Shown: positions 1 to 64,000 of the stretch, piece by piece
Position numbering within the stretch: the stretch's first letter is position 1
Layout: the number at the start of each line of letters is the position of its first letter
DNA from: Clostridia bacterium
GTDB taxonomy: Bacteria; Bacillota; Clostridia; Oscillospirales; QAKW01
DNA length: 64,000 nt
NCBI GenBank assembly: GCA_017464525.1
Contig: JAFTZM010000021.1
Coordinates: forward strand, 1-64,000
Reading direction: 5' to 3'
Notes under the pieces: generated by a model
Seen by the model: the letters and a program-made list of their open reading frames with translations, nothing else
Told to the model about the DNA's origin: nothing
The model's database searches: none
Program-made: the position numbers and the translations under genes

Positions 1-2
1 CC

Positions 3-725
3 GACTGCGGAAACAACCTCCATTACCATTTCAATCAAGGCAATCCCGAGATCAAGTATTTCAACTGTTCAAACTACAAGGGCAACAGAGGGACTTGTAC
101 CTCTACCCATTATGTCCGTGTAGATTTTCTGGAGCAAGTGGTACTTGGTGAGATCAAACGGCTAACGAAGTTTGCAAGCCATTATGAGGACGATTTCGTA
201 AAGGCCGTCATGGGCAGCTCTCAACAGAGTGTGGCACTTGACCGCAGACTCAAAGAAAAAGAACTTGCATCCTTGCAAGCCCGTGATGAAGAATTGGACG
301 GATTGTTTGAGCGCATTTATGAGGACAATGTTTCAGGTAAGCTCTCCGATGATCGCTTTTCTAAAATGTCAAGACGATATGAGGACGAGCAAAAGGAGAT
401 ATCCGAGAGGATAAAGACCCTACGCGCTGAAATGGATAAATTGAGCAGCAAGGCCGTAACAGCGGATATGTTCATTTCCACCGTCCGCAAATATACCAGG
501 GCAAAGGCATTAACGCCGCGTATGTTGAACGAACTGATCGACCGCATAGAGGTCCATCAGGCGGAGAAAATCGACGGCGAGTGGGTCCAGCACCTCACCA
601 TTCATTACAACTGTGTAGGGGCGATCTTCATTCCCGAAGTGTTCCCGCTGCCGGTGCCCGAGGTATCCGTAAATACAAGAAAGGGCGTAGTCGTAAACTA
701 CGCACCTTGCCAAATCGCTATATAA
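3..725 (+). CDS. Large serine recombinase, C-terminal part (5' end outside window)
   Basis: The gene enters from the left edge already in frame, so only about 240 C-terminal residues are visible. They begin with a Cys-containing segment (DCGNN and, further on, YFNCSNYKGNRGTC) that looks like the recombinase zinc beta-ribbon. A long charged coiled-coil stretch follows (about residues 45-155 of the visible part), then a tail of the DUF4368 kind (GEWVQHLTIHYN). In this family the N-terminal serine catalytic domain, not visible here, integrates and excises conjugative or mobilizable elements, and the recombinase gene usually sits at one end of its element. Its stop codon lies only 5 bp from the terminator hairpin of the convergent tRNA-Leu gene, so the element boundary is probably close. 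An inactive remnant cannot be excluded without the 5' part. Confidence 0.85.
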   Translation, partial: DCGNNLHYHFNQGNPEIKYFNCSNYKGNRGTCTSTHYVRVDFLEQVVLGEIKRLTKFASHYEDDFVKAVMGSSQQSVALDRRLKEKELASLQARDEELDGLFERIYEDNVSGKLSDDRFSKMSRRYEDEQKEISERIKTLRAEMDKLSSKAVTADMFISTVRKYTRAKALTPRMLNELIDRIEVHQAEKIDGEWVQHLTIHYNCVGAIFIPEVFPLPVPEVSVNTRKGVVVNYAPCQIAI

Positions 726-730
726 AGAAA

Positions 731-772
731 GCGAGTGTTCTACAACATTTCAAATGCTGTAAGAACACTCGC
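731..772 (-). terminator. Rho-independent terminator of tRNA-Leu
   Basis: An 11-bp perfect inverted repeat (GCGAGTGTTCT at 731-741, AGAACACTCGC at 762-772) continues inward with further pairing. On the minus strand it is followed by TTTCTTTATAT, as expected for a terminator of the leftward tRNA gene. On the plus strand no T-run follows, so it would terminate the recombinase transcript less well. The T-run overlaps the recombinase stop codon. Confidence 0.8.
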
Positions 773-774
773 CA

Positions 775-859
775 TGGTGCGAAAGACGGGACTTGAACCC
801 GTACGGTGTTAACCACACGCCCCTCAAACGTGCGCGTCTGCCAGTTCCGCCACTCTCGC
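775..859 (-). tRNA. tRNA-Leu(GAG)
   Basis: Read on the minus strand, the gene shows a 7-bp acceptor stem (GCGAGAG with CTTTCGC), the D-arm TGGCGGAACTGGCAGACGC typical of leucine tRNAs, and an anticodon stem CACGT/GCGTG around the loop TTGAGGG, giving anticodon GAG. It also has a short variable arm and the T-arm GGGTTCAAGTCCC. The terminal CCA is encoded (775-777). It decodes CUC/CUU. It has its own promoter and terminator. The neighbouring recombinase raises the question whether the tRNA 3' region marks an integration hot spot. Confidence 0.95.
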
Positions 860-871
860 AAATGCTCAATT

Positions 872-900
872 ATTATATCAGCAAAGTTTTAAAAAGTCAA
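872..900 (-). promoter_or_regulatory. Promoter of tRNA-Leu
   Basis: Minus-strand TTGACT (895-900) and TATAAT (872-877) are separated by 17 bp, a near-consensus sigma-A promoter ending about 12 bp before the mature tRNA 5' end. Confidence 0.85.
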
Positions 901-921
901 TACCTAATTCGGAAATTTCTC

Positions 922-950
922 TTGAAATCAGCGTATTTTTTTGTTATGAT
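922..950 (+). promoter_or_regulatory. Promoter of mtaB
   Basis: TTGAAA (922-927) and TATGAT (945-950) with a 17-bp spacer precede mtaB. It is back to back with the tRNA-Leu promoter, so the region between the two genes is fully accounted for. Confidence 0.65.
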
Positions 951-986
951 GTTACCATCTTAATAAAAAAGGCGGAAAGAAACAGC

Positions 987-2264
987 GTGAAAGCAGCTTT
1001 TTATACCCTTGGCTGTAAAGTCAATCAATATGATACTCAAGTAATGCGGGATCAGTTGGAGCAGGCGGGATACCAAACCGTTCCCTTTGATGATCCGGCA
1101 GATATATATGTGATCAACACCTGCACCGTTACCCAGATCTCAGACAAAAAATCCCGGCAGATGGTCTCTCGAGCGAAACGAAATCATCCGGGTTGTATTT
1201 TGATCGTATGCGGATGCTTTTCCCAGGTGGCGCCCCAAACCGCCGCAGCGCTGGAGGGGGTAGACATTGTGCTGGGCACCTCAAACAGAAAAGATATTTT
1301 AACTTACATTGAAAAATTCAAGGCGACCCAAATGCAGATCGTTGATGTGGATAATTGCGGCACCCTGGAAAAAGAAGAGATCCATTCCTTCGGGGAAAAA
1401 AACCGAGCTGTTTTAAAAATCGAGGATGGGTGCGAAAATTTCTGTTCCTACTGCCTCATCCCCTTTGCACGGGGGCGGATCCGTTCCAAGCCTCTTCCCA
1501 TCATCCGGAAAGAAACGGAGGCGCTGGCTGCTAAAGGATATCACGAGATCGTACTGACCGGGATCCATCTTGCCTCCTATGGTAAAGAAAGCGGTGTCCC
1601 TTGCTTGGAAAAGGCGATTTTTGAGGCTGCTGCCGTTCCCGGTATCGAACGGATCCGGCTGGGCTCCCTGGAGCCTCGCATCATTCAGCCGGGATTTTTA
1701 GATCAGATCAAGGAAGTCCGGCAGCTTTGCCACCATTTTCATCTCTCCCTGCAAAGCGGTTGCAACAAGACCCTTCGTACCATGAACCGGCATTATACCG
1801 CAGAAGAATATGAGCAGGCGGTACAGCTTCTGCGAAGCACCTTCCCCGATTGTTCCATCACCACTGACATTATTGTGGGCTTTCCCGGTGAGACCGAGGA
1901 GGATTTTACGGAAAGTCTTGCCTTTGCAAATAAAATAGGGTTTGCTAAAATCCATATCTTCCCCTATTCCCCACGCAAAGGAACCCGTGCCGCCGCCATG
2001 GACGGGCAGCTTTCTAAAGCCGTTAAGGCCGAACGGGTCAACCGTATGGAAGAGATCGAGGCAGAAACCCGTCTTGATTTCTGGCAAAAAATGATCGGCA
2101 CCACCCAGATCGTATTGCCGGAGGAAGAAAAAAACGGATATCTCCACGGCTTCACCCAGAATTATTGCCCTGTTCGCTGGAAAGGATCCCCCAGCGACCT
2201 TCCGGTATCCATCAAGATCACCGGGGCAGACAAAGAAAGCCTGATCGGTTCAGAAATCCATTAA
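987..2264 (+). CDS. mtaB: tRNA t6A37 methylthiotransferase MtaB
   Basis: The 425-residue protein is a radical-SAM methylthiotransferase that converts t6A to ms2t6A at position 37 of ANN-decoding tRNAs. Visible are the N-terminal UPF0004 domain (LGCKVNQYDTQ, then NTCTVT and VCGCFSQ, giving the three cysteines of the second iron-sulfur cluster), the radical-SAM motif CENFCSYCLIPFARG (CxxxCxxC), and a C-terminal TRAM-like region. The NQYDTQ form and the overall length point to MtaB rather than MiaB. The start is GTG at 987 behind a modest AGGCGG site. The gene is monocistronic, followed by a bidirectional terminator. It functionally follows TsaD (54805-55818), which helps make the t6A substrate. 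Confidence 0.93.
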   Translation: MKAAFYTLGCKVNQYDTQVMRDQLEQAGYQTVPFDDPADIYVINTCTVTQISDKKSRQMVSRAKRNHPGCILIVCGCFSQVAPQTAAALEGVDIVLGTSNRKDILTYIEKFKATQMQIVDVDNCGTLEKEEIHSFGEKNRAVLKIEDGCENFCSYCLIPFARGRIRSKPLPIIRKETEALAAKGYHEIVLTGIHLASYGKESGVPCLEKAIFEAAAVPGIERIRLGSLEPRIIQPGFLDQIKEVRQLCHHFHLSLQSGCNKTLRTMNRHYTAEEYEQAVQLLRSTFPDCSITTDIIVGFPGETEEDFTESLAFANKIGFAKIHIFPYSPRKGTRAAAMDGQLSKAVKAERVNRMEEIEAETRLDFWQKMIGTTQIVLPEEEKNGYLHGFTQNYCPVRWKGSPSDLPVSIKITGADKESLIGSEIH

Positions 2265-2298
2265 AAAATGCGATGCTCGTAAGAGCATCGCATTTTGT
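2265..2298. terminator. Bidirectional terminator between mtaB and the alaS operon
   Basis: A 14-bp perfect stem (2265-2278 with 2283-2296) around loop GTAA, with A-tract on the left and T-tract on the right, serves both convergent transcripts. Confidence 0.9.
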
Positions 2299-2993
2299 TA
2301 TACTTTGCGGATGATTCCCATTGGGGTCTGCTGACCGCTTTGCCCCAGAGGATTGTCCTTCAGGATACGGGCATAGAGGGTACGATCCATGCTTTCATCG
2401 GAAATACCGAGGATCACACCGTCGATATCGTTAATATCAACGATGCAAACATCAAAGCCGATCCGCTCCTTGATCTGAACGGCAACCTTATCGGGATCCT
2501 TAGGGCCCAGCACCACATAATGATTATAGGGCGGGATGGTGCAATCGCAGGGGCCATCGATGGAACGTGCCTTAGGGCCGGCAATATCATAAAAGATACC
2601 CCGCTTACCGAAAAGCTTGCCCAAGGCAGACCAGAAGGCGGCCCAAAGGATCTTCATCGTTCCGCACTCCTGCAAAGCCATTTCCATTGTTTGGGGAATG
2701 CTCAGGCCAATGCCATAGGGAGATTTATATACGAACTTGCAGAGAAGCTTGGCCAAGGGGCGAGGCTTGATCTCCTCCATGGGGATGGCACGCTTCTGGG
2801 TGCAAGCAACGCACTTTTCAGAGATGAAAAGTACATCGCCCTCCTCCATAATATCCTTGGCGTATTTTTCGCAGACATCCTCGATCTTATCCTGATCGGT
2901 GATCACATGAGTCTTAATGGGCAGGCGGCGGTAGCTCACACCGTCCACCTCGATGATTTCATTTTTCCCTTCGTTGGGTTTCAATTCAGCCAT
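2298..2993 (-). CDS. CofE-like F420-0:gamma-glutamyl ligase family protein
   Basis: The 231-residue protein resembles the family of coenzyme F420-0:L-glutamate ligase (CofE). Supporting stretches are the N-terminal LPIKTHVITDQDKIEDV segment, EGDVLFISEKCVACTQKRAI, and the later GPCDCTIPPYNHYVVLGP and DINDIDGVILG. In methanogens and actinobacteria CofE adds glutamates to F420. No other F420 genes are in this window and Clostridia generally do not make F420, so the actual substrate is unknown. It is the last gene of the alaS-hit-phosphoribosyltransferase set, 14 bp after the phosphoribosyltransferase, with a good AGGAGG site. A role tied to a nucleotide or phosphoribosyl substrate is my inference from position only. 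Confidence 0.7.
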   Translation of the reverse strand: MAELKPNEGKNEIIEVDGVSYRRLPIKTHVITDQDKIEDVCEKYAKDIMEEGDVLFISEKCVACTQKRAIPMEEIKPRPLAKLLCKFVYKSPYGIGLSIPQTMEMALQECGTMKILWAAFWSALGKLFGKRGIFYDIAGPKARSIDGPCDCTIPPYNHYVVLGPKDPDKVAVQIKERIGFDVCIVDINDIDGVILGISDESMDRTLYARILKDNPLGQSGQQTPMGIIRKV

Positions 2994-3007
2994 TTTAAAA
3001 CCTCCTA

Positions 3008-3547
3008 TTATTTAAAGAATAAGGGCAGGGGTGCCAGGGTGATGATATCCTCACGCTCATAGGCGTCTCCTTCTGCCAGAATCGCCATTTTAGCCACGAT
3101 CTCGCCGCCGGCAGCGGTTACCAGCTGCTCCAATGCCCGGAGAGATTCACCGGTGGAGATCACATCATCCACGATCACCACCCGTTTCCCGCACATTGCT
3201 TCCTTATCTGCACCGTCGATGCAAAGGATCTGCTTGTGATCGGTGGTGATGGAGTTTACCTCAACGGTAAAAACATCCTTCATATAAAGTTTTGGCGCTT
3301 TACGGGCCAGAATATACCGATTTTCGCCGGATTGACGTGCCATTTCATGGATCAGGGGAATTCCTTTGGATTCTGCGGTGATCATGATATCGTGGGGAGG
3401 CATTTTTTTGATGAGATCCCGGGCGCAGGCTTCGGTCAGTTCCACATCGCCGAAGATCACAAACGCCGCAATATCCAGATGCTCATTGACCGGGCAGATG
3501 GGAAGATCACGTTCCAAGCCGGCAACCTTTAACTTATAAGTATCCAT
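3008..3547 (-). CDS. Phosphoribosyltransferase (adenine PRTase-like)
   Basis: The 179-residue protein carries the PRPP-binding signature VVIVDDVISTGES near residues 125-137 and an upstream DIMITAESKGIPL segment, as in adenine and xanthine phosphoribosyltransferases. It should transfer ribose-5-phosphate from PRPP to a nucleobase. The start at 3547 (MDTYKLK) was chosen because GAGGAGGT lies just upstream; an in-frame start 6 codons earlier has no such site. It lies between the HIT gene and the CofE-like gene. The base specificity is not readable by eye; it may be a regulator-like or specialised PRTase rather than true Apt. Confidence 0.8.
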   Translation of the reverse strand: MDTYKLKVAGLERDLPICPVNEHLDIAAFVIFGDVELTEACARDLIKKMPPHDIMITAESKGIPLIHEMARQSGENRYILARKAPKLYMKDVFTVEVNSITTDHKQILCIDGADKEAMCGKRVVIVDDVISTGESLRALEQLVTAAGGEIVAKMAILAEGDAYEREDIITLAPLPLFFK

Positions 3548-3558
3548 TCTGTACCTCC

Positions 3559-3900
3559 TCAACACATAGAGAGGGAAAGCTGCTCGCCTCCCAAAATATG
3601 ATAATGAAGATGGAATACACTCTGGCCAGCGTAGGCATTGCAGTTGCTCACCACACGGAAGCCCTCTTCCAATTTCAATTCTTTGGCAAGCTTTGCGATC
3701 ACCTCAAAAATATGGGCGACCACGGCGCTGTTTTCTTCGTTGATCTCCATCATGTTGGCAATATGGGTCTTGGGGATCACTAAAACATGAACCTTAGCCA
3801 TGGGATTCAGGTCGTAAAAGGCCAATACCTGATCATCCTCATACACCTTATTGCTGGGGATCTCCCCTGCTGCGATCTTACAAAAAATGCAATCCTTCAT
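3559..3900 (-). CDS. HIT-family nucleotide-binding hydrolase (HinT-like)
   Basis: The 113-residue protein starts with the typical CIFCKIAAGEIPSNKVYEDD and ends with the histidine triad HLHYHILGG. Such proteins hydrolyse AMP-lysine, aminoacyl-adenylates and related phosphoramidates. The position 10 bp after alaS fits a role in clearing aminoacyl-adenylates, but that is inference. The start at 3900 has GAGGAATGT upstream. Length is normal for a HinT protein. Confidence 0.9.
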   Translation of the reverse strand: MKDCIFCKIAAGEIPSNKVYEDDQVLAFYDLNPMAKVHVLVIPKTHIANMMEINEENSAVVAHIFEVIAKLAKELKLEEGFRVVSNCNAYAGQSVFHLHYHILGGEQLSLSMC

Positions 3901-3910
3901 TTTACATTCC

Positions 3911-6535
3911 TCATTTCATCATTTCAGTAACAAAGCCTACGACTTGGCTAAGAGCATCCTCCACCTTGGATACATCGCCGATACCGGCCATGGCGCTATC
4001 GGGCTTACCGCCGCCCTTACCGCCGGTCACACCGGCAACAAGGCCCACCAGCTTGCCGGCAGCAACACCCTTTTCAACAGCCTCCTTGCTGCAAACAGTT
4101 ACCAGATTTCCCTTGGAGCCGGAAACATTTGCCAGAACTGCAACAAAGCTGCTCTGCTTTTCCTTCAATTCATCGCCCAGCTGACGCAGCGCTTTTACAT
4201 CGCCATCCTTCATCACAGAGGTAACGATGCGGATGCCATTTACTTCAACAGCAGAATCGAACAGGGAGCCGGATTCCTGCGCAGCCAGTTTCTTATTCGC
4301 AGCCTCCAATGCAGCCTTCATAGCACGCATTTCTTCCACCATAGACTTGCACTTGGGAACCAGGTTCTGGGGAGAATTACACTTCAGGACAGCAGCTGCC
4401 TCCTGGATATCCTTCTGATAAGCATTCATCAGGTTTAATGCGCCCCGGCCGGTCACCGCTTCGATACGGCGCACACCGGAGGCCACCCCGTTTTCGCTGA
4501 GGATCTTGAACATTCCCAGATACGAGGTATTATCCACATGGGTACCGCCGCAAAGCTCCATGGAGAAATCGGGAACCTCCACCACCCGCACACGGTTGCC
4601 GTACTTTTCACCGAAGAGTGCCATGGCACCCTTGGCCCGGGCCTCGTTGATATCGCACTCATAATTAATGACAAGACGGCCCTGCATAATGATATCGTTG
4701 ATCCGGTTTTCAACTGTTTTCAGTTCATCCGCAGTAAGGGCAGAAAAATGGGTAAAGTCAAAGCGGACAGCATGCTCATTGACCAACTGACCGGCCTGCT
4801 CCACATGATCCCCCAGCGTTTCACGCAGGGCAGCATGCAGCAGGTGAGCGGCGGTGTGGTTGCGGCGGATATTATCCCGGCGTTCCACATCAATAGCGGC
4901 TCTGACGGTATCATCCACACGCAGAACGCCCTTTTTCATGACGCCCATATGCAGGAAAATGCCAGAAGCATTTTTGGTGGTATTTTCGACGGTAAAGGTC
5001 ATTTCAGGGGTACGGATCTCACCGATATCTCCTACCTGACCGCCGCCTTCTGCATAAAAAGAGGTTCTGTTGAGAACAACGATGGCCTTCATCCCCTCGG
5101 TGATCACATTTCTCTGCTCGCCGTCCACGATCAAAGCCAGTACCTGGGCTTCGATATGGTTCTGGGTATAACCGAAGAAATCGGTTTTTTCAATTCCATC
5201 CAAGGAAACGCCGTCGCTCTTCCAGGATTCTGCATCGGCGGCCTTACGGGAGGAACGAGCCTGCTTCCGCTGCTCTTCCATATGCTGATTGAAGCCTTCC
5301 TCATCCACCTTCATACCCTTCTCCTCCAGGATGTCACGGGTAAGATCCAGAGGAAATCCATAGGTATCATAAAGCTTGAAGGCATCCTTGCCGGAAAGAA
5401 CACCGCCGTTTACGGTCAGCTCCTCCAGAATGGCAAGACCCTGATCGATGGTTTTAGAGAACGCTTCTTCTTCATGAGAGATCACGTTCATGATCAATGT
5501 CTGCTTACCGATCAGTTCAGGATAACCCATCTTGTTTTCCCGGATCACCACCTTACAGAGCTCGGGAAGGAAGGCATGATCGATCCCCAGAAGCTTGCCA
5601 TGGCGGGCGGCACGGCGGATCAGCCGGCGCAGTACATATCCACGCCCCTCATTGGAGGGGATAACACCGTCGCAGATCATAAAGGTAGAAGCACGGGCAT
5701 GATCGGTAATGGCACGGATGGAGATATCCTTTTTGGGATCCTCGCCGTAGGTCACATTGGCGATCTTACAAACCGTATCCAGGATCTTGCGGATGGTATC
5801 CACTTCAAACATATTATCTACGCCCTGGATCACGCAGGCCAGGCGCTCAAGGCCCATGCCGGTATCGATATTTTTATGCTCCAGCTCGGTATAGGTACCG
5901 TCCCCCATATTATTGAACTGGGAGAACACGTTGTTCCAAATCTCCATATAGCGGTCACAGTCGCAACCGGGCTTGCAATCAGGAGAACCGCAGCCGTATT
6001 TGATCCCACGGTCAAAATAGATCTCGCTGCAGGGGCCGCAGGGGCCGGTTCCGTGCTCCCAGAAATTATCAGCCTTACCCAAACGGACGATCCGTTCCTC
6101 AGGCACGCCGATCTGATCCCGCCAAATGGCATAGGCCTCTTCGTCGCTTTCATAAATAGAGGGCCAAAGCAGATCGGCAGGGATCTCCATGGTCTCGGTC
6201 AAAAATTCCCAGGCCCACTGAATTGCTTCCTCCTTAAAATAATCGCCGAAGGAAAAGTTACCCAGCATCTCAAAATAGGTGCCGTGACGGGCGGTATGAC
6301 CCACGCGCTCCAGATCAGGGGTACGGATACATTTCTGGCAAGTGGTGACCCGCTTACTGGGCGGAGTGACCTCGCCGGTGAAAAACTTCTTCATGGGTGC
6401 CATACCGGAATTGATCAGCAGCAAGGATTTATCGTTTTTCGGAACCAAGGGAAAGCTATCCAGCCGAAGATGGCCCTTGGATTCAAAAAACATAAGATAC
6501 TTTTCTCTGATCTTATTCAAACTCATGTACTTCAT
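3911..6535 (-). CDS. alaS: Alanyl-tRNA synthetase
   Basis: The 874-residue class II synthetase has the complete family layout: a catalytic core (INSGMAPMKKFFTGEV, TPDLERVGHTARHGTYFEMLGNFSFGDYFKEE), the tRNA-recognition domain, the editing domain with HTAAHLLHAALRE and the zinc-binding CGGTH motif, and the C-terminal C-Ala domain. A Cys-rich insertion (CGSPDCKPGCDCD, about residues 180-195) is present, as in some other bacterial AlaRS. The start at 6535 follows an AAGGAG site; a second ATG 3 codons later is possible. It is the first gene of a four-gene operon and is preceded by an alanine T-box, so it is expected to rise when uncharged tRNA-Ala accumulates. Confidence 0.97.
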   Translation of the reverse strand: MKYMSLNKIREKYLMFFESKGHLRLDSFPLVPKNDKSLLLINSGMAPMKKFFTGEVTPPSKRVTTCQKCIRTPDLERVGHTARHGTYFEMLGNFSFGDYFKEEAIQWAWEFLTETMEIPADLLWPSIYESDEEAYAIWRDQIGVPEERIVRLGKADNFWEHGTGPCGPCSEIYFDRGIKYGCGSPDCKPGCDCDRYMEIWNNVFSQFNNMGDGTYTELEHKNIDTGMGLERLACVIQGVDNMFEVDTIRKILDTVCKIANVTYGEDPKKDISIRAITDHARASTFMICDGVIPSNEGRGYVLRRLIRRAARHGKLLGIDHAFLPELCKVVIRENKMGYPELIGKQTLIMNVISHEEEAFSKTIDQGLAILEELTVNGGVLSGKDAFKLYDTYGFPLDLTRDILEEKGMKVDEEGFNQHMEEQRKQARSSRKAADAESWKSDGVSLDGIEKTDFFGYTQNHIEAQVLALIVDGEQRNVITEGMKAIVVLNRTSFYAEGGGQVGDIGEIRTPEMTFTVENTTKNASGIFLHMGVMKKGVLRVDDTVRAAIDVERRDNIRRNHTAAHLLHAALRETLGDHVEQAGQLVNEHAVRFDFTHFSALTADELKTVENRINDIIMQGRLVINYECDINEARAKGAMALFGEKYGNRVRVVEVPDFSMELCGGTHVDNTSYLGMFKILSENGVASGVRRIEAVTGRGALNLMNAYQKDIQEAAAVLKCNSPQNLVPKCKSMVEEMRAMKAALEAANKKLAAQESGSLFDSAVEVNGIRIVTSVMKDGDVKALRQLGDELKEKQSSFVAVLANVSGSKGNLVTVCSKEAVEKGVAAGKLVGLVAGVTGGKGGGKPDSAMAGIGDVSKVEDALSQVVGFVTEMMK

Positions 6536-6559
6536 AAACCTATTTCTCCTTCAAAAATA

Positions 6560-6768
6560 TAAAAGCACCCTCAGACCAAACAGGGACGGATCAGATCCGC
6601 GGTACCACCCTGATTGCACCGAAAGTGCCACTCATTCTTAAGCCGTTAACGCCGACCAAACGGTTTTGCTCGAAAAAACAGCCGCCGCTGACCCTTCTGC
6701 AAAAGGCTCTCACCAATGCCTTTCTCTCTGTACGCAGCCGAAAAAGCGGGATTTTTCGTCATCGCCAT
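6560..6768 (-). promoter_or_regulatory. T-box riboswitch of alaS (alanine)
   Basis: On the minus strand the leader holds the conserved T-box AGGGTGGTACCGCG (6598-6611), upstream AGAGAGAAAGGC...TGGTGAGAGCC typical of stem I, and a downstream CCCT/AGGG hairpin followed by GCTTTTATATTTTT. A GCT triplet at 6680-6682 is my candidate specifier codon for alanine, though a GCG/GCN just beside it is also possible. Binding of uncharged tRNA-Ala would stabilise the anti-terminator formed between the T-box and the following CGTCCCT. Confidence 0.9.
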
Positions 6769-6776
6769 ACTCTTTT

Positions 6777-6804
6777 AGTATACCACAGTTTTGCACGGTG
6801 TCAA
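6777..6804 (-). promoter_or_regulatory. Promoter of the alaS operon
   Basis: Minus-strand TTGACA (6799-6804) and TATACT (6777-6782) are separated by 16 bp. It begins only 12 bp beyond the T-run of the leuS terminator. Confidence 0.85.
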
Positions 6805-6815
6805 GCGAAAATACG

Positions 6816-6853
6816 AAAATTCAAGCCGGGAAACTTTTGTTTCCCGGCTTGAA
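6816..6853 (-). terminator. Terminator of the smc-leuS operon
   Basis: A 15-bp perfect stem (6820-6834 with 6839-6853) with a 4-nt loop is followed on the minus strand by TTTT. It lies 4 bp after the leuS stop codon. Confidence 0.92.
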
Positions 6854-6856
6854 GAA

Positions 6857-9262
6857 TTATTTGATGATCAGATTGATGAGCTTGCCTTTCACGTAGATCA
6901 CCTTAACCACGTTTTTACCCTCCAAAAGGGCGCTGATCTTATCGTCTGCAGAGACAATATCCATTACCTCATCCTGAGATGCCTCGGCAGGGATCATCAC
7001 ACGGCTCTTGATCTTCCCCAGAACCTGAACGGCGATCTCCACCTCGGAGGCCTTAGTCTTTGCCTCATCGTATACCGGCCAGGGAGCATAGGTCATATCG
7101 CCTTCAAACCCGGCAGCCTCCCACATCTCCTCGCCCAAGTGGGGGGCGAAGGGATAAAGCATTTTGATATAGATCTCCAGCTCCTTTTTGTTGATGCTTC
7201 CCTTGGCAGAGATCTCATTGATCAGGCTCATCAGAGCGGCAAGAGCGGTATTCATCTTCAGGTGATCGATATCCTCGCCCACCTTTTTGATGGTCAAATG
7301 GAATGCACGCTCCAATTCAGGGGAGATAGCATCCCCTTCCACAACGCTATCCAGCAGGTTATAGGACTTTTCCAGGAACCGCTTACAACCCTTGATGCTG
7401 GCGGTGTTCCAGGGAGCGCTCTTTTCAAAGTCGCCAATGAACATCTCATAGGTACGAAGGGTGTCTGCGCCGTAATCACGAACGATATCATCGGGATTGA
7501 CTACATTCCCGCGGGATTTGGACATCTTCTCGCCGCCTTCGCCCAAAATCATACCATGGGAGGTACGCTTTGCATAGGGCTCGGGGGTCTTGACCACGCC
7601 GATATCATAAAGGAACTTATGCCAGAAGCGGCTGTAAAGCAAGTGAAGGGTAGTATGCTCCATCCCGCCGTTATACCAATCCACAGGTCCCCAATATTCC
7701 AGCGCTTCCTCAGAAGCCAGGGCATCATCGTTATGGGGATCCATATAGCGGAGAAAATACCAGGAGGAACCGGCCCACTGGGGCATGGTGTCCGTTTCCC
7801 GCTTGGCGGCAGCGCCGCAGCAGGGGCAGGTGGTATTAACAAAGCTATCCATAGCGGCCAGGGGGCTCTCACCGTTATCGGTAGGCTCATAGCTTTCTAC
7901 ATCGGGCAGGAGCAAGGGCAGCTGATCCTCGGGAACAGCAACCGGGCCGCACTTGGGGCAATGCACGATGGGAATGGGTTCGCCCCAATAACGCTGGCGG
8001 GAGAATACCCAGTCGCGCAGTTTAAAGTTCGTCTTAGGCTCGCCCTTGCCGATGGATGCCAGAAACTCAATGATCTTTTTCTTGGCATCCTCCACAGAAA
8101 GGCCATCCAAGAAGCCGCTGTTCATCATGGTTCCGGTGGCCACATCGGTGAAGGCCGCCTCGGAGATATCGCCGCCGGCCACCACCTGAATGATGGGCAG
8201 ATCAAAGACCTTGGCAAAATCATAGTCCCGGGTATCATGGGCAGGTACTGCCATGATGGCACCGGTACCGTAGGACATCAGAACATAGTCGGATACAAAG
8301 ATGGGAATCTCCTTATCGTTCACGGGATTGATGCCCTTGATGCCCTGCAGCATCACGCCGGTCTTATCCTTCACCAGCTCGGTACGCTCAAAATCACTCT
8401 TTGCAGCAGCAGTATTGCGGTAGTTGATCACTTCATCATAGTTGGAAAGCTGATCCTTATATTGATCGATCATGGGATGCTCAGGAGCAATTACCATATA
8501 AGTAGCGCCGAAAAGGGTATCGGGACGGGTGGTATAAACCTCCAGCTCGCTGCCAACGGTAGTGCCGAAGCGAACGGTGGCGCCGGTGGACTTCCCGATC
8601 CAGTTCAGCTGCTGCGTTTTAACACGCTCGATAAAGTCAACGCCCTCCAGACCTTCGATCAGCTTATCAGCATACTCGGTGATCTTCAGCATCCACTGGC
8701 TCTTGACCTTATGAACGACGGGGCTGGCGCAACGCTCACAAACACCGTTGACCACCTCTTCATTGGCAAGAACGACCTTACAGCCGGTACACCAGTTTAC
8801 ATTCATTTCCTTTTTATAGGCAAGGCCCTTTTTAAAGAGTTGCAGGAAGATCCATTGGGTCCACTTATAATAGCTGGGATCAGTGGTATTGACCTCACGG
8901 CTCCAATCAAAGGAAAGGCCGAGGGATTTCAGCTGGCTCTTGAACCGAGCGATATTATTTTCGGTAACGATGGCGGGATGGATCTTGTTCTTGATAGCAA
9001 AGTTTTCGGTAGGCAATCCGAACGCATCCCAACCCATGGGATACAGCACATTATAGCCTTCCATCCGCTTCTTACGGCTTACGATATCCAGCGCCGTATA
9101 GGAACGGGGGTGGCCCACGTGCAGGCCCTGGCCGGAAGGATAAGGGAACTCAACCAGTGCATAGAATTTCGGCTTATCATGGTTGATCTCTACCTTATAG
9201 CTTTCATGCTCATCCCAATACTTCTGCCATTTTTTCTCAATGGCACTATACTCATACTTCAT
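6857..9262 (-). CDS. leuS: Leucyl-tRNA synthetase
   Basis: The 801-residue class I synthetase shows the HIGH-type motif [18 protein letters not shown] near residue 40, the CP1 editing region with [15 protein letters not shown], a zinc-knuckle-like CTGCKVV...CERC segment, and [13 protein letters not shown] near residue 570. Length fits the bacterial type. The start at 9262 (MKYEYSA) was chosen because GAGGGGGAAG lies 8 nt upstream; an in-frame start 6 codons earlier lies inside rsfS with no such site. It overlaps the 3' end of rsfS by 11 bp and is the last gene of the smc operon. Unlike alaS and pheST it has no T-box of its own here. Confidence 0.97.
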
Positions 9263-9629
9263 TGCTTTCTTCCCCCTCATGATCGATCAAAGTTTCCGGG
9301 TCCACCCGGTCAGCATCCGCCCAAAGATGCTCTAATTTATAAAAATCACGGGCATCCCGGTGAAATACGTGCACTATAAAATCACCGTAATCCAGCAGCA
9401 CCCAATTAGAGGATGGCTGACCCTCCCGGTGAAGGGGCAGCAGATCCAGCTTTTCCTTCAGCTGGTATTCCACCTCATCACCCAATGTGCGGATCTGGGT
9501 GCTGGAAGAACCGGAGCAGATGATAAAATATTCTGCCATCACGGTGATATCGCCCACGTGCAGAATTTCAATATCGGTTGCTCTTCTGCTATCCAGGGCG
9601 TTTACTGCTATTTTAATAGCTTCATCCAT
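9252..9629 (-). CDS. rsfS: Ribosomal silencing factor RsfS
   Basis: The 125-residue protein matches the RsfS/DUF143 family ([31 protein letters not shown], then [31 protein letters not shown]). It binds L14 of the large ribosomal subunit and blocks subunit joining in starvation. I chose the ATG at 9629 with AAGGAG 10 nt upstream over a TTG 3 codons earlier. It overlaps the upstream nadD/yqeK by 8 bp and leuS by 11 bp, so translation is probably coupled. Confidence 0.93.
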
Positions 9630-10728
9630 TATTTTCAAGCTCCTTCAGTAAATAATTTCTTGCAGCCACCGTTTTGGGGTGCAAAAATTGCTTTCTATTG
9701 ATCAAAGATGCCATCACATGATCCAGCAGCATCAAAGTTCCGTTTTTTAGATCCCTTTCCCCCGCTTTGCGGATCTCCTCCACACCGGGATAGGTACGGC
9801 TGGGCTCGCAGCTATCGGCAAAGAAGATCAGCATATCCAGCGGTGCCATCTCAGGCTTTCCGGTAGTATGGCAGCCGATGGCCGCGAGGATCTCCTCATC
9901 CTCTACTCCCAAAGCATCCCGGGCAAAGGCGGGAGCCGTGATCTGGTGAAGGATCTGGGGGCTGGAAAGATCATCTGCTGTTAATGAGATCCCTTTTTCC
10001 CGGGCAAATCGGATCTGCCAATCGTTGGAATAACATTTGGTGCAATCATGCAGCAGGCCGGCAAGATAGGCCTTTTCCGCATCCACCCCCACCTTCGGTG
10101 CCAACTCACGGGCATAATCGGCCACCTGCATGGTATGGCGAGCACGTTTCAAATCCAGTTCCTGCCCGATGTGGGCCAGGGCACGTTCCGCCAGACCGTT
10201 TCCCACAGCCCGCAGATCGCTGGAGGCGCACACGACCGGCTCCATATCGCAAAGAATGATCCCTTTACATGGATAGGCCTGCTCCAAACGTTTTTTACAA
10301 GCTTCAAGCAAAGTCCGATCCCCCGGTTCCCGGGATCCCACCACAAGGATCAACTGCCGAAGTAGTTGATCGGCGCAATACCATTGATGGAAGGATAAAA
10401 ACATATCGCTGCCGATCAGAAGGTAAAGGGTATCCTCCGGGTTTTCCTCCCGAAGGGTCTTGACAGTATCAATGGTATAGCTGCGGCCGCCCCGTTTTTG
10501 CTCCAGATCCAGGATCTCCATTCCGGGGATCTCCCCGAAAAAGTCCCGAATCACCTCTTTACGAACCTCAAAGGAAAGAGCCGGTTTGTGATCCTTATGA
10601 GGCGGGATATAAGACGGAATGATCAAGACCCGATCAAACTGCTCCTGCTGCAGCGCAGTTCTCAGCAGATGGCGGTGCCCTTTATGGGGCGGGTCAAAGG
10701 TTCCGCCGAATATCAGTATTTTTCCCAT
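9622..10728 (-). CDS. nadD: NadD-YqeK fusion: nicotinate-nucleotide adenylyltransferase plus HD-domain Ap4A hydrolase
   Basis: The 368-residue protein joins two enzymes that are neighbours in most Firmicutes. Residues 1-190 are NadD (GGTFDPPHKGHRHLL nucleotide-binding motif, SSDLRAV near 170 as the ISSTxIR-type motif), which makes deamido-NAD in NAD biosynthesis. Residues about 190-368 are YqeK-like: RHTMQVADYA and GLLHDCTKC are HD-type metal ligands of a symmetrical diadenosine tetraphosphatase. No stop codon or frame break separates them. The start is 1 bp after the yhbY stop with no clear Shine-Dalgarno site, suggesting coupling. Confidence 0.92.
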   Translation of the reverse strand: MGKILIFGGTFDPPHKGHRHLLRTALQQEQFDRVLIIPSYIPPHKDHKPALSFEVRKEVIRDFFGEIPGMEILDLEQKRGGRSYTIDTVKTLREENPEDTLYLLIGSDMFLSFHQWYCADQLLRQLILVVGSREPGDRTLLEACKKRLEQAYPCKGIILCDMEPVVCASSDLRAVGNGLAERALAHIGQELDLKRARHTMQVADYARELAPKVGVDAEKAYLAGLLHDCTKCYSNDWQIRFAREKGISLTADDLSSPQILHQITAPAFARDALGVEDEEILAAIGCHTTGKPEMAPLDMLIFFADSCEPSRTYPGVEEIRKAGERDLKNGTLMLLDHVMASLINRKQFLHPKTVAARNYLLKELENNG

Positions 10729-10729
10729 A

Positions 10730-11020
10730 TTACAGTTGAATAATCGGCTTTTCTGCCGGACGGTAAAGAACGATCTTCGTGCCGATCACCGTAACAACAA
10801 TACTATTGGTGGCGGCAGCAACCTCCTCGGCCGCTTCCCGGCGGTCGACCATGGCAGTTTCAAGAACACGGAATTTGATCAACTCCCGGGCCGCCAGAGC
10901 GGTATCCACAGATTTAATAAAATTCTCGGTGATCCCTTCTTTTCCCAGCTGGAAAATAGTATCTTCCTTTGAGGCGAGGCCTCTTAATTTGGCACGCTGT
11001 TTACTGGTCAGAGTAAGCAT
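10730..11020 (-). CDS. yhbY: Ribosome assembly RNA-binding protein YhbY
   Basis: The 96-residue protein is a single CRS1-YhbY (CRM) domain: LTSKQRAKLRGLASKEDTIF at the start, QLGKEGITENFIKSVDTAL, then a GTKIVLYRP end. The family binds pre-50S particles. It overlaps the end of rdgB by 20 bp, with AAGGAG placed inside rdgB, and is followed directly by nadD/yqeK, a common Firmicute order. Confidence 0.92.
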   Translation of the reverse strand: MLTLTSKQRAKLRGLASKEDTIFQLGKEGITENFIKSVDTALAARELIKFRVLETAMVDRREAAEEVAAATNSIVVTVIGTKIVLYRPAEKPIIQL

Positions 11021-11609
11021 GATAATACTCCTTTAATTTCAAAACAAATTCCCGCAAGGCATTCCCCCGGTGGCTGATGGCGTTTTTGGCCTCCCCTTCC
11101 ATCTCGGCGGTGGTCATACTGTAACCGTCCGGCAGAAAAATAGGATCATACCCAAAGCCATTGGTACCCCGGGGCTCCCGGGTGAGCCGGCCGAAGATAT
11201 AGCCTTCGGCATTCAGCACGGTTTCATCATTCAACACACAGCTGATGGACGAGGTAAAGTGGGCAGCACGGTTTTCCTGCTGCTCCATATTTTTCAGCAA
11301 AAGGTACATTCTGCCCTCATCATCGTAACCCTCGCCGCCGTAACGGGCGGAATAAACACCGGGTTCGCCGCCAAGCGCATCCACGCAGATGCCGCTGTCA
11401 TCGGCCACGGTGGGCAGCTTGCAGATATCATAGACCGCCTTCGCTTTAATATAGGCATTTTCCGCAAAGGTGGTGCCGGTCTCCTCCGCATCACAAACGA
11501 TCCCCATTTCCTTTAAGGAAACACATTCGATCCCGAGAGGGGCCAAAATTTTCTTGAATTCCACCACCTTATGCGGGTTATTGGTGGCGATCACAAATTT
11601 CTTTTCCAT
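11001..11609 (-). CDS. rdgB: XTP/dITP diphosphatase (HAM1/RdgB)
   Basis: The 202-residue protein begins FVIATNNPHKVVEFKKIL and contains VADDSGICVDALGGEPGVYSARYGG and NGFGYDPIF, the conserved HAM1 motifs. It hydrolyses dITP, XTP and ITP so that hypoxanthine and xanthine are kept out of DNA. Its ATG overlaps the rph stop (TGATG) by one base, so the two are translationally coupled, as is usual for rph-rdgB pairs in Firmicutes. Confidence 0.95.
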   Translation of the reverse strand: MEKKFVIATNNPHKVVEFKKILAPLGIECVSLKEMGIVCDAEETGTTFAENAYIKAKAVYDICKLPTVADDSGICVDALGGEPGVYSARYGGEGYDDEGRMYLLLKNMEQQENRAAHFTSSISCVLNDETVLNAEGYIFGRLTREPRGTNGFGYDPIFLPDGYSMTTAEMEGEAKNAISHRGNALREFVLKLKEYYHAYSDQ

Positions 11610-12322
11610 CAGTTCAGCACCTTACTCTGGGCCTTAAAGATCTTCTGGCAGCCGCCCTTGGCCAGGCTCAGCAGGGTATCCAGCTGCTTCTTATCAAATT
11701 CTTCCCCTTCGGCGGTGCCCTGAATTTCAATAAAACCGCCCTTAGAGGACATGATCACATTCATATCCGTATCAGCTCGGCTATCCTCCTGATAGCAAAG
11801 ATCCAGAGAAGGAACACCGTCCAGAACACCCACCGAAATGGCAGCGATCTGCTTTTGGATGGGATTGGTCTCCAAAAGTCCTTCATCCATCAGCTTCTGG
11901 ATGGCCAGGGCAAGAGCAACAAAACCGCCGCTGATGGAAGCGCAGCGTGTACCGCCATCGGCTTGGATCACATCGCAATCGATGATAATACTGCGCTCTC
12001 CCAGTAAGGAAAGATCTACCGCACCCCGAAGAGCCCGGCCGATCAGCCGCTGGATCTCGGTGCTGCGGGGTGCTTGCTTCAATTTACTGATATCTCGCTT
12101 ATTCCGGGTAGCGGTAGCACGGGGAAGCATGGAATATTCCGCAGTGACCCAGCCCTTGCCGGTCCCTTGCAGATAAGGAGGAATGCTTTCCTCCACCGTT
12201 GCAGTGCAGATCACCTTAGTGTTTCCCTGGCAATAAAGCACACTGCCCTCGGCGTGCATGGTATAATCCTTAATGATCTCGATTTTTCTTAACTGTTTTT
12301 CAGTACGTCCGTCTACTCTCAT
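11609..12322 (-). CDS. rph: Ribonuclease PH
   Basis: The 237-residue protein has the RNase PH hallmarks: [14 protein letters not shown] at the start, [44 protein letters not shown] and a C-terminal [16 protein letters not shown]. It trims tRNA 3' ends by phosphorolysis. The start at 12322 was chosen for the GAGGATGG site directly upstream; a longer in-frame version would overlap ftsY and lacks family similarity. Confidence 0.95.
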
Positions 12323-12332
12323 TGATCCATCC

Positions 12333-13238
12333 TCAAAATAGTGCTTTCGCAAAATCGTAACCGTTGAAGGGCTGCAGATCATCCATCTGCTCCCCTACCC
12401 CCACAAAACGGATCGGCAGTCCCATTTCGGCCTTCAGCGGAATGGCCATTCCGCCCTTGGCGGTGCCATCCAGTTTCGTGAGCACCACACCGGTCAGGTT
12501 GGTGACCTTCTTAAACTCGGAGGCCTGGTTCATGGCATTCTGGCCGGTGGTGGCATCCAACACCAGCAAAACCTCCATATCTGCATCGGACAGCTGGCCG
12601 GCGATGACCTTCTGGATCTTAGCCAACTCCCCCATCAGATTTGCTTTATTATGCAGGCGGCCGGCGGTATCACAGATGATCAGATCGCACCCCCGGGCCT
12701 TGGCAGCGGTAATGGTATCAAAAACCACCGCCGCAGGATCTGCACCCTGCTGGCTTTTGATAATATCCACCCCCACACGGTCGGCCCAGGTCGATAGCTG
12801 CTCGGCGGCGGCAGCACGGAAGGTATCGGCCGCGCCGAAGATCACCTTTTTTCCCTGATCCTTATAGATCTTGGCCAATTTAGCGGCGGTGGTGGTTTTA
12901 CCTACACCGTTGACACCGATCATCAGAATCACAGAAGGCTTGGTGTTCAGCCGGATGGGTTCCACATCCTCTTCCATGATACTGCCGATGATCTCTACCA
13001 ATTGAGATTTGATCTCATCCGGCTTGGTAATGCGCCCCTGGCGCACCTCCTTACGCAGCCGTTCGATGATCTCCATGGTGGTCTCTACACCGATATCCGC
13101 CATGATCAACGCTTCCTCCAGCTCTTCAAAAAGATCCTCGTCGATCTTTCCGAAGGCGGCAAGCACCGCATCGATCTTGGAAGAAATATTTTTAGAGGTC
13201 TTGGAAAGACCCTGTTTCAGTTTCTCAAAAAAGCCCAT
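12333..13238 (-). CDS. ftsY: Signal recognition particle receptor FtsY
   Basis: The 301-residue protein is a minimal FtsY: a short N domain ([21 protein letters not shown]), then the SRP-type GTPase NG domain with [15 protein letters not shown] (P-loop near residue 108), [24 protein letters not shown] and [11 protein letters not shown]. The acidic N-terminal extension found in proteobacteria is absent, as usual in Firmicutes. It docks SRP-ribosome complexes at the membrane. It sits 9 bp after smc, the conserved smc-ftsY order. Confidence 0.96.
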
Positions 13239-13247
13239 TGCTCGCTC

Positions 13248-16200
13248 CTAAATCTTTAACTGCTCGGCGATTTCATTTACATTGATGGTCAGCAGCTTGG
13301 AAATACCCTGCTCCGGCATGGTCACGCCGTAAAGGACATCTGCTTCTTCCATGGTACCCCGCCGATGGGTAATACAAACAAACTGGGTGGTAGCGCAATA
13401 ATGCCGTAAGTAGCTGGCGAAGCGGGTCACGTTCACGTCATCCAGCGCCGCCTCGATCTCATCCACCACGCAGAAGGGCGTAGGACGAACCTTCAGGATG
13501 GCGAAATAGAGGCAGATAGCGGTAAATGCACGTTCGCCTCCGGAAAGGGACACCAGATTTTTAATGATCTTTCCGGGAGGAGCCGCCTTAACATCGATAT
13601 CACAGTTCAGCACATCCTCCGGATCGCTTAAGATCAGCTTGGCAGTACCGCCGCCGAACAGCTCCGCAAAGATCTTCTGGAATTCATCATTCAGCTGATA
13701 AAATTTTTCGCTGAAGATATCCTTCATCTGACTGAGCAATTCACGGATGATCTTTTCCAGCTCGCTCTTGGACTGGATCAGATCCTGCACCTGGCCGTTC
13801 ATGAAATCATAGCGTTCCTTCACCGTGTTGTATTCCTCAATGGATTCCACATTGACGCTACCCAGAGCCTTGATACTGCCCTTCAGGGAATGAACCCTCT
13901 TTTTCGCTTCGGCACGGTCCTCCAGAGGCTTGGCCACTTCCTTGGCCTCGGAGACCGTAAGTTCATACATATCCAGCAGCTGAGCGATCAGGCGGTCGGA
14001 CTGCTCGGCGATCCCGGCCAATTTATTATCCAGACGGGACACCTCTTCGATCAACTTTTCCTTAGAAGCGCTTTTTTCCTTCTGCTCGGCCCGGTATAGG
14101 GTCTGGCGGCGTTCCTGATCCTGGCGCTGATCGGTTAAGGCCTTGGTACGTTTTTCTCCCTCGGCTTGATGATCACGCAGCTCCCGGGCCTGAATATCCA
14201 TCTCCTTGGCAGAGGCAACAGCAGCCTCGATCCGTTGGCGGGAAACCACGATCTGTTCCTTCTTTTCATCGGCTTCCTTACCGATAAGGCTCAGCTGGGT
14301 CTCCAGCTGACCGATGAGAGAACGAATACCTTCGATCTCTTTGAAGAGACTCATTTTATCCATCTCATAGGAAGCAGAGCGCTCCTTGAGGGCAGCCATC
14401 CGTTCCTGATCGCCGGAACTCAAGCCTTGCAGAGAGGTCAACTGCTCCTGCAGACCGGAGGCGACCTTCTCCAGATCGCTGATCTGCTGCTGCAGCGCAT
14501 CGCACCGCTCTTCCGCAGACTTTATTGTACTCTTGATCGTTTGCGCTTCACGGTCGTAGCCGTTCATCAGCTCCTGATAGGAGGCAAGCACCACCTCTTT
14601 ACTTTCCAAAAGACCGTCGATGCGGGTCAGCTCTTCATCCAGCAGATGAATGGCATCCTGCGAAGCGGTGAGGCGAGCATCCAATGTATTCTTTTCCCGG
14701 CTGGCAGAATCCAGCTTCTTTCCCAGCTCCTCATGCTCTTTGATCTTAACAGCAAGCTCTTTTTCGATCCGTTCCAATTCAATTCCGCGGGAGAGAAGAC
14801 CGCCGCTTTTGGCAGCGCTACCGCCGGTCATAGAGCCGCCGGCATTGATCACCTGACCGTCCAGTGTGACGATCTTATACCGATTCTGAATGGATTTTGC
14901 CAATGCCATGGCATGGTCGATGGTTTCACAGACCAAGGTACGGCCCAGCAAAAACTCGATCGCTTTCCGGTTAGCAGGATCTGTCTCTACCAACTGATCG
15001 GCGATCCCGATAAAGCCGTTACTGCGGGAAAAATCCTCTTTGATGCCCTTTGGGGTAATACTATTCAAGGGCAGGAAGGTGGCACGGCCGCCCTTCTGGC
15101 GTTTCAGCCAAAGCATCGCATTTTTAGCCGAAACACTATCCTTGGTAACGATATTCTGGATGGCGGCGCCCAATGCCGTCTCGATGGCGACAAGATATTC
15201 CTCCTCCACCTTGATCAGCTGGGAAACAGGGCCCACAATTCCCTGCAGGATCCCCCGGCGGCTTTGCTCCAGCACCTGCTTGACAGCTCCGCCGAAACCC
15301 TCCAGATGCTTCTCCATTTCAGAAAGAATACGGCTGCGCTGCTCCAGAGCATTCCGCTCTGCGGCGCATTTTTGCTCATTTTCCAGCGCTTCACGGTAGA
15401 TCCGATCCTTGATCTCCAGCATTTTACAAAGGCCGTTGGAAGCATTGGTTTCGCTTTCCCGTTCCTCGGTCTTTTCGCGTTTCTGCAGACGAAGGGCTTC
15501 CAGCTCTTCTTCCAATGCGGCAGTTTGCTCTGCCTGCGCAGAACGGGCAGCGGCCAGATCATCGATCCGTTTCTGATAGGATTCGATAGAAGATCGTACA
15601 GAGATCATCTCCATTTGCAGGCGATTACGCTCGGTGCTGTTTTCCTGCAGGGTCACCTGCAGGGCACCGGTCTTACGCTGCTGATCCTCGCTTTTGGCGG
15701 TGATCTCCTTGATCTCTTCGATAATTTCATTGATTTTTTCATCGATGGCGGCGATTTCAGCAGTTTTCGATTCAATATCCGCCTTTAACTGACCGATCTG
15801 GGCTTCGGTCTCCTCCCGGCGGGAACCCACAGCGGAAAGCTCCTGCTCCAGACGAGTGATCACACCCTGCTCAAATTCAGCCTGACTTTCCAGCACCGCT
15901 TTTTGGGAAGAAATAGCGCCCAATTGCTCCTCCCAGGCCGTTTGCTGCTGGCGAATGTTATCGATCTCGGTAGTAATTTTGATATTTTCTTCGAAAAGAA
16001 GGTTGATCTCCTGCTCGATGTTATCCACTTCCACAGTTAGATCATCCAACTGCCCCTTGGCAATGGAATGCTGCTCATCGATCTTACGGGCGTTTTCCTT
16101 GATCTGCTCCAATTCTTCCAGCCAGAGGGCAATTTCAAGTTCTTTTTTCTCCTCGTACATTGCCAGGTACTTGCGGGCTTTTTCTGCCTGACGCTCCAGG

Positions 16201-16811
16201 CCGGGCAGCCGTTCCTCCAGTTCCCCCACAATATCCCCCAAGCGCACCAGATTTTCCTCGGTGGCATTCAGTTTACGCTCCGCTTCATTTTTCCGGTAAC
16301 GGAATTTGGAAATTCCCGCCACCTCCTCCAGCATGGAGCGGCGCTCCTCACTTTTACCCAGCAGGATCTGATCGATGGTGCCCTGACCAATGATAGAATA
16401 ACCGTCCCGACCGATACCGGTATCCATAAACAACTCATGGATATCCCGCAGGCGGGCAGGAGACTTATTGATAAAATATTCACTCTCACCGCTACGATAG
16501 TAGCGGCGGGTGATCATCACTTCGTTGTAATCCACGCTCAGCGCATGATCGCTGTTATCGATGGTTAGGCTGACCTCTGCAAAGCCCTGGGGCTTCCGCT
16601 TGGCGGTACCGGAAAAGATCACATCCTCCATTTTGGTGCTGCGGAGGCTTTTATTGGATTGCTCCCCCAGTACCCAACGGATCGCATCAGAAACATTACT
16701 TTTACCGGAGCCGTTGGGGCCCACAATGGCAGTAATGCCGTGATCAAAGCCGATATTGATCTTATCCGGGAAGGATTTAAATCCTTGTATGTCCAAACAT
16801 TTTAAACGCAA
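13248..16811 (-). CDS. smc: Chromosome segregation ATPase SMC
   Basis: The 1187-residue protein has the N-terminal ATPase half (LDIQGFKSFPDK, Walker A GPNGSGKSN near 32-40), a coiled coil to about 500, a hinge (about 510-670 with GRATFLPLN and GGSMTGGSA), a second coiled coil, and the C-terminal half with LSGGERAF and VVDEIEAALDD. It is the SMC subunit of the condensin that organises the chromosome. The start is TTG at 16811, with AAGGAAGTG upstream and perfect alignment to the family N-terminus. It is the first gene of an eight-gene operon; rnc, often found just upstream, is absent. Confidence 0.96.
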   Translation of the reverse strand: MRLKCLDIQGFKSFPDKINIGFDHGITAIVGPNGSGKSNVSDAIRWVLGEQSNKSLRSTKMEDVIFSGTAKRKPQGFAEVSLTIDNSDHALSVDYNEVMITRRYYRSGESEYFINKSPARLRDIHELFMDTGIGRDGYSIIGQGTIDQILLGKSEERRSMLEEVAGISKFRYRKNEAERKLNATEENLVRLGDIVGELEERLPGLERQAEKARKYLAMYEEKKELEIALWLEELEQIKENARKIDEQHSIAKGQLDDLTVEVDNIEQEINLLFEENIKITTEIDNIRQQQTAWEEQLGAISSQKAVLESQAEFEQGVITRLEQELSAVGSRREETEAQIGQLKADIESKTAEIAAIDEKINEIIEEIKEITAKSEDQQRKTGALQVTLQENSTERNRLQMEMISVRSSIESYQKRIDDLAAARSAQAEQTAALEEELEALRLQKREKTEERESETNASNGLCKMLEIKDRIYREALENEQKCAAERNALEQRSRILSEMEKHLEGFGGAVKQVLEQSRRGILQGIVGPVSQLIKVEEEYLVAIETALGAAIQNIVTKDSVSAKNAMLWLKRQKGGRATFLPLNSITPKGIKEDFSRSNGFIGIADQLVETDPANRKAIEFLLGRTLVCETIDHAMALAKSIQNRYKIVTLDGQVINAGGSMTGGSAAKSGGLLSRGIELERIEKELAVKIKEHEELGKKLDSASREKNTLDARLTASQDAIHLLDEELTRIDGLLESKEVVLASYQELMNGYDREAQTIKSTIKSAEERCDALQQQISDLEKVASGLQEQLTSLQGLSSGDQERMAALKERSASYEMDKMSLFKEIEGIRSLIGQLETQLSLIGKEADEKKEQIVVSRQRIEAAVASAKEMDIQARELRDHQAEGEKRTKALTDQRQDQERRQTLYRAEQKEKSASKEKLIEEVSRLDNKLAGIAEQSDRLIAQLLDMYELTVSEAKEVAKPLEDRAEAKKRVHSLKGSIKALGSVNVESIEEYNTVKERYDFMNGQVQDLIQSKSELEKIIRELLSQMKDIFSEKFYQLNDEFQKIFAELFGGGTAKLILSDPEDVLNCDIDVKAAPPGKIIKNLVSLSGGERAFTAICLYFAILKVRPTPFCVVDEIEAALDDVNVTRFASYLRHYCATTQFVCITHRRGTMEEADVLYGVTMPEQGISKLLTINVNEIAEQLKI

Positions 16812-16849
16812 AATGTCACTTCCTTCACAATCGTTACATCTGAACGTTT

Positions 16850-16878
16850 ATTATACCAAATTTAATTTAAAAAAGCAA
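16850..16878 (-). promoter_or_regulatory. Promoter of the smc operon
   Basis: Minus-strand TTGCTT (16873-16878) and TATAAT (16850-16855) with a 17-bp spacer lie about 40 bp before the smc start. No terminator hairpin is visible between the upstream M42 operon and this promoter, so read-through from the murD operon is possible. Confidence 0.75.
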
Positions 16879-16879
16879 C

Positions 16880-17854
16880 TTATTTTTCAAGGTATGCCGT
16901 TAATAATCCAATAGTTGCCTCCACATCTCCCCGATCTGCCATCTCAATAGCAGAATGGCAGTAGCGGATGGGAATACTGAGGCCGCCAACCTGAACACCC
17001 TTGCCCAGCAGCTGAACGCTGCCGATATCGGTACCGCCGCCGGAAAGCACATCCCGCTGGGCAGAGATCCCCTTCCGGGCCGCCAGATTCTCCAGATCCT
17101 CCACGATCTCTCTGCTGCAGATGGCAGAGCGGTCCCGGATCTTGATGGCAGTTCCTTTCCCGAGGGCAGCTGCAGTTTCGGCGGTATCAGGATAGTCTCC
17201 GCTCAAAGTCACATCAACGGCGATGGCCACATCGGGAGAGATCTCAAAGCCGGATACCTTGGCCCCCCGCAGGCCGACTTCCTCCTGAACGGTGAAAACC
17301 GCATAGACCTCGCAGGTTGTATTTTTGATGCGGCGCAGGGTCTCCATCAGGCAGTAGCAGCCCACACGGTTATCCAGCGCATTGGATACAATGCAATTCC
17401 CGGTCTCAAAGGTTTCGCTTAAAAAGCAGGCGGTCATTCCGATCTCAATACGGCGAAGCGCCTCCTCACGGCTTTTTGCACCGATATCGATAAAGCAATC
17501 ACCCAGTTTCAGCTCCTTCATGGCCTTGCTGCCGCAGGTGAAAACACCCATCACACCGTTTTCAAACTGAACCGGCCGCCCGATGGTGGTTCTGGGATCG
17601 ACCCCGCCGGCCGCTGCCACACGGATAAAGCCTTTTTCATCCGCAAAGGTTGCCACCAGGCCGATCTCATCCATATGCGCCATCAGCATCACCTTGGGGC
17701 CCTCCCCTTTCCGGATGGCCACCAGATTGCCCAGCGCATCGTCATATACCTTATCCACATAGGGCAGGATCTGCCCTTTAATATATTCTGCTACTGCAGC
17801 TTCATTTCCGGAAACACCGGAAAGGCGCACCAGTTCACGAATTTCGTTGATCAT
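16880..17854 (-). CDS. M42-family aminopeptidase, paralogue 1
   Basis: The 324-residue protein has the M42 (FrvX/glutamyl aminopeptidase-like) metal ligands and catalytic residues: MLMAHMDEIGL (His, Asp), ALDNRVGCYCL (bridging Asp), VQEEVGLRGA (Glu-Glu), VAIAVDVT (Asp) and RYCHSAIE (His). These are cytosolic dinuclear-metal aminopeptidases, often assembled into large dodecamers, that complete peptide breakdown. It is the last of three consecutive M42 genes and sits 11 bp after the second one. Substrate specificity cannot be read from the sequence. Confidence 0.92.
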   Translation of the reverse strand: MINEIRELVRLSGVSGNEAAVAEYIKGQILPYVDKVYDDALGNLVAIRKGEGPKVMLMAHMDEIGLVATFADEKGFIRVAAAGGVDPRTTIGRPVQFENGVMGVFTCGSKAMKELKLGDCFIDIGAKSREEALRRIEIGMTACFLSETFETGNCIVSNALDNRVGCYCLMETLRRIKNTTCEVYAVFTVQEEVGLRGAKVSGFEISPDVAIAVDVTLSGDYPDTAETAAALGKGTAIKIRDRSAICSREIVEDLENLAARKGISAQRDVLSGGGTDIGSVQLLGKGVQVGGLSIPIRYCHSAIEMADRGDVEATIGLLTAYLEK

Positions 17855-17865
17855 TTTTACTCTCC

Positions 17866-18876
17866 TTAAAGAAGTTTATTTAGAATTGCCTGTGCTAAGC
17901 GAACGGTGTTTTCGATATCCGAAAGAGCCGCAACGCTGACCGGAGAATGGATATAACGGCAAGGCACTGAAACAGCCAGAACCTTGCACCCGCCCCAGGA
18001 GCGCTGAACTGCGCTGCTTTCGTTGCCGCCCGCAACGGCCTGCTTGGTTTGCACAGGAATTCCGTTCTCCCTGGCCGCATCCATGGCCAGGCGGTAAAAT
18101 TGACGGTCATAGATGGTACCGTTATCCATAAAGGAGATCACCGGCCCCTCCCCCACCTTGCAGACGCTGGATCTGTTTTCATCAGAATGGATATCGCCGG
18201 CAGTGGTTCCCTCCAAAATAAGGGCGTACTGGGGGTGGATCGCATAGGCCGCGGTGGAAGCACCCAGGCAGCCGATCTCCTCCATGGTGGTGAAAGCAAA
18301 ATAGGCATCAAAGGGGATATCCTTTTTCATGATCTCGATCAGCGCATAGCAGCCGGCCCGATCATCCAGAGCCTTAGCCCGTACCAGACCGTCGCCGAAT
18401 TCCTGATAATCGCTGTCAAAACCCACCCGGTCGCCGATGGTAACGTGCTCCTCTGCATCTTCTTTATTTAATGCTCCGATGTCGATATAAAGATCCTCGA
18501 TCTTGGGAGCCGGTGCATCATCCTTCGCCAAATGGGGCGCCAGAACACCGATCACGCCGTGCAGCTTATGGCGGCCGATGACAACGTGCTTGCCCGGCAG
18601 GATCCGGGCATCAATGCCGCCGATGGAATCAAATTTCAAATATCCGTCTCCGTCGATATGGGTGATCATCAGCGCCACCTCATCCATATGGGCAGAAAGC
18701 ATCAAAGGATAAGGTGCCTCCATGCTCCCCCGCTTAAATGCAATGACATTTCCCAGACGGTCCACTTCAATTTTTTCGCAATATTCCCGTATCTCATTGA
18801 TAATCGCCTGGCGCACATCCCCTTCGCTGCCGGAGGCGCCGAAAAGAGAAGTCAGATAACTGAGTTGTTTATTCAT
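17866..18876 (-). CDS. M42-family aminopeptidase, paralogue 2
   Basis: The 336-residue protein carries LMLSAHMDEVALM, KALDDRAGCYAL, TTMEEIGCLGAS and RYIHSPVS, matching the M42 active site. The segment where its sister has VDVT reads LEGTTAG, that is Glu in place of a metal-ligand Asp; this difference occurs within the family and may alter metal preference. The start at 18876 (MNKQLSY) has GGGAGGTGTGG upstream and overlaps the end of the third paralogue by 8 bp. A 70-residue longer reading frame extends upstream but overlaps the neighbour and has no family similarity. Confidence 0.92.
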   Translation of the reverse strand: MNKQLSYLTSLFGASGSEGDVRQAIINEIREYCEKIEVDRLGNVIAFKRGSMEAPYPLMLSAHMDEVALMITHIDGDGYLKFDSIGGIDARILPGKHVVIGRHKLHGVIGVLAPHLAKDDAPAPKIEDLYIDIGALNKEDAEEHVTIGDRVGFDSDYQEFGDGLVRAKALDDRAGCYALIEIMKKDIPFDAYFAFTTMEEIGCLGASTAAYAIHPQYALILEGTTAGDIHSDENRSSVCKVGEGPVISFMDNGTIYDRQFYRLAMDAARENGIPVQTKQAVAGGNESSAVQRSWGGCKVLAVSVPCRYIHSPVSVAALSDIENTVRLAQAILNKLL

Positions 18877-19906
18877 GATGAACCACACCTCCCTGCAGGA
18901 TGTAACGGCTGATAAGCCTGGAGCAGGCGTGCATATCCGAAAGATCCGCCACCTCACAGCCGCTATGCATATACCGCAAAGGAATGGAGACCATCCCCGT
19001 TGCAACACCGCAGCGGCTGGCGGCGATACAATCGCTGTTGGTCCCGGTACGGCCGCCCATGGCTTCCCGGGCAAAGGGAATATCATAGCGGTCAGCCAGC
19101 TCGAACAGCCGGGCAGTCACCTCTCCGTTCAGCACCGGAGAGATCCCGACCACCGCACCGCTCCCCAAAGGAAAAGCTTTATCCTTGGGGGTATTATTGG
19201 ATGTGCCATGAGTTACATCCACCACGATGGCCTCATCCGGCCCCAGTTCCCAAGCAGCATGGCGGGCACCGAAGCCGCTGAATTCCTCCCCGGCTGAAAA
19301 GACCGTATACAGATCCACCGGCAAGGGCATTTTCTGCAGAGAATTCAGAACATCCAGCAAAACAGCAACTCCTGCACGGTTATCCAGCGCCTTGCCGCTC
19401 ACGCGGTTATTCAGCAGATCATTACAGCCCTGCCGCAAAACGATGGGATCCCCCACCTTGACCAGCGCACGGACCCGCTCTGCAGGATAGCCGATATCGA
19501 TGACCATTTTATCCATAGGCAAAGGCTTTTTACGCTCCTCCGCAGAAAGAAGATGCGGCGGCAGAGTAGCCACTACGCCGGGCAGCGGGCGCACCCCCTT
19601 GACCGTAACCGTTGCCGCAGGCAGGCAGACCGGAGAAAAACCGGCCAGATTCACAAAATGGATAAATCCATGATCATCGATTTTAGATACCATCAGACCG
19701 ATCTCATCCAGATGCGCATCCAGCAGGATCTTTTTTGCATTGGGAAGAGCGGCCTTCCGGAAGCCGATCAGGTTTCCGCTACAATCTACGGTACATTCAT
19801 CCACCAAGGGTGCAAGAAGCCCCTTTGCCCCGGAGGCAGGGACCTCAAAGCCGGAGGGTAGATGTTCCCCGCAAAGCTCAAATAAATAGTTCTGAAGATT
19901 TTTCAT
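18869..19906 (-). CDS. M42-family aminopeptidase, paralogue 3
   Basis: The 345-residue protein shows ILLDAHLDEIGLM, GKALDNRAGVAV, SAGEEFSGFGAR, AIVVDVTHG and RYMHSGCE, the full M42 ligand set. Its ATG overlaps the murD stop by one base (TAATG), so it is translationally coupled to murD. The three paralogues differ clearly from one another, which argues for old duplication and different peptide specificities rather than recent copying. Confidence 0.92.
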   Translation of the reverse strand: MKNLQNYLFELCGEHLPSGFEVPASGAKGLLAPLVDECTVDCSGNLIGFRKAALPNAKKILLDAHLDEIGLMVSKIDDHGFIHFVNLAGFSPVCLPAATVTVKGVRPLPGVVATLPPHLLSAEERKKPLPMDKMVIDIGYPAERVRALVKVGDPIVLRQGCNDLLNNRVSGKALDNRAGVAVLLDVLNSLQKMPLPVDLYTVFSAGEEFSGFGARHAAWELGPDEAIVVDVTHGTSNNTPKDKAFPLGSGAVVGISPVLNGEVTARLFELADRYDIPFAREAMGGRTGTNSDCIAASRCGVATGMVSIPLRYMHSGCEVADLSDMHACSRLISRYILQGGVVHHE

Positions 19907-21258
19907 TACAGTTCCTTTACTACGGACACGAAGAAATCGCCCCGTTCCTCAAAATTCCTGAATTGATCAAAGCTGGCAGAGGCCGGCGAAAGCAACACGA
20001 TATCGCCGGGAACAGATTCTTCATACGCCGCTTGGATCGCAGCCCGGAGATCCGGATAGATCTCCATGGGGAAATCCGGCGCGCAAGAAGCAACCGCCTC
20101 TTGGATCTTTTCTGCGGTTGCGCCGCAGAGATAAAGTTTTTCTGCGCACTCCGGTACCACCGGACCCAGCGCATCATAAGGGATCTTTTTATCGTAACCG
20201 CCGGCGATCAGCCGAACCTTCTTTTCAAAGCTCCGAAGGGTCGCAATGGTGCGGGTGGGCGAAGAACCGATGGAATCGTTGAAAAACCGGACGCCGCTTA
20301 CCTCACGGATAAATTCCATCCGGTGGCGTACTCCGCCGAATTCCCTTGCCACTTCGGCAATGATCTCCGGATCCACCAAGTCCTTTACCGCCAGGACAGC
20401 GGCCATAAAGTTTTCTACATTATGGTCCCCCCGCAGCAGAAGTTCCTTCCGATCCAGCAGCTTTTCCCCATTCAAGTAGATGGCGCCATCCCGATAGCAG
20501 GCATCCGCCTCCTTGCGGGAGGAGAACATCCGCACCCTTCCTTGGGCCTGAGAAGCAAATCCGGCAGTTACTGCATTATCCGCATTCAAAACCAAAAGAT
20601 CCTCCTCGCCCTGATAACGGAAGATGTTGGCCTTGGCCTCGGTGTATTCCTCCATATCCTTATGAACATCCAGATGGTTGGGAGAAAGATTGGTCACCAC
20701 GCTGATATGGGCGCTTTTTCGCAGGGTATGCAGCTGAAAGCTGGAAAGCTCGGCCACCACCAGATCCTCTGCAGAGATCTCCTTCAAGCGGCAAAAAAGC
20801 GGAAAACCGATATTACCGCCCAGATGCACCTTAGCAAAGGTACGGCGAAGCATTTCATAGATCAGGCTTGTGGTGGTGGTTTTACCGTCGCTGCCGGTAA
20901 CGGCAATGATCCGGCAGGGGCAGTATTCAAAAAAGAGCTCCATCTCGCTGGTAACAACGCTGCCTTTTTGCCGGGCCGCCTCCAGGGCGGGGTGATCAAA
21001 TCGCATACCGGGGGTCTTGATGATCCAATCCCCGCAGAGATGATCCATGTAATCCGGGCCGCAGAACAGCTCCACCCCCAACGCCCGTAGCTCTTTGCCG
21101 GCTTCGCCCAGCTGCTCCTCGGTGCGCTTATCAAAGGCAAACACCTGAATTCCCATCTCCGCAAGCATGGTAATAATGGGCTTATTGGATACGCCGATGC
21201 CCACCACGCCGACGCTTTTGCCCTTTATATCCTTTTGAAAACGTTCCATATGTTTCAT
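19906..21258 (-). CDS. murD: UDP-N-acetylmuramoylalanine-D-glutamate ligase
   Basis: The 450-residue Mur ligase has an N-terminal UDP-binding Rossmann-like domain (KSVGVVGIGVSNKPII), the ATP-binding AVTGSDGKTTTTSLIYEML near residue 120, LSSFQL, and NLSPNHLDVH, then a C-terminal domain with FNDSIGSSPTRTIATL, characteristic of MurD. It adds D-glutamate to UDP-MurNAc-L-Ala in the cytoplasm. It is outside any dcw cluster and instead heads an operon with three aminopeptidase genes. The start has AAAGGAG 7 nt upstream. Confidence 0.94.
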   Translation of the reverse strand: MKHMERFQKDIKGKSVGVVGIGVSNKPIITMLAEMGIQVFAFDKRTEEQLGEAGKELRALGVELFCGPDYMDHLCGDWIIKTPGMRFDHPALEAARQKGSVVTSEMELFFEYCPCRIIAVTGSDGKTTTTSLIYEMLRRTFAKVHLGGNIGFPLFCRLKEISAEDLVVAELSSFQLHTLRKSAHISVVTNLSPNHLDVHKDMEEYTEAKANIFRYQGEEDLLVLNADNAVTAGFASQAQGRVRMFSSRKEADACYRDGAIYLNGEKLLDRKELLLRGDHNVENFMAAVLAVKDLVDPEIIAEVAREFGGVRHRMEFIREVSGVRFFNDSIGSSPTRTIATLRSFEKKVRLIAGGYDKKIPYDALGPVVPECAEKLYLCGATAEKIQEAVASCAPDFPMEIYPDLRAAIQAAYEESVPGDIVLLSPASASFDQFRNFEERGDFFVSVVKEL

Positions 21259-21292
21259 ATTCCCGCTCCTTTATTGGTTTACATACATCTTT

Positions 21293-21321
21293 ATTATATA
21301 ATTTCATAAATTATTTAGCAA
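21293..21321 (-). promoter_or_regulatory. Promoter of the murD operon
   Basis: Minus-strand TTGCTA (21316-21321) and TATAAT (21293-21298) with a 17-bp spacer. Confidence 0.75.
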
Positions 21322-21355
21322 CATATTTATTTACTTTTTTTATTTTTTATGATAA

Positions 21356-21361
21356 TATAAT
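21356..21361 (+). promoter_or_regulatory. -10 box of rnpB
   Basis: A perfect TATAAT lies just before the RNase P RNA. No good -35 is seen; the stretch upstream is T-rich. Confidence 0.6.
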
Positions 21362-21364
21362 AGC

Positions 21365-21704
21365 AATGAGTGGGCTGAACAGTCGCCGTAGGGCATTGCC
21401 TTGCGGAGGAAAGTCCGAGCATCTCGGGCCGGGATAGTGGGTAACACCCACCGAAGGCGACTTCAGGGATAGTGCAACAGAAATATACCGCCGTTTTGAA
21501 CGGTAAGGATGGAAAGGCGAGGTAAGAGCTCACCACCCCTTATGGTGACATAGGGGGTCTGTAAACCCTATCCGATGCAACACCGACAGAGGCGAGGGAG
21601 GCCCGCCTGTTTGAACCTCGAAAGCGTGGCTTGAGGCATCCGGCAACGGGTGATCCAGATAGATGACTGTTCTCGACAGAACTCGGCTTACAGGCCCACT
21701 CATT
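21365..21704 (+). ncRNA. rnpB: RNase P RNA, class A
   Basis: About 340 nt begin and end with the complementary P1 strands (21365-21375 with 21694-21704). The conserved core is present: GGAGGAAAGTCCGAGC early, ACAGAAATATACCGCC in the middle, AAGGGTGAAA-type elements in the form GGTAAGGATGGAAAGGCG, and the late GACAGAACTCGGCTTACAGGC reduced here to ACAGAACTCGGCTTACAG. The RNA is the catalytic subunit that matures tRNA 5' ends. The layout is the ancestral A type, found in many Clostridia, rather than the Bacillus B type. Confidence 0.95.
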
Positions 21705-21705
21705 G

Positions 21706-21742
21706 AAAAAGAGATGTTCCGAAACGGAACATCTCTTTTTTT
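21706..21742 (+). terminator. Terminator of rnpB
   Basis: A 16-bp stem (21706-21721 with 21725-21740), loop AAA, followed by a run of seven T. Confidence 0.93.
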
Positions 21743-21819
21743 AAAAACTTTTAAAAAAGAGCGCAAATCTAATTAATTACATTCCGACAGAGTATGCAAT
21801 ATGCCGAACGATGGAAAGG

Positions 21820-21856
21820 GACTGTAAAAGAGTTTTAAGATTATACAGTCTTTTTT
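21820..21856 (+). terminator. Possible second plus-strand terminator
   Basis: GACTGTA (21820-21826) and TACAGTC (21844-21850) flank a 17-nt loop and are followed by TTTTTT. It faces the end of the minus-strand lipoprotein gene. On the minus strand no T-run follows, so it would not serve that gene well. Confidence 0.45.
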
Positions 21857-21858
21857 AG

Positions 21859-22842
21859 TTATACTTTCGGTCGGCTCCAGGAGCCGTAGATCCCATCATC
21901 CCCAAAAAAGGAGAGATCCCCCGAATAACGGATATGCTTTTTCGGCCAGATCTTGATCTGAAAGCGGGTGGCAGTTTGAACCAGGATATGATCGTCCAGC
22001 ATGGCAAGCATCTCTTCATCAGTATTGGTGAGAACCGGAATTCCGGCGCCCTTGAAAACAAACTGTTCCTCGCCGGAAGCCGTTGTTTCCTCCATTCGGA
22101 TCATTTCCTGCTTTCCCCGATAAAAATCCAGCAGTTCTGCCAAATATGTTGGATCATAAACCGCATAATCCTCCGGCAACGGAAGTTCATAATAGCAGGT
22201 CAAATAGATCCCTTCATGATTTTTTGAAGGCTTCAAATATAGCAGGGTGCGCCGATCGTTTTTCAGCATTGTTTTCCAATTACCAAAATAATAAATATAG
22301 GAGTCTGTATCCTCTTTAATAATGGGGCAATAAGATTCCTGAATTTTAATTTTGGATGTTGCGATGTTTCCATAAAGGACCCGTTCCACCGAAAAATCAG
22401 TCAAGGTAGTTTTATTCGTTGCCACATGGGCCTCCCGGATTCCCACCGCATGGCCAATCACGATCACCCCGTTCTCGCCGAGGCTGTCCATCAACTCTTG
22501 GTAGGTTCGAGGCAGATCAAGACCATCCATCATTTTGTTCTCTTCTTTCTTTATTTGTGAAAAATCCTGATCAGGAAAGAAAAAAACCTTTTCGTTTTCA
22601 TATAGCGGGTGTATCTCCAGATCATCCGACATTGTGCAGGTCTGGATGGTTTGTAATTCTTTAATTGATTCTACTGATTCCTCAAATTCGGTTAAACTGT
22701 TCTCCTCTTCTTGTTGGCTGGATGAACCCGCCACCACATTCAAAATTCTTTCATTTTGAAATTTATCTGTTTTCTTACATCCTACACAGACAACAATCAA
22801 GCCCAACATGAGAACACTTATGATTAGAAACCTTCTTTTCAT
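21859..22842 (-). CDS. Putative lipoprotein of unknown function
   Basis: The 327-residue protein starts with a lipoprotein signal (MKRRFLIISV, hydrophobic core, then CVGC with Cys near residue 22). The following stretch is low-complexity, Ser/Glu-rich (about 45-65), typical of a linker that leaves the membrane. I do not recognise the globular domain; it contains segments such as GENGVIVIGHAVGI and SVERVLYGN that hint at a small beta-rich domain. The start at 22842 was chosen for the AAGGGGGT site. It lies 16 bp after the broken metalloprotease gene and is as AT-rich as that gene, unlike the neighbouring core genes, so the pair probably arrived together. Confidence 0.75.
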   Translation of the reverse strand: MKRRFLIISVLMLGLIVVCVGCKKTDKFQNERILNVVAGSSSQQEEENSLTEFEESVESIKELQTIQTCTMSDDLEIHPLYENEKVFFFPDQDFSQIKKEENKMMDGLDLPRTYQELMDSLGENGVIVIGHAVGIREAHVATNKTTLTDFSVERVLYGNIATSKIKIQESYCPIIKEDTDSYIYYFGNWKTMLKNDRRTLLYLKPSKNHEGIYLTCYYELPLPEDYAVYDPTYLAELLDFYRGKQEMIRMEETTASGEEQFVFKGAGIPVLTNTDEEMLAMLDDHILVQTATRFQIKIWPKKHIRYSGDLSFFGDDGIYGSWSRPKV

Positions 22843-22858
22843 CTCTTTACCCCCTTCA

Positions 22859-23966
22859 TCAATAGTTGGTTTCCCATTTTTCACACAATCGATATCCATC
22901 GAGTACCGTTGGAACTTTTTGAGTATATGCTCCCTGATCCATAACAGTATATAACAAAGGAACATCATCCCAATAATAACTATCCCCATCTTTTTTATAC
23001 CATGAATAAGTATGGGTCAATTTAAGAGCATGACCAATTTCATGTATAAGGGTTTTCCTTTTTTGTTCTGCTGAATAACCGCTCATGACTTCAAAATCTA
23101 ATTGTATTTCTGTTGTATGCCAATTCGAATTGTAATTTTCCTCAGTAGTCTCAAGAAGTATTACTCCATTATCACAAGAATACTCATATGGATCAGTTGA
23201 TCCAGCAGCAATTATATTTCGCATTCCATAAAGCCAAACATGCTTGAACATCGCTTACAGAAAAATATTGCTGTACAGCTTTATCAACATAGACATTATA
23301 TCCAATAGGTTCCTGCGTTCCCAAATATTGACCATAGGTTCCTTCCCAAGGTGCATTCAATCGATATAACTGCCACACTTGCGTGCTTAATACACTATTA
23401 GTATTAATTGTCGATTGAATAATGCCAATACCATCTGTTAAATCAGAAGAGGACACAGTGATAGCACGATGCTCTCCAGAACTTCTTGTGAGAATTGCAA
23501 AATGAACGTTAGAGGTACTACTGTAATTATCTGTAACCTTTACAAACCTAAATTCTTGGCGTTTATCTGTTGTGCTTTTAATTTGCGTATGTAACGGCAA
23601 TTGATTCGCATATCCCCAACCAGTCACCTCTAACACTCTTGTTTCATCCTAAGCAGGACTAATTTTATAAAAACTCATATACTCTCGGTTAGTTTCTGCC
23701 TTTTCGAGTTTAAAAACCTGATTTAATGCTCCGGTATATTCAGACTGAACAATTCAACTGTCGCTCCACGTTAGCGCTAAATCTGTATCATATCTTACAA
23801 TTGAGAAAAAACCATCTGGATATTCTATAGCTGTATCACTTAAATTTGAAACACTTCCAGCTGTTTCCTCATGTTCCTCAGCGATTGCCCCATTGCCCCA
23901 GTTTAAGAAAACCGTTACTAGCACCATAACAATCGAAACAAACCGCCAAAACTCTTGTTTTCGCAT
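22859..23966 (-). pseudogene. Decayed secreted zinc metalloprotease (HEIGH motif)
   Basis: The reading frame begins at 23966 with a signal peptide (RKQEFWRFVSIVMVLVTVF). It is interrupted by two in-frame stops, TGA at 23754-23756 and TAG at 23649-23651, and continues in the same frame to about 23215-23245, where a one-base shift is needed to reach the C-terminal part. That part holds LIHEIGHALKLTH, an HExxH zinc motif with a third His as in metzincins, although the usual Gly is Lys. Between the breaks the translation stays protein-like, which supports gene decay rather than separate genes. The gene is AT-rich relative to its surroundings. Sequencing error could explain one break but hardly three. 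Confidence 0.8.
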
Positions 23967-23974
23967 AAAAAAAC

Positions 23975-24028
23975 GCCTCCTTAATATAATATTGGGTTTT
24001 ATCCCCAATTAAAATATAATAAGGAGGC
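23975..24028 (-). promoter_or_regulatory. Long inverted repeat masking the ribosome binding site
   Basis: GCCTCCTTA (23975-23983) and TAAGGAGGC (24020-24028) form the outer arms, with further ATTGGG/CCCAAT pairing inside. On the minus strand the 3' arm contains the AAGGAGG site of the metalloprotease pseudogene, 8 nt before its ATG. If transcribed, the hairpin would hide that site. Whether it is a regulator, part of a small repeat, or both is not decidable here. Confidence 0.6.
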
Positions 24029-24151
24029 TTGAAAAAGTCAATATCTATCTATTTTTTGCAAAGTAAATTAATATCTCGTCAGTAATTTAGATATTATTAA
24101 CAAAAATTCAACTATTCTCGCGGGGTACACATTTTTTGACAGTCTCTCGCT

Positions 24152-25183
24152 TTATAAGCGGTCGGCGATCTCGTATACCAACTGCTCTGTTTTTTCCCAG
24201 CCGAGGCAGGGATCGGTAATGGATTTCCCGTAGCAGAAGGCATCGCCGATCTTCTGAGTACCATCCTCGATATAGCTTTCGATCATCAGGCCCTTCACCA
24301 GCTTGCGGATATCTCCGTTCTGCCGGCAGCTATACAAGATATCCCGGGCGATCCGGATCTGCTGCTCATACTGCTTACCGGAATTGGCATGGTTGGTATC
24401 CACGATAACAGCCGGATTTGCAAGATCGGTCTTGGCGTAGGTCTCGCAAAGCTTGACCAGATCCTCATAATGGTAATTGGGCAAAGAACGGCCGCTGCTG
24501 TCCACATACCCCCGCAGGATAGCATGGGTCAGAGGATTACCGGTGCTTTCTACCTCCCAGCCCCGATAGATAAAGGTATGAGAATGCTGACCGGCGGTAA
24601 TGGAATTCATCATCACCGAAAGGTCGCCGCCGGTGGGGTTCTTCATTCCCACTGGAATATCCAAGCCGCTGGCAGTGAGACGGTGCTGCTGGTTTTCCAC
24701 CGAACGTGCCCCGATGGCCACATAAGAAAGAAGATCGGAAAGATAACGGTAGTTTTCGGGATAAAGCATTTCATCCGCACAGCTGAACTGATAATCCGCC
24801 AAAGCACACATATGCACATCACGGATGGCCAGGATCCCCTTCAGCATATCCGGCTTTTCATTAGGATCGGGCTGATGCAGCATCCCCTTATACCCATCCC
24901 CGGTAGTACGAGGCTTATTGGTATAGATGCGGGGAACGATCATGATCTTATCCTTCACCTGATCCTCCAGCCTGCGGAGGCGGCCGATATAATCCAGCAC
25001 CGATTCTTTAAAATCCGCAGAGCAGGGGCCGATGATCAGGGCAAAACGGTTGCTTTCCCCGGTAAAGATCTTTTTAAGCTCTTCGTCTCTTTTGGCTTTG
25101 ATCTGCAGCATCGCCTCGGTGGCAGAATATTGCTCCTTGATCAGCTGCGGGATAGGCAATTTTCGTTTAAAATTCATATTCAT
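24152..25183 (-). CDS. aroF: 3-deoxy-7-phosphoheptulonate synthase (class I, AroG/AroF type)
   Basis: The 343-residue protein is a class I alpha DAHP synthase: IIGPCSADFKESVLDYI, MIVPRIYTNKPRTTGDGYKGMLHQPD, GARSVENQQHRLTASGLDIPVGMKNPT and IVDTNHANSGKQYEQQ. It condenses PEP and erythrose 4-phosphate, the first step of aromatic synthesis. It is the last gene of the aromatic operon, 17 bp after tyrA. Which aromatic acid inhibits it cannot be told by eye. No clear terminator was recognised after it; the 185 bp up to the pseudogene hold nothing else I can name apart from the inverted repeat at 23975-24028. Confidence 0.94.
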   Translation of the reverse strand: MNMNFKRKLPIPQLIKEQYSATEAMLQIKAKRDEELKKIFTGESNRFALIIGPCSADFKESVLDYIGRLRRLEDQVKDKIMIVPRIYTNKPRTTGDGYKGMLHQPDPNEKPDMLKGILAIRDVHMCALADYQFSCADEMLYPENYRYLSDLLSYVAIGARSVENQQHRLTASGLDIPVGMKNPTGGDLSVMMNSITAGQHSHTFIYRGWEVESTGNPLTHAILRGYVDSSGRSLPNYHYEDLVKLCETYAKTDLANPAVIVDTNHANSGKQYEQQIRIARDILYSCRQNGDIRKLVKGLMIESYIEDGTQKIGDAFCYGKSITDPCLGWEKTEQLVYEIADRL

Positions 25184-25200
25184 AAAGCAAAGCCCCTTTC

Positions 25201-26061
25201 TTATTTATCAAAAAGCTTACGGCGCTCTGTGGAAAGCCGCATCATGGCCCGCATATCATCCAGATTATCATTTACAAGATCGTTCCGAAGCTCCTGAAAT
25301 TTTTCCATAAACAGATCCATCTGGGCCAATAATTGGTCTTTATTCATCATAAAAAGCTCGCTCCACATGGCATCGTTGATCTTGGCGATTCGGGTCAGAT
25401 CCCGGAAGGAATCGCCGGTATACTTCACCAGATGCTCATTATCATGGCAGCACATTAACGTAACGGCAATGCAATGGGTCAGCTGAGAAAGATAGGCGAT
25501 CATTTCATCATGCTTTTCGGGGCTCAGGCAGGAAACGGAACGAAATCCCAGTTCCCGGCCCAGCTCCTCACACAATGCGATGGCTTCGGGCGTATTTTTA
25601 TCGGTGGGGACCACGATATAATTGGCGCCGGCGAAGATGCGGTCATCGCTGTTTTCCACCCCGTAGACCTCCTTACCGGCCATGGGATGGGCAGCAATAA
25701 ATTCCACATCCTCCCGCAACATCTCCTGGATCTCATAGACCACGCTGCCCTTTACGCCGGTCACATCTGTCAGCACAGTACTGGGCTTGAAAAGATGCTG
25801 ATTTTCCTTGATCCAGTTCATAAATACATGGGGATACAAGGCAAATACGATCAGCTCCGCCCGTTGGATCATCTCCGCATCCACCTGAATAGATCCGGCG
25901 TCGATGAGATGATGCTCCAGGGCATAATCAATGGTGGATTGGGAGCGGGTGATGGCCTCCACATGGTAGCCCTTCTTTTTCAGGGCCATGGCATAGCTGC
26001 CGCCCAGCAGACCCAGCCCCACGATCAGAATATTGGTATTGGCATTTTTATTCAGTTTCAT
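25201..26061 (-). CDS. tyrA: Prephenate dehydrogenase
   Basis: The 286-residue protein has the N-terminal NAD-binding GLGLLGGSYAMALKKKGY, AITRSQSTID, then VTGVKGSV and AAHPMAGKEVYGVENS, the TyrA-type active-site region, and a helical C-terminal domain. It converts prephenate to 4-hydroxyphenylpyruvate on the way to tyrosine. It lacks a C-terminal ACT domain, so feedback control in the protein is not evident. It overlaps aroA by 14 bp and has GAGGT upstream of the ATG. Confidence 0.93.
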   Translation of the reverse strand: MKLNKNANTNILIVGLGLLGGSYAMALKKKGYHVEAITRSQSTIDYALEHHLIDAGSIQVDAEMIQRAELIVFALYPHVFMNWIKENQHLFKPSTVLTDVTGVKGSVVYEIQEMLREDVEFIAAHPMAGKEVYGVENSDDRIFAGANYIVVPTDKNTPEAIALCEELGRELGFRSVSCLSPEKHDEMIAYLSQLTHCIAVTLMCCHDNEHLVKYTGDSFRDLTRIAKINDAMWSELFMMNKDQLLAQMDLFMEKFQELRNDLVNDNLDDMRAMMRLSTERRKLFDK

Positions 26062-27256
26062 ATTTTATGACCTCGATTCCCAAAGAAGATAGTTTTTCAA
26101 AAAAGTCCGGCATACTCTTGGTGACCGCCTGAGCGCCCCGGATACTGCCGCCGGTACAGGTGCAGAGAACTGCCATAGCCATCACGATACGGTGATCGTT
26201 GTGACCGTCCAGCACCATGCCCGGTGCTCTCAGCTGACCGCCGGGAACGATAATACGGTTCTCCTCCAAAATTACATCGACCCCGCATTTTTTCAATTCT
26301 TCAGCCATAGCGGCGCCGCGGTCGCTCTCCTTGATCTTCAGGCGGGCCGTATCGGTAAACACACCGCCCTTCAAGGCAGCAGAAACCGCAAACAGAATGG
26401 GGCCCAGATCCGGGCAATTAGCCAAAGAAAGCGAGGGGGTACCGGCTGCAAGCCGGGCAAAATAATCCCGATATACACGGTCTCCCTGCAGGGAGTTTTC
26501 CTTCAGCCCGGTCACAGTAACATTGCCGCCGAAAAGATTGAGGGCATCCAAGAAAGCGGCATTGGAATAATCCCCCTCCACCGCACATTCCCGGCCAACG
26601 CCGGAGCCGCCGATCAGTTCCAGGCGGGTCTCCCCTGCCCAGCTTACCTGAAAACCGAATTCCTGCAACGCCGAGAGGGTCAGATCGATATAAGAGCGGC
26701 TCTCCACTTTTCCGGTCAACTGAATGGAGCTTTTTCCGTTTAAGGTCAGCAATGCAAAAATCAAGCCAGTGATAAATTGGCTGCTCACGCTGCCGTCCAC
26801 GGAATATTCCCCGTTTTGCAGCTTGCCGCAAACAGTGACCTGATTCCCGGCCTGAGAAAAGAAAAATCCTTTTTCAGCCGCCAATTGCCGATAGACAGTC
26901 AAAGGACGCTCCATCAGGCGGTCACTCCCCCGGAGAACGGATGTCACACCGGAAAGCAGGCAAAGAGGAAGCATAAAGCGCAAAGTGCTCCCGCTTTCCC
27001 GGCAAGGAAGCGTCTCAACGGCCTTCAATTCAGCGCCGCCCCAGACAGTCACCGCATCGTTACAGGCAGTGATTTCAACGCCTAATGCGCGCAGGCAATC
27101 GATGGTGGCAAGAATATCCTGGGAATACTCGATCCCCCGCACGATACTTTTACCCTTTGCCAAAGCCGCTGCGATCAGGTAACGGTGGGCCATACTTTTG
27201 GAGGGAGGAGCCTGAACCGTTCCTCCCGCAAGACCGGGCTTGATTTCAACCTTCAT
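26048..27256 (-). CDS. aroA: 3-phosphoshikimate 1-carboxyvinyltransferase (EPSP synthase)
   Basis: The 402-residue protein has PPSKSMAHRYLIAAALAKG near the N-terminus, LPCRESGSTLRFMLPL, the VDGSVSSQFITGL substrate loop, EGDYSNAAFLDAL and KESDR near the C-terminus. It joins PEP to shikimate 3-phosphate. The start at 27256 (MKVEIKPG) matches the family; a longer frame reaching 27337 overlaps aroQ and looks unrelated. It overlaps aroQ by 11 bp. It is slightly shorter than the roughly 427 residues of E. coli AroA. Confidence 0.94.
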   Translation of the reverse strand: MKVEIKPGLAGGTVQAPPSKSMAHRYLIAAALAKGKSIVRGIEYSQDILATIDCLRALGVEITACNDAVTVWGGAELKAVETLPCRESGSTLRFMLPLCLLSGVTSVLRGSDRLMERPLTVYRQLAAEKGFFFSQAGNQVTVCGKLQNGEYSVDGSVSSQFITGLIFALLTLNGKSSIQLTGKVESRSYIDLTLSALQEFGFQVSWAGETRLELIGGSGVGRECAVEGDYSNAAFLDALNLFGGNVTVTGLKENSLQGDRVYRDYFARLAAGTPSLSLANCPDLGPILFAVSAALKGGVFTDTARLKIKESDRGAAMAEELKKCGVDVILEENRIIVPGGQLRAPGMVLDGHNDHRIVMAMAVLCTCTGGSIRGAQAVTKSMPDFFEKLSSLGIEVIKYETE

Positions 27257-27683
27257 GAGATGCCTCCAGCAAAAAATCAATGGCTTCAAGGTAACCGTCG
27301 GTTCCATGGCCGGTGATGGTCTTGGCACAGGCGGCACGAATATAACTGATCTGGCGGAACTCCTCCCGCTTGCTCACATCGGAGATATGCACCTCCACCA
27401 TGGGCAAAGAAACTGCCTTAGCGGCATCCAGAATGGCAATGCTGGTATGGGTATAGGCGCCGGGATTGATGACGATCCCATCCATTCTGCCGTAGGCTCC
27501 CTGGATGGCATCTACCAAACCGCCCTCATGGTTGGATTGAAAAAATTCCACCTCAACGCCCTTGGCGCCGCAATAGGCTTTGATCTTTTTCAAAAGAGTA
27601 TCATAGGTCTCGGCGCCGTAGATACCGGGCTCACGAATGCCCAGCATATTCAGGTTGGGGCCGTTAATCACAAGAATTTTCAT
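27246..27683 (-). CDS. aroQ: 3-dehydroquinate dehydratase, type II
   Basis: The 145-residue protein begins ILVINGPNLNMLGIREPGIYG with the active-site Tyr, and continues QSNHEGGLVDAIQGA, INPGAYTHTSIAILDA and VEVHISDVSKREEFRQISY, all standard for type II dehydroquinase. It converts 3-dehydroquinate to 3-dehydroshikimate. It overlaps the end of aroE-aroK by 20 bp. Confidence 0.96.
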   Translation of the reverse strand: MKILVINGPNLNMLGIREPGIYGAETYDTLLKKIKAYCGAKGVEVEFFQSNHEGGLVDAIQGAYGRMDGIVINPGAYTHTSIAILDAAKAVSLPMVEVHISDVSKREEFRQISYIRAACAKTITGHGTDGYLEAIDFLLEASHEG

Positions 27684-28917
27684 GCTTTATATCCTCAAGA
27701 ATCTCATTGCATACAGCAGAAATATCCGATGCAGGAGAAATAATATGATCCGCTGTTTCACAGTAGCGGGAATACCGCTCCCGGTAGCGCTTTTCCAACG
27801 CCTCACGGCTGCTGGAGAGAGGGCGGTCGTCGGTGGGCAGGATCTCCTCCAGGGGACGGTCCAGAAAGATCACACGGCCGTTCCGCTTCAGGTTCTTCAC
27901 ATTTTGATCCCGCAGGATCGCACCGCCGCCGGTGGCGATCACACAGCCGGTCAAAGGCGCTGCCTGCTCATCGATCACCGCACCTTCCAGATCCCGGAAG
28001 GCCTGCTCCCCGTCCCGGGGAATGATCTCCGCAGGGGAAGCGCCTGCCCGTTCGGTCAGCAGTACATCGGTATCCAGAAAGCTCCGTCCCAAAGCCTCTG
28101 CCACCTTTTGGCCGATCGTCGTTTTTCCGGAGCCGGGCATTCCGGTCAGCACAATATTCTGCTTGGAAGAAAAGATCTCCCGGAATACCTCTTCGATCTT
28201 TTCGACAGAGATCTTGGTGTCCAGGAAGTATTCCACCGCATAGGCGGCCTGCGCCACCAGCATATAAAGACCGCAGACTGCAGGAATTCCCCGTTCCCTT
28301 GCCCGGAGCACCAGCTCAGTACGCAAAGGATTGTAAACAACATCTACCACACCCTTCAGGTTGGTATAGCTATCCAGATCCATCGCCACAGTATGAATAT
28401 TAGGATACATCCCGCAAGGGGTGGTATTAATAATAAAATCCGCATCGCATTGTGTGGTCTTTGCCTGCTCATAGGTGATACCGCTCAGCCCGGACCGAGA
28501 GGCCACAATGATCTCTGCAGCACCCAGATCGGCCGCTACCGCCTGCGCGGTGCGGGAGGTACCGCCACGGCCGAAGATGACCACCTTACGGCCTTTCAGA
28601 TCCATTCCGGCACGGAGGATCAGGGCACGCATCCCGAAAAAGTCGGTATTATAGCCGTAAAGCTTTCCATTGCGGTTCACAATGGTGTTCACCGCACCGA
28701 TGGCCTTGGCCTGGGGGCTGATCTCGCTGAGATAAGGGATGACATCTTGTTTATAGGGAATGGTCACATTGATAGCAGAGAATTCCCGGGCCTCCATAAA
28801 GGGCCCCAGCTCCTCTCGGGAAAGCTCCTTCAGCTCATAGGTATAATCCGCCAAGCGGTTATGGATCTCCTTTGAAAAGCTATGGCCTAATTTTTCGCCG
28901 ATACAACCGTATTTCAT
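27664..28917 (-). CDS. aroE: AroE-AroK fusion: shikimate dehydrogenase plus shikimate kinase
   Basis: The 417-residue protein carries two consecutive pathway enzymes. Residues about 1-245 are shikimate dehydrogenase (IGEKLGHSFSKEIHN, INVTIPYKQDVIPYL, GYNTDFFGM, NADP-binding FGRGGTSRTAQA). Residues about 253-417 are shikimate kinase (TGMPGSGKTTIGQKVAEALG as Walker A, FLDTDVLL, ATGGGAILRDQN, and RPLSSSREALEKRY lid). The frame is continuous. The fusion would hand shikimate directly from reduction to phosphorylation. It begins with an ATGA overlap with aroC. Confidence 0.95.
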   Translation of the reverse strand: MKYGCIGEKLGHSFSKEIHNRLADYTYELKELSREELGPFMEAREFSAINVTIPYKQDVIPYLSEISPQAKAIGAVNTIVNRNGKLYGYNTDFFGMRALILRAGMDLKGRKVVIFGRGGTSRTAQAVAADLGAAEIIVASRSGLSGITYEQAKTTQCDADFIINTTPCGMYPNIHTVAMDLDSYTNLKGVVDVVYNPLRTELVLRARERGIPAVCGLYMLVAQAAYAVEYFLDTKISVEKIEEVFREIFSSKQNIVLTGMPGSGKTTIGQKVAEALGRSFLDTDVLLTERAGASPAEIIPRDGEQAFRDLEGAVIDEQAAPLTGCVIATGGGAILRDQNVKNLKRNGRVIFLDRPLEEILPTDDRPLSSSREALEKRYRERYSRYCETADHIISPASDISAVCNEILEDIKHENSCD

Positions 28918-30011
28918 TCTTCTCCTCCTAAATAATCCGTACCAAATCTGCCGGTGAGCAGATCTGCCACTACCATGGCGCAGATGCTATCCACCACCAC
29001 CCGGGCCCGATGGACGATGCAGGGATCATGCCGGCCGGCGATCTGAAGGGTAGTTTCTTCCTTTTTGATAAAATCAATGGTCTCCTGCTCCTGATAGATG
29101 GAGGGAGTGGGCTTGATCACCGTGCGGATCAGGAGGGGCATCCCGTTGGTAATGCCGCCGTTGATGCCGCCGTTGCTGTTTTTAGCGGTAACAGCCTGTC
29201 CGTTTTCATAGCGGAAGGGATCGTTGGCGACACTCCCCCGCTGATCAGCGAGTGCAAAGCCATCCCCGAAGGAGACCCCTTTCACCGCCGGGATGCTAAA
29301 CAAGCCGTGGGAAAGCAGCCCCTCCACCGTATCAAACCAGGGCTCTCCCAGCCCGGCAGGCAGGCCGGTGATCACCGTTTCCAGAATACCGCCGACACTA
29401 TCTCCCTCGGCGGCAGCCGCTTCAATGACTGCTTTCATATCCGCAGCCGATCGAGCGGAAAGAACCGGAAAGTCCTGCTGATTCAACTGATCGATATCTG
29501 CCTGAAGAACCTCAAAGCCCCGGTCGTCGATCCCGGCGCAGCGGCTCATATGGGTGGCGATACGGATCCCTTTTTTCTCCAAAGCCGGGATTAATAAACC
29601 GCCGGCCGCAACCAATCCCGCCGTTATACGGCCGCTAAAATGGCCGCCGCCACGGTAATCCTCATAGCCATGGTATTTGCAATAAGCGGTATAATCCGCA
29701 TGACCGGGACGGGCTTTACTGCGGGTGGCAGAATAATCCTTGGAATGCTGGGCTGTATTGGGGATAACGATGCAGACCGGGGTTCCGGTCGTATAACCAT
29801 TGAAAACACCGCTCTCAATGGTATATTCATCTTGCTCCCGGCGGGCAGTAGAGATCTTCCCTGCCGGGCGGCGCTTGGATAACTGACCGCGGATAAAGGC
29901 TTCATCCACCTTGATCCCGGGGGCAAGCCCATCCATCACCACGCCGATCCCATTCCCATGGCTCTCGCCGAAAATGGTGACGGTTATCTGATTACCGAAT
30001 GAATTCTTCAT
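28914..30011 (-). CDS. aroC: Chorismate synthase
   Basis: The 365-residue protein has FGESHGNGIGVVMDGLAPG at the N-terminus, RPAGKISTARREQDEYTIESGVFNG, RPGHADYTAYCKYHGYEDYRGGGHFSGR, and SNGGINGGITNGMPL, the characteristic chorismate synthase motifs. It uses reduced FMN to make chorismate from EPSP. Its ATG overlaps the aroB stop by one base, and its end overlaps aroE by four. Confidence 0.96.
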   Translation of the reverse strand: MKNSFGNQITVTIFGESHGNGIGVVMDGLAPGIKVDEAFIRGQLSKRRPAGKISTARREQDEYTIESGVFNGYTTGTPVCIVIPNTAQHSKDYSATRSKARPGHADYTAYCKYHGYEDYRGGGHFSGRITAGLVAAGGLLIPALEKKGIRIATHMSRCAGIDDRGFEVLQADIDQLNQQDFPVLSARSAADMKAVIEAAAAEGDSVGGILETVITGLPAGLGEPWFDTVEGLLSHGLFSIPAVKGVSFGDGFALADQRGSVANDPFRYENGQAVTAKNSNGGINGGITNGMPLLIRTVIKPTPSIYQEQETIDFIKKEETTLQIAGRHDPCIVHRARVVVDSICAMVVADLLTGRFGTDYLGGEE

Positions 30012-31018
30012 TATAATACCTCTTCCATACGGGCATTAAGAGCCTCAAGAGAAATTTTATCCAATGTAAATTGACCGATCTCGGGTAAGGACACCACGGT
30101 GATCTCGCCGCCGGAAACCTTTTTATCCATGGCCATGGCGGCAATGACCTTTTCACGGTCGTAGGTATAGGAAGTGGGAAGGCCCACCTTCTCTAAAACC
30201 CTGCGCAGCCGCTCCCGGGGAGCAGGCGCGGCCATGATCAGCATCCCCAGCGCAACACACTCGCCGTGATACAATTCTGCAAGGCCGGAGACTGTTTCGA
30301 TGGCATGGCCGGCGGTATGGCCGAAATTCAGCACACGGCGCAAGCCGGTCTCCTTGGTGTCCTGCTCCACAACGCTCTTTTTGATGCGCAAGGAGCCTTC
30401 GATGATCCGATCCAGATTTTGCAAGGGCTCTTCCTGTTCCAGAAACGCAAAGAGCTCCGCATCGTTGGTAGCTGCCATCTTGATGGATTCCGCAAGACCG
30501 TTGGCGATCTGCCGGGCAGGCAGCGTATTCAGAACTTCCGGATCGATCAGCACTGCTTTGGGCTGGTAAAAAGCACCCACAATATTCTTATAGCCCTTGA
30601 AATCGATGGCCACCTTCCCGCCGATGGAGGAATCCACCTGAGAAAGGAGGGTGGTGGGGACATTATAGAAATCAATGCCTCGCATATAGGAGGCTGCAGC
30701 AAAGCCGGCCATATCGCCGGTCACACCGCCGCCCACCGCCACCACACAATCGGTACGGGAAAAGCCTTCCTGCACCAGGCGTGAAAGGATATTCTGGTAG
30801 GTTTCCATATTTTTTTGCTGTTCCCCCTGGGGAAAGACCTCAATAAAGGGGGTCTTGCATAGGGAGGCAACGGTTTCGGCATATTGGGCAGGAACGCCGC
30901 TATCGGTTACGATGAGAACTTTACGATCCAATTTAAAAAAACGATCGGCCCTGGCAAGGGCGCCCCGTTCCAGAAGGATGTCATAGCTATCCGGCCCCAA
31001 ATTCATTGAAATGATCAT
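30011..31018 (-). CDS. aroB: 3-dehydroquinate synthase
   Basis: The 335-residue protein has VAVGGGVTGDMAGFAAASYMRGIDF, VPTTLLSQVDSSIGGKVAIDF, and NFGHTAGHAIE with the metal-binding histidines of dehydroquinate synthase. It cyclises DAHP using NAD and zinc. The start at 31018 (MIISMNLG) was chosen for the CTGGAG site; it lies 1 bp after the pheA stop, so the two are probably coupled. Confidence 0.95.
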   Translation of the reverse strand: MIISMNLGPDSYDILLERGALARADRFFKLDRKVLIVTDSGVPAQYAETVASLCKTPFIEVFPQGEQQKNMETYQNILSRLVQEGFSRTDCVVAVGGGVTGDMAGFAAASYMRGIDFYNVPTTLLSQVDSSIGGKVAIDFKGYKNIVGAFYQPKAVLIDPEVLNTLPARQIANGLAESIKMAATNDAELFAFLEQEEPLQNLDRIIEGSLRIKKSVVEQDTKETGLRRVLNFGHTAGHAIETVSGLAELYHGECVALGMLIMAAPAPRERLRRVLEKVGLPTSYTYDREKVIAAMAMDKKVSGGEITVVSLPEIGQFTLDKISLEALNARMEEVL

Positions 31019-31019
31019 G

Positions 31020-32114
31020 TTATCGCTCCAGTTTTTGTTCTTTTTCAAATGCACCTACAACCTTCAGGTTGCTGCAATGCTTTTTCAGCTCTGCCAACAT
31101 TTTTTCGCCCTGTTCTCCGCTGATATTTCCTTCCCCTTCGGCAAAGAAATAATACTCCCAGATCAGATCCTTACTGGGGCGGCTTTTCAGGGCCCGCAGG
31201 TTAAAGCCCGCATCCCCGATGGCGGAGATGGCCTTTCCCAGGCCGCCGGCTTCATTTTTAACGGTGAAATTCATCACAAAATAATTATCACGCTGGGGAT
31301 TGCGGTTGGCAAAACGGGAGAACACCGCAAACCGGGTGGTATTGATGCTGCTGGCATTGATGCTCTTATCCAGCACCTTCAGACCATACAATTCAGCCGT
31401 TTCAGCGCTGGCAATGGCGGCCAGCTCCTTGCGCCCTTCCTCGGCCACCTTTTTAGCGGCAACCGCCGTATTGGAGGATTCATGGATGATAAAATCGTGA
31501 TCCCGGATATAATCGGCGCATTGCCCCAGCGCTTGGGGATGGCTGATCACCTCTTTGACCTCATGGACCTTGGCCCCTTCGATCCCCACCAGATTCTGCA
31601 CGATCTCCATATCATAAATACCGTTGATATAGAGGGAGCCAAAAAAGGCCAGATCCATTACCTGGGAAACATCACCCTGGTAGCTGTTCTCAATGGGCAG
31701 AACAGCACAGTCACATTCCCCGTTGACCACCGCTTCATAAGCGGCCTTAAAATCCTTATAAGGAACAGAAGAACCGTCCGGAAAGATCTTTTTGGCGGCG
31801 ATATCCGCAAAGGCACCGGGAACGCCGCTGTAGGCCACCAGCATTCCTTCCAGAATACGGTGCTGATAGCTGCGGGAGAGGCTCATATTGTATTTCAGGA
31901 AGTTTACATAATATGATTTTAATGCTTCATCCTGCATATACTGAGCATTTTTACGGATGACTTCCTCTTCCCGGGCTGTATCCAGGATGGGCAGACCGTG
32001 CTCTTTTTTATGCGCCGCTACCATCTCCACTGCTTTCATGCGGGCGGCAAAGAGATTGGCCATTTGCTGGTCGATCTCGTTGATCATCTTTCTTGCTTCG
32101 TCTAATTTACTCAT
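31020..32114 (-). CDS. pheA: Bifunctional chorismate mutase / prephenate dehydratase
   Basis: The 364-residue protein has an N-terminal AroQ-class chorismate mutase domain (about 1-85: INEIDQQMANLFAARMKAVEMVAAHKK split over two helices). A central prephenate dehydratase domain follows (YSGVPGAFADIAA, CAVLPIENSYQGDV, TTRFAVFSR) and a C-terminal ACT domain (about 275-355: FTVKNEAGGLGKAISAIGD, then ALKSRPSKDLIWEYYFF) that normally mediates phenylalanine inhibition. It takes chorismate to phenylpyruvate. Start overlaps the aminotransferase stop (ATGA). Confidence 0.95.
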   Translation of the reverse strand: MSKLDEARKMINEIDQQMANLFAARMKAVEMVAAHKKEHGLPILDTAREEEVIRKNAQYMQDEALKSYYVNFLKYNMSLSRSYQHRILEGMLVAYSGVPGAFADIAAKKIFPDGSSVPYKDFKAAYEAVVNGECDCAVLPIENSYQGDVSQVMDLAFFGSLYINGIYDMEIVQNLVGIEGAKVHEVKEVISHPQALGQCADYIRDHDFIIHESSNTAVAAKKVAEEGRKELAAIASAETAELYGLKVLDKSINASSINTTRFAVFSRFANRNPQRDNYFVMNFTVKNEAGGLGKAISAIGDAGFNLRALKSRPSKDLIWEYYFFAEGEGNISGEQGEKMLAELKKHCSNLKVVGAFEKEQKLER

Positions 32115-33301
32115 TTTTGATAATCCTCATAAAGTTTTTCAAAGGCAGGGATCGCACGCTCGATCTGTTCCGTGGTTACACAATAGGCGATCCGAACATA
32201 GCCGGGGCACCCGAAGGAATCGCTGGGAACCAGAAGCAGCTCGTGCTCCTTGCCTCTTTCGTAAAAGGCGTTGGCATCCGGTTCCAGCGCCTTCATAAAG
32301 AGATAGAAAGCACCGTCGGGAGGGATCACTTCATAACCGATCCGGGTCAGTTCACGAAGAAGCAGTTCCCGATTTTTACGGTAGATGCTGAAATCAGAGG
32401 TGGCATCCACACATTCAGCAACGGTAAACTGCAGCAGGCTGGGGGCACATACAAAGCCCAGCGCTCGGCCGGCGCCACAGATAGCTGCATAGACATCACC
32501 GGCATTCTTCATGGTGGGAGAAACTAAAATATAACCGATCCGTTCACCGGGCAGAGAAACCGCCTTACTGAAGGAATAGCAGACCAGAGAATCCGCATAG
32601 TAGTTGGGCACATAGGGTACCTCTTCCCCGTTCCACACCAGCTTGCGGTAGGGTTCGTCGGCGATCAGGTAGATCACATGGCCATATTCCTTTTCTTTAG
32701 CAGAGAGCAATTCACTCAGGCGGATCAGATCCTCCTTGGGAATAATGACACCGGTGGGGTTATTGGGGGAATTGATGATCAAGGCCTTGGTGTTCTCGTT
32801 GATACTCTTTTCGATGGCACCAAGATCCAGCTGGAAATTATCGGTTCTGCTGGGAACCGGAACCAGCTTTGCCCCGGCGTGCTCCGCAAAGACACGGTAT
32901 TCCGGGAAAAAGGGTGCGATCACGAGGACCTCATTTCCCGGCTCGGTGATGGCGGCCAGGGAGATGGTCAGGGATGCGGCGGCACCGCAGGTCATATAGA
33001 TGAGATCCCAGCGGGCACCGGCATTAAACTCACGGTTGATGGCATCTGCTATTTTCTGCCGCACAGCAGGATCGCCGGATGCGGCGGTATAGCCGTGAAG
33101 CTGCACCGGATCCCCTTCGGAAAGCAGACGGATCATGGTTTCGTTCACGATGCCGGGAGCCGGAACACTGGGATTCCCGATGCTGAAATCATAGACATTT
33201 TCTGCCCCGATCTCTGCCTTACGGCGCTTGCTATACTCAAAGATCTCACGGATCACAGAGCTCTTTTTGCCAAGGCCTAACATTTTTTCAGAAATATCCA
33301 T
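32111..33301 (-). CDS. Class I PLP-dependent aminotransferase (aromatic/aspartate type)
   Basis: The 396-residue fold-type I aminotransferase shows FSIGNPSVPAPG, the PLP-contact NSPNNPTGVI, LIADEPYR, and the lysine motif CYSFSKAVSLPGERIGY. Its position as first structural gene of a complete Phe/Tyr operon indicates that it transaminates phenylpyruvate and 4-hydroxyphenylpyruvate to the amino acids. It is likely also active on aspartate, since the AspB/AspC group is broad. A strong GGAGGATGT site precedes the ATG, which follows the attenuator terminator by about 10 bp. Confidence 0.88.
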   Translation of the reverse strand: MDISEKMLGLGKKSSVIREIFEYSKRRKAEIGAENVYDFSIGNPSVPAPGIVNETMIRLLSEGDPVQLHGYTAASGDPAVRQKIADAINREFNAGARWDLIYMTCGAAASLTISLAAITEPGNEVLVIAPFFPEYRVFAEHAGAKLVPVPSRTDNFQLDLGAIEKSINENTKALIINSPNNPTGVIIPKEDLIRLSELLSAKEKEYGHVIYLIADEPYRKLVWNGEEVPYVPNYYADSLVCYSFSKAVSLPGERIGYILVSPTMKNAGDVYAAICGAGRALGFVCAPSLLQFTVAECVDATSDFSIYRKNRELLLRELTRIGYEVIPPDGAFYLFMKALEPDANAFYERGKEHELLLVPSDSFGCPGYVRIAYCVTTEQIERAIPAFEKLYEDYQK

Positions 33302-33324
33302 TTACATCCTCCAAAATATAAAAA

Positions 33325-33363
33325 CCCGCATCCTGATGCGATCATTGCATAAGGAATTGCGGG
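33325..33363 (-). terminator. Attenuator terminator of the aromatic operon
   Basis: CCCGCA (minus strand; plus 33358-33363) pairs with TGCGGG (plus 33325-33330), with ATTCCT/AGGA and ATGC/GCAT pairing inside, and TTTTT follows on the minus strand. It lies between the leader peptide and the first structural gene, so it must be read through for operon expression. Confidence 0.88.
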
Positions 33364-33437
33364 CTTTCTGTTGCTTATTTCCATGGCGAACGCCTCAGAT
33401 GCTCAGCGCTCGCAATCAGCGGTAGACAGAAAGTCCG
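33360..33437 (-). promoter_or_regulatory. Anti-terminator pairing in the aromatic operon leader
   Basis: On the minus strand CGGACTTTCTGT (33426-33437), lying within the leader peptide codons, can pair with ACAGAAAGCCCG (33360-33371) at 11 of 12 positions. The second segment includes CCCG of the terminator 5' arm, so this pairing and the terminator are mutually exclusive. A separate hairpin (GCGAGCGCT with AGGCGTTCGC) overlaps the leader stop codon and may act as a pause structure. Confidence 0.75.
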
Positions 33438-33474
33438 TATTACAGTAGTAAAATCGATGGATCATATCAGCCAT
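33403..33474 (-). CDS. Phe/Tyr leader peptide of the aromatic operon
   Basis: A 23-codon frame starts at ATG 33474, with AAAGG 9 nt upstream, and ends with TGA at 33403-33405. The peptide begins MADMIHR, then Phe-Tyr-Tyr at codons 8-10, and has another Phe at codon 15. The run of Phe/Tyr codons sits about 12 nt before the anti-terminator strand, the distance expected if a ribosome stalled there leaves that strand free. Its place between a strong promoter and a terminator, ahead of Phe and Tyr genes, fits classical attenuation. Confidence 0.78.
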   Translation of the reverse strand: MADMIHRFYYCNTDFLSTADCER

Positions 33475-33505
33475 TTCTGCCAACCTTTCTAAAAATATTA
33501 TTGAT

Positions 33506-33535
33506 ATTATAAGCCTGGTTGCTTTGGTTTGTCAA
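33506..33535 (-). promoter_or_regulatory. Promoter of the aromatic amino acid operon
   Basis: Minus-strand TTGACA (33530-33535) and TATAAT (33506-33511), both perfect hexamers, separated by 18 bp, lie about 30 bp before the leader peptide ATG. Confidence 0.88.
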
Positions 33536-33555
33536 GGATTTTTGCAAAAAATGTA

Positions 33556-33587
33556 AAAGAAACCGTGCGTTATTGCACGGTTTCTTT
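33556..33587 (-). terminator. Terminator of the rex-adhE operon
   Basis: A 13-bp perfect stem (33556-33568 with 33575-33587) 7 bp after the phosphotransferase stop, with a T-tract on the minus strand. Confidence 0.9.
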
Positions 33588-33594
33588 CTGAAAA

Positions 33595-34347
33595 TTATTC
33601 GTAGTCTACAACATCTACCCAGGAGAGCAGGAATTGACGCTCCTCGGGCTTGCCCTTCACGGACTGGGAGGCGGCTACGATAGGAAGCCATTTCTGAACA
33701 TACTGCTTGGCGGTATCGCTCTTTTTGCAGAAGAGATCCAGATACTTCTTCGCCACATCTTCCTTCCCTTGCAGGCAGAAAAGCAGATAGGTACGGGCCA
33801 CATCGGCGGAGGCGTTACCCTGGGTGGCATGGGACCAGTCCAAGATATAGGGGGTGCCGTCTGCTTTAATAATAATATTGGAAGGATTGAAGTCCCCATG
33901 GCACACCTTGGTATGCTTTTTCATCCCCTCCAGACGGGTATGAAGCTCATAGCGGGTGGTGGCATCTAGCTCTGCTCGGGAGATCTTCATATTCATTTTA
34001 TCCTTCAGCTTGTTGAGATAAGGCGCTCTTTTTTCGTGCACGGTAAGTTGCAGATCCACAAACAGCTCCAGATATTCCTCCAGCTTATCGGGATTTTTTT
34101 CCATCAGCTGAGCAAGGGTCTCCCCTTCGATATAGTCGGAAGCGATGACCCAGCGGCCATCCTCCAGGGTGGTGACCTCTAAAACACGGGGGATATTCAA
34201 GCCAGTTTCCTCCACCCGGGCCTGGTTCAGGGCTTCATTCAAAATATCAGCCTTGGAATAGCCTGCAGCAAAGACCTTCAATGCACGATCGCCGTCGCGG
34301 TAAACGGTCTTCTGGGTTCTTTCGGCAATGATCTGATCCAATTTCAT
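33595..34347 (-). CDS. Aminoglycoside phosphotransferase-like small-molecule kinase
   Basis: The 250-residue protein has the kinase-fold motifs of the APH/choline-kinase group: a lysine in ALKVFAAGYSK, VCHGDFNPSNIII (catalytic Asp and Asn) near residue 148 and YILDWSHATQG with the metal-binding Asp. Such proteins phosphorylate hydroxyls of small molecules such as thiamine, choline, methylthioribose or sugars; the substrate here is not readable. It lies 14 bp after adhE and probably shares its operon. No resistance context is present, so I would not call it an antibiotic resistance gene. Confidence 0.75.
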   Translation of the reverse strand: MKLDQIIAERTQKTVYRDGDRALKVFAAGYSKADILNEALNQARVEETGLNIPRVLEVTTLEDGRWVIASDYIEGETLAQLMEKNPDKLEEYLELFVDLQLTVHEKRAPYLNKLKDKMNMKISRAELDATTRYELHTRLEGMKKHTKVCHGDFNPSNIIIKADGTPYILDWSHATQGNASADVARTYLLFCLQGKEDVAKKYLDLFCKKSDTAKQYVQKWLPIVAASQSVKGKPEERQFLLSWVDVVDYE

Positions 34348-34361
34348 CGTTTGCTTCCTCC

Positions 34362-36980
34362 TTATACAGTTTCATGCTTGCCGTAGTAGGCATTAAGATA
34401 CATCTGCTTGATCTCGCTCATCAGCGGGTAACGGGGATTTGCACCGGTGCACTGATCGTCAAAGGCCTGCTCCACCATATCATCCAGACGCTCCAGGAAT
34501 TCCTTTTCATCAACGCCGTAATCCTTGATGGAGTTCTTGATACCAACCTTTTCCTTCAGCGCATCCAGAGCCTTGATCAGGTTTTCCAGCTTCTCTTCAT
34601 CGGTCTTGCCCTTGAGCCCCAGGGCATCGGCAACCTCTGCATAGCGGGCCAGGGTATGGGGATGGTCGTACTGAGAGAAGGTGCCCATCTTGGCGGGAAC
34701 CTCGCTGGCGTTGAAGCGCAGCACTTCATCGATCATCAGCGCGTTGGCAACACCGTGGGGCAGATGATAGAAGGCGCCCAGCTTATGAGCCATAGAATGG
34801 CAGACACCCAGAAATGCATTGGCAAAAGCCATACCGGCCATGGTGGCGGCATTGGCCATCTTTTCCCGGGCAATGGGATCATTGGGGCCGTTATCATAGG
34901 CGCGGGGCAGATATTCAAAGATCATCTGCAGGGCACGAATGGCAAGGCCATCGGTATAATCAGTAGCCAGCATGGCGGCATAAGCCTCCAGGGCATGGGT
35001 CACAGCATCGATACCGGAAGCAGCGGTCAGGCCCTTGGGGGCGCTCATATGCAGATCTGCATCAATGATGGCCATATTGGGCAGCAGCTCATAATCGGCC
35101 AGGGGGTATTTCACGCCGGTGCTTTCATCGGTGATCACAGCGAAGGGGGTCACCTCGGAACCGGTACCGGCAGAGGTGGGAATGGCAATAAAGTAGGCCT
35201 TCTCACCCATCTTGGGGAAGGTATAAACTCTCTTACGGATATCGATAAAGCGCATGGCCATATCCATAAAGTCTGCTTCAGGATGCTCATAGAGGACCCA
35301 CATGATCTTGGCAGCATCCATAGCAGAGCCGCCGCCCACAGCAATGATACAATCCGGCTTGAAGCTGTTCATCTGAACGGCACCCTCCTTGGCATTGGCC
35401 AGGGTGGGATCCGGCTGGACGTTGGAGAAGGTAGCATGAACGATGCCCATTTCATCCAGCTTATTCGTGATGGGCTTGGTGTAGCCGTTTTCAAAGAGGA
35501 AAGTATCGGTTACGATAAATACCCGCTTCTTCCCGAGCACATTTTTCAATTCATCCAGAGCCACCGGCAGGCAGCCCTTTTTCATATAGATCTTCTGGGG
35601 GGCACGGAACCAAAGCATATTCTCTCTCCTTTCGGCAACGGTCTTGATATTCAGCAGGTGCTTCACGCCAACATTCTCGGAAACAGAGTTGCCGCCCCAG
35701 GAGCCGCAGCCGAGGGTCAAAGAGGGAGCCAGCTTGAAGTTATATAGATCGCCGATACCGCCGTGAGAGGAGGGCGTATTCACCAGAATACGGCAGGTCT
35801 TCATCCGGGCAGCAAAGGCATCGATCTTGGCCCGCTCGGTAACAGCATCCAGATAGATGGAGGAGGTATGGCCGTAACCGCCGTCTGCAACCAGCTGCTC
35901 TGCCTTATCGAAGGCCTCTTCAATGGTCTTGGCCTTATACATGGCCAAGACGGGAGAGAGCTTTTCATGGGCAAATTCCTCGCTGATGTCCACAGACTCC
36001 ACCTCACCGATGAGGATCTTGGCGGTTTCGGGAACGGTCACGCCTGCCAGAGCAGCAATGGTAGCAGCCTTCTGGCCCACAATCTTGGCATTCAGGGCGC
36101 CATTCACAATAATGGTCTTACGAACCTTTTCGGTCTCCTCGGCATTCAGGAAATAGCAGCCTCGCTCGGCAAATTCCTTTTTAACCGCCTCATAGACCGG
36201 CTCCAGAATGATCACAGACTGCTCGGAGGCACAGATCATACCGTTATCAAAGGTTTTGGAATGGATCACAGAGCTCACCGCCAGCTTAATATCGGCAGTA
36301 TCGTCGATGATGGCGGGCGTATTACCGGCACCAACACCCAGAGCAGGCGTTCCGCTGGAATAAGCAGCCTTCACCATGCCGGGCCCGCCGGTGGCCAGAA
36401 TGATATCCGATTCCTTCATCACCGTATTGGTCATTTCCAGGCTGGGCACATCGATCCAGCTGATGATCCCTTCGGGAGCACCTGCCGCAACAGCGGCCTC
36501 CAGAACGATTTGAGCAGCATGGATGGTGCAGCCCTTTGCCCGGGGATGGGGGCTGATAATGATGCCGTTACGGGTCTTTAAAGCAAGAAGGCACTTAAAG
36601 ATGGCAGTAGAGGTGGGGTTGGTGGTGGGGATCACCGCAGCGATCACACCGATAGGCTCAGCGACCTTCATAGTACCGAAGGCCTTATCCTCTTCGATCA
36701 CACCGCAGGTTTTGGTATCCTTATAAGCATTGTAAATGTATTCAGCGGCATAGTGGTTTTTTATCACCTTATCCTCCACTACGCCCATGCCGGTTTCGGC
36801 AACTGCTTCCTTGGCCAGGGAGATCCGGGCTTGATTGGCGGCAACAGCGGCGGCTTTAAAAATAGCATCCACCTGCTCCTGAGTGTAGGAGGCAAAGACT
36901 CTCTGGGCTTCCCGGACCCGGGCAAGTTCTTCTTCCAGACGTTCCACGCCATCCACAATAACACGCGTGTTCTTTTCCAT
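34362..36980 (-). CDS. adhE: Bifunctional acetaldehyde-CoA / alcohol dehydrogenase AdhE
   Basis: The 872-residue protein has an N-terminal CoA-dependent aldehyde dehydrogenase (about 1-440; catalytic Cys in FDNGMICASEQSV near 245) and a C-terminal iron-dependent alcohol dehydrogenase (about 455-872; GGGSAMDAAKIMW, and metal-binding HSMAHKLGAFYHLPHGVANAL). It reduces acetyl-CoA to ethanol and re-oxidises two NADH, as filamentous spirosomes. It follows rex by 23 bp, so the NADH-sensing repressor and its main target appear to be co-transcribed. Confidence 0.97.
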   Translation of the reverse strand: MEKNTRVIVDGVERLEEELARVREAQRVFASYTQEQVDAIFKAAAVAANQARISLAKEAVAETGMGVVEDKVIKNHYAAEYIYNAYKDTKTCGVIEEDKAFGTMKVAEPIGVIAAVIPTTNPTSTAIFKCLLALKTRNGIIISPHPRAKGCTIHAAQIVLEAAVAAGAPEGIISWIDVPSLEMTNTVMKESDIILATGGPGMVKAAYSSGTPALGVGAGNTPAIIDDTADIKLAVSSVIHSKTFDNGMICASEQSVIILEPVYEAVKKEFAERGCYFLNAEETEKVRKTIIVNGALNAKIVGQKAATIAALAGVTVPETAKILIGEVESVDISEEFAHEKLSPVLAMYKAKTIEEAFDKAEQLVADGGYGHTSSIYLDAVTERAKIDAFAARMKTCRILVNTPSSHGGIGDLYNFKLAPSLTLGCGSWGGNSVSENVGVKHLLNIKTVAERRENMLWFRAPQKIYMKKGCLPVALDELKNVLGKKRVFIVTDTFLFENGYTKPITNKLDEMGIVHATFSNVQPDPTLANAKEGAVQMNSFKPDCIIAVGGGSAMDAAKIMWVLYEHPEADFMDMAMRFIDIRKRVYTFPKMGEKAYFIAIPTSAGTGSEVTPFAVITDESTGVKYPLADYELLPNMAIIDADLHMSAPKGLTAASGIDAVTHALEAYAAMLATDYTDGLAIRALQMIFEYLPRAYDNGPNDPIAREKMANAATMAGMAFANAFLGVCHSMAHKLGAFYHLPHGVANALMIDEVLRFNASEVPAKMGTFSQYDHPHTLARYAEVADALGLKGKTDEEKLENLIKALDALKEKVGIKNSIKDYGVDEKEFLERLDDMVEQAFDDQCTGANPRYPLMSEIKQMYLNAYYGKHETV

Positions 36981-37003
36981 GATTCTATACTCCTTCTTCT
37001 AAT

Positions 37004-37630
37004 TTAGTCTTCTTCGGCAGAGCGAAGATGGTGGGTCAGCAGCGCCAAAGAGGCTGCCATATTTTCATAATGCACCTTCACGCCCTCGGGAACCTTTAAG
37101 GCAATGGGCACAAAGGACCAGATGGCCCGCAAACCGCAGGCGACCAGGCGGTCGCAAACAGCCTGCGCATCTCCTTTCGGCACATTCAGGATCGCAAGAT
37201 CGGTGGGCTGCTGCCGGCAGAATTGCTCCAGATCATCCAAAGACAGAACGGGGTGCCCTGCCTCAAACTGCCCAATCACACTTTCACGATCATCAAAAGC
37301 GGCGGTAACATACAGACCGTAATCAGAAAATTCATCATAATTCATCAAAGCACGGCCCAAGCTGTTTGCACCCACAACAATGGCGCGGCAATGATTATGA
37401 TATCCCAGGAAGTTTTCCAGCGCATGGATCAGCGTGGCCACAACATAGCCGGTCTTTGGCCGCCCGACTGCTCCGCTGGCAAAGCTGAGTTCCTTCCGCA
37501 CCAGCACTTCCCCAAGCCCCAGCTCATTGGCAACGGTGGTTGCTGAGATCCTGGTGACCTCGGGCGGTAATTGCTTGAGATAATGCAGGTACAAGGATAA
37601 TCTTCTGAAAACGGTTAATGTTAAATTCAT
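37004..37630 (-). CDS. rex: Redox-sensing transcriptional repressor Rex
   Basis: The 208-residue protein has the Rex layout: an N-terminal winged helix (ISATTVANELGLGEVLVRKELSF, GRPKTGY) and a Rossmann domain (AIVVGANSLGRAL, VTAAFDD) that senses NADH/NAD. When NADH is high it leaves DNA and fermentation genes are expressed. The first glycine position of the usual GxGxxG reads GANSLG, a minor variation. Start at 37630 has GGGGTGG upstream. The gene immediately upstream of adhE is probably autoregulated. Confidence 0.92.
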   Translation of the reverse strand: MNLTLTVFRRLSLYLHYLKQLPPEVTRISATTVANELGLGEVLVRKELSFASGAVGRPKTGYVVATLIHALENFLGYHNHCRAIVVGANSLGRALMNYDEFSDYGLYVTAAFDDRESVIGQFEAGHPVLSLDDLEQFCRQQPTDLAILNVPKGDAQAVCDRLVACGLRAIWSFVPIALKVPEGVKVHYENMAASLALLTHHLRSAEED

Positions 37631-37655
37631 GGTCTTCCACCCCTTTCGATGGTAC

Positions 37656-37685
37656 ATTATACCAGACAAAATTCGATTTTACCAA
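37656..37685 (-). promoter_or_regulatory. Promoter of the rex-adhE operon
   Basis: Minus-strand TTGGTA (37680-37685) and TATAAT (37656-37661) with an 18-bp spacer. The spacer contains an AAAAT-TCG-ATTTT palindrome (plus 37668-37680), a possible repressor site, though not the textbook Rex operator TTGTTAA-N4-TTAACAA. Confidence 0.65.
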
Positions 37686-37693
37686 TGCTTTAT

Positions 37694-37711
37694 CGGCATA
37701 TCGATATGCCG
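37694..37711. promoter_or_regulatory. Perfect 18-bp palindrome upstream of the rex promoter
   Basis: CGGCATATCGATATGCCG is a perfect palindrome just upstream of the -35, flanked on both sides by TTGGTAA-type direct repeats on the minus strand. It could be an activator or repressor site; the LysR regulator gene lies next to it. Confidence 0.55.
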
Positions 37712-37732
37712 TTACCAATATAACTACACGAA

Positions 37733-37760
37733 AAAAAGCGGTGAATTTTCACCGCTTTTT
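37733..37760 (-). terminator. Terminator of the LysR/alr operon
   Basis: A stem AAAAAGCGGTGAA with TTCACCGCTTTTT (37733-37745, 37748-37760) followed on the minus strand by a T-run; the lysR stop codon lies within the stem. Confidence 0.88.
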
Positions 37761-38681
37761 CAAAACATTTTCTTTTGTTTCAACCAGAGTTCGAATGAAT
37801 TCCAGATCCAGATCGGATAGCTTATAATCGGAGCGATAGATCAAAACATCCTTATAGACCCGCTGGTTAGCAGAGCACCGCTTCAGCACAAGATCATAGT
37901 GATTCAGCGTGGATTCATTGGCAGAGGAGACCCACATAAAGGCATTAGGCATCCGCTGCAGCAGCATGAACTGGCTGGCACGCTCGTAGATATAGATGCG
38001 CTTATCCACATATTCCGAAAGTTCTGCCTTCTTCACATCAATGAGGGGCAGAGAGGGCACATAAGGATCCGCATGGCAGATCTCAAAATAGGGAGCCAGT
38101 TCCTCAGGGGCAATATCCTCACGGTCTGCCAACGGATGGTTTTTATTCATTAATAAGCAATAAGAAAACTCCGAAATAGTCTCGCTTTTCAGCTTCTTTT
38201 CCTGAAACTGGTTTTTAAAATACTGCTCAAAGCTTTCCTGGTAACGAACGATCCCCAAATTAAATTGCTCCTTCACCACATTAGAGATGGTGCGCATGGA
38301 ATTTGTTTCTTTATAATATATATCAGCAGGCTCATCGGCATCCAGCCGGGCGGCAAACTCTGCAAAGGCCATTCCGATATAGCTGGCACGGGGGCCGGAG
38401 ACCGAAAACCGTTTCCGATGGCCCCGCCCGTTCTGGTAAAGCTCCTCCATTTCATCCACCTGGGCAATGATCCGCTTGGCATACTGCAGGAATTCTTCCC
38501 CGTCATCTGTAATGGAAATGCCTTTGGGCGTACGGTTGAAGATGGTGATCCCCAGGTTTTCCTCCAATTCACGGATGGCCCGGCTCAGGTTCGGCTGGCC
38601 CATATACAGATTTTCCGCCGCCTTGCTGATGGACTTGGTTTTGGCGATCTCTACCGCATATTTTAAATGGATAATGTTCAT
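37749..38681 (-). CDS. LysR-family transcriptional regulator
   Basis: The 310-residue protein starts with a LysR winged helix-turn-helix (MNIIHLKYAVEIAKTKSISK, AAENLYMGQPNLSRAIRELE, FNRTPKGI) and continues with a periplasmic-binding-protein-like effector domain. The effector is unknown. Unusually for the family it is not divergent from its neighbour but lies 8 bp after alr as the last gene of the alr operon, while its other neighbour is the rex promoter region. Confidence 0.9.
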   Translation of the reverse strand: MNIIHLKYAVEIAKTKSISKAAENLYMGQPNLSRAIRELEENLGITIFNRTPKGISITDDGEEFLQYAKRIIAQVDEMEELYQNGRGHRKRFSVSGPRASYIGMAFAEFAARLDADEPADIYYKETNSMRTISNVVKEQFNLGIVRYQESFEQYFKNQFQEKKLKSETISEFSYCLLMNKNHPLADREDIAPEELAPYFEICHADPYVPSLPLIDVKKAELSEYVDKRIYIYERASQFMLLQRMPNAFMWVSSANESTLNHYDLVLKRCSANQRVYKDVLIYRSDYKLSDLDLEFIRTLVETKENVLKKR

Positions 38682-38689
38682 AAATACCT

Positions 38690-39793
38690 CTACTTTACAA
38701 TTCGGGGAACACGCTTGCCGATACCGCAGATGAGTTCATAGTGGATGGTACCCAGCTGATCGGCAAGGGCAGTGAAGTCAATGCCGCCACCCATCAGAAT
38801 AGCCTCATTGCCGATCCTGCAGGGAATCTCTGTTACATCCACCATCATTTGATCCATACAAACATTGCCGAGAATGGGGGCCTTCTGCCCATGGATCAGA
38901 ACATATCCCTTGCCGGAAAGGGCCCGGGGATAGCCATCGGCATAGCCGGCGCTTAAGGTGGCGATGCGGGTGGTTTTTGCGGTAGTATAACGGCGTCCGT
39001 AGCTGATATCACGGCCGGCAGGCAGCTCCTTTACAAAGGAGATCAGGGTCTTGACCGTCATGGCCGGCCGGTAGGGGTTTTCCCGGCCGCCGGGCTCCAG
39101 CCCGTATAAAACGATCCCCGCCCGCACCATATCCAGATGGTATTTTTCATTCAGGAAGGTTCCGGCGCTATTGGCGGCGTGGCAAATGGGATGGATGCGC
39201 CAAGCTCCAAGAAGATCACGCACCTGCAGAAAGCGGGCAAACTGGGCCTCGGTATAAGCCTCTTCCCCATCGGTATCTGCCACAGAAAAGTGGGTAAACA
39301 AGCCCTCCAGCTGAACGCCGGGAAGCTCCGCAATACGGCGGATGGCATCCGCTGCACCGGAAGGATCGAAAGCATCGAAGCCGATCCGCCCCATACCGGT
39401 ATCCAGCGCCGCATGAACCTTAATGGCGCAGCCCTTTGCTACCCCCACACGGCTAAGCTCCTCGGCATCCTCCAGGGAAAAGACGGTCTGGCTGATATTT
39501 TGCTCCGCCAGAACCGGGAAATGGTTGGCGGGGGTAAAGCCTAAGATCAGAATGGGTTTGCTGATGCCCATCCGCCGCAGCTCCATGGCTTCCTGCAGGC
39601 AGGAAACACCGAAAAAATCTGCGCCGAGCTGATCCAGGCAGGGCACCGCATGGGCCACGCCGTGGCCGTAAGCATCTGCTTTCACCACGGCCATGATCTT
39701 CACCGACGGCCCCACCCGGCGGCGTACCGTATTATAGTTTTCACGGATAGCGGAAAGATCGATCTCCGCCCATGTTCTTTTAAAATGCTCCAT
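38690..39793 (-). CDS. alr: Alanine racemase
   Basis: The 367-residue PLP enzyme has RTWAEIDLSAIRENY, the cofactor lysine in MAVVKADAYGHG (about residue 38), and ISYGRRYTT with the second catalytic Tyr at about residue 260. It supplies D-alanine for peptidoglycan. Start at 39793 (MEHFKRTW) overlaps nnr by 14 bp. The neighbouring Nnr gene and Alr are adjacent in many Firmicutes. Confidence 0.95.
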   Translation of the reverse strand: MEHFKRTWAEIDLSAIRENYNTVRRRVGPSVKIMAVVKADAYGHGVAHAVPCLDQLGADFFGVSCLQEAMELRRMGISKPILILGFTPANHFPVLAEQNISQTVFSLEDAEELSRVGVAKGCAIKVHAALDTGMGRIGFDAFDPSGAADAIRRIAELPGVQLEGLFTHFSVADTDGEEAYTEAQFARFLQVRDLLGAWRIHPICHAANSAGTFLNEKYHLDMVRAGIVLYGLEPGGRENPYRPAMTVKTLISFVKELPAGRDISYGRRYTTAKTTRIATLSAGYADGYPRALSGKGYVLIHGQKAPILGNVCMDQMMVDVTEIPCRIGNEAILMGGGIDFTALADQLGTIHYELICGIGKRVPRIVK

Positions 39794-41195
39794 GCTCCAG
39801 CTCCATCCAAGCGTTATTGATATATTCAGCGATCTGCTCCGGCTGCAGGGCGCGCACACTATGCTCCTTTGCCGCCAGATGCCCGGCACGGTTATGCAGC
39901 CACACTCCGGTCTTTGCCGCAGAGAAGGGCTTTGCCCCGCCGGCCAGCAAGCCGGCGATCAGACCCGCCAGCAGATCTCCACTGCCGCCCTTTGCCAGGG
40001 CGGAACAAGGCTTTGAAAGAATTTCGGTGTGACTTCCGTCTGTTACCACCGTAGCCGCATCCTTCAACACTAAAACGATATGATTCTTTGATGCAAAATC
40101 TTCTGCAATTTCAATTCTGTTTTGCAGAATCTGCTCCATCGGCAGCCCGCAAAGGCGGGAGAATTCCCCCATATGAGGGGTCAGCACCGTAGAAGCGTTA
40201 CGGGGGGACAAGATGCTCCCCAAATTCCACAGACCGTCTCCGTCCACCACCAGCGGAAGTTCAGATTCCCAAAGGGTCTGAACATCTGCCGCAGCAGCTT
40301 CCGATCTGCCAAGACCGCTTCCCACCAGATAGGCATGGCAGCTTAAAGGCAGCAGATCGGATTCCGCCCGCAAGACCGGGCCGTAAAACTTTGCAGCTGC
40401 CGCCCGGCGTGCTTCCTCCGGCAGATAGGCAAAAACCAAGCCGGCGCCGCTGCAAAGGGCGCCCTTTATTGCAAGGGCAGCCGCACCGGGATATTCAGGC
40501 GCGCCCACCCGCAGGCCCACAGCACCGTAGCTGTTTTTATGGCCCCAAGCAAACCGCTCCGGCAGCTCCGGGGCGAGGGTGCAACGGCTAATCCCATCGG
40601 CATAATAGGATGGAATTCCAATATCGGCCAAAACAACATTCCCGCAATCTGCCAGAAGATGGCAGGGCTTTTGGAAGGCAAAGGTGACGGTAAGCTCCGG
40701 TTTCAGCGTTCCCGGAGAGGTTACGCCGCTGCTGCCGTCCATTCCGCTGGGCAGGTCAATGGCTGCAACAGGAACCGTGATCTTTTCAAACAGTTCCTGC
40801 ACTTCCTGCGGCAGAGCGCCGTGAAAGCCGGTGCCGAAAACACCGTCCACCACCAAAGGATAACCGGCAGGATCCTTTACAAATGGAATATTCAATTTCT
40901 TGCATTTATCAAAATAATAGGTGCAATCAGGGGAACGCTCCTCTCCACCCACCGGCAGAATGGCCGGATGATAGGCAGGCTCCAGCAGGCAGGCCAGCGC
41001 ATAGGCATCCCCGCCGTTATTGCCGGGGCCGGCCAGAAGCAGCACACGGTCGCAGCCATGGGTCTCTATCCAGGCAGAGATCTCCCGATAAAGGGCTTCG
41101 GCCGCATTCTGCATCAGCCGAAGCGAGGAAAAAAGCCCCTCCTCTACGGTACGAAGATCCATCGCCTTCATTTGGCCGGGGGTTACGATCTTCAT
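39780..41195 (-). CDS. nnr: Bifunctional NAD(P)H-hydrate epimerase / ADP-dependent dehydratase
   Basis: The 471-residue protein joins a YjeF N-terminal epimerase domain (about 1-205: LAGPGNNGGDAYALACLL, VDGVFGTGF, DLPSGMDGSSG) and a C-terminal ribokinase-like dehydratase (LTPHMGEFSRL, LVLKDAATVVTDG, AKGGSGDLLAGLIAG). Together they repair hydrated NADH and NADPH. The start at 41195 has been placed at MKIVTPGQM, after which family similarity begins; a longer frame runs into the upstream gene. Overlap with the upstream gene is 4 bp. Confidence 0.94.
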   Translation of the reverse strand: MKIVTPGQMKAMDLRTVEEGLFSSLRLMQNAAEALYREISAWIETHGCDRVLLLAGPGNNGGDAYALACLLEPAYHPAILPVGGEERSPDCTYYFDKCKKLNIPFVKDPAGYPLVVDGVFGTGFHGALPQEVQELFEKITVPVAAIDLPSGMDGSSGVTSPGTLKPELTVTFAFQKPCHLLADCGNVVLADIGIPSYYADGISRCTLAPELPERFAWGHKNSYGAVGLRVGAPEYPGAAALAIKGALCSGAGLVFAYLPEEARRAAAAKFYGPVLRAESDLLPLSCHAYLVGSGLGRSEAAAADVQTLWESELPLVVDGDGLWNLGSILSPRNASTVLTPHMGEFSRLCGLPMEQILQNRIEIAEDFASKNHIVLVLKDAATVVTDGSHTEILSKPCSALAKGGSGDLLAGLIAGLLAGGAKPFSAAKTGVWLHNRAGHLAAKEHSVRALQPEQIAEYINNAWMELEHGAF

Positions 41196-41674
41196 CTCAG
41201 TTTGCCTCTTGCCCGCGCGGCAAAGACCTCCAGCACCGCAGGGGCGGGCTGAAACAGGATGCAGAGGGGATCCCCTTTTGCATCCCGAGTGATCCAATAA
41301 TAGCAAGGCTCCTCCCCCTGATTGGAGAGGAAGGAACGCACCTTCTGCTGGTTGGCCGGCATATTCTCCAAGGGGCCGTAGCACTCGGTCTTAGAGATAT
41401 CTGCCTTCAGCAGCTCCCGGCGGCGCTCTTTATTGATGATCTTGGTGAAGGTGAGTTCATTTTCCAGCAAGGAATACTCATATTCAAAATTAAAGGACAA
41501 AAACAGCCGGTAAGCCAGATAGCAAAGGCCAGCGCACAGCAATACCCCGATCAGCCCCACATACATGATCAGCAGCGTTCCCACGATCATGGGCGCCACG
41601 GTATACACGATCCGTTTCAGTTGATCGGCCGCAGTCATTTTATAGGGCAGGCAATATTCAATAAAGTTTTCCAT
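41192..41674 (-). CDS. Small membrane protein of unknown function
   Basis: The 160-residue protein has a short N-terminus, two adjacent hydrophobic segments at about 25-40 and 42-60 (VAPMIVGTLLIMYVG, IGVLLCAGLCYLAYRLF) and a soluble C-terminal domain of about 95 residues that begins FEYEYSLLENELTFTKI. From memory it resembles a family listed as DUF6106 in Clostridia; I am unsure. It heads the alr operon, and its end overlaps nnr by 4 bp. Confidence 0.75.
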   Translation of the reverse strand: MENFIEYCLPYKMTAADQLKRIVYTVAPMIVGTLLIMYVGLIGVLLCAGLCYLAYRLFLSFNFEYEYSLLENELTFTKIINKERRRELLKADISKTECYGPLENMPANQQKVRSFLSNQGEEPCYYWITRDAKGDPLCILFQPAPAVLEVFAARARGKLR

Positions 41675-41699
41675 TTATTCAACACCTCACATTTTATCT

Positions 41700-41728
41700 A
41701 TTTTATCATATCTCTTCCATAAATTCAA
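41700..41728 (-). promoter_or_regulatory. Promoter of the alr operon
   Basis: Minus-strand TTGAAT (41723-41728) and TAAAAT (41700-41705) with a 17-bp spacer; divergent from the pheST promoter. Confidence 0.65.
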
Positions 41729-41751
41729 TAATACAATCTTTTAAAAAAGTA

Positions 41752-41780
41752 TTGATTTTCGAAATTTACTGTGTTAAAAT
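41752..41780 (+). promoter_or_regulatory. Promoter of pheST
   Basis: TTGATT (41752-41757) and TAAAAT (41775-41780), 17-bp spacer, at the head of the T-box leader. Confidence 0.75.
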
Positions 41781-41786
41781 ACTCTA

Positions 41787-42030
41787 AACGCAAAGAACAA
41801 GCGTCAAAGATCCCGCATACCCGCAAAAAGAGAAAAGGTGCCGGCGGCTGAAAGCACCTTGGCGAAGGAGCAGGATTTATCTTCAACTTGGGAGCGGTGC
41901 TTTTGAAGAAGCAACGGTTGCCTGCCGTTAGAAAGGCGATGAGTGCCGGGTATTCTACCCGGAATCTGGGTGGTAACACGGGCATTTTGTTCTCGTCCCT
42001 TTTGGGGCGGGGCTTTTTTATTTTTTGATC
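41787..42030 (+). promoter_or_regulatory. T-box riboswitch of pheST (phenylalanine)
   Basis: The leader holds a TTC triplet at 41882-41884, the phenylalanine specifier codon, in the context ATCTTCAACTTGGGAGC. It also holds the T-box CTGGGTGGTAACACGGGC (41966-41983) and a terminator (CTCGTCCC with GGGGCGGG, 41992-42011) followed by a T-tract. Uncharged tRNA-Phe should promote read-through into pheS. This is a second and different phenylalanine-responsive device in the window, besides the attenuator at 33.4 kb. Confidence 0.92.
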
Positions 42031-42051
42031 ATATTTATGGAGGATACAAGC

Positions 42052-43071
42052 ATGAAAGAAAAACTGGAAGCACTCCGTGCAGAGGCACGGGCGCAACTGG
42101 AAAGCTGCAGTACCGCCGCAGAGCTGGAAGCCCTGCGGGTCAAGTACTTAGGTAAAAAGGGTGAGCTGACCGCCCTTCTGCGGGGCATGGGCGCTCTGGC
42201 GCCGGAGGAGAGACCCAAGATGGGTGCTCTTGTGAACGAAGCCCGCAGCGAGATCGAGGCTGCCATGGAAGCCAAGGTCAAGGCCCTGGAAGAGGCCGAG
42301 CTGAACCGCCGCCTGGAGGAGGAGCAACTGGACGTTACCGTTCCCGGCGTTGCCGCCCCCATGGGCAAGAAGCATCCTCTTTCCCAGGTTCTGGATGAGA
42401 TCAAGGACATCTTCCTTGGGATGGGTTTCCAGATCGCCAGCGGCCCGGAGGTAGAATTCGATCATTATAATTTCGAGGCCCTGAATATGCCCAAAAACCA
42501 TCCTGCCCGTGATACGCAGGATACCTTCTATATCACTGAAAACATCCTGCTGCGCACCCAGACCTCTCCCATGCAGGTGCGTGTAATGGAAAAGCAGCAG
42601 CCCCCCATTAAGGTGATCGCCCCCGGGCGGGTCTACCGTTCCGATGAGGTGGATGCCACCCATTCTCCCCTTTTCCATCAGATCGAAGGTCTGGTGGTGG
42701 ACAAGGGCATCCGCATGAGCGACCTGAAGGGCACGCTGGAGCTTTTTGCCAAGAGACTTTACGGTGAGGAGGCGGTGGTTCGTTTCCGCCCCCATCATTT
42801 CTCCTTCACCGAGCCCTCTGCCGAGATGGATATCCGGTGCTTCTCCTGCGGCGGTAAGGGTTGCCGCCTCTGCAAGGGCGAAGGCTGGATCGAGATCCTG
42901 GGTGCCGGCATGGTGCACCCCAAGGTGCTGCAGGGCTGCGGCATCGATCCCGAGGAATACAGCGGCTTTGCCTTCGGCCTCGGCTTGGAGCGTATTGTAA
43001 TGCGGCGCTATAACATCGACGATCTGCGGTTGTTCTTTGAGAACGATCTGAGATTCCTGGAGCAGTTTTAA
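42052..43071 (+). CDS. pheS: Phenylalanyl-tRNA synthetase alpha subunit
   Basis: The 339-residue class II catalytic subunit has an N-terminal coiled coil (about 1-85), then [45 protein letters not shown] and the motif 3 region [21 protein letters not shown]. It forms the alpha2-beta2 enzyme with PheT. The start at 42052 has GGAGGATAC upstream; an in-frame ATG nine codons earlier lies inside the leader terminator region. Confidence 0.96.
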
Positions 43072-43089
43072 TTAGGAGGTGCAACTGAC

Positions 43090-45489
43090 ATGAATGTAAC
43101 AAAAGGCTGGCTGGCAGATTTTCTGGAATTAAACGAATCTGCCGCCGATATTGCAAAAGATATGACCATGAGCGGCTCCAAGGTTGAGACCTTCAGCTGC
43201 TGGAACGATAACATCAGCAACGTGGTAGTGGGCCATCTGCTGGAGGTGGTTCCCCATCCCGATTCCGATCATCTGCAGATCTGCCAGGTGGATGTGGGCG
43301 AAGCCGAACCGGTACAGATCATCACCGGTGCTCAGAACATCAAAGTGGGGGATTATGTTCCCGCCGCCTTGGACAACAGCCTGCTGCCCGGCGGTGTCAA
43401 GATCAAAAAGGGCAAGCTGCGCGGCCTGCCCTCCAACGGAATGCTTTGCTCTTTAGGCGAGCTGAACCTGACCACCGGTAATTTCCCCGAATGCATTGAG
43501 GACGGCATTATGATCCTGCCCGGGGAGTACAAGCCCGGCACTCCCATCGATGAAGCGCTGGGGCTGAACGATCCCATGATCGAATTTGAGATCACCCCCA
43601 ACCGCCCCGACTGCCTTTCTGTGATCGGCCTGGCCAGAGAAGCTGCTGCCACCTACCGTCGGCCCTTCAATAAGCATATTCCTGAATACCATGAGGACAC
43701 CGCCGATGATATCAAGAATTATCTTTCCGTAACGGTGGAAGAGCCCGCCGCTTGCCCTCGCTACATGGCAAGGGTCGTAAAAAATGTTAAGATCGGCCCC
43801 TCTCCCCTGTGGCTCCGCAACCGGTTGTATGCAGTAGGTGTGCGGCCCATCAACAATGTGGTAGACATTACCAACTATGTGATGCTGGAGTACGGCCAGC
43901 CCATGCACGCCTTTGATTACCGTACCATCCGGGGCAAAGAGATCCGGGTCAAAATGGCCGGCGATCAGGAAAAGTTTACCACTCTGGATGGGCAGGAGCG
44001 TACCCTGCAGTCCTCCATGCTGACCATTGCCGACGGCGAAGGCACCATTGCAGTTGCCGGTATTATGGGCGGCCTGAACAGCGAGATCGAAAATGATACT
44101 GCAACCATCGTATTTGAATCGGCGAACTTTGACGGTGTAACCATCCGGAAGGCTTCCCGGGCGCTCGGCCTGAGAACCGATGCCTCCTCCCGCTACGAAA
44201 AAGGGCTGGATCCGGTGATGACCGAAGGTGCCATCAACCGTGCCTGCGAGCTGGCTGAGCTGCTGGCCGGCGGTACGGTAGTTGCCGGTGTGCTGGATGT
44301 AAACAACGATACCCGCAAGCCCCGCACCATCACCCTGCGCCCCGACCGAGTCAACGCATTTCTCGGCACTGAGATCGAGCCTACCTTTATGAAGGACTCC
44401 CTCACCATGCTGGAGTTCGGCGTGGACGACAGCAAGAGCCCCTGGGAAGTCTCCATTCCCTCCTTCCGTGATGATGTGGAGGGCGAAGCCGATCTGGCAG
44501 AAGAGATCGTACGTCTGTATGGTTACAACAATATCCCCACCACTCTGGTTCAGATGGCTACCACCCAAGGGATGCTGACCCCTGCTCAGGCGCTGCAGAA
44601 GACCATGAATGAGACTCTGCTGGCCTGCGGCTACAGCGAGATCTGCACCTACAGCTTCATCAGCCCTAAGGTCTACGATAAGCTGCTGCTGCCTGCAGAC
44701 AGTAGCTACCGGCAATCGGTGGTCATCTCCAATCCTCTGGGCGAGGACACCAGCGTGATGCGTACCACCGCTCTGGGCAGTATGCTGGCCACCCTTTCCA
44801 CCAACTACAATAACCGTAATCTGGAGGCCCGCCTCTTTGAGCCTGCCACCACCTACACTTACACCGGAGCAGACACCCTCCCCTATGAGCAGGTAGAATA
44901 TGTTCTGGGCTGCTACGGCAAAAATGAAAGCTTTTACACCCTCAAGGGTGCTGTGGAGCAGTTGCTGAAGGCTACCGGCCTGAAGCCGGAGCTGGTAGAA
45001 TTTACTCCTTGGAGAGAGCATCCCACCTTCCATCCCGGAAAGACTGCCGAGATCCTTTACCAAGGTGAGGTTCTGGGCTTTATGGGCGAGGTTCATCCGC
45101 TGATCCCGGCTCAGTTTGAGCTGCCTGAAGGGGTTTGGGTGGCCGATCTTTACTTTGAGAAGATCCTGGCAGCCGCAAAGCCCGCCAAGGAATATCATCC
45201 GCTGCCTAAGTTCCCTGCCACCGCACGGGATCTGGCCTTTGTGTGCAAGAAATCCCTGACGGTCGGTTCCATGGAAAAGGTGATCCGTGAAAAGGGCGGA
45301 AATATTCTGGAAAGCGTTGCCCTCTTTGACATCTACGAAGGAAAGCAGATCGCAGAAGGCATGAAGAGCGTGGCCTTCAGCCTGACCTTCCGTGCTGCCG
45401 ACCGCACCCTGAGCGATGAAGAGATCGATCAGAAGGTCAAAAAGATGGTAGACGGCATCGTTGCCCTCGGCGCCACCCTCAGATCTTAA
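43090..45489 (+). CDS. pheT: Phenylalanyl-tRNA synthetase beta subunit
   Basis: The 799-residue subunit shows an EMAP/OB-type tRNA-binding domain (about 40-150: VVGHLLEVVPHPDSDHLQIC), the B3/B4 editing domain (VRPINNVVDITNYVMLEYGQ), the B5 region, the catalytic-like core, and a C-terminal FDX-ACB anticodon-binding domain (about 705-799: PKFPATARDLAFVC). It begins 18 bp after pheS with TTAGGAGGT upstream. Length is normal. Confidence 0.96.
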   Translation: MNVTKGWLADFLELNESAADIAKDMTMSGSKVETFSCWNDNISNVVVGHLLEVVPHPDSDHLQICQVDVGEAEPVQIITGAQNIKVGDYVPAALDNSLLPGGVKIKKGKLRGLPSNGMLCSLGELNLTTGNFPECIEDGIMILPGEYKPGTPIDEALGLNDPMIEFEITPNRPDCLSVIGLAREAAATYRRPFNKHIPEYHEDTADDIKNYLSVTVEEPAACPRYMARVVKNVKIGPSPLWLRNRLYAVGVRPINNVVDITNYVMLEYGQPMHAFDYRTIRGKEIRVKMAGDQEKFTTLDGQERTLQSSMLTIADGEGTIAVAGIMGGLNSEIENDTATIVFESANFDGVTIRKASRALGLRTDASSRYEKGLDPVMTEGAINRACELAELLAGGTVVAGVLDVNNDTRKPRTITLRPDRVNAFLGTEIEPTFMKDSLTMLEFGVDDSKSPWEVSIPSFRDDVEGEADLAEEIVRLYGYNNIPTTLVQMATTQGMLTPAQALQKTMNETLLACGYSEICTYSFISPKVYDKLLLPADSSYRQSVVISNPLGEDTSVMRTTALGSMLATLSTNYNNRNLEARLFEPATTYTYTGADTLPYEQVEYVLGCYGKNESFYTLKGAVEQLLKATGLKPELVEFTPWREHPTFHPGKTAEILYQGEVLGFMGEVHPLIPAQFELPEGVWVADLYFEKILAAAKPAKEYHPLPKFPATARDLAFVCKKSLTVGSMEKVIREKGGNILESVALFDIYEGKQIAEGMKSVAFSLTFRAADRTLSDEEIDQKVKKMVDGIVALGATLRS

Positions 45490-45522
45490 ACTAGAGTGGG
45501 TAAAATAATCCGAACCAGCCTC

Positions 45523-45552
45523 AAAGCGGCGATTTTTCGCCGCTTTAATTTT
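45523..45552 (+). terminator. Terminator of pheST
   Basis: A 10-bp stem AAAGCGGCGA/TCGCCGCTTT (45523-45532, 45537-45546) followed by AATTTT. Confidence 0.85.
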
Positions 45553-45565
45553 CATAAAAATAGTC

Positions 45566-45594
45566 TTGTATTCCTAATCAAAAGGTAGTATAAT
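45566..45594 (+). promoter_or_regulatory. Promoter of ireB
   Basis: TTGTAT (45566-45571) and TATAAT (45589-45594) with a 17-bp spacer. Confidence 0.8.
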
Positions 45595-45627
45595 AATTCT
45601 ATATTATTTAGCAGGAGGTTATAAAAT

Positions 45628-45873
45628 ATGCTGGAAGAAACACAATCCTTTAAAATTAAAAAGGATGAAAAAATGGAGATGAAAGAGATCCTTACAGCGG
45701 TTTACGATGCGTTGAAGGAAAAAGGCTATAACCCCCTGAACCAGATCGTGGGTTATATCTTAAGTGAAGACCCCACCTACATCACCAACCACAATAACGC
45801 CCGGGCGCTGATCCGCAAGATCGATCGGGATGAATTGCTGGGTGAACTTGTAAAATTCTATTTAGATCATTAA
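45628..45873 (+). CDS. ireB: IreB-family regulatory phosphoprotein (UPF0297)
   Basis: The 81-residue protein matches the IreB/UPF0297 family ([21 protein letters not shown] then [21 protein letters not shown]). In enterococci IreB is phosphorylated by the PASTA kinase IreK and represses intrinsic cephalosporin resistance. In most Firmicutes it is followed by ruvX and a yrzB-like gene; here it stands alone between two terminators, so the usual cluster is broken. AGGAGG lies 9 nt before the ATG. Confidence 0.92.
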
Positions 45874-45904
45874 AATAACGGCAGCCATCGGCTGCCGTTA
45901 TTTT
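45874..45904. terminator. Bidirectional terminator of ireB and the convergent lipoprotein gene
   Basis: A 13-bp perfect stem (45874-45886 with 45890-45902) with A- and T-tracts on its two sides. Confidence 0.92.
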
Positions 45905-46817
45905 ATTTAATCTCGGGATAGTATTGAATTGTGGGCTTATCGCCGGTATAAAGGATCAGGCTATCGCTCATGATCTGCAGATAATCATATTCCTCCAGGG
46001 ATCCCCAATCATAGTTTTTTCGGTTGGCATAATCCACCGAAACGATGGTATGATCGTTCACGGTGATCAGCCGGTCACCGGCAACATTAAAATAAGTAAA
46101 GCTGCCGGAAAGATGCTTGGTGATCTTGGCATTTTCCGCATCATAGGTGCAGAGGGTATTCTGCTGGGTACCGGAATTATCAATGAGAAAGGCAATATCA
46201 GCGCCGCCATTTAGGGAGACCACATCCCGGCAGTGCTCATAGACGCCCCGGTAGATGATGGATTCCAGATCCGTCTCAAAGGGCTTCACAATAAAGAGAT
46301 CCTTGGTATCATCGTGATAATAAAGCCCGTGATCGGTGATCCAGAAGGCATTGGCGGTATGCTTCAGATCGATCTGCCCCCCTTCGCCGGTGGTAAGATC
46401 AAAGGTATAAACATAAGCGCCGTGCTCATCGGTGATATAATAGACCGTATTCCCATGCACCTGATAGGCCATTACGCCGCTCAGCAGCTCGCTATAGGAT
46501 TTTTCTGCCAGATCATAGCAGTACAGCTCCGAGCCCTGCAGATACTTAAAAAAGATCTTATTGCCCAGCATGGCAATATAATAAATATCCCCTTCCACCA
46601 GAAACCGGCTGTCGTTCTTCTTTTTATTATAGAGGACCAGCCCGACTTTACCGTCCTCTTCCCCACGCAGAGCGATCCAGTCACCCTGCTCGGTAGCCAG
46701 GGTATTGCCCCATTTGAGGCCATTGGTAAAGGTATCCTCCACCTGGATCTTGCCGCAGGAGGAAAGACCCAGCAGCAGGGCAAGAAGGAGAAAAAAAGCA
46801 ACGATTCTATTTCTCAT
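45903..46817 (-). CDS. Putative lipoprotein with beta-propeller-like repeats
   Basis: The 304-residue protein has a lipoprotein signal (RNRIVAFFLLLALLLGLSSC, Cys at residue 21). The rest is made of repeated short beta-strand units of the form GDIYYIAMLGNKIFF, HGNTVYYITDEHGAYVY and DHGLYYHDDTKDLF, as in six- or eight-bladed propellers of the DUF5050 kind; this assignment is from the repeat pattern only. It would face the outside of the cell. It starts 2 bp after rhaB and is probably translated from the same message. Confidence 0.75.
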   Translation of the reverse strand: MRNRIVAFFLLLALLLGLSSCGKIQVEDTFTNGLKWGNTLATEQGDWIALRGEEDGKVGLVLYNKKKNDSRFLVEGDIYYIAMLGNKIFFKYLQGSELYCYDLAEKSYSELLSGVMAYQVHGNTVYYITDEHGAYVYTFDLTTGEGGQIDLKHTANAFWITDHGLYYHDDTKDLFIVKPFETDLESIIYRGVYEHCRDVVSLNGGADIAFLIDNSGTQQNTLCTYDAENAKITKHLSGSFTYFNVAGDRLITVNDHTIVSVDYANRKNYDWGSLEEYDYLQIMSDSLILYTGDKPTIQYYPEIK

Positions 46818-46819
46818 TT

Positions 46820-48226
46820 TTATTTCTCCCGGGGAAGGTAGGTCTTAACGGGGAAGGAATCGGCGATCAGCTTACGGGCCTCCTGCACATCCTGCACCGC
46901 GCCCAGAGTGATGAGCTGAACGGCGATATTGCCCAGAACAGTTGCCTCAATGGGCCCGGCATACACCGGCAGGCCGGTAGCATCAGCGGAAAGCTGGCAA
47001 AGCAGGGTATCCTGAATACCGCCGCCCACCATCCGCAGGGCGGTGAACTTCTTGCCGGTCACATTGGCCAGATGAGCCACCGCTTCCTTATATTTGGCGG
47101 CCAGGCTGTAATAGATCACCCGCATCACATCGCCGTCTGTTTCCGGAACCGGCTGGTTGGTCTCCCGGCAGATGGTACGGATCCGCTCCGGCATATTGCC
47201 CGGAGGAGAAAGGCGGCCGTCGTCCACATCGATGACAGAAGATATGGTGCTTTCCAGCGCCATATTCTTGAGATCCTCAAAGGAATAATCCTTCCCCTGC
47301 TTCTTAAAGAAGCGCTTGGTCTCCTGGATCAGCCAGAGACCCATGATATTCCGCAGGAAGCGGACATTGCCGTAGGCACCGCCCTCATTGGAGAGGCGGG
47401 CTTCCCGGGCGGCATCGTCGGTGATAGGAGCATCCATTTCACAGCCCAGAAGGCTCCAGGTGCCGCAGCTGATAAAGGCTGTTTCCTCACCGGGGGCGGC
47501 AGGAACCGCCAGAACTGCGCTGGCAGTATCGTGGGAGCCCACAGAGATCACCTTGGTTTCGGGGATCATCAGCTCCTCCTGCAACTTGGGGGTGATGGTG
47601 CCCAGCACCCGGCCGGAAAGATGAATTTCAGGCAGGATGGCGGGATCCAGCTCCAGCGCCTTCAGCAGCTTCTCATCCCACTTTTTGGTGCGGACGTTCA
47701 TCAGCGAAGTGGTAGAAACATTGGAAAAATCCGCGTTTTTCACCCCGGTGAGGAAATAGCCGAAAAGATCCGGCATCATAAGCAGTGTCTTAGCGCTCTT
47801 GAGCATCCAGGGCTGCTGCTGTTGCAGGGTATAAAGTTGATACACGGTATTGAAGGGCAGGTAGGGCACGCCGGAGATCTGATAGACTTCTTCCTCGGGA
47901 ATTTTATCGAAAAAGCCGGGGCCGATCTCCGCATAGGCGGTATCGCGATAGTTGCGGGGATTGCCGATCAGGCGGCCGGATTCATCCAGCAGGCCGAAAT
48001 CCACACCCCAGGTATCAATACCGACACTATCCACAGCGCCGGCCTTCATCAGGCCCTGCTTGATCTCATGATAGAGGCGGGCAACGTCCCAATAAAAGGT
48101 ATCGCCGATCTGCACAGGGTCGTTGGAAAAGCGGTGGATCTCCTCCATTTTGATCTTTCCATTTTCCAAGGTTGCGGCCATGGCACGGCCGCTGGAAGCA
48201 CCAAAATCGAATGCAAGTATTTTCAT
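46820..48226 (-). CDS. rhaB: Rhamnulokinase (FGGY sugar kinase)
   Basis: The 468-residue protein has the RhaB-type start ILAFDFGASSGRAM, the FYWDVARLYHEIKQGL segment, VDSVGIDTWGVDFGLLD, PFNTVYQLYTLQQQQPWML, VGSHDTASAV, and CGTWSLLGCE, characteristic of rhamnulokinase. It phosphorylates L-rhamnulose. No rhaA, rhaD, transporter or regulator is adjacent, and the partner gene is a lipoprotein, so the pathway must be completed elsewhere or the substrate may differ. AAGGAG lies 7 nt before the ATG. Confidence 0.9.
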   Translation of the reverse strand: MKILAFDFGASSGRAMAATLENGKIKMEEIHRFSNDPVQIGDTFYWDVARLYHEIKQGLMKAGAVDSVGIDTWGVDFGLLDESGRLIGNPRNYRDTAYAEIGPGFFDKIPEEEVYQISGVPYLPFNTVYQLYTLQQQQPWMLKSAKTLLMMPDLFGYFLTGVKNADFSNVSTTSLMNVRTKKWDEKLLKALELDPAILPEIHLSGRVLGTITPKLQEELMIPETKVISVGSHDTASAVLAVPAAPGEETAFISCGTWSLLGCEMDAPITDDAAREARLSNEGGAYGNVRFLRNIMGLWLIQETKRFFKKQGKDYSFEDLKNMALESTISSVIDVDDGRLSPPGNMPERIRTICRETNQPVPETDGDVMRVIYYSLAAKYKEAVAHLANVTGKKFTALRMVGGGIQDTLLCQLSADATGLPVYAGPIEATVLGNIAVQLITLGAVQDVQEARKLIADSFPVKTYLPREK

Positions 48227-48293
48227 CGGAATTCTCCTTATAAAGCATTTTTAATAAGTATAACACGGATGGCGCAAAAAAGGAAGAGATTTA

Positions 48294-48322
48294 TTGACGA
48301 ATTTTCACCGGAGGTGTATAAT
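48294..48322 (+). promoter_or_regulatory. Promoter of the PLP-lyase/PHP operon
   Basis: TTGACG (48294-48299) and TATAAT (48317-48322) with a 17-bp spacer. Confidence 0.8.
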
Positions 48323-48351
48323 ATGGAGAAAAGAAAGGAGTTGCAGAAGCT

Positions 48352-49581
48352 TTGAACATACAACAAGCAGATAAGCTGGCCATAGAACGGATCGCTCCGG
48401 CGGTAAGGGAAGCCGAAGAGGTGGCCTTTTATACCACCAACCGTGTGCTGGAGGCCTTTCGGGCAGAGCGGGTCAGCGAGACCCATTTTGCCGGCTCTAC
48501 CGGCTATGGCTACGGAGACCGGGGCCGGGATACGCTGGATAAGCTCTTTGCCCGGGCGTTGGAGGCGGAGGATTGCCTGGTGCGCCCCCAATTTATTTCC
48601 GGTACCCATACCCTGACCGTCGCCCTTTTCGGGGTACTGCGTCCCGGAGACATCATGCTGGCGGTAACAGGCAAGCCCTATGACACCTTAGACGAGGTGA
48701 TCGGTCTTGCCGGCAATGCAGGCGACGGATCTCTGAAGGATTTCGGCATTCAATATCAGCAGGTCGATTTAAAGGACGGCGGCATTGATTTTGACGGGAT
48801 CGAAAATGCCCTGAAAAATCCGGCGGTAAAGATGATCTTTATTCAAAAATCCAAGGGCTACCAGAACCGGCCCACCCTTTCCGCTGTGGAGATCGGCAAG
48901 ATCGCTCATTTCGCCCATGAGCTCCGCCCGGAGATCATTGTGATGGTAGACAATTGCTACGGCGAATTCTGTGAAATGCATGAGCCCACCTATTACGGGG
49001 TGGATCTGATGGCCGGCTCTCTGATCAAAAATCCCGGCGGCGGCATTGCCCCCACCGGCGGCTATATTGCCGGAAGAAGCGATCTCATTGAGCAATGCGC
49101 CTACCGGCTGACCTCTCCCGGCATCGGCCGCGAAAGCGGATGCACCCTGAACGTTTTAAGAGAGCTTTACCAAGGCTTATTTCTGGCGCCTCACACCGTT
49201 TTGCAGGCCAAAAAGACCGCCATCTATGCTGCGGCGATGTTTGAGCAGTTAGGGTGCGAGACCTCCCCCGCCTATGACGGGCCTCGCTATGATATTATTC
49301 AAACCATTGCCACCGGCAGCCCCGAGAGCCTGCTGGCCTTCTGCAAGGGGATCCAGTCCGGGTCTCCGGTGGACAGCTATGTGACCCCGGAGGCATGGGA
49401 GATGCCGGGGTATGATGCGCCGGTCGTGATGGCGGCAGGAGCCTTTGTGATGGGCGCTTCCATTGAACTTTCTGCCGACGGCCCCATGAAGCCGCCTTAC
49501 ACCGCCTTCCTGCAGGGCGGGCTAACCTTTGAAAGCGGTCGGCTGGGGATCATGAGAGCTTTTGAGGAAATGAACAAATGA
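48352..49581 (+). CDS. PLP-dependent lyase of the methionine gamma-lyase / aluminium resistance family (YnbB-like)
   Basis: The 409-residue fold-type I enzyme matches the YnbB group: FAGSTGYGYGDRGRDTLD, RPQFISGTHTL, KSKGYQNRPTL, VDNCYGEFCE and the PLP lysine in GSLIKNPGGGIAPTGGYI. The family is annotated as cystathionine-lyase-like and was linked to aluminium resistance; the true substrate is not settled. The start is TTG at 48352 with AAAGGAG 11 nt upstream; no ATG or GTG lies near. It overlaps the PHP gene by 4 bp (ATGA). It is often found near glnR or miaA-hfq in other Firmicutes; not here. Confidence 0.88.
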   Translation: MNIQQADKLAIERIAPAVREAEEVAFYTTNRVLEAFRAERVSETHFAGSTGYGYGDRGRDTLDKLFARALEAEDCLVRPQFISGTHTLTVALFGVLRPGDIMLAVTGKPYDTLDEVIGLAGNAGDGSLKDFGIQYQQVDLKDGGIDFDGIENALKNPAVKMIFIQKSKGYQNRPTLSAVEIGKIAHFAHELRPEIIVMVDNCYGEFCEMHEPTYYGVDLMAGSLIKNPGGGIAPTGGYIAGRSDLIEQCAYRLTSPGIGRESGCTLNVLRELYQGLFLAPHTVLQAKKTAIYAAAMFEQLGCETSPAYDGPRYDIIQTIATGSPESLLAFCKGIQSGSPVDSYVTPEAWEMPGYDAPVVMAAGAFVMGASIELSADGPMKPPYTAFLQGGLTFESGRLGIMRAFEEMNK

Positions 49582-50468
49582 TCGATCTGCATATGCACAC
49601 CACCGCCTCTGACGGTGAACGGACCCCTGCTGAAATCCTTCAAAAATGCGAGGCATTGGGGTTGGAGCTGATCTCCATCAGCGATCACTACACCATGGAT
49701 GGCTATGACCAATTAAAAGACCCGGCGGTACGGAGTTTATTTTCCGGGGAGATCCTCCCCGCCTGCGAATTCAGCGCTCATTTCAACGGTATCTCCATTG
49801 AGGTGCTGGGGTACGGCATCGACCCGGAGGATGCCAGGGACTACCTGAAAAAGACTTACCCTCCCCTGAAGGAAAAACAGCGGCGGGAGATGGAGCAATT
49901 GATCCTGCAATACCGAGAACGAGGCTTTCAATTCGACGAAGCTGCGGTGCGGAGCAACTTCAACGCTCACGGGGGCAGAACTGCCATGCAGATAGAGCTG
50001 CGCAGATACCCGGAGAATGTGGCCCGCTTCTTTGACCCGGCCTCTGAAACCAGCGAAAAGAGCTTTTTGCGCCGGGAGGTCTCCAATCCGGAAAGCCCCT
50101 ATTTCATGAACACCGAAGGCCTCTACCCTTCTGCCAAGGAGGTCTGCGAGACCATCCGTTCCCTGGGAGGAAAGGCGGTCATTGCCCATCCCGGCTGCTA
50201 CAACCAGCGGGTATACGAAAATCTGGAGACCCTTATTCAGACCGCACGGCCGGACGGTCTGGAGGCATGGTATTCCACCCACACGCCGGAACAGCGGCAG
50301 CATCTGCTTTCTCTCTGCGAAAAATATGACCTGATCTACAGCGGGGGCAGCGATTACCACAACGATGCCCGGGAAAAGGTGGGTAATGTACTGGGAATGG
50401 CAGAGCTTGCCGATATTTTCCCCGTGAAAGAGATCCGCCAATGGGCCGACAAACTGAAAAAAATATAA
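49578..50468 (+). CDS. PHP-domain phosphoesterase
   Basis: The 296-residue protein has the PHP metal-binding motifs in order: IDLHMHTTASDGERTP, ISISDHYTMDGYD, ILPACEFSA, VIAHPG near residue 205 and GGSDYHND near 255. Single-domain relatives hydrolyse nucleoside 3',5'-bisphosphates or trim RNA 5' ends (RNase AM/YciV type), and that is the most likely role. It is coupled to the upstream lyase by an ATGA overlap. It ends in a terminator shared with pyk. Confidence 0.88.
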   Translation: MIDLHMHTTASDGERTPAEILQKCEALGLELISISDHYTMDGYDQLKDPAVRSLFSGEILPACEFSAHFNGISIEVLGYGIDPEDARDYLKKTYPPLKEKQRREMEQLILQYRERGFQFDEAAVRSNFNAHGGRTAMQIELRRYPENVARFFDPASETSEKSFLRREVSNPESPYFMNTEGLYPSAKEVCETIRSLGGKAVIAHPGCYNQRVYENLETLIQTARPDGLEAWYSTHTPEQRQHLLSLCEKYDLIYSGGSDYHNDAREKVGNVLGMAELADIFPVKEIRQWADKLKKI

Positions 50469-50472
50469 AAAG

Positions 50473-50508
50473 ATTGCTGATCTCCTGCGTCGGAGATCAG
50501 CAATTTTT
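50473..50508. terminator. Bidirectional terminator between the PHP gene and pyk
   Basis: A 13-bp perfect stem (50473-50485, 50492-50504), loop TGCGTC, with A-tract left and T-tract right. Confidence 0.92.
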
Positions 50509-51925
50509 ATTCTTCAATGGTTTCAACTTTGATGAGATTGGTATTTCCCGATTCCCCGTTGATGATGCCGCCGGTCACCACCAGGGTATCCCCCACATCC
50601 AAATGGAAGGACTCCACAGCAGCCTCCTTGGCTTCTTCAAAGAGATCCCCAAGGTTGGTCACCAGGGTGCCGAGAACCGGAGTAACGCCCCAGGAAAGGG
50701 CCAATTTACGCCAAGTACGTTCGTTGGCCGTTAAGCCCACGATATCCACCGGGCAGCGGTAGCGGGATACCATCCGGGCGGTCATGCCCGAAAGGGAGCA
50801 GACCACAATGGCCTTGGCATCCAGATCCATCGCCATACCGCAGGTGGCGTGAGAAATGGCATCCACCGGGTTTTTAATGATAAATTCATTATTGTAAAAG
50901 CGCTTACGGTAAGAGATATTCTGCTCTGTCTTTTCGGCGATCCGGGCCATGGTCTCCACAGTTTTGACCGGGTACTTGCCGGCTGCGGTCTCGCCGGAGA
51001 GCATAATGGCACTGGTGCCGTCGTATACCGCATTGGCCACATCGGAGATCTCCGCACGGGTGGGGCGGGGATTATGGATCATGGATTCCAGCATCTCGGT
51101 GGCAGTAATGGTACGTTTTCCCAGCTTACGGCAGGTGGTGATGATCCGTTTCTGGATAGCGGGCAGCTCCTCAAAGGGAATCTCGACCCCCATATCGCCC
51201 CGGGCGACCATGATCCCATCGCTTTCCTTGCAGATCTCTTCAATATTATCTACACCGGCCTGATTTTCGATCTTTGCGATCAGATCCGTATTGGCGCAGC
51301 CGTTAGCACGGATAAATTTCCTTACATCCACCAGATCCTGGCGGCAGGAAACAAAGGAGCAGGCAATAAAATCCACCCCATGCTGGATCCCGAAGAGGAT
51401 ATCCGCTTTATCCTGCGCGCTGAGATAGGGCTGCTTCAGGGTCTTATTGGGGAAGCTCATGCTCTTACGGTCGGAGAGTACACCGCCGATCTCGGTACGG
51501 CAGATGATATCCGGGCCCTTAATTTCTTCCACAGCGAAAGAAACCAAGCCATCATTGACTAGAATACGGTCGCCGGGAGCCAGCTCCTCCGCCAGCGCCT
51601 TATAGCTGACGGAAACACGGGTCTCATCCCCCTCCACATCCTCTGCGGTAAAAATAAAGGTTGCACCGTCTGCAACGGTAACGCTGCCTTTTTTGAAGGT
51701 TTTGATGCGGTATTCCGGGCCCTTTGTATCCAGCAGGATGGCAATGGGCATCTTCAGCTTTTCCCGCACCCGCTTGATCATGGCGATCCGCTCAGCGTGC
51801 TCCTCATGGGTACCGTGGGAAAAATTCAGCCGAGCCACATTCAGGCCGGCCTGGCACATAGCAGTAAAGGTTTTTTCATCAGAAGATGCAGGACCGATGG
51901 TACATACGATTTTAGTTTTTCTCAT
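50507..51925 (-). CDS. pyk: Pyruvate kinase
   Basis: The 472-residue enzyme has TKIVCTIGPASSDEKTF, NFSHGTHEEH, LDTKGPEYR, the signature ARGDMGVEIPFEELP and TATEMLESMIHNPRPTRAEI. It makes pyruvate and ATP from PEP. It ends after the C-domain and lacks the extra PEP-utiliser domain seen in Bacillus pyruvate kinase. It begins 18 bp after rpe with a strong CGGAGG site and is likely in an rpe-pyk operon. Confidence 0.97.
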   Translation of the reverse strand: MRKTKIVCTIGPASSDEKTFTAMCQAGLNVARLNFSHGTHEEHAERIAMIKRVREKLKMPIAILLDTKGPEYRIKTFKKGSVTVADGATFIFTAEDVEGDETRVSVSYKALAEELAPGDRILVNDGLVSFAVEEIKGPDIICRTEIGGVLSDRKSMSFPNKTLKQPYLSAQDKADILFGIQHGVDFIACSFVSCRQDLVDVRKFIRANGCANTDLIAKIENQAGVDNIEEICKESDGIMVARGDMGVEIPFEELPAIQKRIITTCRKLGKRTITATEMLESMIHNPRPTRAEISDVANAVYDGTSAIMLSGETAAGKYPVKTVETMARIAEKTEQNISYRKRFYNNEFIIKNPVDAISHATCGMAMDLDAKAIVVCSLSGMTARMVSRYRCPVDIVGLTANERTWRKLALSWGVTPVLGTLVTNLGDLFEEAKEAAVESFHLDVGDTLVVTGGIINGESGNTNLIKVETIEE

Positions 51926-51943
51926 GTCTTTCCTCCGTAGGAC

Positions 51944-52606
51944 TTAAAGGGTTTGAAAGCGTGCAGTAAAATTTTTAGCATTCTGCTCAGTTTGATCTTT
52001 AGAAAAAACCGCAGAACCAGCCACGATCACGTTGGCACCGGCCTCGGTGACCACCGGCAGATTATCCAGATTGATGCCGCCATCCACCTGAATATGATAA
52101 TGGAGCCCCAGCTCCTCCCGCATGGTACGGATGGCAGAGACCTTGGGCATCATATCGGCCATGAACTTCTGGCCGCCGAAGCCGGGCTCTACGGTCATAA
52201 TCAACACCATATCGCAAAGGGGCAGGTATTCCTTCACCGCCTCGGCGGGGGTGGCAGGCTTCAGCGCAATGGCAAAGGACTTCCCGGCCTCATGGACCCG
52301 ATCAGCGATCTCCCGGATCTTTTCGGTGGCCTCCAGATGAACACAGATCAGATCTGCGCCGGCCGCCAGAAAATCATCGATATAGCGCTCGGGGCGTTCG
52401 ATCATCAGATGAACGTCGAAGAATGCATCCGTCACCGGGCGCAGACTCTTCATAACAGGGCCGCCGAAAGAGATATTGGGCACGAACATTCCGTCCATCA
52501 CATCGATATGAAGCCATTCGGCCCCGCCCCGCACGGCGGCATTGGCATCCTCGCCCAGCCGGGCAAAATCCGAAGCTAAAAGTGAAGGCGATAAGATATA
52601 CTTCAT
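51944..52606 (-). CDS. rpe: Ribulose-phosphate 3-epimerase
   Basis: The 220-residue TIM barrel has SPSLLASDFARLGED, WLHIDVMDGMFVPNISFG, HLMIERPERYI, LIMTVEPGFGGQKFM and VDGGINLDNLP, covering the catalytic Asp and the metal-binding His and Asp. It interconverts ribulose 5-phosphate and xylulose 5-phosphate. The start at 52606 has GGGAGGATT upstream. It is separated from the HPr gene by a terminator. Confidence 0.96.
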   Translation of the reverse strand: MKYILSPSLLASDFARLGEDANAAVRGGAEWLHIDVMDGMFVPNISFGGPVMKSLRPVTDAFFDVHLMIERPERYIDDFLAAGADLICVHLEATEKIREIADRVHEAGKSFAIALKPATPAEAVKEYLPLCDMVLIMTVEPGFGGQKFMADMMPKVSAIRTMREELGLHYHIQVDGGINLDNLPVVTEAGANVIVAGSAVFSKDQTEQNAKNFTARFQTL

Positions 52607-52623
52607 TTTAAATCCTCCCAATG

Positions 52624-52656
52624 AAAAAAGCACTGCGATTGGATGCAGTGCTTTTA
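52624..52656 (-). terminator. Terminator of the HPr gene
   Basis: An AAAAGCACTGC/GCAGTGCTTTT stem (52626-52636, 52645-52655) with TTTTTT following on the minus strand. Confidence 0.9.
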
Positions 52657-52660
52657 GTTC

Positions 52661-52921
52661 TTAGTCTTCCAGCTGCTGCACCAGTTCGATGAGTGCAATA
52701 ACTGCAGCCTCTTCATCAGCGCCATCAGCGATGATGGTGATATCGGTGCCCTTAATAATGCCCAAGGACAAAATGCCCAGCAGGCTCTTGGCGTTGATAC
52801 GGCGGGTGCCGATCTCAACCCAGATAGAGCACTTATATTCATTTGCTTTCTGGATGAAAAAGGTTGCAGGACGAGCGTGAAGACCCACGCTGTTGGTAAC
52901 CGTTACGGTTTTAGAAAACAT
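52661..52921 (-). CDS. ptsH: HPr-family phosphocarrier protein
   Basis: The 86-residue protein has His15 in VGLHARPATFF, the site phosphorylated by PEP and enzyme I, and Ser46 in NAKSLLGILSLG, the regulatory site used by HPr kinase in Firmicutes. So it can serve both PTS transport and carbon catabolite control. The usual neighbour ptsI is absent, so this is a stand-alone HPr gene with its own promoter and terminator. It lies ahead of rpe-pyk. Confidence 0.92.
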   Translation of the reverse strand: MFSKTVTVTNSVGLHARPATFFIQKANEYKCSIWVEIGTRRINAKSLLGILSLGIIKGTDITIIADGADEEAAVIALIELVQQLED

Positions 52922-52954
52922 AGGAGTTCCCCCTGAATTTGTATTTTTTATATA

Positions 52955-52983
52955 ATATTAACGGAAATTTCACCGTTCGTCAA
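52955..52983 (-). promoter_or_regulatory. Promoter of the HPr gene with a palindrome in the spacer
   Basis: Minus-strand TTGACG (52978-52983) and TAATAT (52955-52960), 17-bp spacer. The spacer is nearly filled by an inverted repeat AACGG-N8-CCGTT (52960-52977), a possible operator. Confidence 0.45.
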
Positions 52984-53049
52984 GATGTTGGGGACACTTT
53001 TGTATGTTTCACTAAATCGTCGATTTATCCCGCTTCATTTTTAGTGAAT

Positions 53050-54600
53050 TTACGCCCTATCTTTCCGGTTTCTGATCATTTTCAGAAGGGATCGGAGTTC
53101 TCCGGAACAGGTCAGCCACAGGATCAGAAGGTAGACCAGCAAGCCGGAGATCAGCCCGATCACCAGCCCAAGAAGGGTGCCAAAGGTGCCGCCCCATGCA
53201 TTTTCTATTATTTTGCGCAATTCTCTTGCAATTATGAAAAAACCCATGGAGCCCACAATATCCCGGCCGATTCCCAGATACAGGCTGCGATTCAAAACAC
53301 CGGGGGTGATCCGGGCGGTAAAGATCAGCAAAACCAAAGCCATCACCGCCGCTGCAGAAAGGGTTCCCACCGCCAGACCGTACACACCCAAGGTGCGTAC
53401 TGACCATGCAGAGACCAGCAGGTTGACCCCGATCCCCGCCAGAGCAGTGATCACCGGAACCCACATTTTTTGCATGGAATAAAAGTATTTATTGAGAATT
53501 TCCTGATAAGAATAAAACAGCATGGCGCAGGAATAAATAGCCAGAAGCAACGCCACTCGGGCGGTATCCTCCGGGGTGAAATTTCCTCCCTCATACAGCA
53601 GACGGACCAAGGGGGTGCTGTTTCCTGCCATAAAGGCCATAATGGGCAAAACGATGGCAGAGATGGAGCCCAGCATATTACTACAGATCCCCTTGGCCGC
53701 TCCGATATCTCCCCGGGAGAAGCAACGGCTCAGTTCCGGGAAGAAGAGATTGGTGAGGCAATAGGAAAAGATCCCTGCCACGATCAGGTAGGCCTGATAG
53801 GCATAATTCACCGAGGCCAGCAGCCCTTCATCCAGCCTGCTGCTGATATTGGCCGAAATCAGCTGATTGATAGGCTGCGCCAGCGCCGCCACAAAGAGGG
53901 GCAGGGTAAGAACAAGTACCCGCAGCAGATCACGGGAGCGCAGGTCAATGAAAAAGGAATATCGGAATTTCTTCTTTTTTATATAAGGAAGAAGAAAGAC
54001 CATCTGCAGGAACCACCCCACCGTAAAGGCAACGCCCAGCCCATAGATCCCGAAGTGACGGTCGAAAAAGACAAAGTAGACGATCATCACCACATTATAG
54101 ACCAGCGAGACCAGGGACGGCCCGGTAAATTCCCCATAGGATTGCAGGATCCCGATAAAAATATAGGTTCCGGTGGCAATGCAGATCACCGGCATGATGA
54201 TCCTGGTGAGCCGGATAGCATAAGAGAGAGCCTCCCCTTCCAGGCCGCCGGCCACCAATTGAAGGGCAAAGCCGGGAAATAGCATACCCAAAGCCGCAAG
54301 GATCGCCGCAAGGATCACCGTCACATTGAGAAAATTGCTGGCAAAGCGCTCCGCTTCCTTCCGGTCGGTATGGGTCAGCTTATCATTGAAGACCGGTACA
54401 AAGGCCGAAACAATGGCGGTGCTCAGCGTGATATCATACAGCGTGAGGGGCAGCATGGTGGCGGCAGTAAAGGCATCGGCCATGGCGGAATCGGCGTAAA
54501 ACCGTGCCAACAGCATATTGCGCACCAGCCCCAGCACCTTGGAAAGCAGCACCGCCAGAACTAAGATCAGGTAGGTTCCTACCACACCTCGTTTTTTCAT
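53050..54600 (-). CDS. murJ: Lipid II flippase MurJ-like (MviN family)
   Basis: The 516-residue integral membrane protein has about 14 predicted hydrophobic segments and the family start VLLSKVLGLVRNMLLARFYADSAMADAF, LTLYDITLSTAIVSAFVPVF and later SRLDEGLLASVNYAYQ. These are MOP-superfamily flippases that carry lipid II across the membrane for peptidoglycan growth. The start at 54600 (MKKRGVV) fits GGGG about 8 nt upstream; a GTG three codons earlier is an alternative. It is monocistronic. A role in export of another polyprenyl-linked sugar cannot be excluded. Confidence 0.88.
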   Translation of the reverse strand: MKKRGVVGTYLILVLAVLLSKVLGLVRNMLLARFYADSAMADAFTAATMLPLTLYDITLSTAIVSAFVPVFNDKLTHTDRKEAERFASNFLNVTVILAAILAALGMLFPGFALQLVAGGLEGEALSYAIRLTRIIMPVICIATGTYIFIGILQSYGEFTGPSLVSLVYNVVMIVYFVFFDRHFGIYGLGVAFTVGWFLQMVFLLPYIKKKKFRYSFFIDLRSRDLLRVLVLTLPLFVAALAQPINQLISANISSRLDEGLLASVNYAYQAYLIVAGIFSYCLTNLFFPELSRCFSRGDIGAAKGICSNMLGSISAIVLPIMAFMAGNSTPLVRLLYEGGNFTPEDTARVALLLAIYSCAMLFYSYQEILNKYFYSMQKMWVPVITALAGIGVNLLVSAWSVRTLGVYGLAVGTLSAAAVMALVLLIFTARITPGVLNRSLYLGIGRDIVGSMGFFIIARELRKIIENAWGGTFGTLLGLVIGLISGLLVYLLILWLTCSGELRSLLKMIRNRKDRA

Positions 54601-54690
54601 CCCTTTCACCCCGATTTTTCATAAATTTCGGCATTTTTTATCCGCCGGAAAATGACATAATTTTGTTTCCGTAATTTTTGATTGCGGTTT

Positions 54691-54708
54691 TTATCCACAT
54701 TATCAACA
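54691..54708. promoter_or_regulatory. Two tandem DnaA-box-like 9-mers
   Basis: TTATCCACA (54691-54699) is a perfect consensus DnaA box and is followed with no gap by TTATCAACA (54700-54708), one mismatch. The 204-bp gap between murJ and tsaD that holds them is AT-rich and also contains seven CTGT(T) units on the minus strand at 8-13 bp spacing (54709-54776). No dnaA, dnaN or rpmH is nearby. Confidence 0.6.
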
Positions 54709-54804
54709 GACTTTTGGACAGTTTATAACAGCCAAACAGCGGTTTTTTACAGTTTTAACAGAGTTTTGAACAGCTGCAATTCACCGGGTTGTTGAATAAT
54801 CTTG

Positions 54805-55818
54805 TTAACATAATTGATTTTCGATGGAGAATGCAGAGAGGGCGTTCAGGCTGAGATCCGCCACATGGCCCGCCTGAAATTCATAATACCCTTGCGCCCC
54901 CACCATGGCGCCATTATCCCCGCAGAGAGAAAGGGGCGGCATGAACAGCTTCTGATCGGGGCTCTTCCCTGCCAAAAGTTTTTCCCGCAGCATGGAGTTT
55001 GCGCTGACACCGCCGGCGATGACCAAGGTCTTCTGATGATGCTCCCGGGCGCAGCGCAAAAAGTTTTCGGCCAGGATCCCGGTAATGGCATCGCTATAGG
55101 AGGCAGCCAGATCGGGAACGGAGAATTCCTCCCCCTTCTGCTTGGCGTTATGAACATAATTCACGATGGCTGTTTTGACCCCGGAAAAGCTGAAATCATA
55201 GGGCGCATCCTTGAAATGTACCTTGGGGAACTGCATGGCCTTGGGGTTTCCCTCCTTGGCCAGGCGATCCATATGCACCCCGCCGGGATAGGGCAGCCCC
55301 AATACCCGGGCCCCCTTATCGAAGGCCTCCCCGGCGGCATCGTCCCGGGTGCGGCCTAAGATCTCATATTCTGTATAATCCTTGACCAAAACGATATGGG
55401 AATGACCGCCGCTGACGATCATGGCCAGAAAGGGCGGCTTCAGCTCCGGATAAGCCAGATAATTTGCCGCCACATGGGAACGGATATGATGCACCGGGAT
55501 CAGGGGCAGATTTCGGGCATAGGCGTAGCCCTTGGCAAAATTCAGCCCCACCAGCAAAGCCCCGATGAGGCCGGGAGCGGCGGTCACCGCCACCGCATCC
55601 AGCTGATCCTCCGTAAGCCCGCTTTGGCGGATACACTCCTCGGTCATCTGGGAGATCTTTTCGATATGGTAGCGGGAGGCGATCTCCGGCACAACGCCGC
55701 CGTACAATTTATGAACATCGATCTGGGTGAACACAACGCTGGAGACGATCTCCCGCCCATCCCGCACAATGGCTACTGCGGTTTCATCGCAGGAGCTTTC
55801 AAAACTGAGAATATTCAC
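54805..55818 (-). CDS. tsaD: tRNA threonylcarbamoyladenosine synthase component TsaD
   Basis: The 337-residue protein has ILSFESSCDETAVAIV, PVHHIRSHVAANYL with the two metal-binding histidines, SGGHSHIVLV and DDAAGEAFDKGARVLGLPYPGG. It transfers threonylcarbamoyl to A37 of tRNAs, giving the t6A substrate of MtaB. The start is GTG at 55818, with GGAGG 7 nt upstream, overlapping the rimI stop by 4 bp. The partner tsaB and tsaE genes, often beside rimI and tsaD, are not in the window. Confidence 0.95.
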   Translation of the reverse strand: MNILSFESSCDETAVAIVRDGREIVSSVVFTQIDVHKLYGGVVPEIASRYHIEKISQMTEECIRQSGLTEDQLDAVAVTAAPGLIGALLVGLNFAKGYAYARNLPLIPVHHIRSHVAANYLAYPELKPPFLAMIVSGGHSHIVLVKDYTEYEILGRTRDDAAGEAFDKGARVLGLPYPGGVHMDRLAKEGNPKAMQFPKVHFKDAPYDFSFSGVKTAIVNYVHNAKQKGEEFSVPDLAASYSDAITGILAENFLRCAREHHQKTLVIAGGVSANSMLREKLLAGKSPDQKLFMPPLSLCGDNGAMVGAQGYYEFQAGHVADLSLNALSAFSIENQLC

Positions 55819-56258
55819 GCATGAACCTCCAAACAATAGACCAGCCCGTCCTCTGCAGGCTGCTGATAATAATTCCGGCGAAGCCCGATCTGCCGGAAGC
55901 CGAACTTTTCATAGAGTGCCCGGGCTGATGCATTGGAGGCACGAACCTCCAAAAAGAGCGCTGCTCCTCCCTGGGCCGCAAAAGCGTTGAGCATCGCCAC
56001 CATCAGAGCGGTACCGATCCCTTTACAGCGGTGATCGGGGTGGACCCCCACCGTTAAGATATCCCCCTGGTCAAAGCATTGCTGCAGCCCGCAGCAGCCC
56101 AAAAAGAGTTCTCCTTCATAGGCGGCAAAAAATATCCGGGAGGGATCCTCCAGAGAGGTATAAAAATCCTCTTCGCTCCAGCATTCCGCCGAAAAGAGCA
56201 TTCGATCCAAAGCAGCGGCGGCGGGGACATCCCGGGCAGTCATTTTACTTACAGTCAT
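55815..56258 (-). CDS. rimI: Ribosomal protein alanine N-acetyltransferase RimI-like (GNAT)
   Basis: The 147-residue protein has the GNAT acetyl-CoA motif VGVHPDHRCKGIGTALMVAML and the family-specific LEVRASNASARALYEKFGFRQIGLRRNYYQ. It acetylates protein N-termini, ribosomal S18 in E. coli. It lies between polA and tsaD, overlapping both. The start at 56258 (MTVSKMT) has GGGGAG upstream; a second ATG five codons later is possible. Confidence 0.92.
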   Translation of the reverse strand: MTVSKMTARDVPAAAALDRMLFSAECWSEEDFYTSLEDPSRIFFAAYEGELFLGCCGLQQCFDQGDILTVGVHPDHRCKGIGTALMVAMLNAFAAQGGAALFLEVRASNASARALYEKFGFRQIGLRRNYYQQPAEDGLVYCLEVHA

Positions 56259-58719
56259 ACCAGCTCTCTCCCCTTGCCACCTCGGCAAGCATGGCCACAG
56301 AAAGATGGGCGGCGCCCTCCATTTCCCGGCGCAGAAGCTCTGCCGCACGGTCTGCATCGGCATAAGAGGCTTCGATGATCAGTTCATCGTGCACCTGCAG
56401 GATCAGGTGGGCATCCAGCTTTTCCCGGCGGAGTGCCTTCCACACCCGCACCATGGCGATCTTGATGATATCGGCGGCCGTTCCCTGAATGGGGGTATTC
56501 AATGCCACCCGCTCACCGAAGGAGCGCTGAATGAAATTGGAGGACTTCAATTCCGGCAGATACCGGCGGCGGTTAAAGAGGGTGGTCACATACCCATCCT
56601 TTTTGGCCTGTTCCACGATATTGGTCATATAAGCCCTCACACCGCTGTATTTTTCCAGATATTGATCGATATAGGCCTTGGCTTCTTTTTTGGTCACCCC
56701 GATATCTCCCGCAAGGGAAAAATCCGAGATGCCGTAAACAATGCCGAAATTCACCGCTTTGGCATGGCGGCGCATCTCCGGCGTGACCATAAAGGCGGGA
56801 ACATCAAAGACGGTGGCGGCGGTGACGGTATGGATATCCTCATTTTCCCGGAAGGCACGGATCATCGTTTCATCCCCGGCAATATGGGCCAGCACACGCA
56901 GCTCGATCTGGGAATAATCCGCATCCAGCAGCAAATGTTCCCCATCCTTGGCAACAAACATCCGCCGCAGCTCCCGCCCCAGCGCATCCCGAACGGGAAT
57001 ATTCTGCAGATTGGGCTCCGAGGAGGAGATCCGGCCGGTCTGGGTAATGGTCTGATTATAGGTGGTGCGGATACGGCCGTCCGGCTGAATGAGCTTCAGA
57101 AGGCCTTCCCCGTAGGTGGAGCGCAGCTTGGCGTATTTACGGTATTCCAGGATCTTGGCCACGATGGGCTCGTCCTTTAGCTTTTCCAGCACCTCTGCAT
57201 TGGTGGAATAGCCGGTCTTGGTCTTTTTTCCGCCCTTTAAGCCCATTTTACCGAAGAGGATCTCTCCCAGCTGGCGGGGAGAGTTCAGGTTAAATTCCTC
57301 GCCGGCCAGTTGGATGATCTCCTTTTCCAGGGTGGCAATATGGGCCGCCAGCTCCTCGGTATAGGCCGCCAGGCGATCCCGCTCCACCGAGAAGCCCCGT
57401 TCCTCCATATCTGCCAGCACGACGGTCAGGGGGAATTCCACTTCATAAAGCAGCTCCAGTTGACCGTTTTCCTCGATGCGGCTGCGGATGGCTTTGCAAA
57501 GCTCCGGCAGGTCCGCCACGCAATCCTCGGCGGTCTCCGCCACACGGCCGGTATATTCCTTCAACAGATGGGGCAGATCATACCGATCGCCGGGATCGGC
57601 CACATAAGCCGCCACCATACAGTCAAAATAAGGCTCCCCTTCATAATCCATTCCATAAAAGGGCTTGGCATCATAGGTATAGATCTCCTGAACCTGAGAA
57701 AGGAGCTGCTCTCCATCCTCCATCCGGATCACCTTACCCTCGGCGGCGGCATAAAAAGCATCGGTACGGATAAAGTAAAGGCCGTTCTTTTGGAAGTATT
57801 CCAGATAATCGGCCGCCTTACCTTGGAGCTGATCCGGCTTTTCCACCCGGATGGGCTCCTTCAGTTCAAAGAGATTGATAATACTGTTCAGCTCCAGATC
57901 CTCCAGCTGAGCGATCAGAGCGGAGGTATCAAAGGGAGCCACAACCAGGCTCTCCTCCTTCAGCTCCAGGGGAACTTCCCGGCAGATCTTTGCCAGATCA
58001 TAGGAAAGATAGGCAAAGTCCCGGCCGTTTTCCAGCTTGGTGCGAAGAGCAGGCTTGATCTCCTCCAGATGGGCATAGACCCCATTCAGGGAGCCATAGG
58101 CCCGGATCAGCTCCAAAGCACCTTTCTCCCCGATGCCGGGAACGCCCTTGATATTATCGGAGGTATCCCCCTGGATGGATTTCACATCGATCAGCTGGGC
58201 GGGGGCAAGCTGATACTTTTCCCGGATGGCGGCCTCATCATAGATCTCCATCTCGCTGGCACCGGCACGGGTAACGGGCATCAGGATCCGCACCCCCGGA
58301 TCTGCCAACTGAAAATCATCCCGGTCACCGGAAACGATATCACATTCATAGCCCCGCTCTACACAAAAGCGGCTGACGGTACCGATGATATCATCGGCTT
58401 CATAGCCTGCCTGCTCTAAAATCGTCACATTCATGGCGCGCAGCAGGCTTTTCAGCGGCTCCAGCTGGGCGGCCAGATCCTCCGGCATTCCCTTGCGCTG
58501 AGCCTTATAATCTGCATACATTTTATGGCGGAAGGTCTTTTCACGCAGGTCAAAGGAGACCGCCACCAAATCCGGCTTGGACAGTTCAAAATACTTATGG
58601 TACAGCTTTAAGAAGCCGAAGATGCCGTTGGTGGGGCGGCCGTCCCGGGTGGAAAGTGCCCGGATGGCGTAATAGGCACGGTTGAGGATGGAGTTTCCGT
58701 CAAAGATCAATAGTTTCAT
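56245..58719 (-). CDS. polA: DNA polymerase I (proofreading site lost)
   Basis: The 824-residue protein has an N-terminal 5' nuclease (LLIFDGNSILNRAYYAI, AGYEADDIIGTV, VSGDRDDFQL, DNIKGVPGIGEKGAL; about 1-280). A shortened middle exonuclease-like domain (about 290-440) follows, in which I see no Asp-Glu motif, so proofreading is probably absent. The family-A polymerase domain comes last (LLLDADYSQIELRVLAHI, RRHAKAVNFGIVYG, LQVHDELIIEA). It processes Okazaki fragments and repairs gaps. The start is ATG 58719 with AAAGGA 7 nt upstream, inside the 3' end of rluA. Confidence 0.95.
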   Translation of the reverse strand: MKLLIFDGNSILNRAYYAIRALSTRDGRPTNGIFGFLKLYHKYFELSKPDLVAVSFDLREKTFRHKMYADYKAQRKGMPEDLAAQLEPLKSLLRAMNVTILEQAGYEADDIIGTVSRFCVERGYECDIVSGDRDDFQLADPGVRILMPVTRAGASEMEIYDEAAIREKYQLAPAQLIDVKSIQGDTSDNIKGVPGIGEKGALELIRAYGSLNGVYAHLEEIKPALRTKLENGRDFAYLSYDLAKICREVPLELKEESLVVAPFDTSALIAQLEDLELNSIINLFELKEPIRVEKPDQLQGKAADYLEYFQKNGLYFIRTDAFYAAAEGKVIRMEDGEQLLSQVQEIYTYDAKPFYGMDYEGEPYFDCMVAAYVADPGDRYDLPHLLKEYTGRVAETAEDCVADLPELCKAIRSRIEENGQLELLYEVEFPLTVVLADMEERGFSVERDRLAAYTEELAAHIATLEKEIIQLAGEEFNLNSPRQLGEILFGKMGLKGGKKTKTGYSTNAEVLEKLKDEPIVAKILEYRKYAKLRSTYGEGLLKLIQPDGRIRTTYNQTITQTGRISSSEPNLQNIPVRDALGRELRRMFVAKDGEHLLLDADYSQIELRVLAHIAGDETMIRAFRENEDIHTVTAATVFDVPAFMVTPEMRRHAKAVNFGIVYGISDFSLAGDIGVTKKEAKAYIDQYLEKYSGVRAYMTNIVEQAKKDGYVTTLFNRRRYLPELKSSNFIQRSFGERVALNTPIQGTAADIIKIAMVRVWKALRREKLDAHLILQVHDELIIEASYADADRAAELLRREMEGAAHLSVAMLAEVARGESWYDCK

Positions 58720-59629
58720 AATCAATTCCTTTTAGCTTCAAATAATCGGTCATATCCCGGGGCAGGGGGCAGCGGAAGAAGAGCTGTTCCCCGGTCACCG
58801 GCTGGGTAAAGGTCAGGGTCTCGGAATGAAGGGCCTGGCGGCCGATGGCGGGATCCTCCCGGCCGTAGAGAAAATCCCCCGCCACCGGGGCGCCCAGATG
58901 AGCCATATGCACCCGGATCTGGTGGGTACGGCCGGTCTCCAGCCGGAGGCGCACCAGGGAGATCTCCCCATTCTGCGCCAGCACCTGATAATGGGTCACT
59001 GCCCGATCCCCCTTGGGGGCTACATGACGGGCCAGCACCGAGCCGGGCAGGCGGGCGATGGGAGCGTCTACTGTTCCGGCCTGCTCCGGGAGGCTGCCCT
59101 CCAGGATGGCAAGGTAGGTGCGCTCCACCCTTTTGGCCTTCAGATCCTCCCCCAGCACCCCGGCGCTATGGGCATTCTTACCCAGCAGGATGGCGCCGCT
59201 GGTATCCTTATCCAGCCGATGCACCGGGCGAAAGACAAATTCCTTCCCCTGCTGCGCCATATAAAAGGCCACACCGTTGGCAAGGGTATTGCCGTGGTTA
59301 CCCTGGGAGGGATGGGTGGCCAGCCGGGGCGGCTTATTGAGAACCAGCACATCCTCATCCTCATAGAGGATCTCCAGGGGCATCTCCACCGGAGGAATAT
59401 GCTCATTGGCCACCTGGCTTTCCTTATTGGCGATCCGCACAGTAAGCTGATCGCCGGGCCGAAGCTGCTTTTGCACGGTGACCCGCTTTTTACCGATGGT
59501 GATGCCATAGGGGTTCCGTTTCAGGGCGGCCAGGACCCGGGAGGAGTAGCCCCGTTCCTTCAAATAGGAAAGAACTGTCCTTCCCCCGTCTTTTTCTTCA
59601 ATTTGATAGGTGATCTTCCGATAATCCAA
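58700..59629 (-). CDS. RluA-family 23S rRNA/tRNA pseudouridine synthase
   Basis: The 309-residue protein has a short N-terminal S4-like region (about 10-75), then VLVLNKPPRLATHPSQG and the catalytic FRPVHRLDKDTSGAILLGKN (Asp about residue 143), and RLETGRTHQIRVHMAHLG, as in RluA/RluC/RluD. The target uridine cannot be told. Start codon is TTG at 59629 with AAGGA 8 nt upstream. It heads an operon rluA-polA-rimI-tsaD with overlaps at every junction. Confidence 0.93.
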   Translation of the reverse strand: MDYRKITYQIEEKDGGRTVLSYLKERGYSSRVLAALKRNPYGITIGKKRVTVQKQLRPGDQLTVRIANKESQVANEHIPPVEMPLEILYEDEDVLVLNKPPRLATHPSQGNHGNTLANGVAFYMAQQGKEFVFRPVHRLDKDTSGAILLGKNAHSAGVLGEDLKAKRVERTYLAILEGSLPEQAGTVDAPIARLPGSVLARHVAPKGDRAVTHYQVLAQNGEISLVRLRLETGRTHQIRVHMAHLGAPVAGDFLYGREDPAIGRQALHSETLTFTQPVTGEQLFFRCPLPRDMTDYLKLKGIDYETIDL

Positions 59630-59661
59630 TGTGATGATCCTTTAATTTATAGTATTTATAT

Positions 59662-59690
59662 ATTTTAACATAATAAATAGAAATTTACAA
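59662..59690 (-). promoter_or_regulatory. Promoter of the rluA-polA-rimI-tsaD operon
   Basis: Minus-strand TTGTAA (59685-59690) and TAAAAT (59662-59667), 17-bp spacer. Confidence 0.65.
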
Positions 59691-59711
59691 TCTTTATTTC
59701 TTGCCCCAGCT

Positions 59712-59745
59712 TTCGACAAACTAAACGTTTCCTCCATGGTATACT
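59712..59745 (+). promoter_or_regulatory. spoIIGA promoter with Spo0A box and long spacer
   Basis: TTCGACA (59712-59718) is the reverse complement of the consensus Spo0A box TGTCGAA. A -10 TATACT lies at 59740-59745, giving a 21-bp spacer from TCGACA. The B. subtilis spoIIG promoter is known for Spo0A boxes and a spacer of about 22 bp, read by sigma-A with phosphorylated Spo0A. Transcription would begin almost at the spoIIGA ATG. Confidence 0.65.
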
Positions 59746-59751
59746 GGTGCC

Positions 59752-60606
59752 ATGGTCATTTATGTTGATATTTTATTTTTCACAAATCTTATGATGGATA
59801 CCCTACTGCTGGCCACCACAGCGCTGATCGCCGGGCGGAGGATCATTTCCTGGCGGCTGCTCTCCGGGGCGGCGGCGGGGGCGCTTTGCGGATGCCTGCT
59901 CTTTTTTGCCGACCTGCCCTTGCCGCTGATGATCCTTTTCAAGCTGGGTATTCCGGCGGGGATCCTACTGATCGGGTTTCCCTTTGAGCGGTTATCCTCC
60001 TACGGGCGAACTGCGCTGATCTATTTTTCTGCTCATCTGCTTTTCGGCGGAGGGATGTTTGCCTTTTACGCCTTTACCGATGCCGGCAGCCATATGCGCA
60101 CCGCCAACGGCATCTACTACATGGATCTGCCCCTTTGGCTGCTTTTGGTGCTGGCCTTTGGGTTTTACGGGCTGGTGCGAGGCTTTTTTCATCTGCTGGA
60201 CCGGCGGCGGGAAAAAACCTTTCTGCACACCCTCACGGTGGAGGAGCAGGAGCTGCTGGCATTGCTGGACACCGGCAATTCCCTTTACGACCCCATCACC
60301 CTTTTACCGGTGATCCTCTGCCAATGGGACAGCTTGGCTCTGCCGGAGCCGTTGTTGCAGGCGGTGCTGCACAGCGATGCTACAGCACTGCCGAGGCTAA
60401 ACGAGCAATTTCCCCAGCTGAAGCTGCGGCTGCTGCCCTATACCGACGCCACAGGAGCCAGGACCCTGATCTACGCCTTTCGGCCGAAGCTTCTGAAGGT
60501 GGACGGCTGTGAGCGGGCGGGGCTGATCGGGCTGACGGTACAGCCCCTTTCCCCCGATGGCCGATTTCAAGCACTACTACATAGAGATTGGAGCGGGGTA
60601 GAGTAA
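59752..60606 (+). CDS. spoIIGA: Sigma-E processing aspartic peptidase SpoIIGA
   Basis: The 284-residue protein has an N-terminal membrane half (about five hydrophobic segments, residues 1-150, starting MVIYVDILFFTNLMMDTLLL) and a C-terminal protease domain with the active-site motif LLDTGNSLYDP near residue 180, then GLIGLTVQPLSPDGRFQALLH. In the mother cell it cleaves the pro-sequence of sigma-E after a SpoIIR signal from the forespore. No Shine-Dalgarno site is visible and the -10 is 6 bp upstream, so translation may be leaderless. The last five codons lie in an inverted-repeat arm. Confidence 0.92.
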   Translation: MVIYVDILFFTNLMMDTLLLATTALIAGRRIISWRLLSGAAAGALCGCLLFFADLPLPLMILFKLGIPAGILLIGFPFERLSSYGRTALIYFSAHLLFGGGMFAFYAFTDAGSHMRTANGIYYMDLPLWLLLVLAFGFYGLVRGFFHLLDRRREKTFLHTLTVEEQELLALLDTGNSLYDPITLLPVILCQWDSLALPEPLLQAVLHSDATALPRLNEQFPQLKLRLLPYTDATGARTLIYAFRPKLLKVDGCERAGLIGLTVQPLSPDGRFQALLHRDWSGVE

Positions 60607-60768
60607 TCGATCCCGGCGCCGCCTCAGCAGGTGAATTTTCGGCTTTTTTACCGTTTCGCCATTGAAAGGCGCCAGCCTGTCTGCTGGCTCAGCCGCCAAA
60701 AACCATCCAAAAATTCATCCTGCCGAGATAACAAATCAACATCAACCCCGGGATCGATTACTCTACCC
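60596..60768. repeat. 173-bp inverted-repeat structure between spoIIGA and sigE
   Basis: A perfect 21-bp inverted repeat bounds the stretch (60596-60616 and 60748-60768). Inside, a second imperfect repeat pairs CTCAGCAGGTGAATTTT (60623-60639) with its near-complement at 60706-60726, and smaller hairpins such as CCAGC-CTGTCT-GCTGG fill the centre. The left arm includes the spoIIGA stop codon; the right arm ends 14 bp before the sigE ribosome site. It could be a miniature inverted-repeat element or a structured RNA in the spoIIG message. Confidence 0.8.
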
Positions 60769-60798
60769 TATCTATAACTTCGAAAGGACAGAACATTG

Positions 60799-61515
60799 AT
60801 GAATGTTATACGCTACTACCTCCTTTATCACCCCACGCTGGCAAAGCTTTTAAGAAAACTTGCCGGCAAGATCCATTATGCCAACGGCTATGTGACCCTG
60901 CCCCCGCCCCTCAAGCCGGAGGAGGAGCAGGCGTACATCCGGGCGTTGGATCAGGGGGAGCAATATGCGGTGCAGAAGCTGATCGAGCACAATCTGCGGC
61001 TGGTGGTCTACATCGCCAAGCGGTTTGAGAACACCGGCATTGCTGCCGACGACCTGATCTCCATCGGCTCCATCGGGCTGATCAAAGCCATCAACACCTT
61101 CCGCTCGGATAAAAACATCAAATTGGCCACCTACGCCTCCCGGTGCATCGAAAATGAAATTTTAATGTATCTTCGGAAGAACCACGGCCAGAAGGCGGAG
61201 GTCTCGCTGGATGAGCCCCTGAACATTGATTGGGACGGAAATGAGCTGCTGCTATCGGATATTTTGGGCACCGATGCAGACAGTGTCTCCCGCAATTTGG
61301 AGGAGGACATTGAAAAGCAGATCCTTCATGCCGCTCTGGAGCGGATCCCCTTGCGGGAACGGATGATCATGGAGATGCGGTTCGGCTTGGGCGGCTACCG
61401 GGAGATGACCCAGAAGGAGGTGGCGGATATTTTAGGGATCTCCCAATCCTATATCTCCCGGCTGGAAAAGAAGATCATCACCCGGTTGAAGCGGGAGATC
61501 GAAAAGAGTTTATAA
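60799..61515 (+). CDS. sigE: Sporulation sigma factor sigma-E (pro-form)
   Basis: The 238-residue sigma-70 protein has an N-terminal extension of about 28 residues ([20 protein letters not shown]), the pro-sequence removed by SpoIIGA. Region 2 ([38 protein letters not shown]) and region 4 with the helix-turn-helix [24 protein letters not shown] follow. It drives the early mother-cell programme. Start ATG 60799 has AAAGGA 10 nt upstream. The next sporulation gene sigG, which follows sigE in many species, is absent. Confidence 0.95.
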
Positions 61516-61542
61516 AAATTGCCCGTGAATGTAAATTACCCA

Positions 61543-61571
61543 TTGACAATTCGATTTTTCGGGTGTATAAT
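61543..61571 (+). promoter_or_regulatory. Promoter of tRNA-Val
   Basis: Perfect TTGACA (61543-61548) and TATAAT (61566-61571) with a 17-bp spacer. Confidence 0.93.
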
Positions 61572-61584
61572 ACATTCACGACAT

Positions 61585-61661
61585 GGAGGTATAGCACAGC
61601 TGGTTAGAGCACTTCGTTCACATCGAAGGGGTCGTAGGTTCGAATCCTACTATCTCCACCA
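61585..61661 (+). tRNA. tRNA-Val(CAC)
   Basis: The gene has acceptor strands GGAGGTA/TATCTCC, a D-arm AGCACAGCTGGTTAGAGCA, an anticodon stem CTTCG/CGAAG around loop TTCACAT giving anticodon CAC, and a T-arm TAGGTTCGAATCCTA. CCA is encoded (61659-61661). It reads GUG valine codons. Confidence 0.94.
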
Positions 61662-61665
61662 ATCG

Positions 61666-61702
61666 CAAAGCCGCATTCGTAAGAATGCGGCTTTGATTTT
61701 TT
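61666..61702 (+). terminator. Terminator of tRNA-Val
   Basis: A 13-bp stem (61666-61678 with 61683-61695) around GTAA, followed by ATTTTTT. Confidence 0.92.
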
Positions 61703-61718
61703 ATAGGGGAAATTTGCT

Positions 61719-62564
61719 ATGATGCTCAGAACAAAGCTGCTGCTTTTCTGCAACCGATTCTTCAAGGCGCCGGTGCACCCCTTCAATCTGCAGAACGAAG
61801 GGGTCATGACCTATGCGGAATGGCAGTTTCAAAAGGGCGAGGACACCATCGCCCTCTACTTAAAGAAATACACCACTGAGGAAATGTTCCGGGATAAGGT
61901 GGTGGTGGATATCGGCTGCGGCGCCGCCGGGAAATCCCTCTATTACGCCTCCTGCGGGGCAAAAGAGGTCATCGGTGTGGATATCCTGGAAAAATACCGG
62001 GAGGAAGCGGAAGGGCTGGCGAAAAAGCTGGATCTGCAGGATCATTTCCGGTTCATTGCCACCGATGCCACCCGTCTGCCCTTTGAGGAGAGCAGCATTG
62101 ATACCATCATCATGAACGATGCCATGGAGCACGTGGAGGAGCCGGAGGCCATCCTCACCGAGGCGCTGCGGGTCTTGAAGCCAGGGGGACGCTTATATGT
62201 GAACTTCCCGCCTTACAACCACCCCTTCGGTGCCCATTTGAAGGATGCCATTTACATTCCTTGGGTGCATCTTTTCTTCAGCGAAAAGGTGCAGATCGAG
62301 GCCTACAAGCATCTGGTACGGCCGTTGCCGGACGGCGAGGAGCGGATCAAATTCCGCATCTCCGCCCGGGAGGACGGCACCGAATATTTTTCATACCTCA
62401 ATCATATGTCCACCAAGCGGTTCAATCGGATCCTGAAAAAACTAAACCTCTCCCCCGCTTATTACAGCCATGAGCCCCTGCGCCCCATTTTCAGGGCGGT
62501 GCGGAACTGGCCGGTCTGCAATGAGCTGTTTTTGAAGATGGTGGTCTGTGTTCTGGAAAAATAA
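61719..62564 (+). CDS. Class I SAM-dependent methyltransferase
   Basis: The 281-residue protein has the Rossmann motif I VVVDIGCGAAGKSLYYA near residue 66, motif II GVDILEKYREEA, TDATRLPFEESSIDTIIMNDAMEHVEEP, and LRVLKPGGRLYVNFP, typical of small-molecule (type 11) methyltransferases. The C-terminal third does not suggest a substrate. The start has AGGGGA 8 nt upstream. No obvious promoter of its own was recognised; it is bounded by terminators on both sides, so one should exist within 61700-61718 or transcription runs on from the tRNA. Confidence 0.85.
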   Translation: MMLRTKLLLFCNRFFKAPVHPFNLQNEGVMTYAEWQFQKGEDTIALYLKKYTTEEMFRDKVVVDIGCGAAGKSLYYASCGAKEVIGVDILEKYREEAEGLAKKLDLQDHFRFIATDATRLPFEESSIDTIIMNDAMEHVEEPEAILTEALRVLKPGGRLYVNFPPYNHPFGAHLKDAIYIPWVHLFFSEKVQIEAYKHLVRPLPDGEERIKFRISAREDGTEYFSYLNHMSTKRFNRILKKLNLSPAYYSHEPLRPIFRAVRNWPVCNELFLKMVVCVLEK

Positions 62565-62565
62565 C

Positions 62566-62597
62566 AAATGCGGCATCACGCCGCATTTAATTTTTTC
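62566..62597 (+). terminator. Terminator of the methyltransferase gene
   Basis: AAATGCGGC/GCCGCATTT (62566-62574, 62580-62588) followed by TAATTTTTT. Confidence 0.85.
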
Positions 62598-62665
62598 AAA
62601 AAGGATCCTTTTATACGTTGCAAAGGAGTAGGATTTCATTTAAAATAATAGCAAGGAGTGAGATT

Positions 62666-63547
62666 ATGGATATTCTTCTTATTTTTATTATTATTTTAAT
62701 GTATAGCTTTCAAACGCTGTTCCAGACCTATTTCACCAAGGCCTATCCCGGCCGGGGGGAACTGGTCACTCCCATCTTCTGCGTTTTGGAAAGTGTGGCC
62801 ATCGTACTGATCACCTTATGCTTTATCGGCTTTGGTTTTCAGGCGTCCTGGCCAACGATCGTCATCGGTGTGGTGAATGGGGCTCTCCTTTTCGGATACA
62901 ACCACACCCTGATGAAGGCCAGCACCAAGGGCTCCTACGCCTTTATGAATGTAATGATGATCTCCGGAGATATTCTGGTACCCATGGCATATGTGAGCCT
63001 CTTTTTGAAGGTACTGCCCACCTGGTATCAGTTCATCGCCATCGGCACCATGCTGCTCTCCTTTCTGCTGATGAATCTGGAGGACATCAAGCTGAAGGGC
63101 ACGCCAGCGGTCTATTACATCCTCTGCGCCCTGCTTTTCCTCTTCAACGGCCTTTACGGAACCATGCTGAAGGTGCAGGAGCAGGTGAAGGTGGAGGAAA
63201 ACAAGGAGATGATCATCATCACCTTCGGGCTGATGGGGATCCTTGCGGCGGTGCAGCTCTTTGCTAAGGAGAAAAAAGCCGCCCTTGCAGGCTTTCAAAT
63301 GAACAAAAAGAGTGTATTCTGGCTGGTTCTTTGCCTGCTCAGCGCCGCTTTAGCCATCAATGGTATGGTGATGGTGGTTGCCCGGGTGGAGAACACGGCG
63401 GTACTCTACGCCCTGCTGAACGGCGGAGTGCTGGTGGTTTCGGCCATTTACTCCATCCTGCTTTTCAAGGAAAAGCCTACCCCCCTGAAGATCGCCGGAA
63501 TCCTGCTGGCGGCAGGCTCTATGGTGGTTTTGGGATTGCCTACATAA
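62666..63547 (+). CDS. EamA-like (DMT superfamily) transporter
   Basis: The 293-residue protein has about ten hydrophobic segments in two similar halves, with GNHTL-like loops (FGYNHTLMKASTKGSYAFMN) and a C-terminal IYSILLFKEKPTPLKIAGILLAAG segment typical of DMT exporters. The substrate is unknown. The start at 62666 (MDILLIF) has GCAAGGAGTG upstream; a frame extending 16 codons further has no such site. Confidence 0.82.
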   Translation: MDILLIFIIILMYSFQTLFQTYFTKAYPGRGELVTPIFCVLESVAIVLITLCFIGFGFQASWPTIVIGVVNGALLFGYNHTLMKASTKGSYAFMNVMMISGDILVPMAYVSLFLKVLPTWYQFIAIGTMLLSFLLMNLEDIKLKGTPAVYYILCALLFLFNGLYGTMLKVQEQVKVEENKEMIIITFGLMGILAAVQLFAKEKKAALAGFQMNKKSVFWLVLCLLSAALAINGMVMVVARVENTAVLYALLNGGVLVVSAIYSILLFKEKPTPLKIAGILLAAGSMVVLGLPT

Positions 63548-63549
63548 AA

Positions 63550-63827
63550 TTAGCCAAAGCATTGATACTTAAACCGGATTTTGGAACACGTATTTTCCGC
63601 TGAGGCTTTGTTGAAATACTCGCAAATCCGCCAGGATTTGCTCCGTTTTGCGCCGTGCCACCAAAAAATCCGTTGTTACAAAATTCTGCGACCTGAAAGG
63701 TGCGGTTTTTTGAATGATTTTTGGCGAAGCAGAGCGAATAAGACTGGCGCCTATTGGCGACAATGAACTGAAAAAGCATCGAAAAACCGCCCTTTCAGGC
63801 CGATTCAAGTATCAATGCTTTGGCTAA
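63550..63827. repeat. 278-bp element with perfect 21-bp terminal inverted repeats
   Basis: TTAGCCAAAGC... (63550-63570) and its exact complement (63807-63827) bound the stretch. Inside, the sequence CGACCTGAAAGG-TGCGGTTTTTTG near 63699-63723 resembles the complement of the right end (GGCCTGAAAGGGCGGTTTTTCG), so the element has internal near-repeats as well. There is no convincing protein. Size, ends and lack of coding capacity suggest a MITE-like element needing a transposase elsewhere, or a dispersed intergenic repeat. No target-site duplication is seen. Confidence 0.75.
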
Positions 63828-63850
63828 GGTGCCTTTTGGGCACCTTTTTT
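63826..63850 (+). terminator. Terminator after the inverted-repeat element
   Basis: AAGGTGCC/GGCACCTT with a 5-nt loop, followed by TTTTTT, directly after the right terminal repeat. It lies ahead of the Fur-family promoter. Confidence 0.85.
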
Positions 63851-63851
63851 A

Positions 63852-63880
63852 TTGACAAATTTTCATTTATACGTTATACT
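63852..63880 (+). promoter_or_regulatory. Promoter of the Fur-family gene
   Basis: TTGACA (63852-63857) and TATACT (63875-63880), 17-bp spacer. Confidence 0.88.
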
Positions 63881-63889
63881 ATATAAAAA

Positions 63890-63904
63890 TGAGAATCATT
63901 CTCA
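63890..63904. promoter_or_regulatory. Fur/PerR/Zur-type 7-1-7 operator
   Basis: TGAGAATCATTCTCA is a perfect 7-1-7 inverted repeat of the Fur-superfamily kind, placed 10 bp after the -10 box and thus over the transcription start, which fits autorepression of the Fur-family gene that follows. Which metal or peroxide is sensed cannot be read from the site. Confidence 0.8.
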
Positions 63905-63920
63905 AATTGGAGGTGAAAGT

Positions 63921-64000
63921 ATGGCAGGGTATCAGACCAAGCACCGGAGGCAGGTACTGAGCTTTCTGGCCCAAAATCCGGAGCAGAGCTACACCGCCGA
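63921..64000 (+). CDS. Fur-family metal-responsive regulator, N-terminal start (runs off window)
   Basis: Only 26 full codons are visible (MAGYQTKHRRQVLSFLAQ and onward). They match the first helix and start of the winged helix of Fur, PerR and Zur proteins (YxTKxRRxVLxFL). AGGAGGT-like GGAGGTGA lies 8 nt before the ATG. The 7-1-7 palindrome upstream supports the family call. The metal-binding domain is outside the window. Confidence 0.8.
   Translation, partial: MAGYQTKHRRQVLSFLAQNPEQSYTA

Follow-up and report, generated by a model that had tools for sequence, protein, structure and literature searches.

A conserved leader with phenylalanine and tyrosine codons and the anatomy of a transcription attenuator precedes an aromatic amino acid operon in Clostridia

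A Clostridia bacterium of the order Oscillospirales carries a short leader upstream of an operon for aromatic amino acid synthesis. The locus lies in a 64,000-nucleotide stretch of contig JAFTZM010000021.1, which was analysed as a whole and which we call the window. Is this leader an attenuator in which a translating ribosome senses both phenylalanine and tyrosine, as was originally predicted from the sequence alone? The leader is followed by nine co-directional genes, whose neighbours overlap or sit a few tens of bases apart. Pfam assignments identify every shikimate step and both the Phe and Tyr branches, confirming the predicted gene content:

32111 to 33301, minus strand: PLP-dependent aminotransferase (PRK06836 family), operon gene 1
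31020 to 32114, minus strand: pheA, chorismate mutase-prephenate dehydratase-ACT (Pfam)
30011 to 31054, minus strand: aroB, 3-dehydroquinate synthase (Pfam)
28914 to 30011, minus strand: aroC, chorismate synthase (Pfam)
27664 to 28917, minus strand: aroE-aroK fusion, shikimate dehydrogenase and shikimate kinase (Pfam)
27246 to 27683, minus strand: aroQ, type II dehydroquinase (Pfam)
26048 to 27262, minus strand: aroA, EPSP synthase, start codon approximate (Pfam)
25201 to 26061, minus strand: tyrA, prephenate dehydrogenase (Pfam)
24152 to 25183, minus strand: aroF, DAHP synthase (type I), final operon gene (Pfam)

The upstream gene ends in its own terminator (33588-33555), and the leader is therefore assigned to the downstream operon. 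Its parts are as follows:

33506 to 33535, minus strand: sigma-70 type promoter, TTGACA-18-TATAAT, matching the consensus at 12 of 12 positions
33474 to 33485, minus strand: arm 1, the leader ribosome-site and start-codon region GGTTGGCAGAAA, able to pair with arm 2
33403 to 33474, minus strand: leader ORF of 23 codons, predicted translation MADMIHRFYYCNTDFLSTADCER followed by a stop codon
33453 to 33445, minus strand: control codons Phe8-Tyr9-Tyr10, inside the leader ORF
33426 to 33437, minus strand: arm 2, CGGACTTTCTGT, the 5′ arm of the antiterminator, within the leader ORF, based on pairing with arm 3 at 11 of 12 positions and on covariation
33386 to 33413, minus strand: hairpin GCGAGCGCT/GGCGTTCGC across the leader stop codon, between arms 2 and 3
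33358 to 33371, minus strand: arm 3, ACAGAAAGCCCGCA, common to the antiterminator and the terminator
33320 to 33368, minus strand: intrinsic terminator of arm 3 and arm 4, 11 bp, then a T-rich tail, between the leader ORF and the first gene

The promoter is the sole 12-of-12 match in the 9.7-kb operon region (24000-33700), and transcription is expected to start near 33499. Relatives' leaders have a comparable TTGACA/TATAAT arrangement upstream. The promoter, the ORF, the Phe-Tyr-Tyr codons and a further Phe at codon 15 are all in the sequence as originally described. So is the antiterminator, in which 33437-33426 (CGGACTTTCTGT) faces 33371-33360 (ACAGAAAGCCCG) with 11 of 12 pairs and a single A x C mismatch. 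The terminator placed at 33325-33363 is also present, although its stem is slightly longer (33368-33320). The hairpin at the stop codon has counterparts in three relatives (G002, G003 and G052).

Taken by itself, the window locus has modest significance. The leader folds far better than its shuffled versions (z about -3.2 to -3.8), and a short ORF with a mixed Phe/Tyr run of at least three residues arises in 5.8% of dinucleotide shuffles. The latter frequency would leave room for a constitutive terminator preceded by a chance ORF, with no sensing of amino acids. We therefore turn to the relatives, where the comparative evidence bears on this explanation.

The start set comprised loci of the same aminotransferase in 59 relatives, where seven further leaders were recognized by eye. 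A MAFFT alignment running from promoter to terminator (A1) misaligned the terminator arm, so the covariance models were restricted to the region of the helix between arms 2 and 3 (2:3, the antiterminator; 1:2 and 3:4 are named likewise). The first such model is called R1, and the second, R2, was built from 20 sequences. Covariance-model searches in the window's family, order and class bring the total to at least 38 leaders, including that of the window. Within the window's own family, R1 (E ≤ 0.1) matched 10 of 12 genomes, and the two misses are only 62-64% complete. At E ≤ 0.001, R2 matched 28 of 394 genomes in the order and three genomes of the class beyond the order (G514, G517 and G767). 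At the same threshold, it matched 16 of 63 genomes in the family that includes G068, 4 of 22 in that of G131 and, in a phylum-wide sample, the window's genus alone. Weak matches found by R1 only (G084, G166, G246 and the first place in G176) were dropped on inspection, as there is no leader there. In the following, the tabulated set consists of 36 leaders; those of G357 and G080 were read later and are not in the table.

All inspected R2 matches (E ≤ 0.001) have a Phe/Tyr leader; downstream lies a gene of the aromatic pathway or, in one case, a transporter. The first downstream gene is the same aminotransferase, pheA or aroF, and once each a fusion of chorismate mutase to aroB (G398) and a sodium:solute symporter (G397). 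In G397 (L145), the leader motif MKNKFYYYYYYFKKGCPSYVMTKA (match at 1501-1588) precedes the symporter (SSF) gene starting at 1759. We guess that this symporter is a candidate Phe/Tyr transporter, and its uptake of aromatic amino acids could be tested. In G398 (L141), the ORF after the leader joins the chorismate mutase domain straight to aroB, without prephenate dehydratase; either a deletion truly fused the two or the assembly is at fault here. When R2 was run on 56 related aminotransferase loci from other lineages, it found only two leaders, both already known; the leader is thus often missing where the aminotransferase is present. An Rfam scan of 20 aminotransferase loci, mostly leaderless, found no T-box.

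The two alternative helices are preserved by compensatory changes. Among the 20 sequences of R2, pairing in the 2:3 helix reaches 84%, both sides have changed at 7 pairs, and 0 of 500 shuffles attained its covariation score. Sliding the partner lowers the paired fraction to 26-36%. For all 36 leaders, 2:3 is 82% paired in an alignment that was fitted to the structure and includes one antisense row, and the covariation result is unchanged. In the 15 sequences outside the R2 build, 78% of positions pair and covariation is weaker but positive (13 of 500 shuffles reach the score); it is weaker because these sequences are close to one another. The core of the 3:4 terminator is paired in 247 of 252 cells (98%) across the 36 members, with arm 4 picked for best pairing. 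Apart from three exceptions, at its variable position a C in arm 3 faces a G in arm 4, and a U in arm 3 faces A or G. In G010, one step is altered jointly in arms 2, 3 and 4 (CAGAC / CCTG / CAGG). Members with GCCC or GCTC in arm 3 have the same A x C mismatch in 2:3 as the window, and members of the GTCC type pair there. This covariation backs the reading that the antiterminator would exclude the terminator.

The original prediction had staked itself on conservation in relatives, and the FYY core, 2:3 and 3:4 are indeed kept. With at least 38 homologous leaders that have a Phe/Tyr run, a kept geometry and covarying alternative helices, the comparative data in practice refute the chance ORF, to which we assign next to no probability. 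The same evidence makes the attenuator anatomy secure.

A run containing both Phe and Tyr occurs directly upstream of arm 2 in all 36 tabulated leaders. It is 3-8 residues long (for example FYY, FYFYYF, YFYYF and FYYYYYYF), and the chance of such a run per locus has a median of 0 and a maximum of 4.5%. Phe and Tyr account for 34% of the leader residues in this set, and TTT/TTC and TAT/TAC swap synonymously. After the run, the peptide tracks the RNA: most of the window's genus has GAC-TTT-CTG (D-F-L), and other relatives have GAC-TGT/TGC (D-C) or GGC-TGC (G-C). In G093 (L130) and G080 (L174), the arm 2 RNA is in a different frame (RAAR versus KGCP), and the run and the arms are kept, so it is the RNA that is conserved there and not the peptide. 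These two leaders are a natural frame-shift control. One element of the original prediction is lost here. The Phe at codon 15 was considered as a sensor codon and rejected, because it sits within arm 2, most relatives have Cys there, and it belongs to a stretch whose frame differs in two leaders. Given that the peptide follows the RNA there, Phe15 is a consequence of RNA pairing.

These peptides bear on two variant mechanisms. In one, the attenuator is the same but effectively senses a single amino acid, namely Tyr alone (or Phe alone), with the other codons being incidental. The window leader, which has two Tyr to one Phe ahead of arm 2, and the leaders of genus g2, which have four or five Tyr to one Phe, could be read in this way. 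However, Phe and Tyr are both in the run of every tabulated leader, often alternating (as in FYFYYF and YFYYF), and both are products of the operon, so we consider the single-amino-acid sensor unlikely. The claim that one peptide reads two end products is thus supported by codon content. In the other variant, a specific nascent chain would stall the ribosome on free Phe or Tyr or on an inhibitor. TnaC, for example, is an arrest peptide that responds to tryptophan. Strong runs of bulky aromatic residues, and the recurrence of D/G-C after the run, might suggest such a peptide. Against this, the order and length of the run vary (3 to 8 residues), and the D/G-C is imposed by the arm 2 RNA, with G093 and G080 using another frame there. 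Residues conserved at fixed positions, as for a TnaC-like peptide, were not found in the leader set. An arrest peptide is therefore very improbable.

A T-box in the leader, or some other RNA there that binds a metabolite or a tRNA, could also control the operon, and the genome does have 12 T-box matches, one of them at pheS. However, no T-box (RF00230) or other Rfam family reaches its threshold in the leader, and the T-box covariance model has no match at 33320-33540. We regard this explanation as having a vanishingly small chance. The Rfam families for amino-acid leaders (Phe_leader, Leu_leader and others) likewise gave no match at threshold in the window leader and 14 member loci; the best sub-threshold match in the leader is to Leu_leader (E = 2.6).

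The preferred reading, which we consider very probable, is ribosome-mediated transcription attenuation of the classical kind, in which charged tRNA-Phe and tRNA-Tyr are sensed. The run ends 3-10 nucleotides before arm 2 in every member measured. We modelled folding with the RNA under the ribosome masked, assuming a ribosome reach of 12 nucleotides. With the ribosome on the first codon of the run and arm 3 just made, 2:3 forms in 36 of 36 leaders, with a mean of 9.1 pairs. With the ribosome on the last codon, 2:3 is lower yet mostly present (5.1 pairs). According to these models, the placement of the control codons should let a stalled ribosome leave arm 2 free. Without a ribosome, and before arm 3 exists, 1:2 is predicted to form. 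Across the 36 members, this pairing has 8.2 expected pairs, versus 3.3 with a dinucleotide-shuffled arm 1, although the members are related and the p value is not literal. The original prediction described a switch with two states; 2:3 versus 3:4 holds up, but the pairing of arms 1 and 2 at the leader ribosome site was overlooked. The 2:3 helix is predicted even without a ribosome in 23 of 36 members, including the window, so basal termination in these must rest on kinetics or on passage of the ribosome. With its three adjacent control codons, the window leader falls short of most relatives, which have up to eight, and its response may therefore be shallow. A possible yardstick, the trp leader of E. 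coli, was confirmed to be present in genomes.

From the parts of the leader, their conservation, covariation and geometry, and the predicted folds, we infer that the ORF is translated, that stalling, termination and its relief take place, and that both amino acids act. The proposed stalling attenuator, which these sequence features support, would work as follows. RNA polymerase would start near 33499, and a ribosome would enter the 23-codon leader. When tRNA-Phe and tRNA-Tyr are charged, the ribosome would pass the Phe-Tyr-Tyr codons and cover arm 2, leaving arm 3 free for arm 4, and transcription would end ahead of the operon. Under scarcity of Phe or Tyr, the ribosome would pause at codons 8-10, 10-16 nucleotides before arm 2. 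Arm 2 would then be free to bind arm 3 once it is made, and the polymerase would continue into all nine genes. In an untranslated leader, arm 2 would tend to pair with arm 1, the leader's own ribosome site, which should favour the terminator.

The mechanism is textbook. The window leader shares with the enterobacterial leaders of pheA, pheST and trp (pheL, pheM and trpL) a short ORF that contains control codons, an antiterminator and a terminator that exclude one another, and the position of an intrinsic terminator before a biosynthetic operon. The leader peptide pheL responds to Phe alone, and its target is pheA. By contrast with these three leaders, that of the window mixes Phe and Tyr codons, holds arm 2 inside the ORF and precedes the whole shikimate pathway and both branches. 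The E. coli thr and ilvGMEDA attenuators are multivalent, responding to Thr and Ile and to Ile, Val and Leu, respectively. They resemble the window leader in that the control codons of a single leader serve at least two end products, but these are not Phe and Tyr.

Precedents for leader-peptide attenuation exist in Bacillota. To Naville and Gautheret's knowledge, a His leader peptide in bacilli was the first beyond Proteobacteria and Actinobacteria (PMC2965389), and His attenuators were added for relatives of C. difficile and for Erysipelotrichales (PMC9413887). The Bacillota set thus spans the B. cereus group, C. difficile and its relatives, and Erysipelotrichales (PMC2965389; PMC9413887). 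These attenuators likewise use a leader peptide in place of a T-box in a T-box-rich phylum, but differ from the window leader in amino acid, operon and lineages. The S. aureus ilv operon is described with a Leu-rich attenuator peptide, and it is thus also a biosynthetic operon under leader-peptide attenuation in a Gram-positive host, although for branched-chain amino acids and in another operon (PMC5794164). A further precedent, the uORFC-13-1 motif, is a proposed Phe uORF before aroF of Acholeplasma with an adjacent terminator (PMC8632094). The available excerpt gives 24 representatives, from Acholeplasma and environmental sequences only, with ‘at least one phenylalanine’, and reports no Tyr run (PMC8632094). 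Hence the statement that Firmicutes mostly use T-boxes stands as a trend, qualified by the published leader-peptide attenuators of Bacillota (PMC2965389, PMC9413887, PMC5794164, PMC8632094). In Actinobacteria, no Phe or Tyr leader-peptide attenuator was found (PMC1262725). A comparative survey of attenuation by Lyubetsky's group appeared in 2010, as cited in PMC4833913. We found no report of a Phe and Tyr leader in clostridia in the searchable literature, which leaves most subscription papers outside (for example, that of Lyubetsky's group). The Phe/Tyr leader family is conserved, absent from Rfam and in no searchable paper that we found.

The rest of the genome is consistent with a leader for these two amino acids. 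Anthranilate synthase component I (PF04715, trpE) was not found in the window genome (G000), and the same search was positive in 14 of 14 control genomes. Among 24 leader-bearing relatives, PF04715 occurs in one and is absent from 23. These absences suggest Trp auxotrophy. At locus L035, a T-box precedes an ABC solute-binding protein whose sole NCBIfam match is TrpX, below the family cut-off. The probable picture for the window genome is that chorismate goes to Phe and Tyr and that Trp is taken up from outside, in agreement with a leader that has no Trp codons. Of the 12 T-box matches in this genome, one is directly before pheS (41784-42003; E = 6e-18, below the gathering score), in agreement with the original prediction of a T-box for Phe at pheST, and another precedes a gene read as tyrS; both gene names are our reading of the sequences. 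Phe is thus probably sensed by a T-box at pheS and by a translating ribosome at the biosynthetic operon of the same genome, and the proposed division between synthetase genes with T-boxes and a biosynthetic operon with a leader peptide appears to hold. A further T-box match lies at 6579-6771 of the window, minus strand (E = 8e-15, below the gathering score), directly upstream of an alaS-like ORF.

The leader adds a conserved family of leader-peptide attenuators, absent from Rfam, to a phylum usually described as reliant on T-boxes, and reading of both Phe and Tyr by one peptide is unusual. We tentatively propose, at somewhat less than even confidence, that lineage-restricted attenuators with two inputs (Phe or Tyr) took over control of the route from chorismate to Phe and Tyr in T-box-rich clostridia. 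They would have a third state, in which arm 2, itself leader coding sequence, closes the leader ribosome site; termination would then be the default for leaders with little or no translation. Given a T-box at pheS and a probable ribosome-based sensor at the operon, the two sensor types could be compared directly within one genome. The leader motif would also mark genes of the regulon, such as the sodium:solute symporter of G397.
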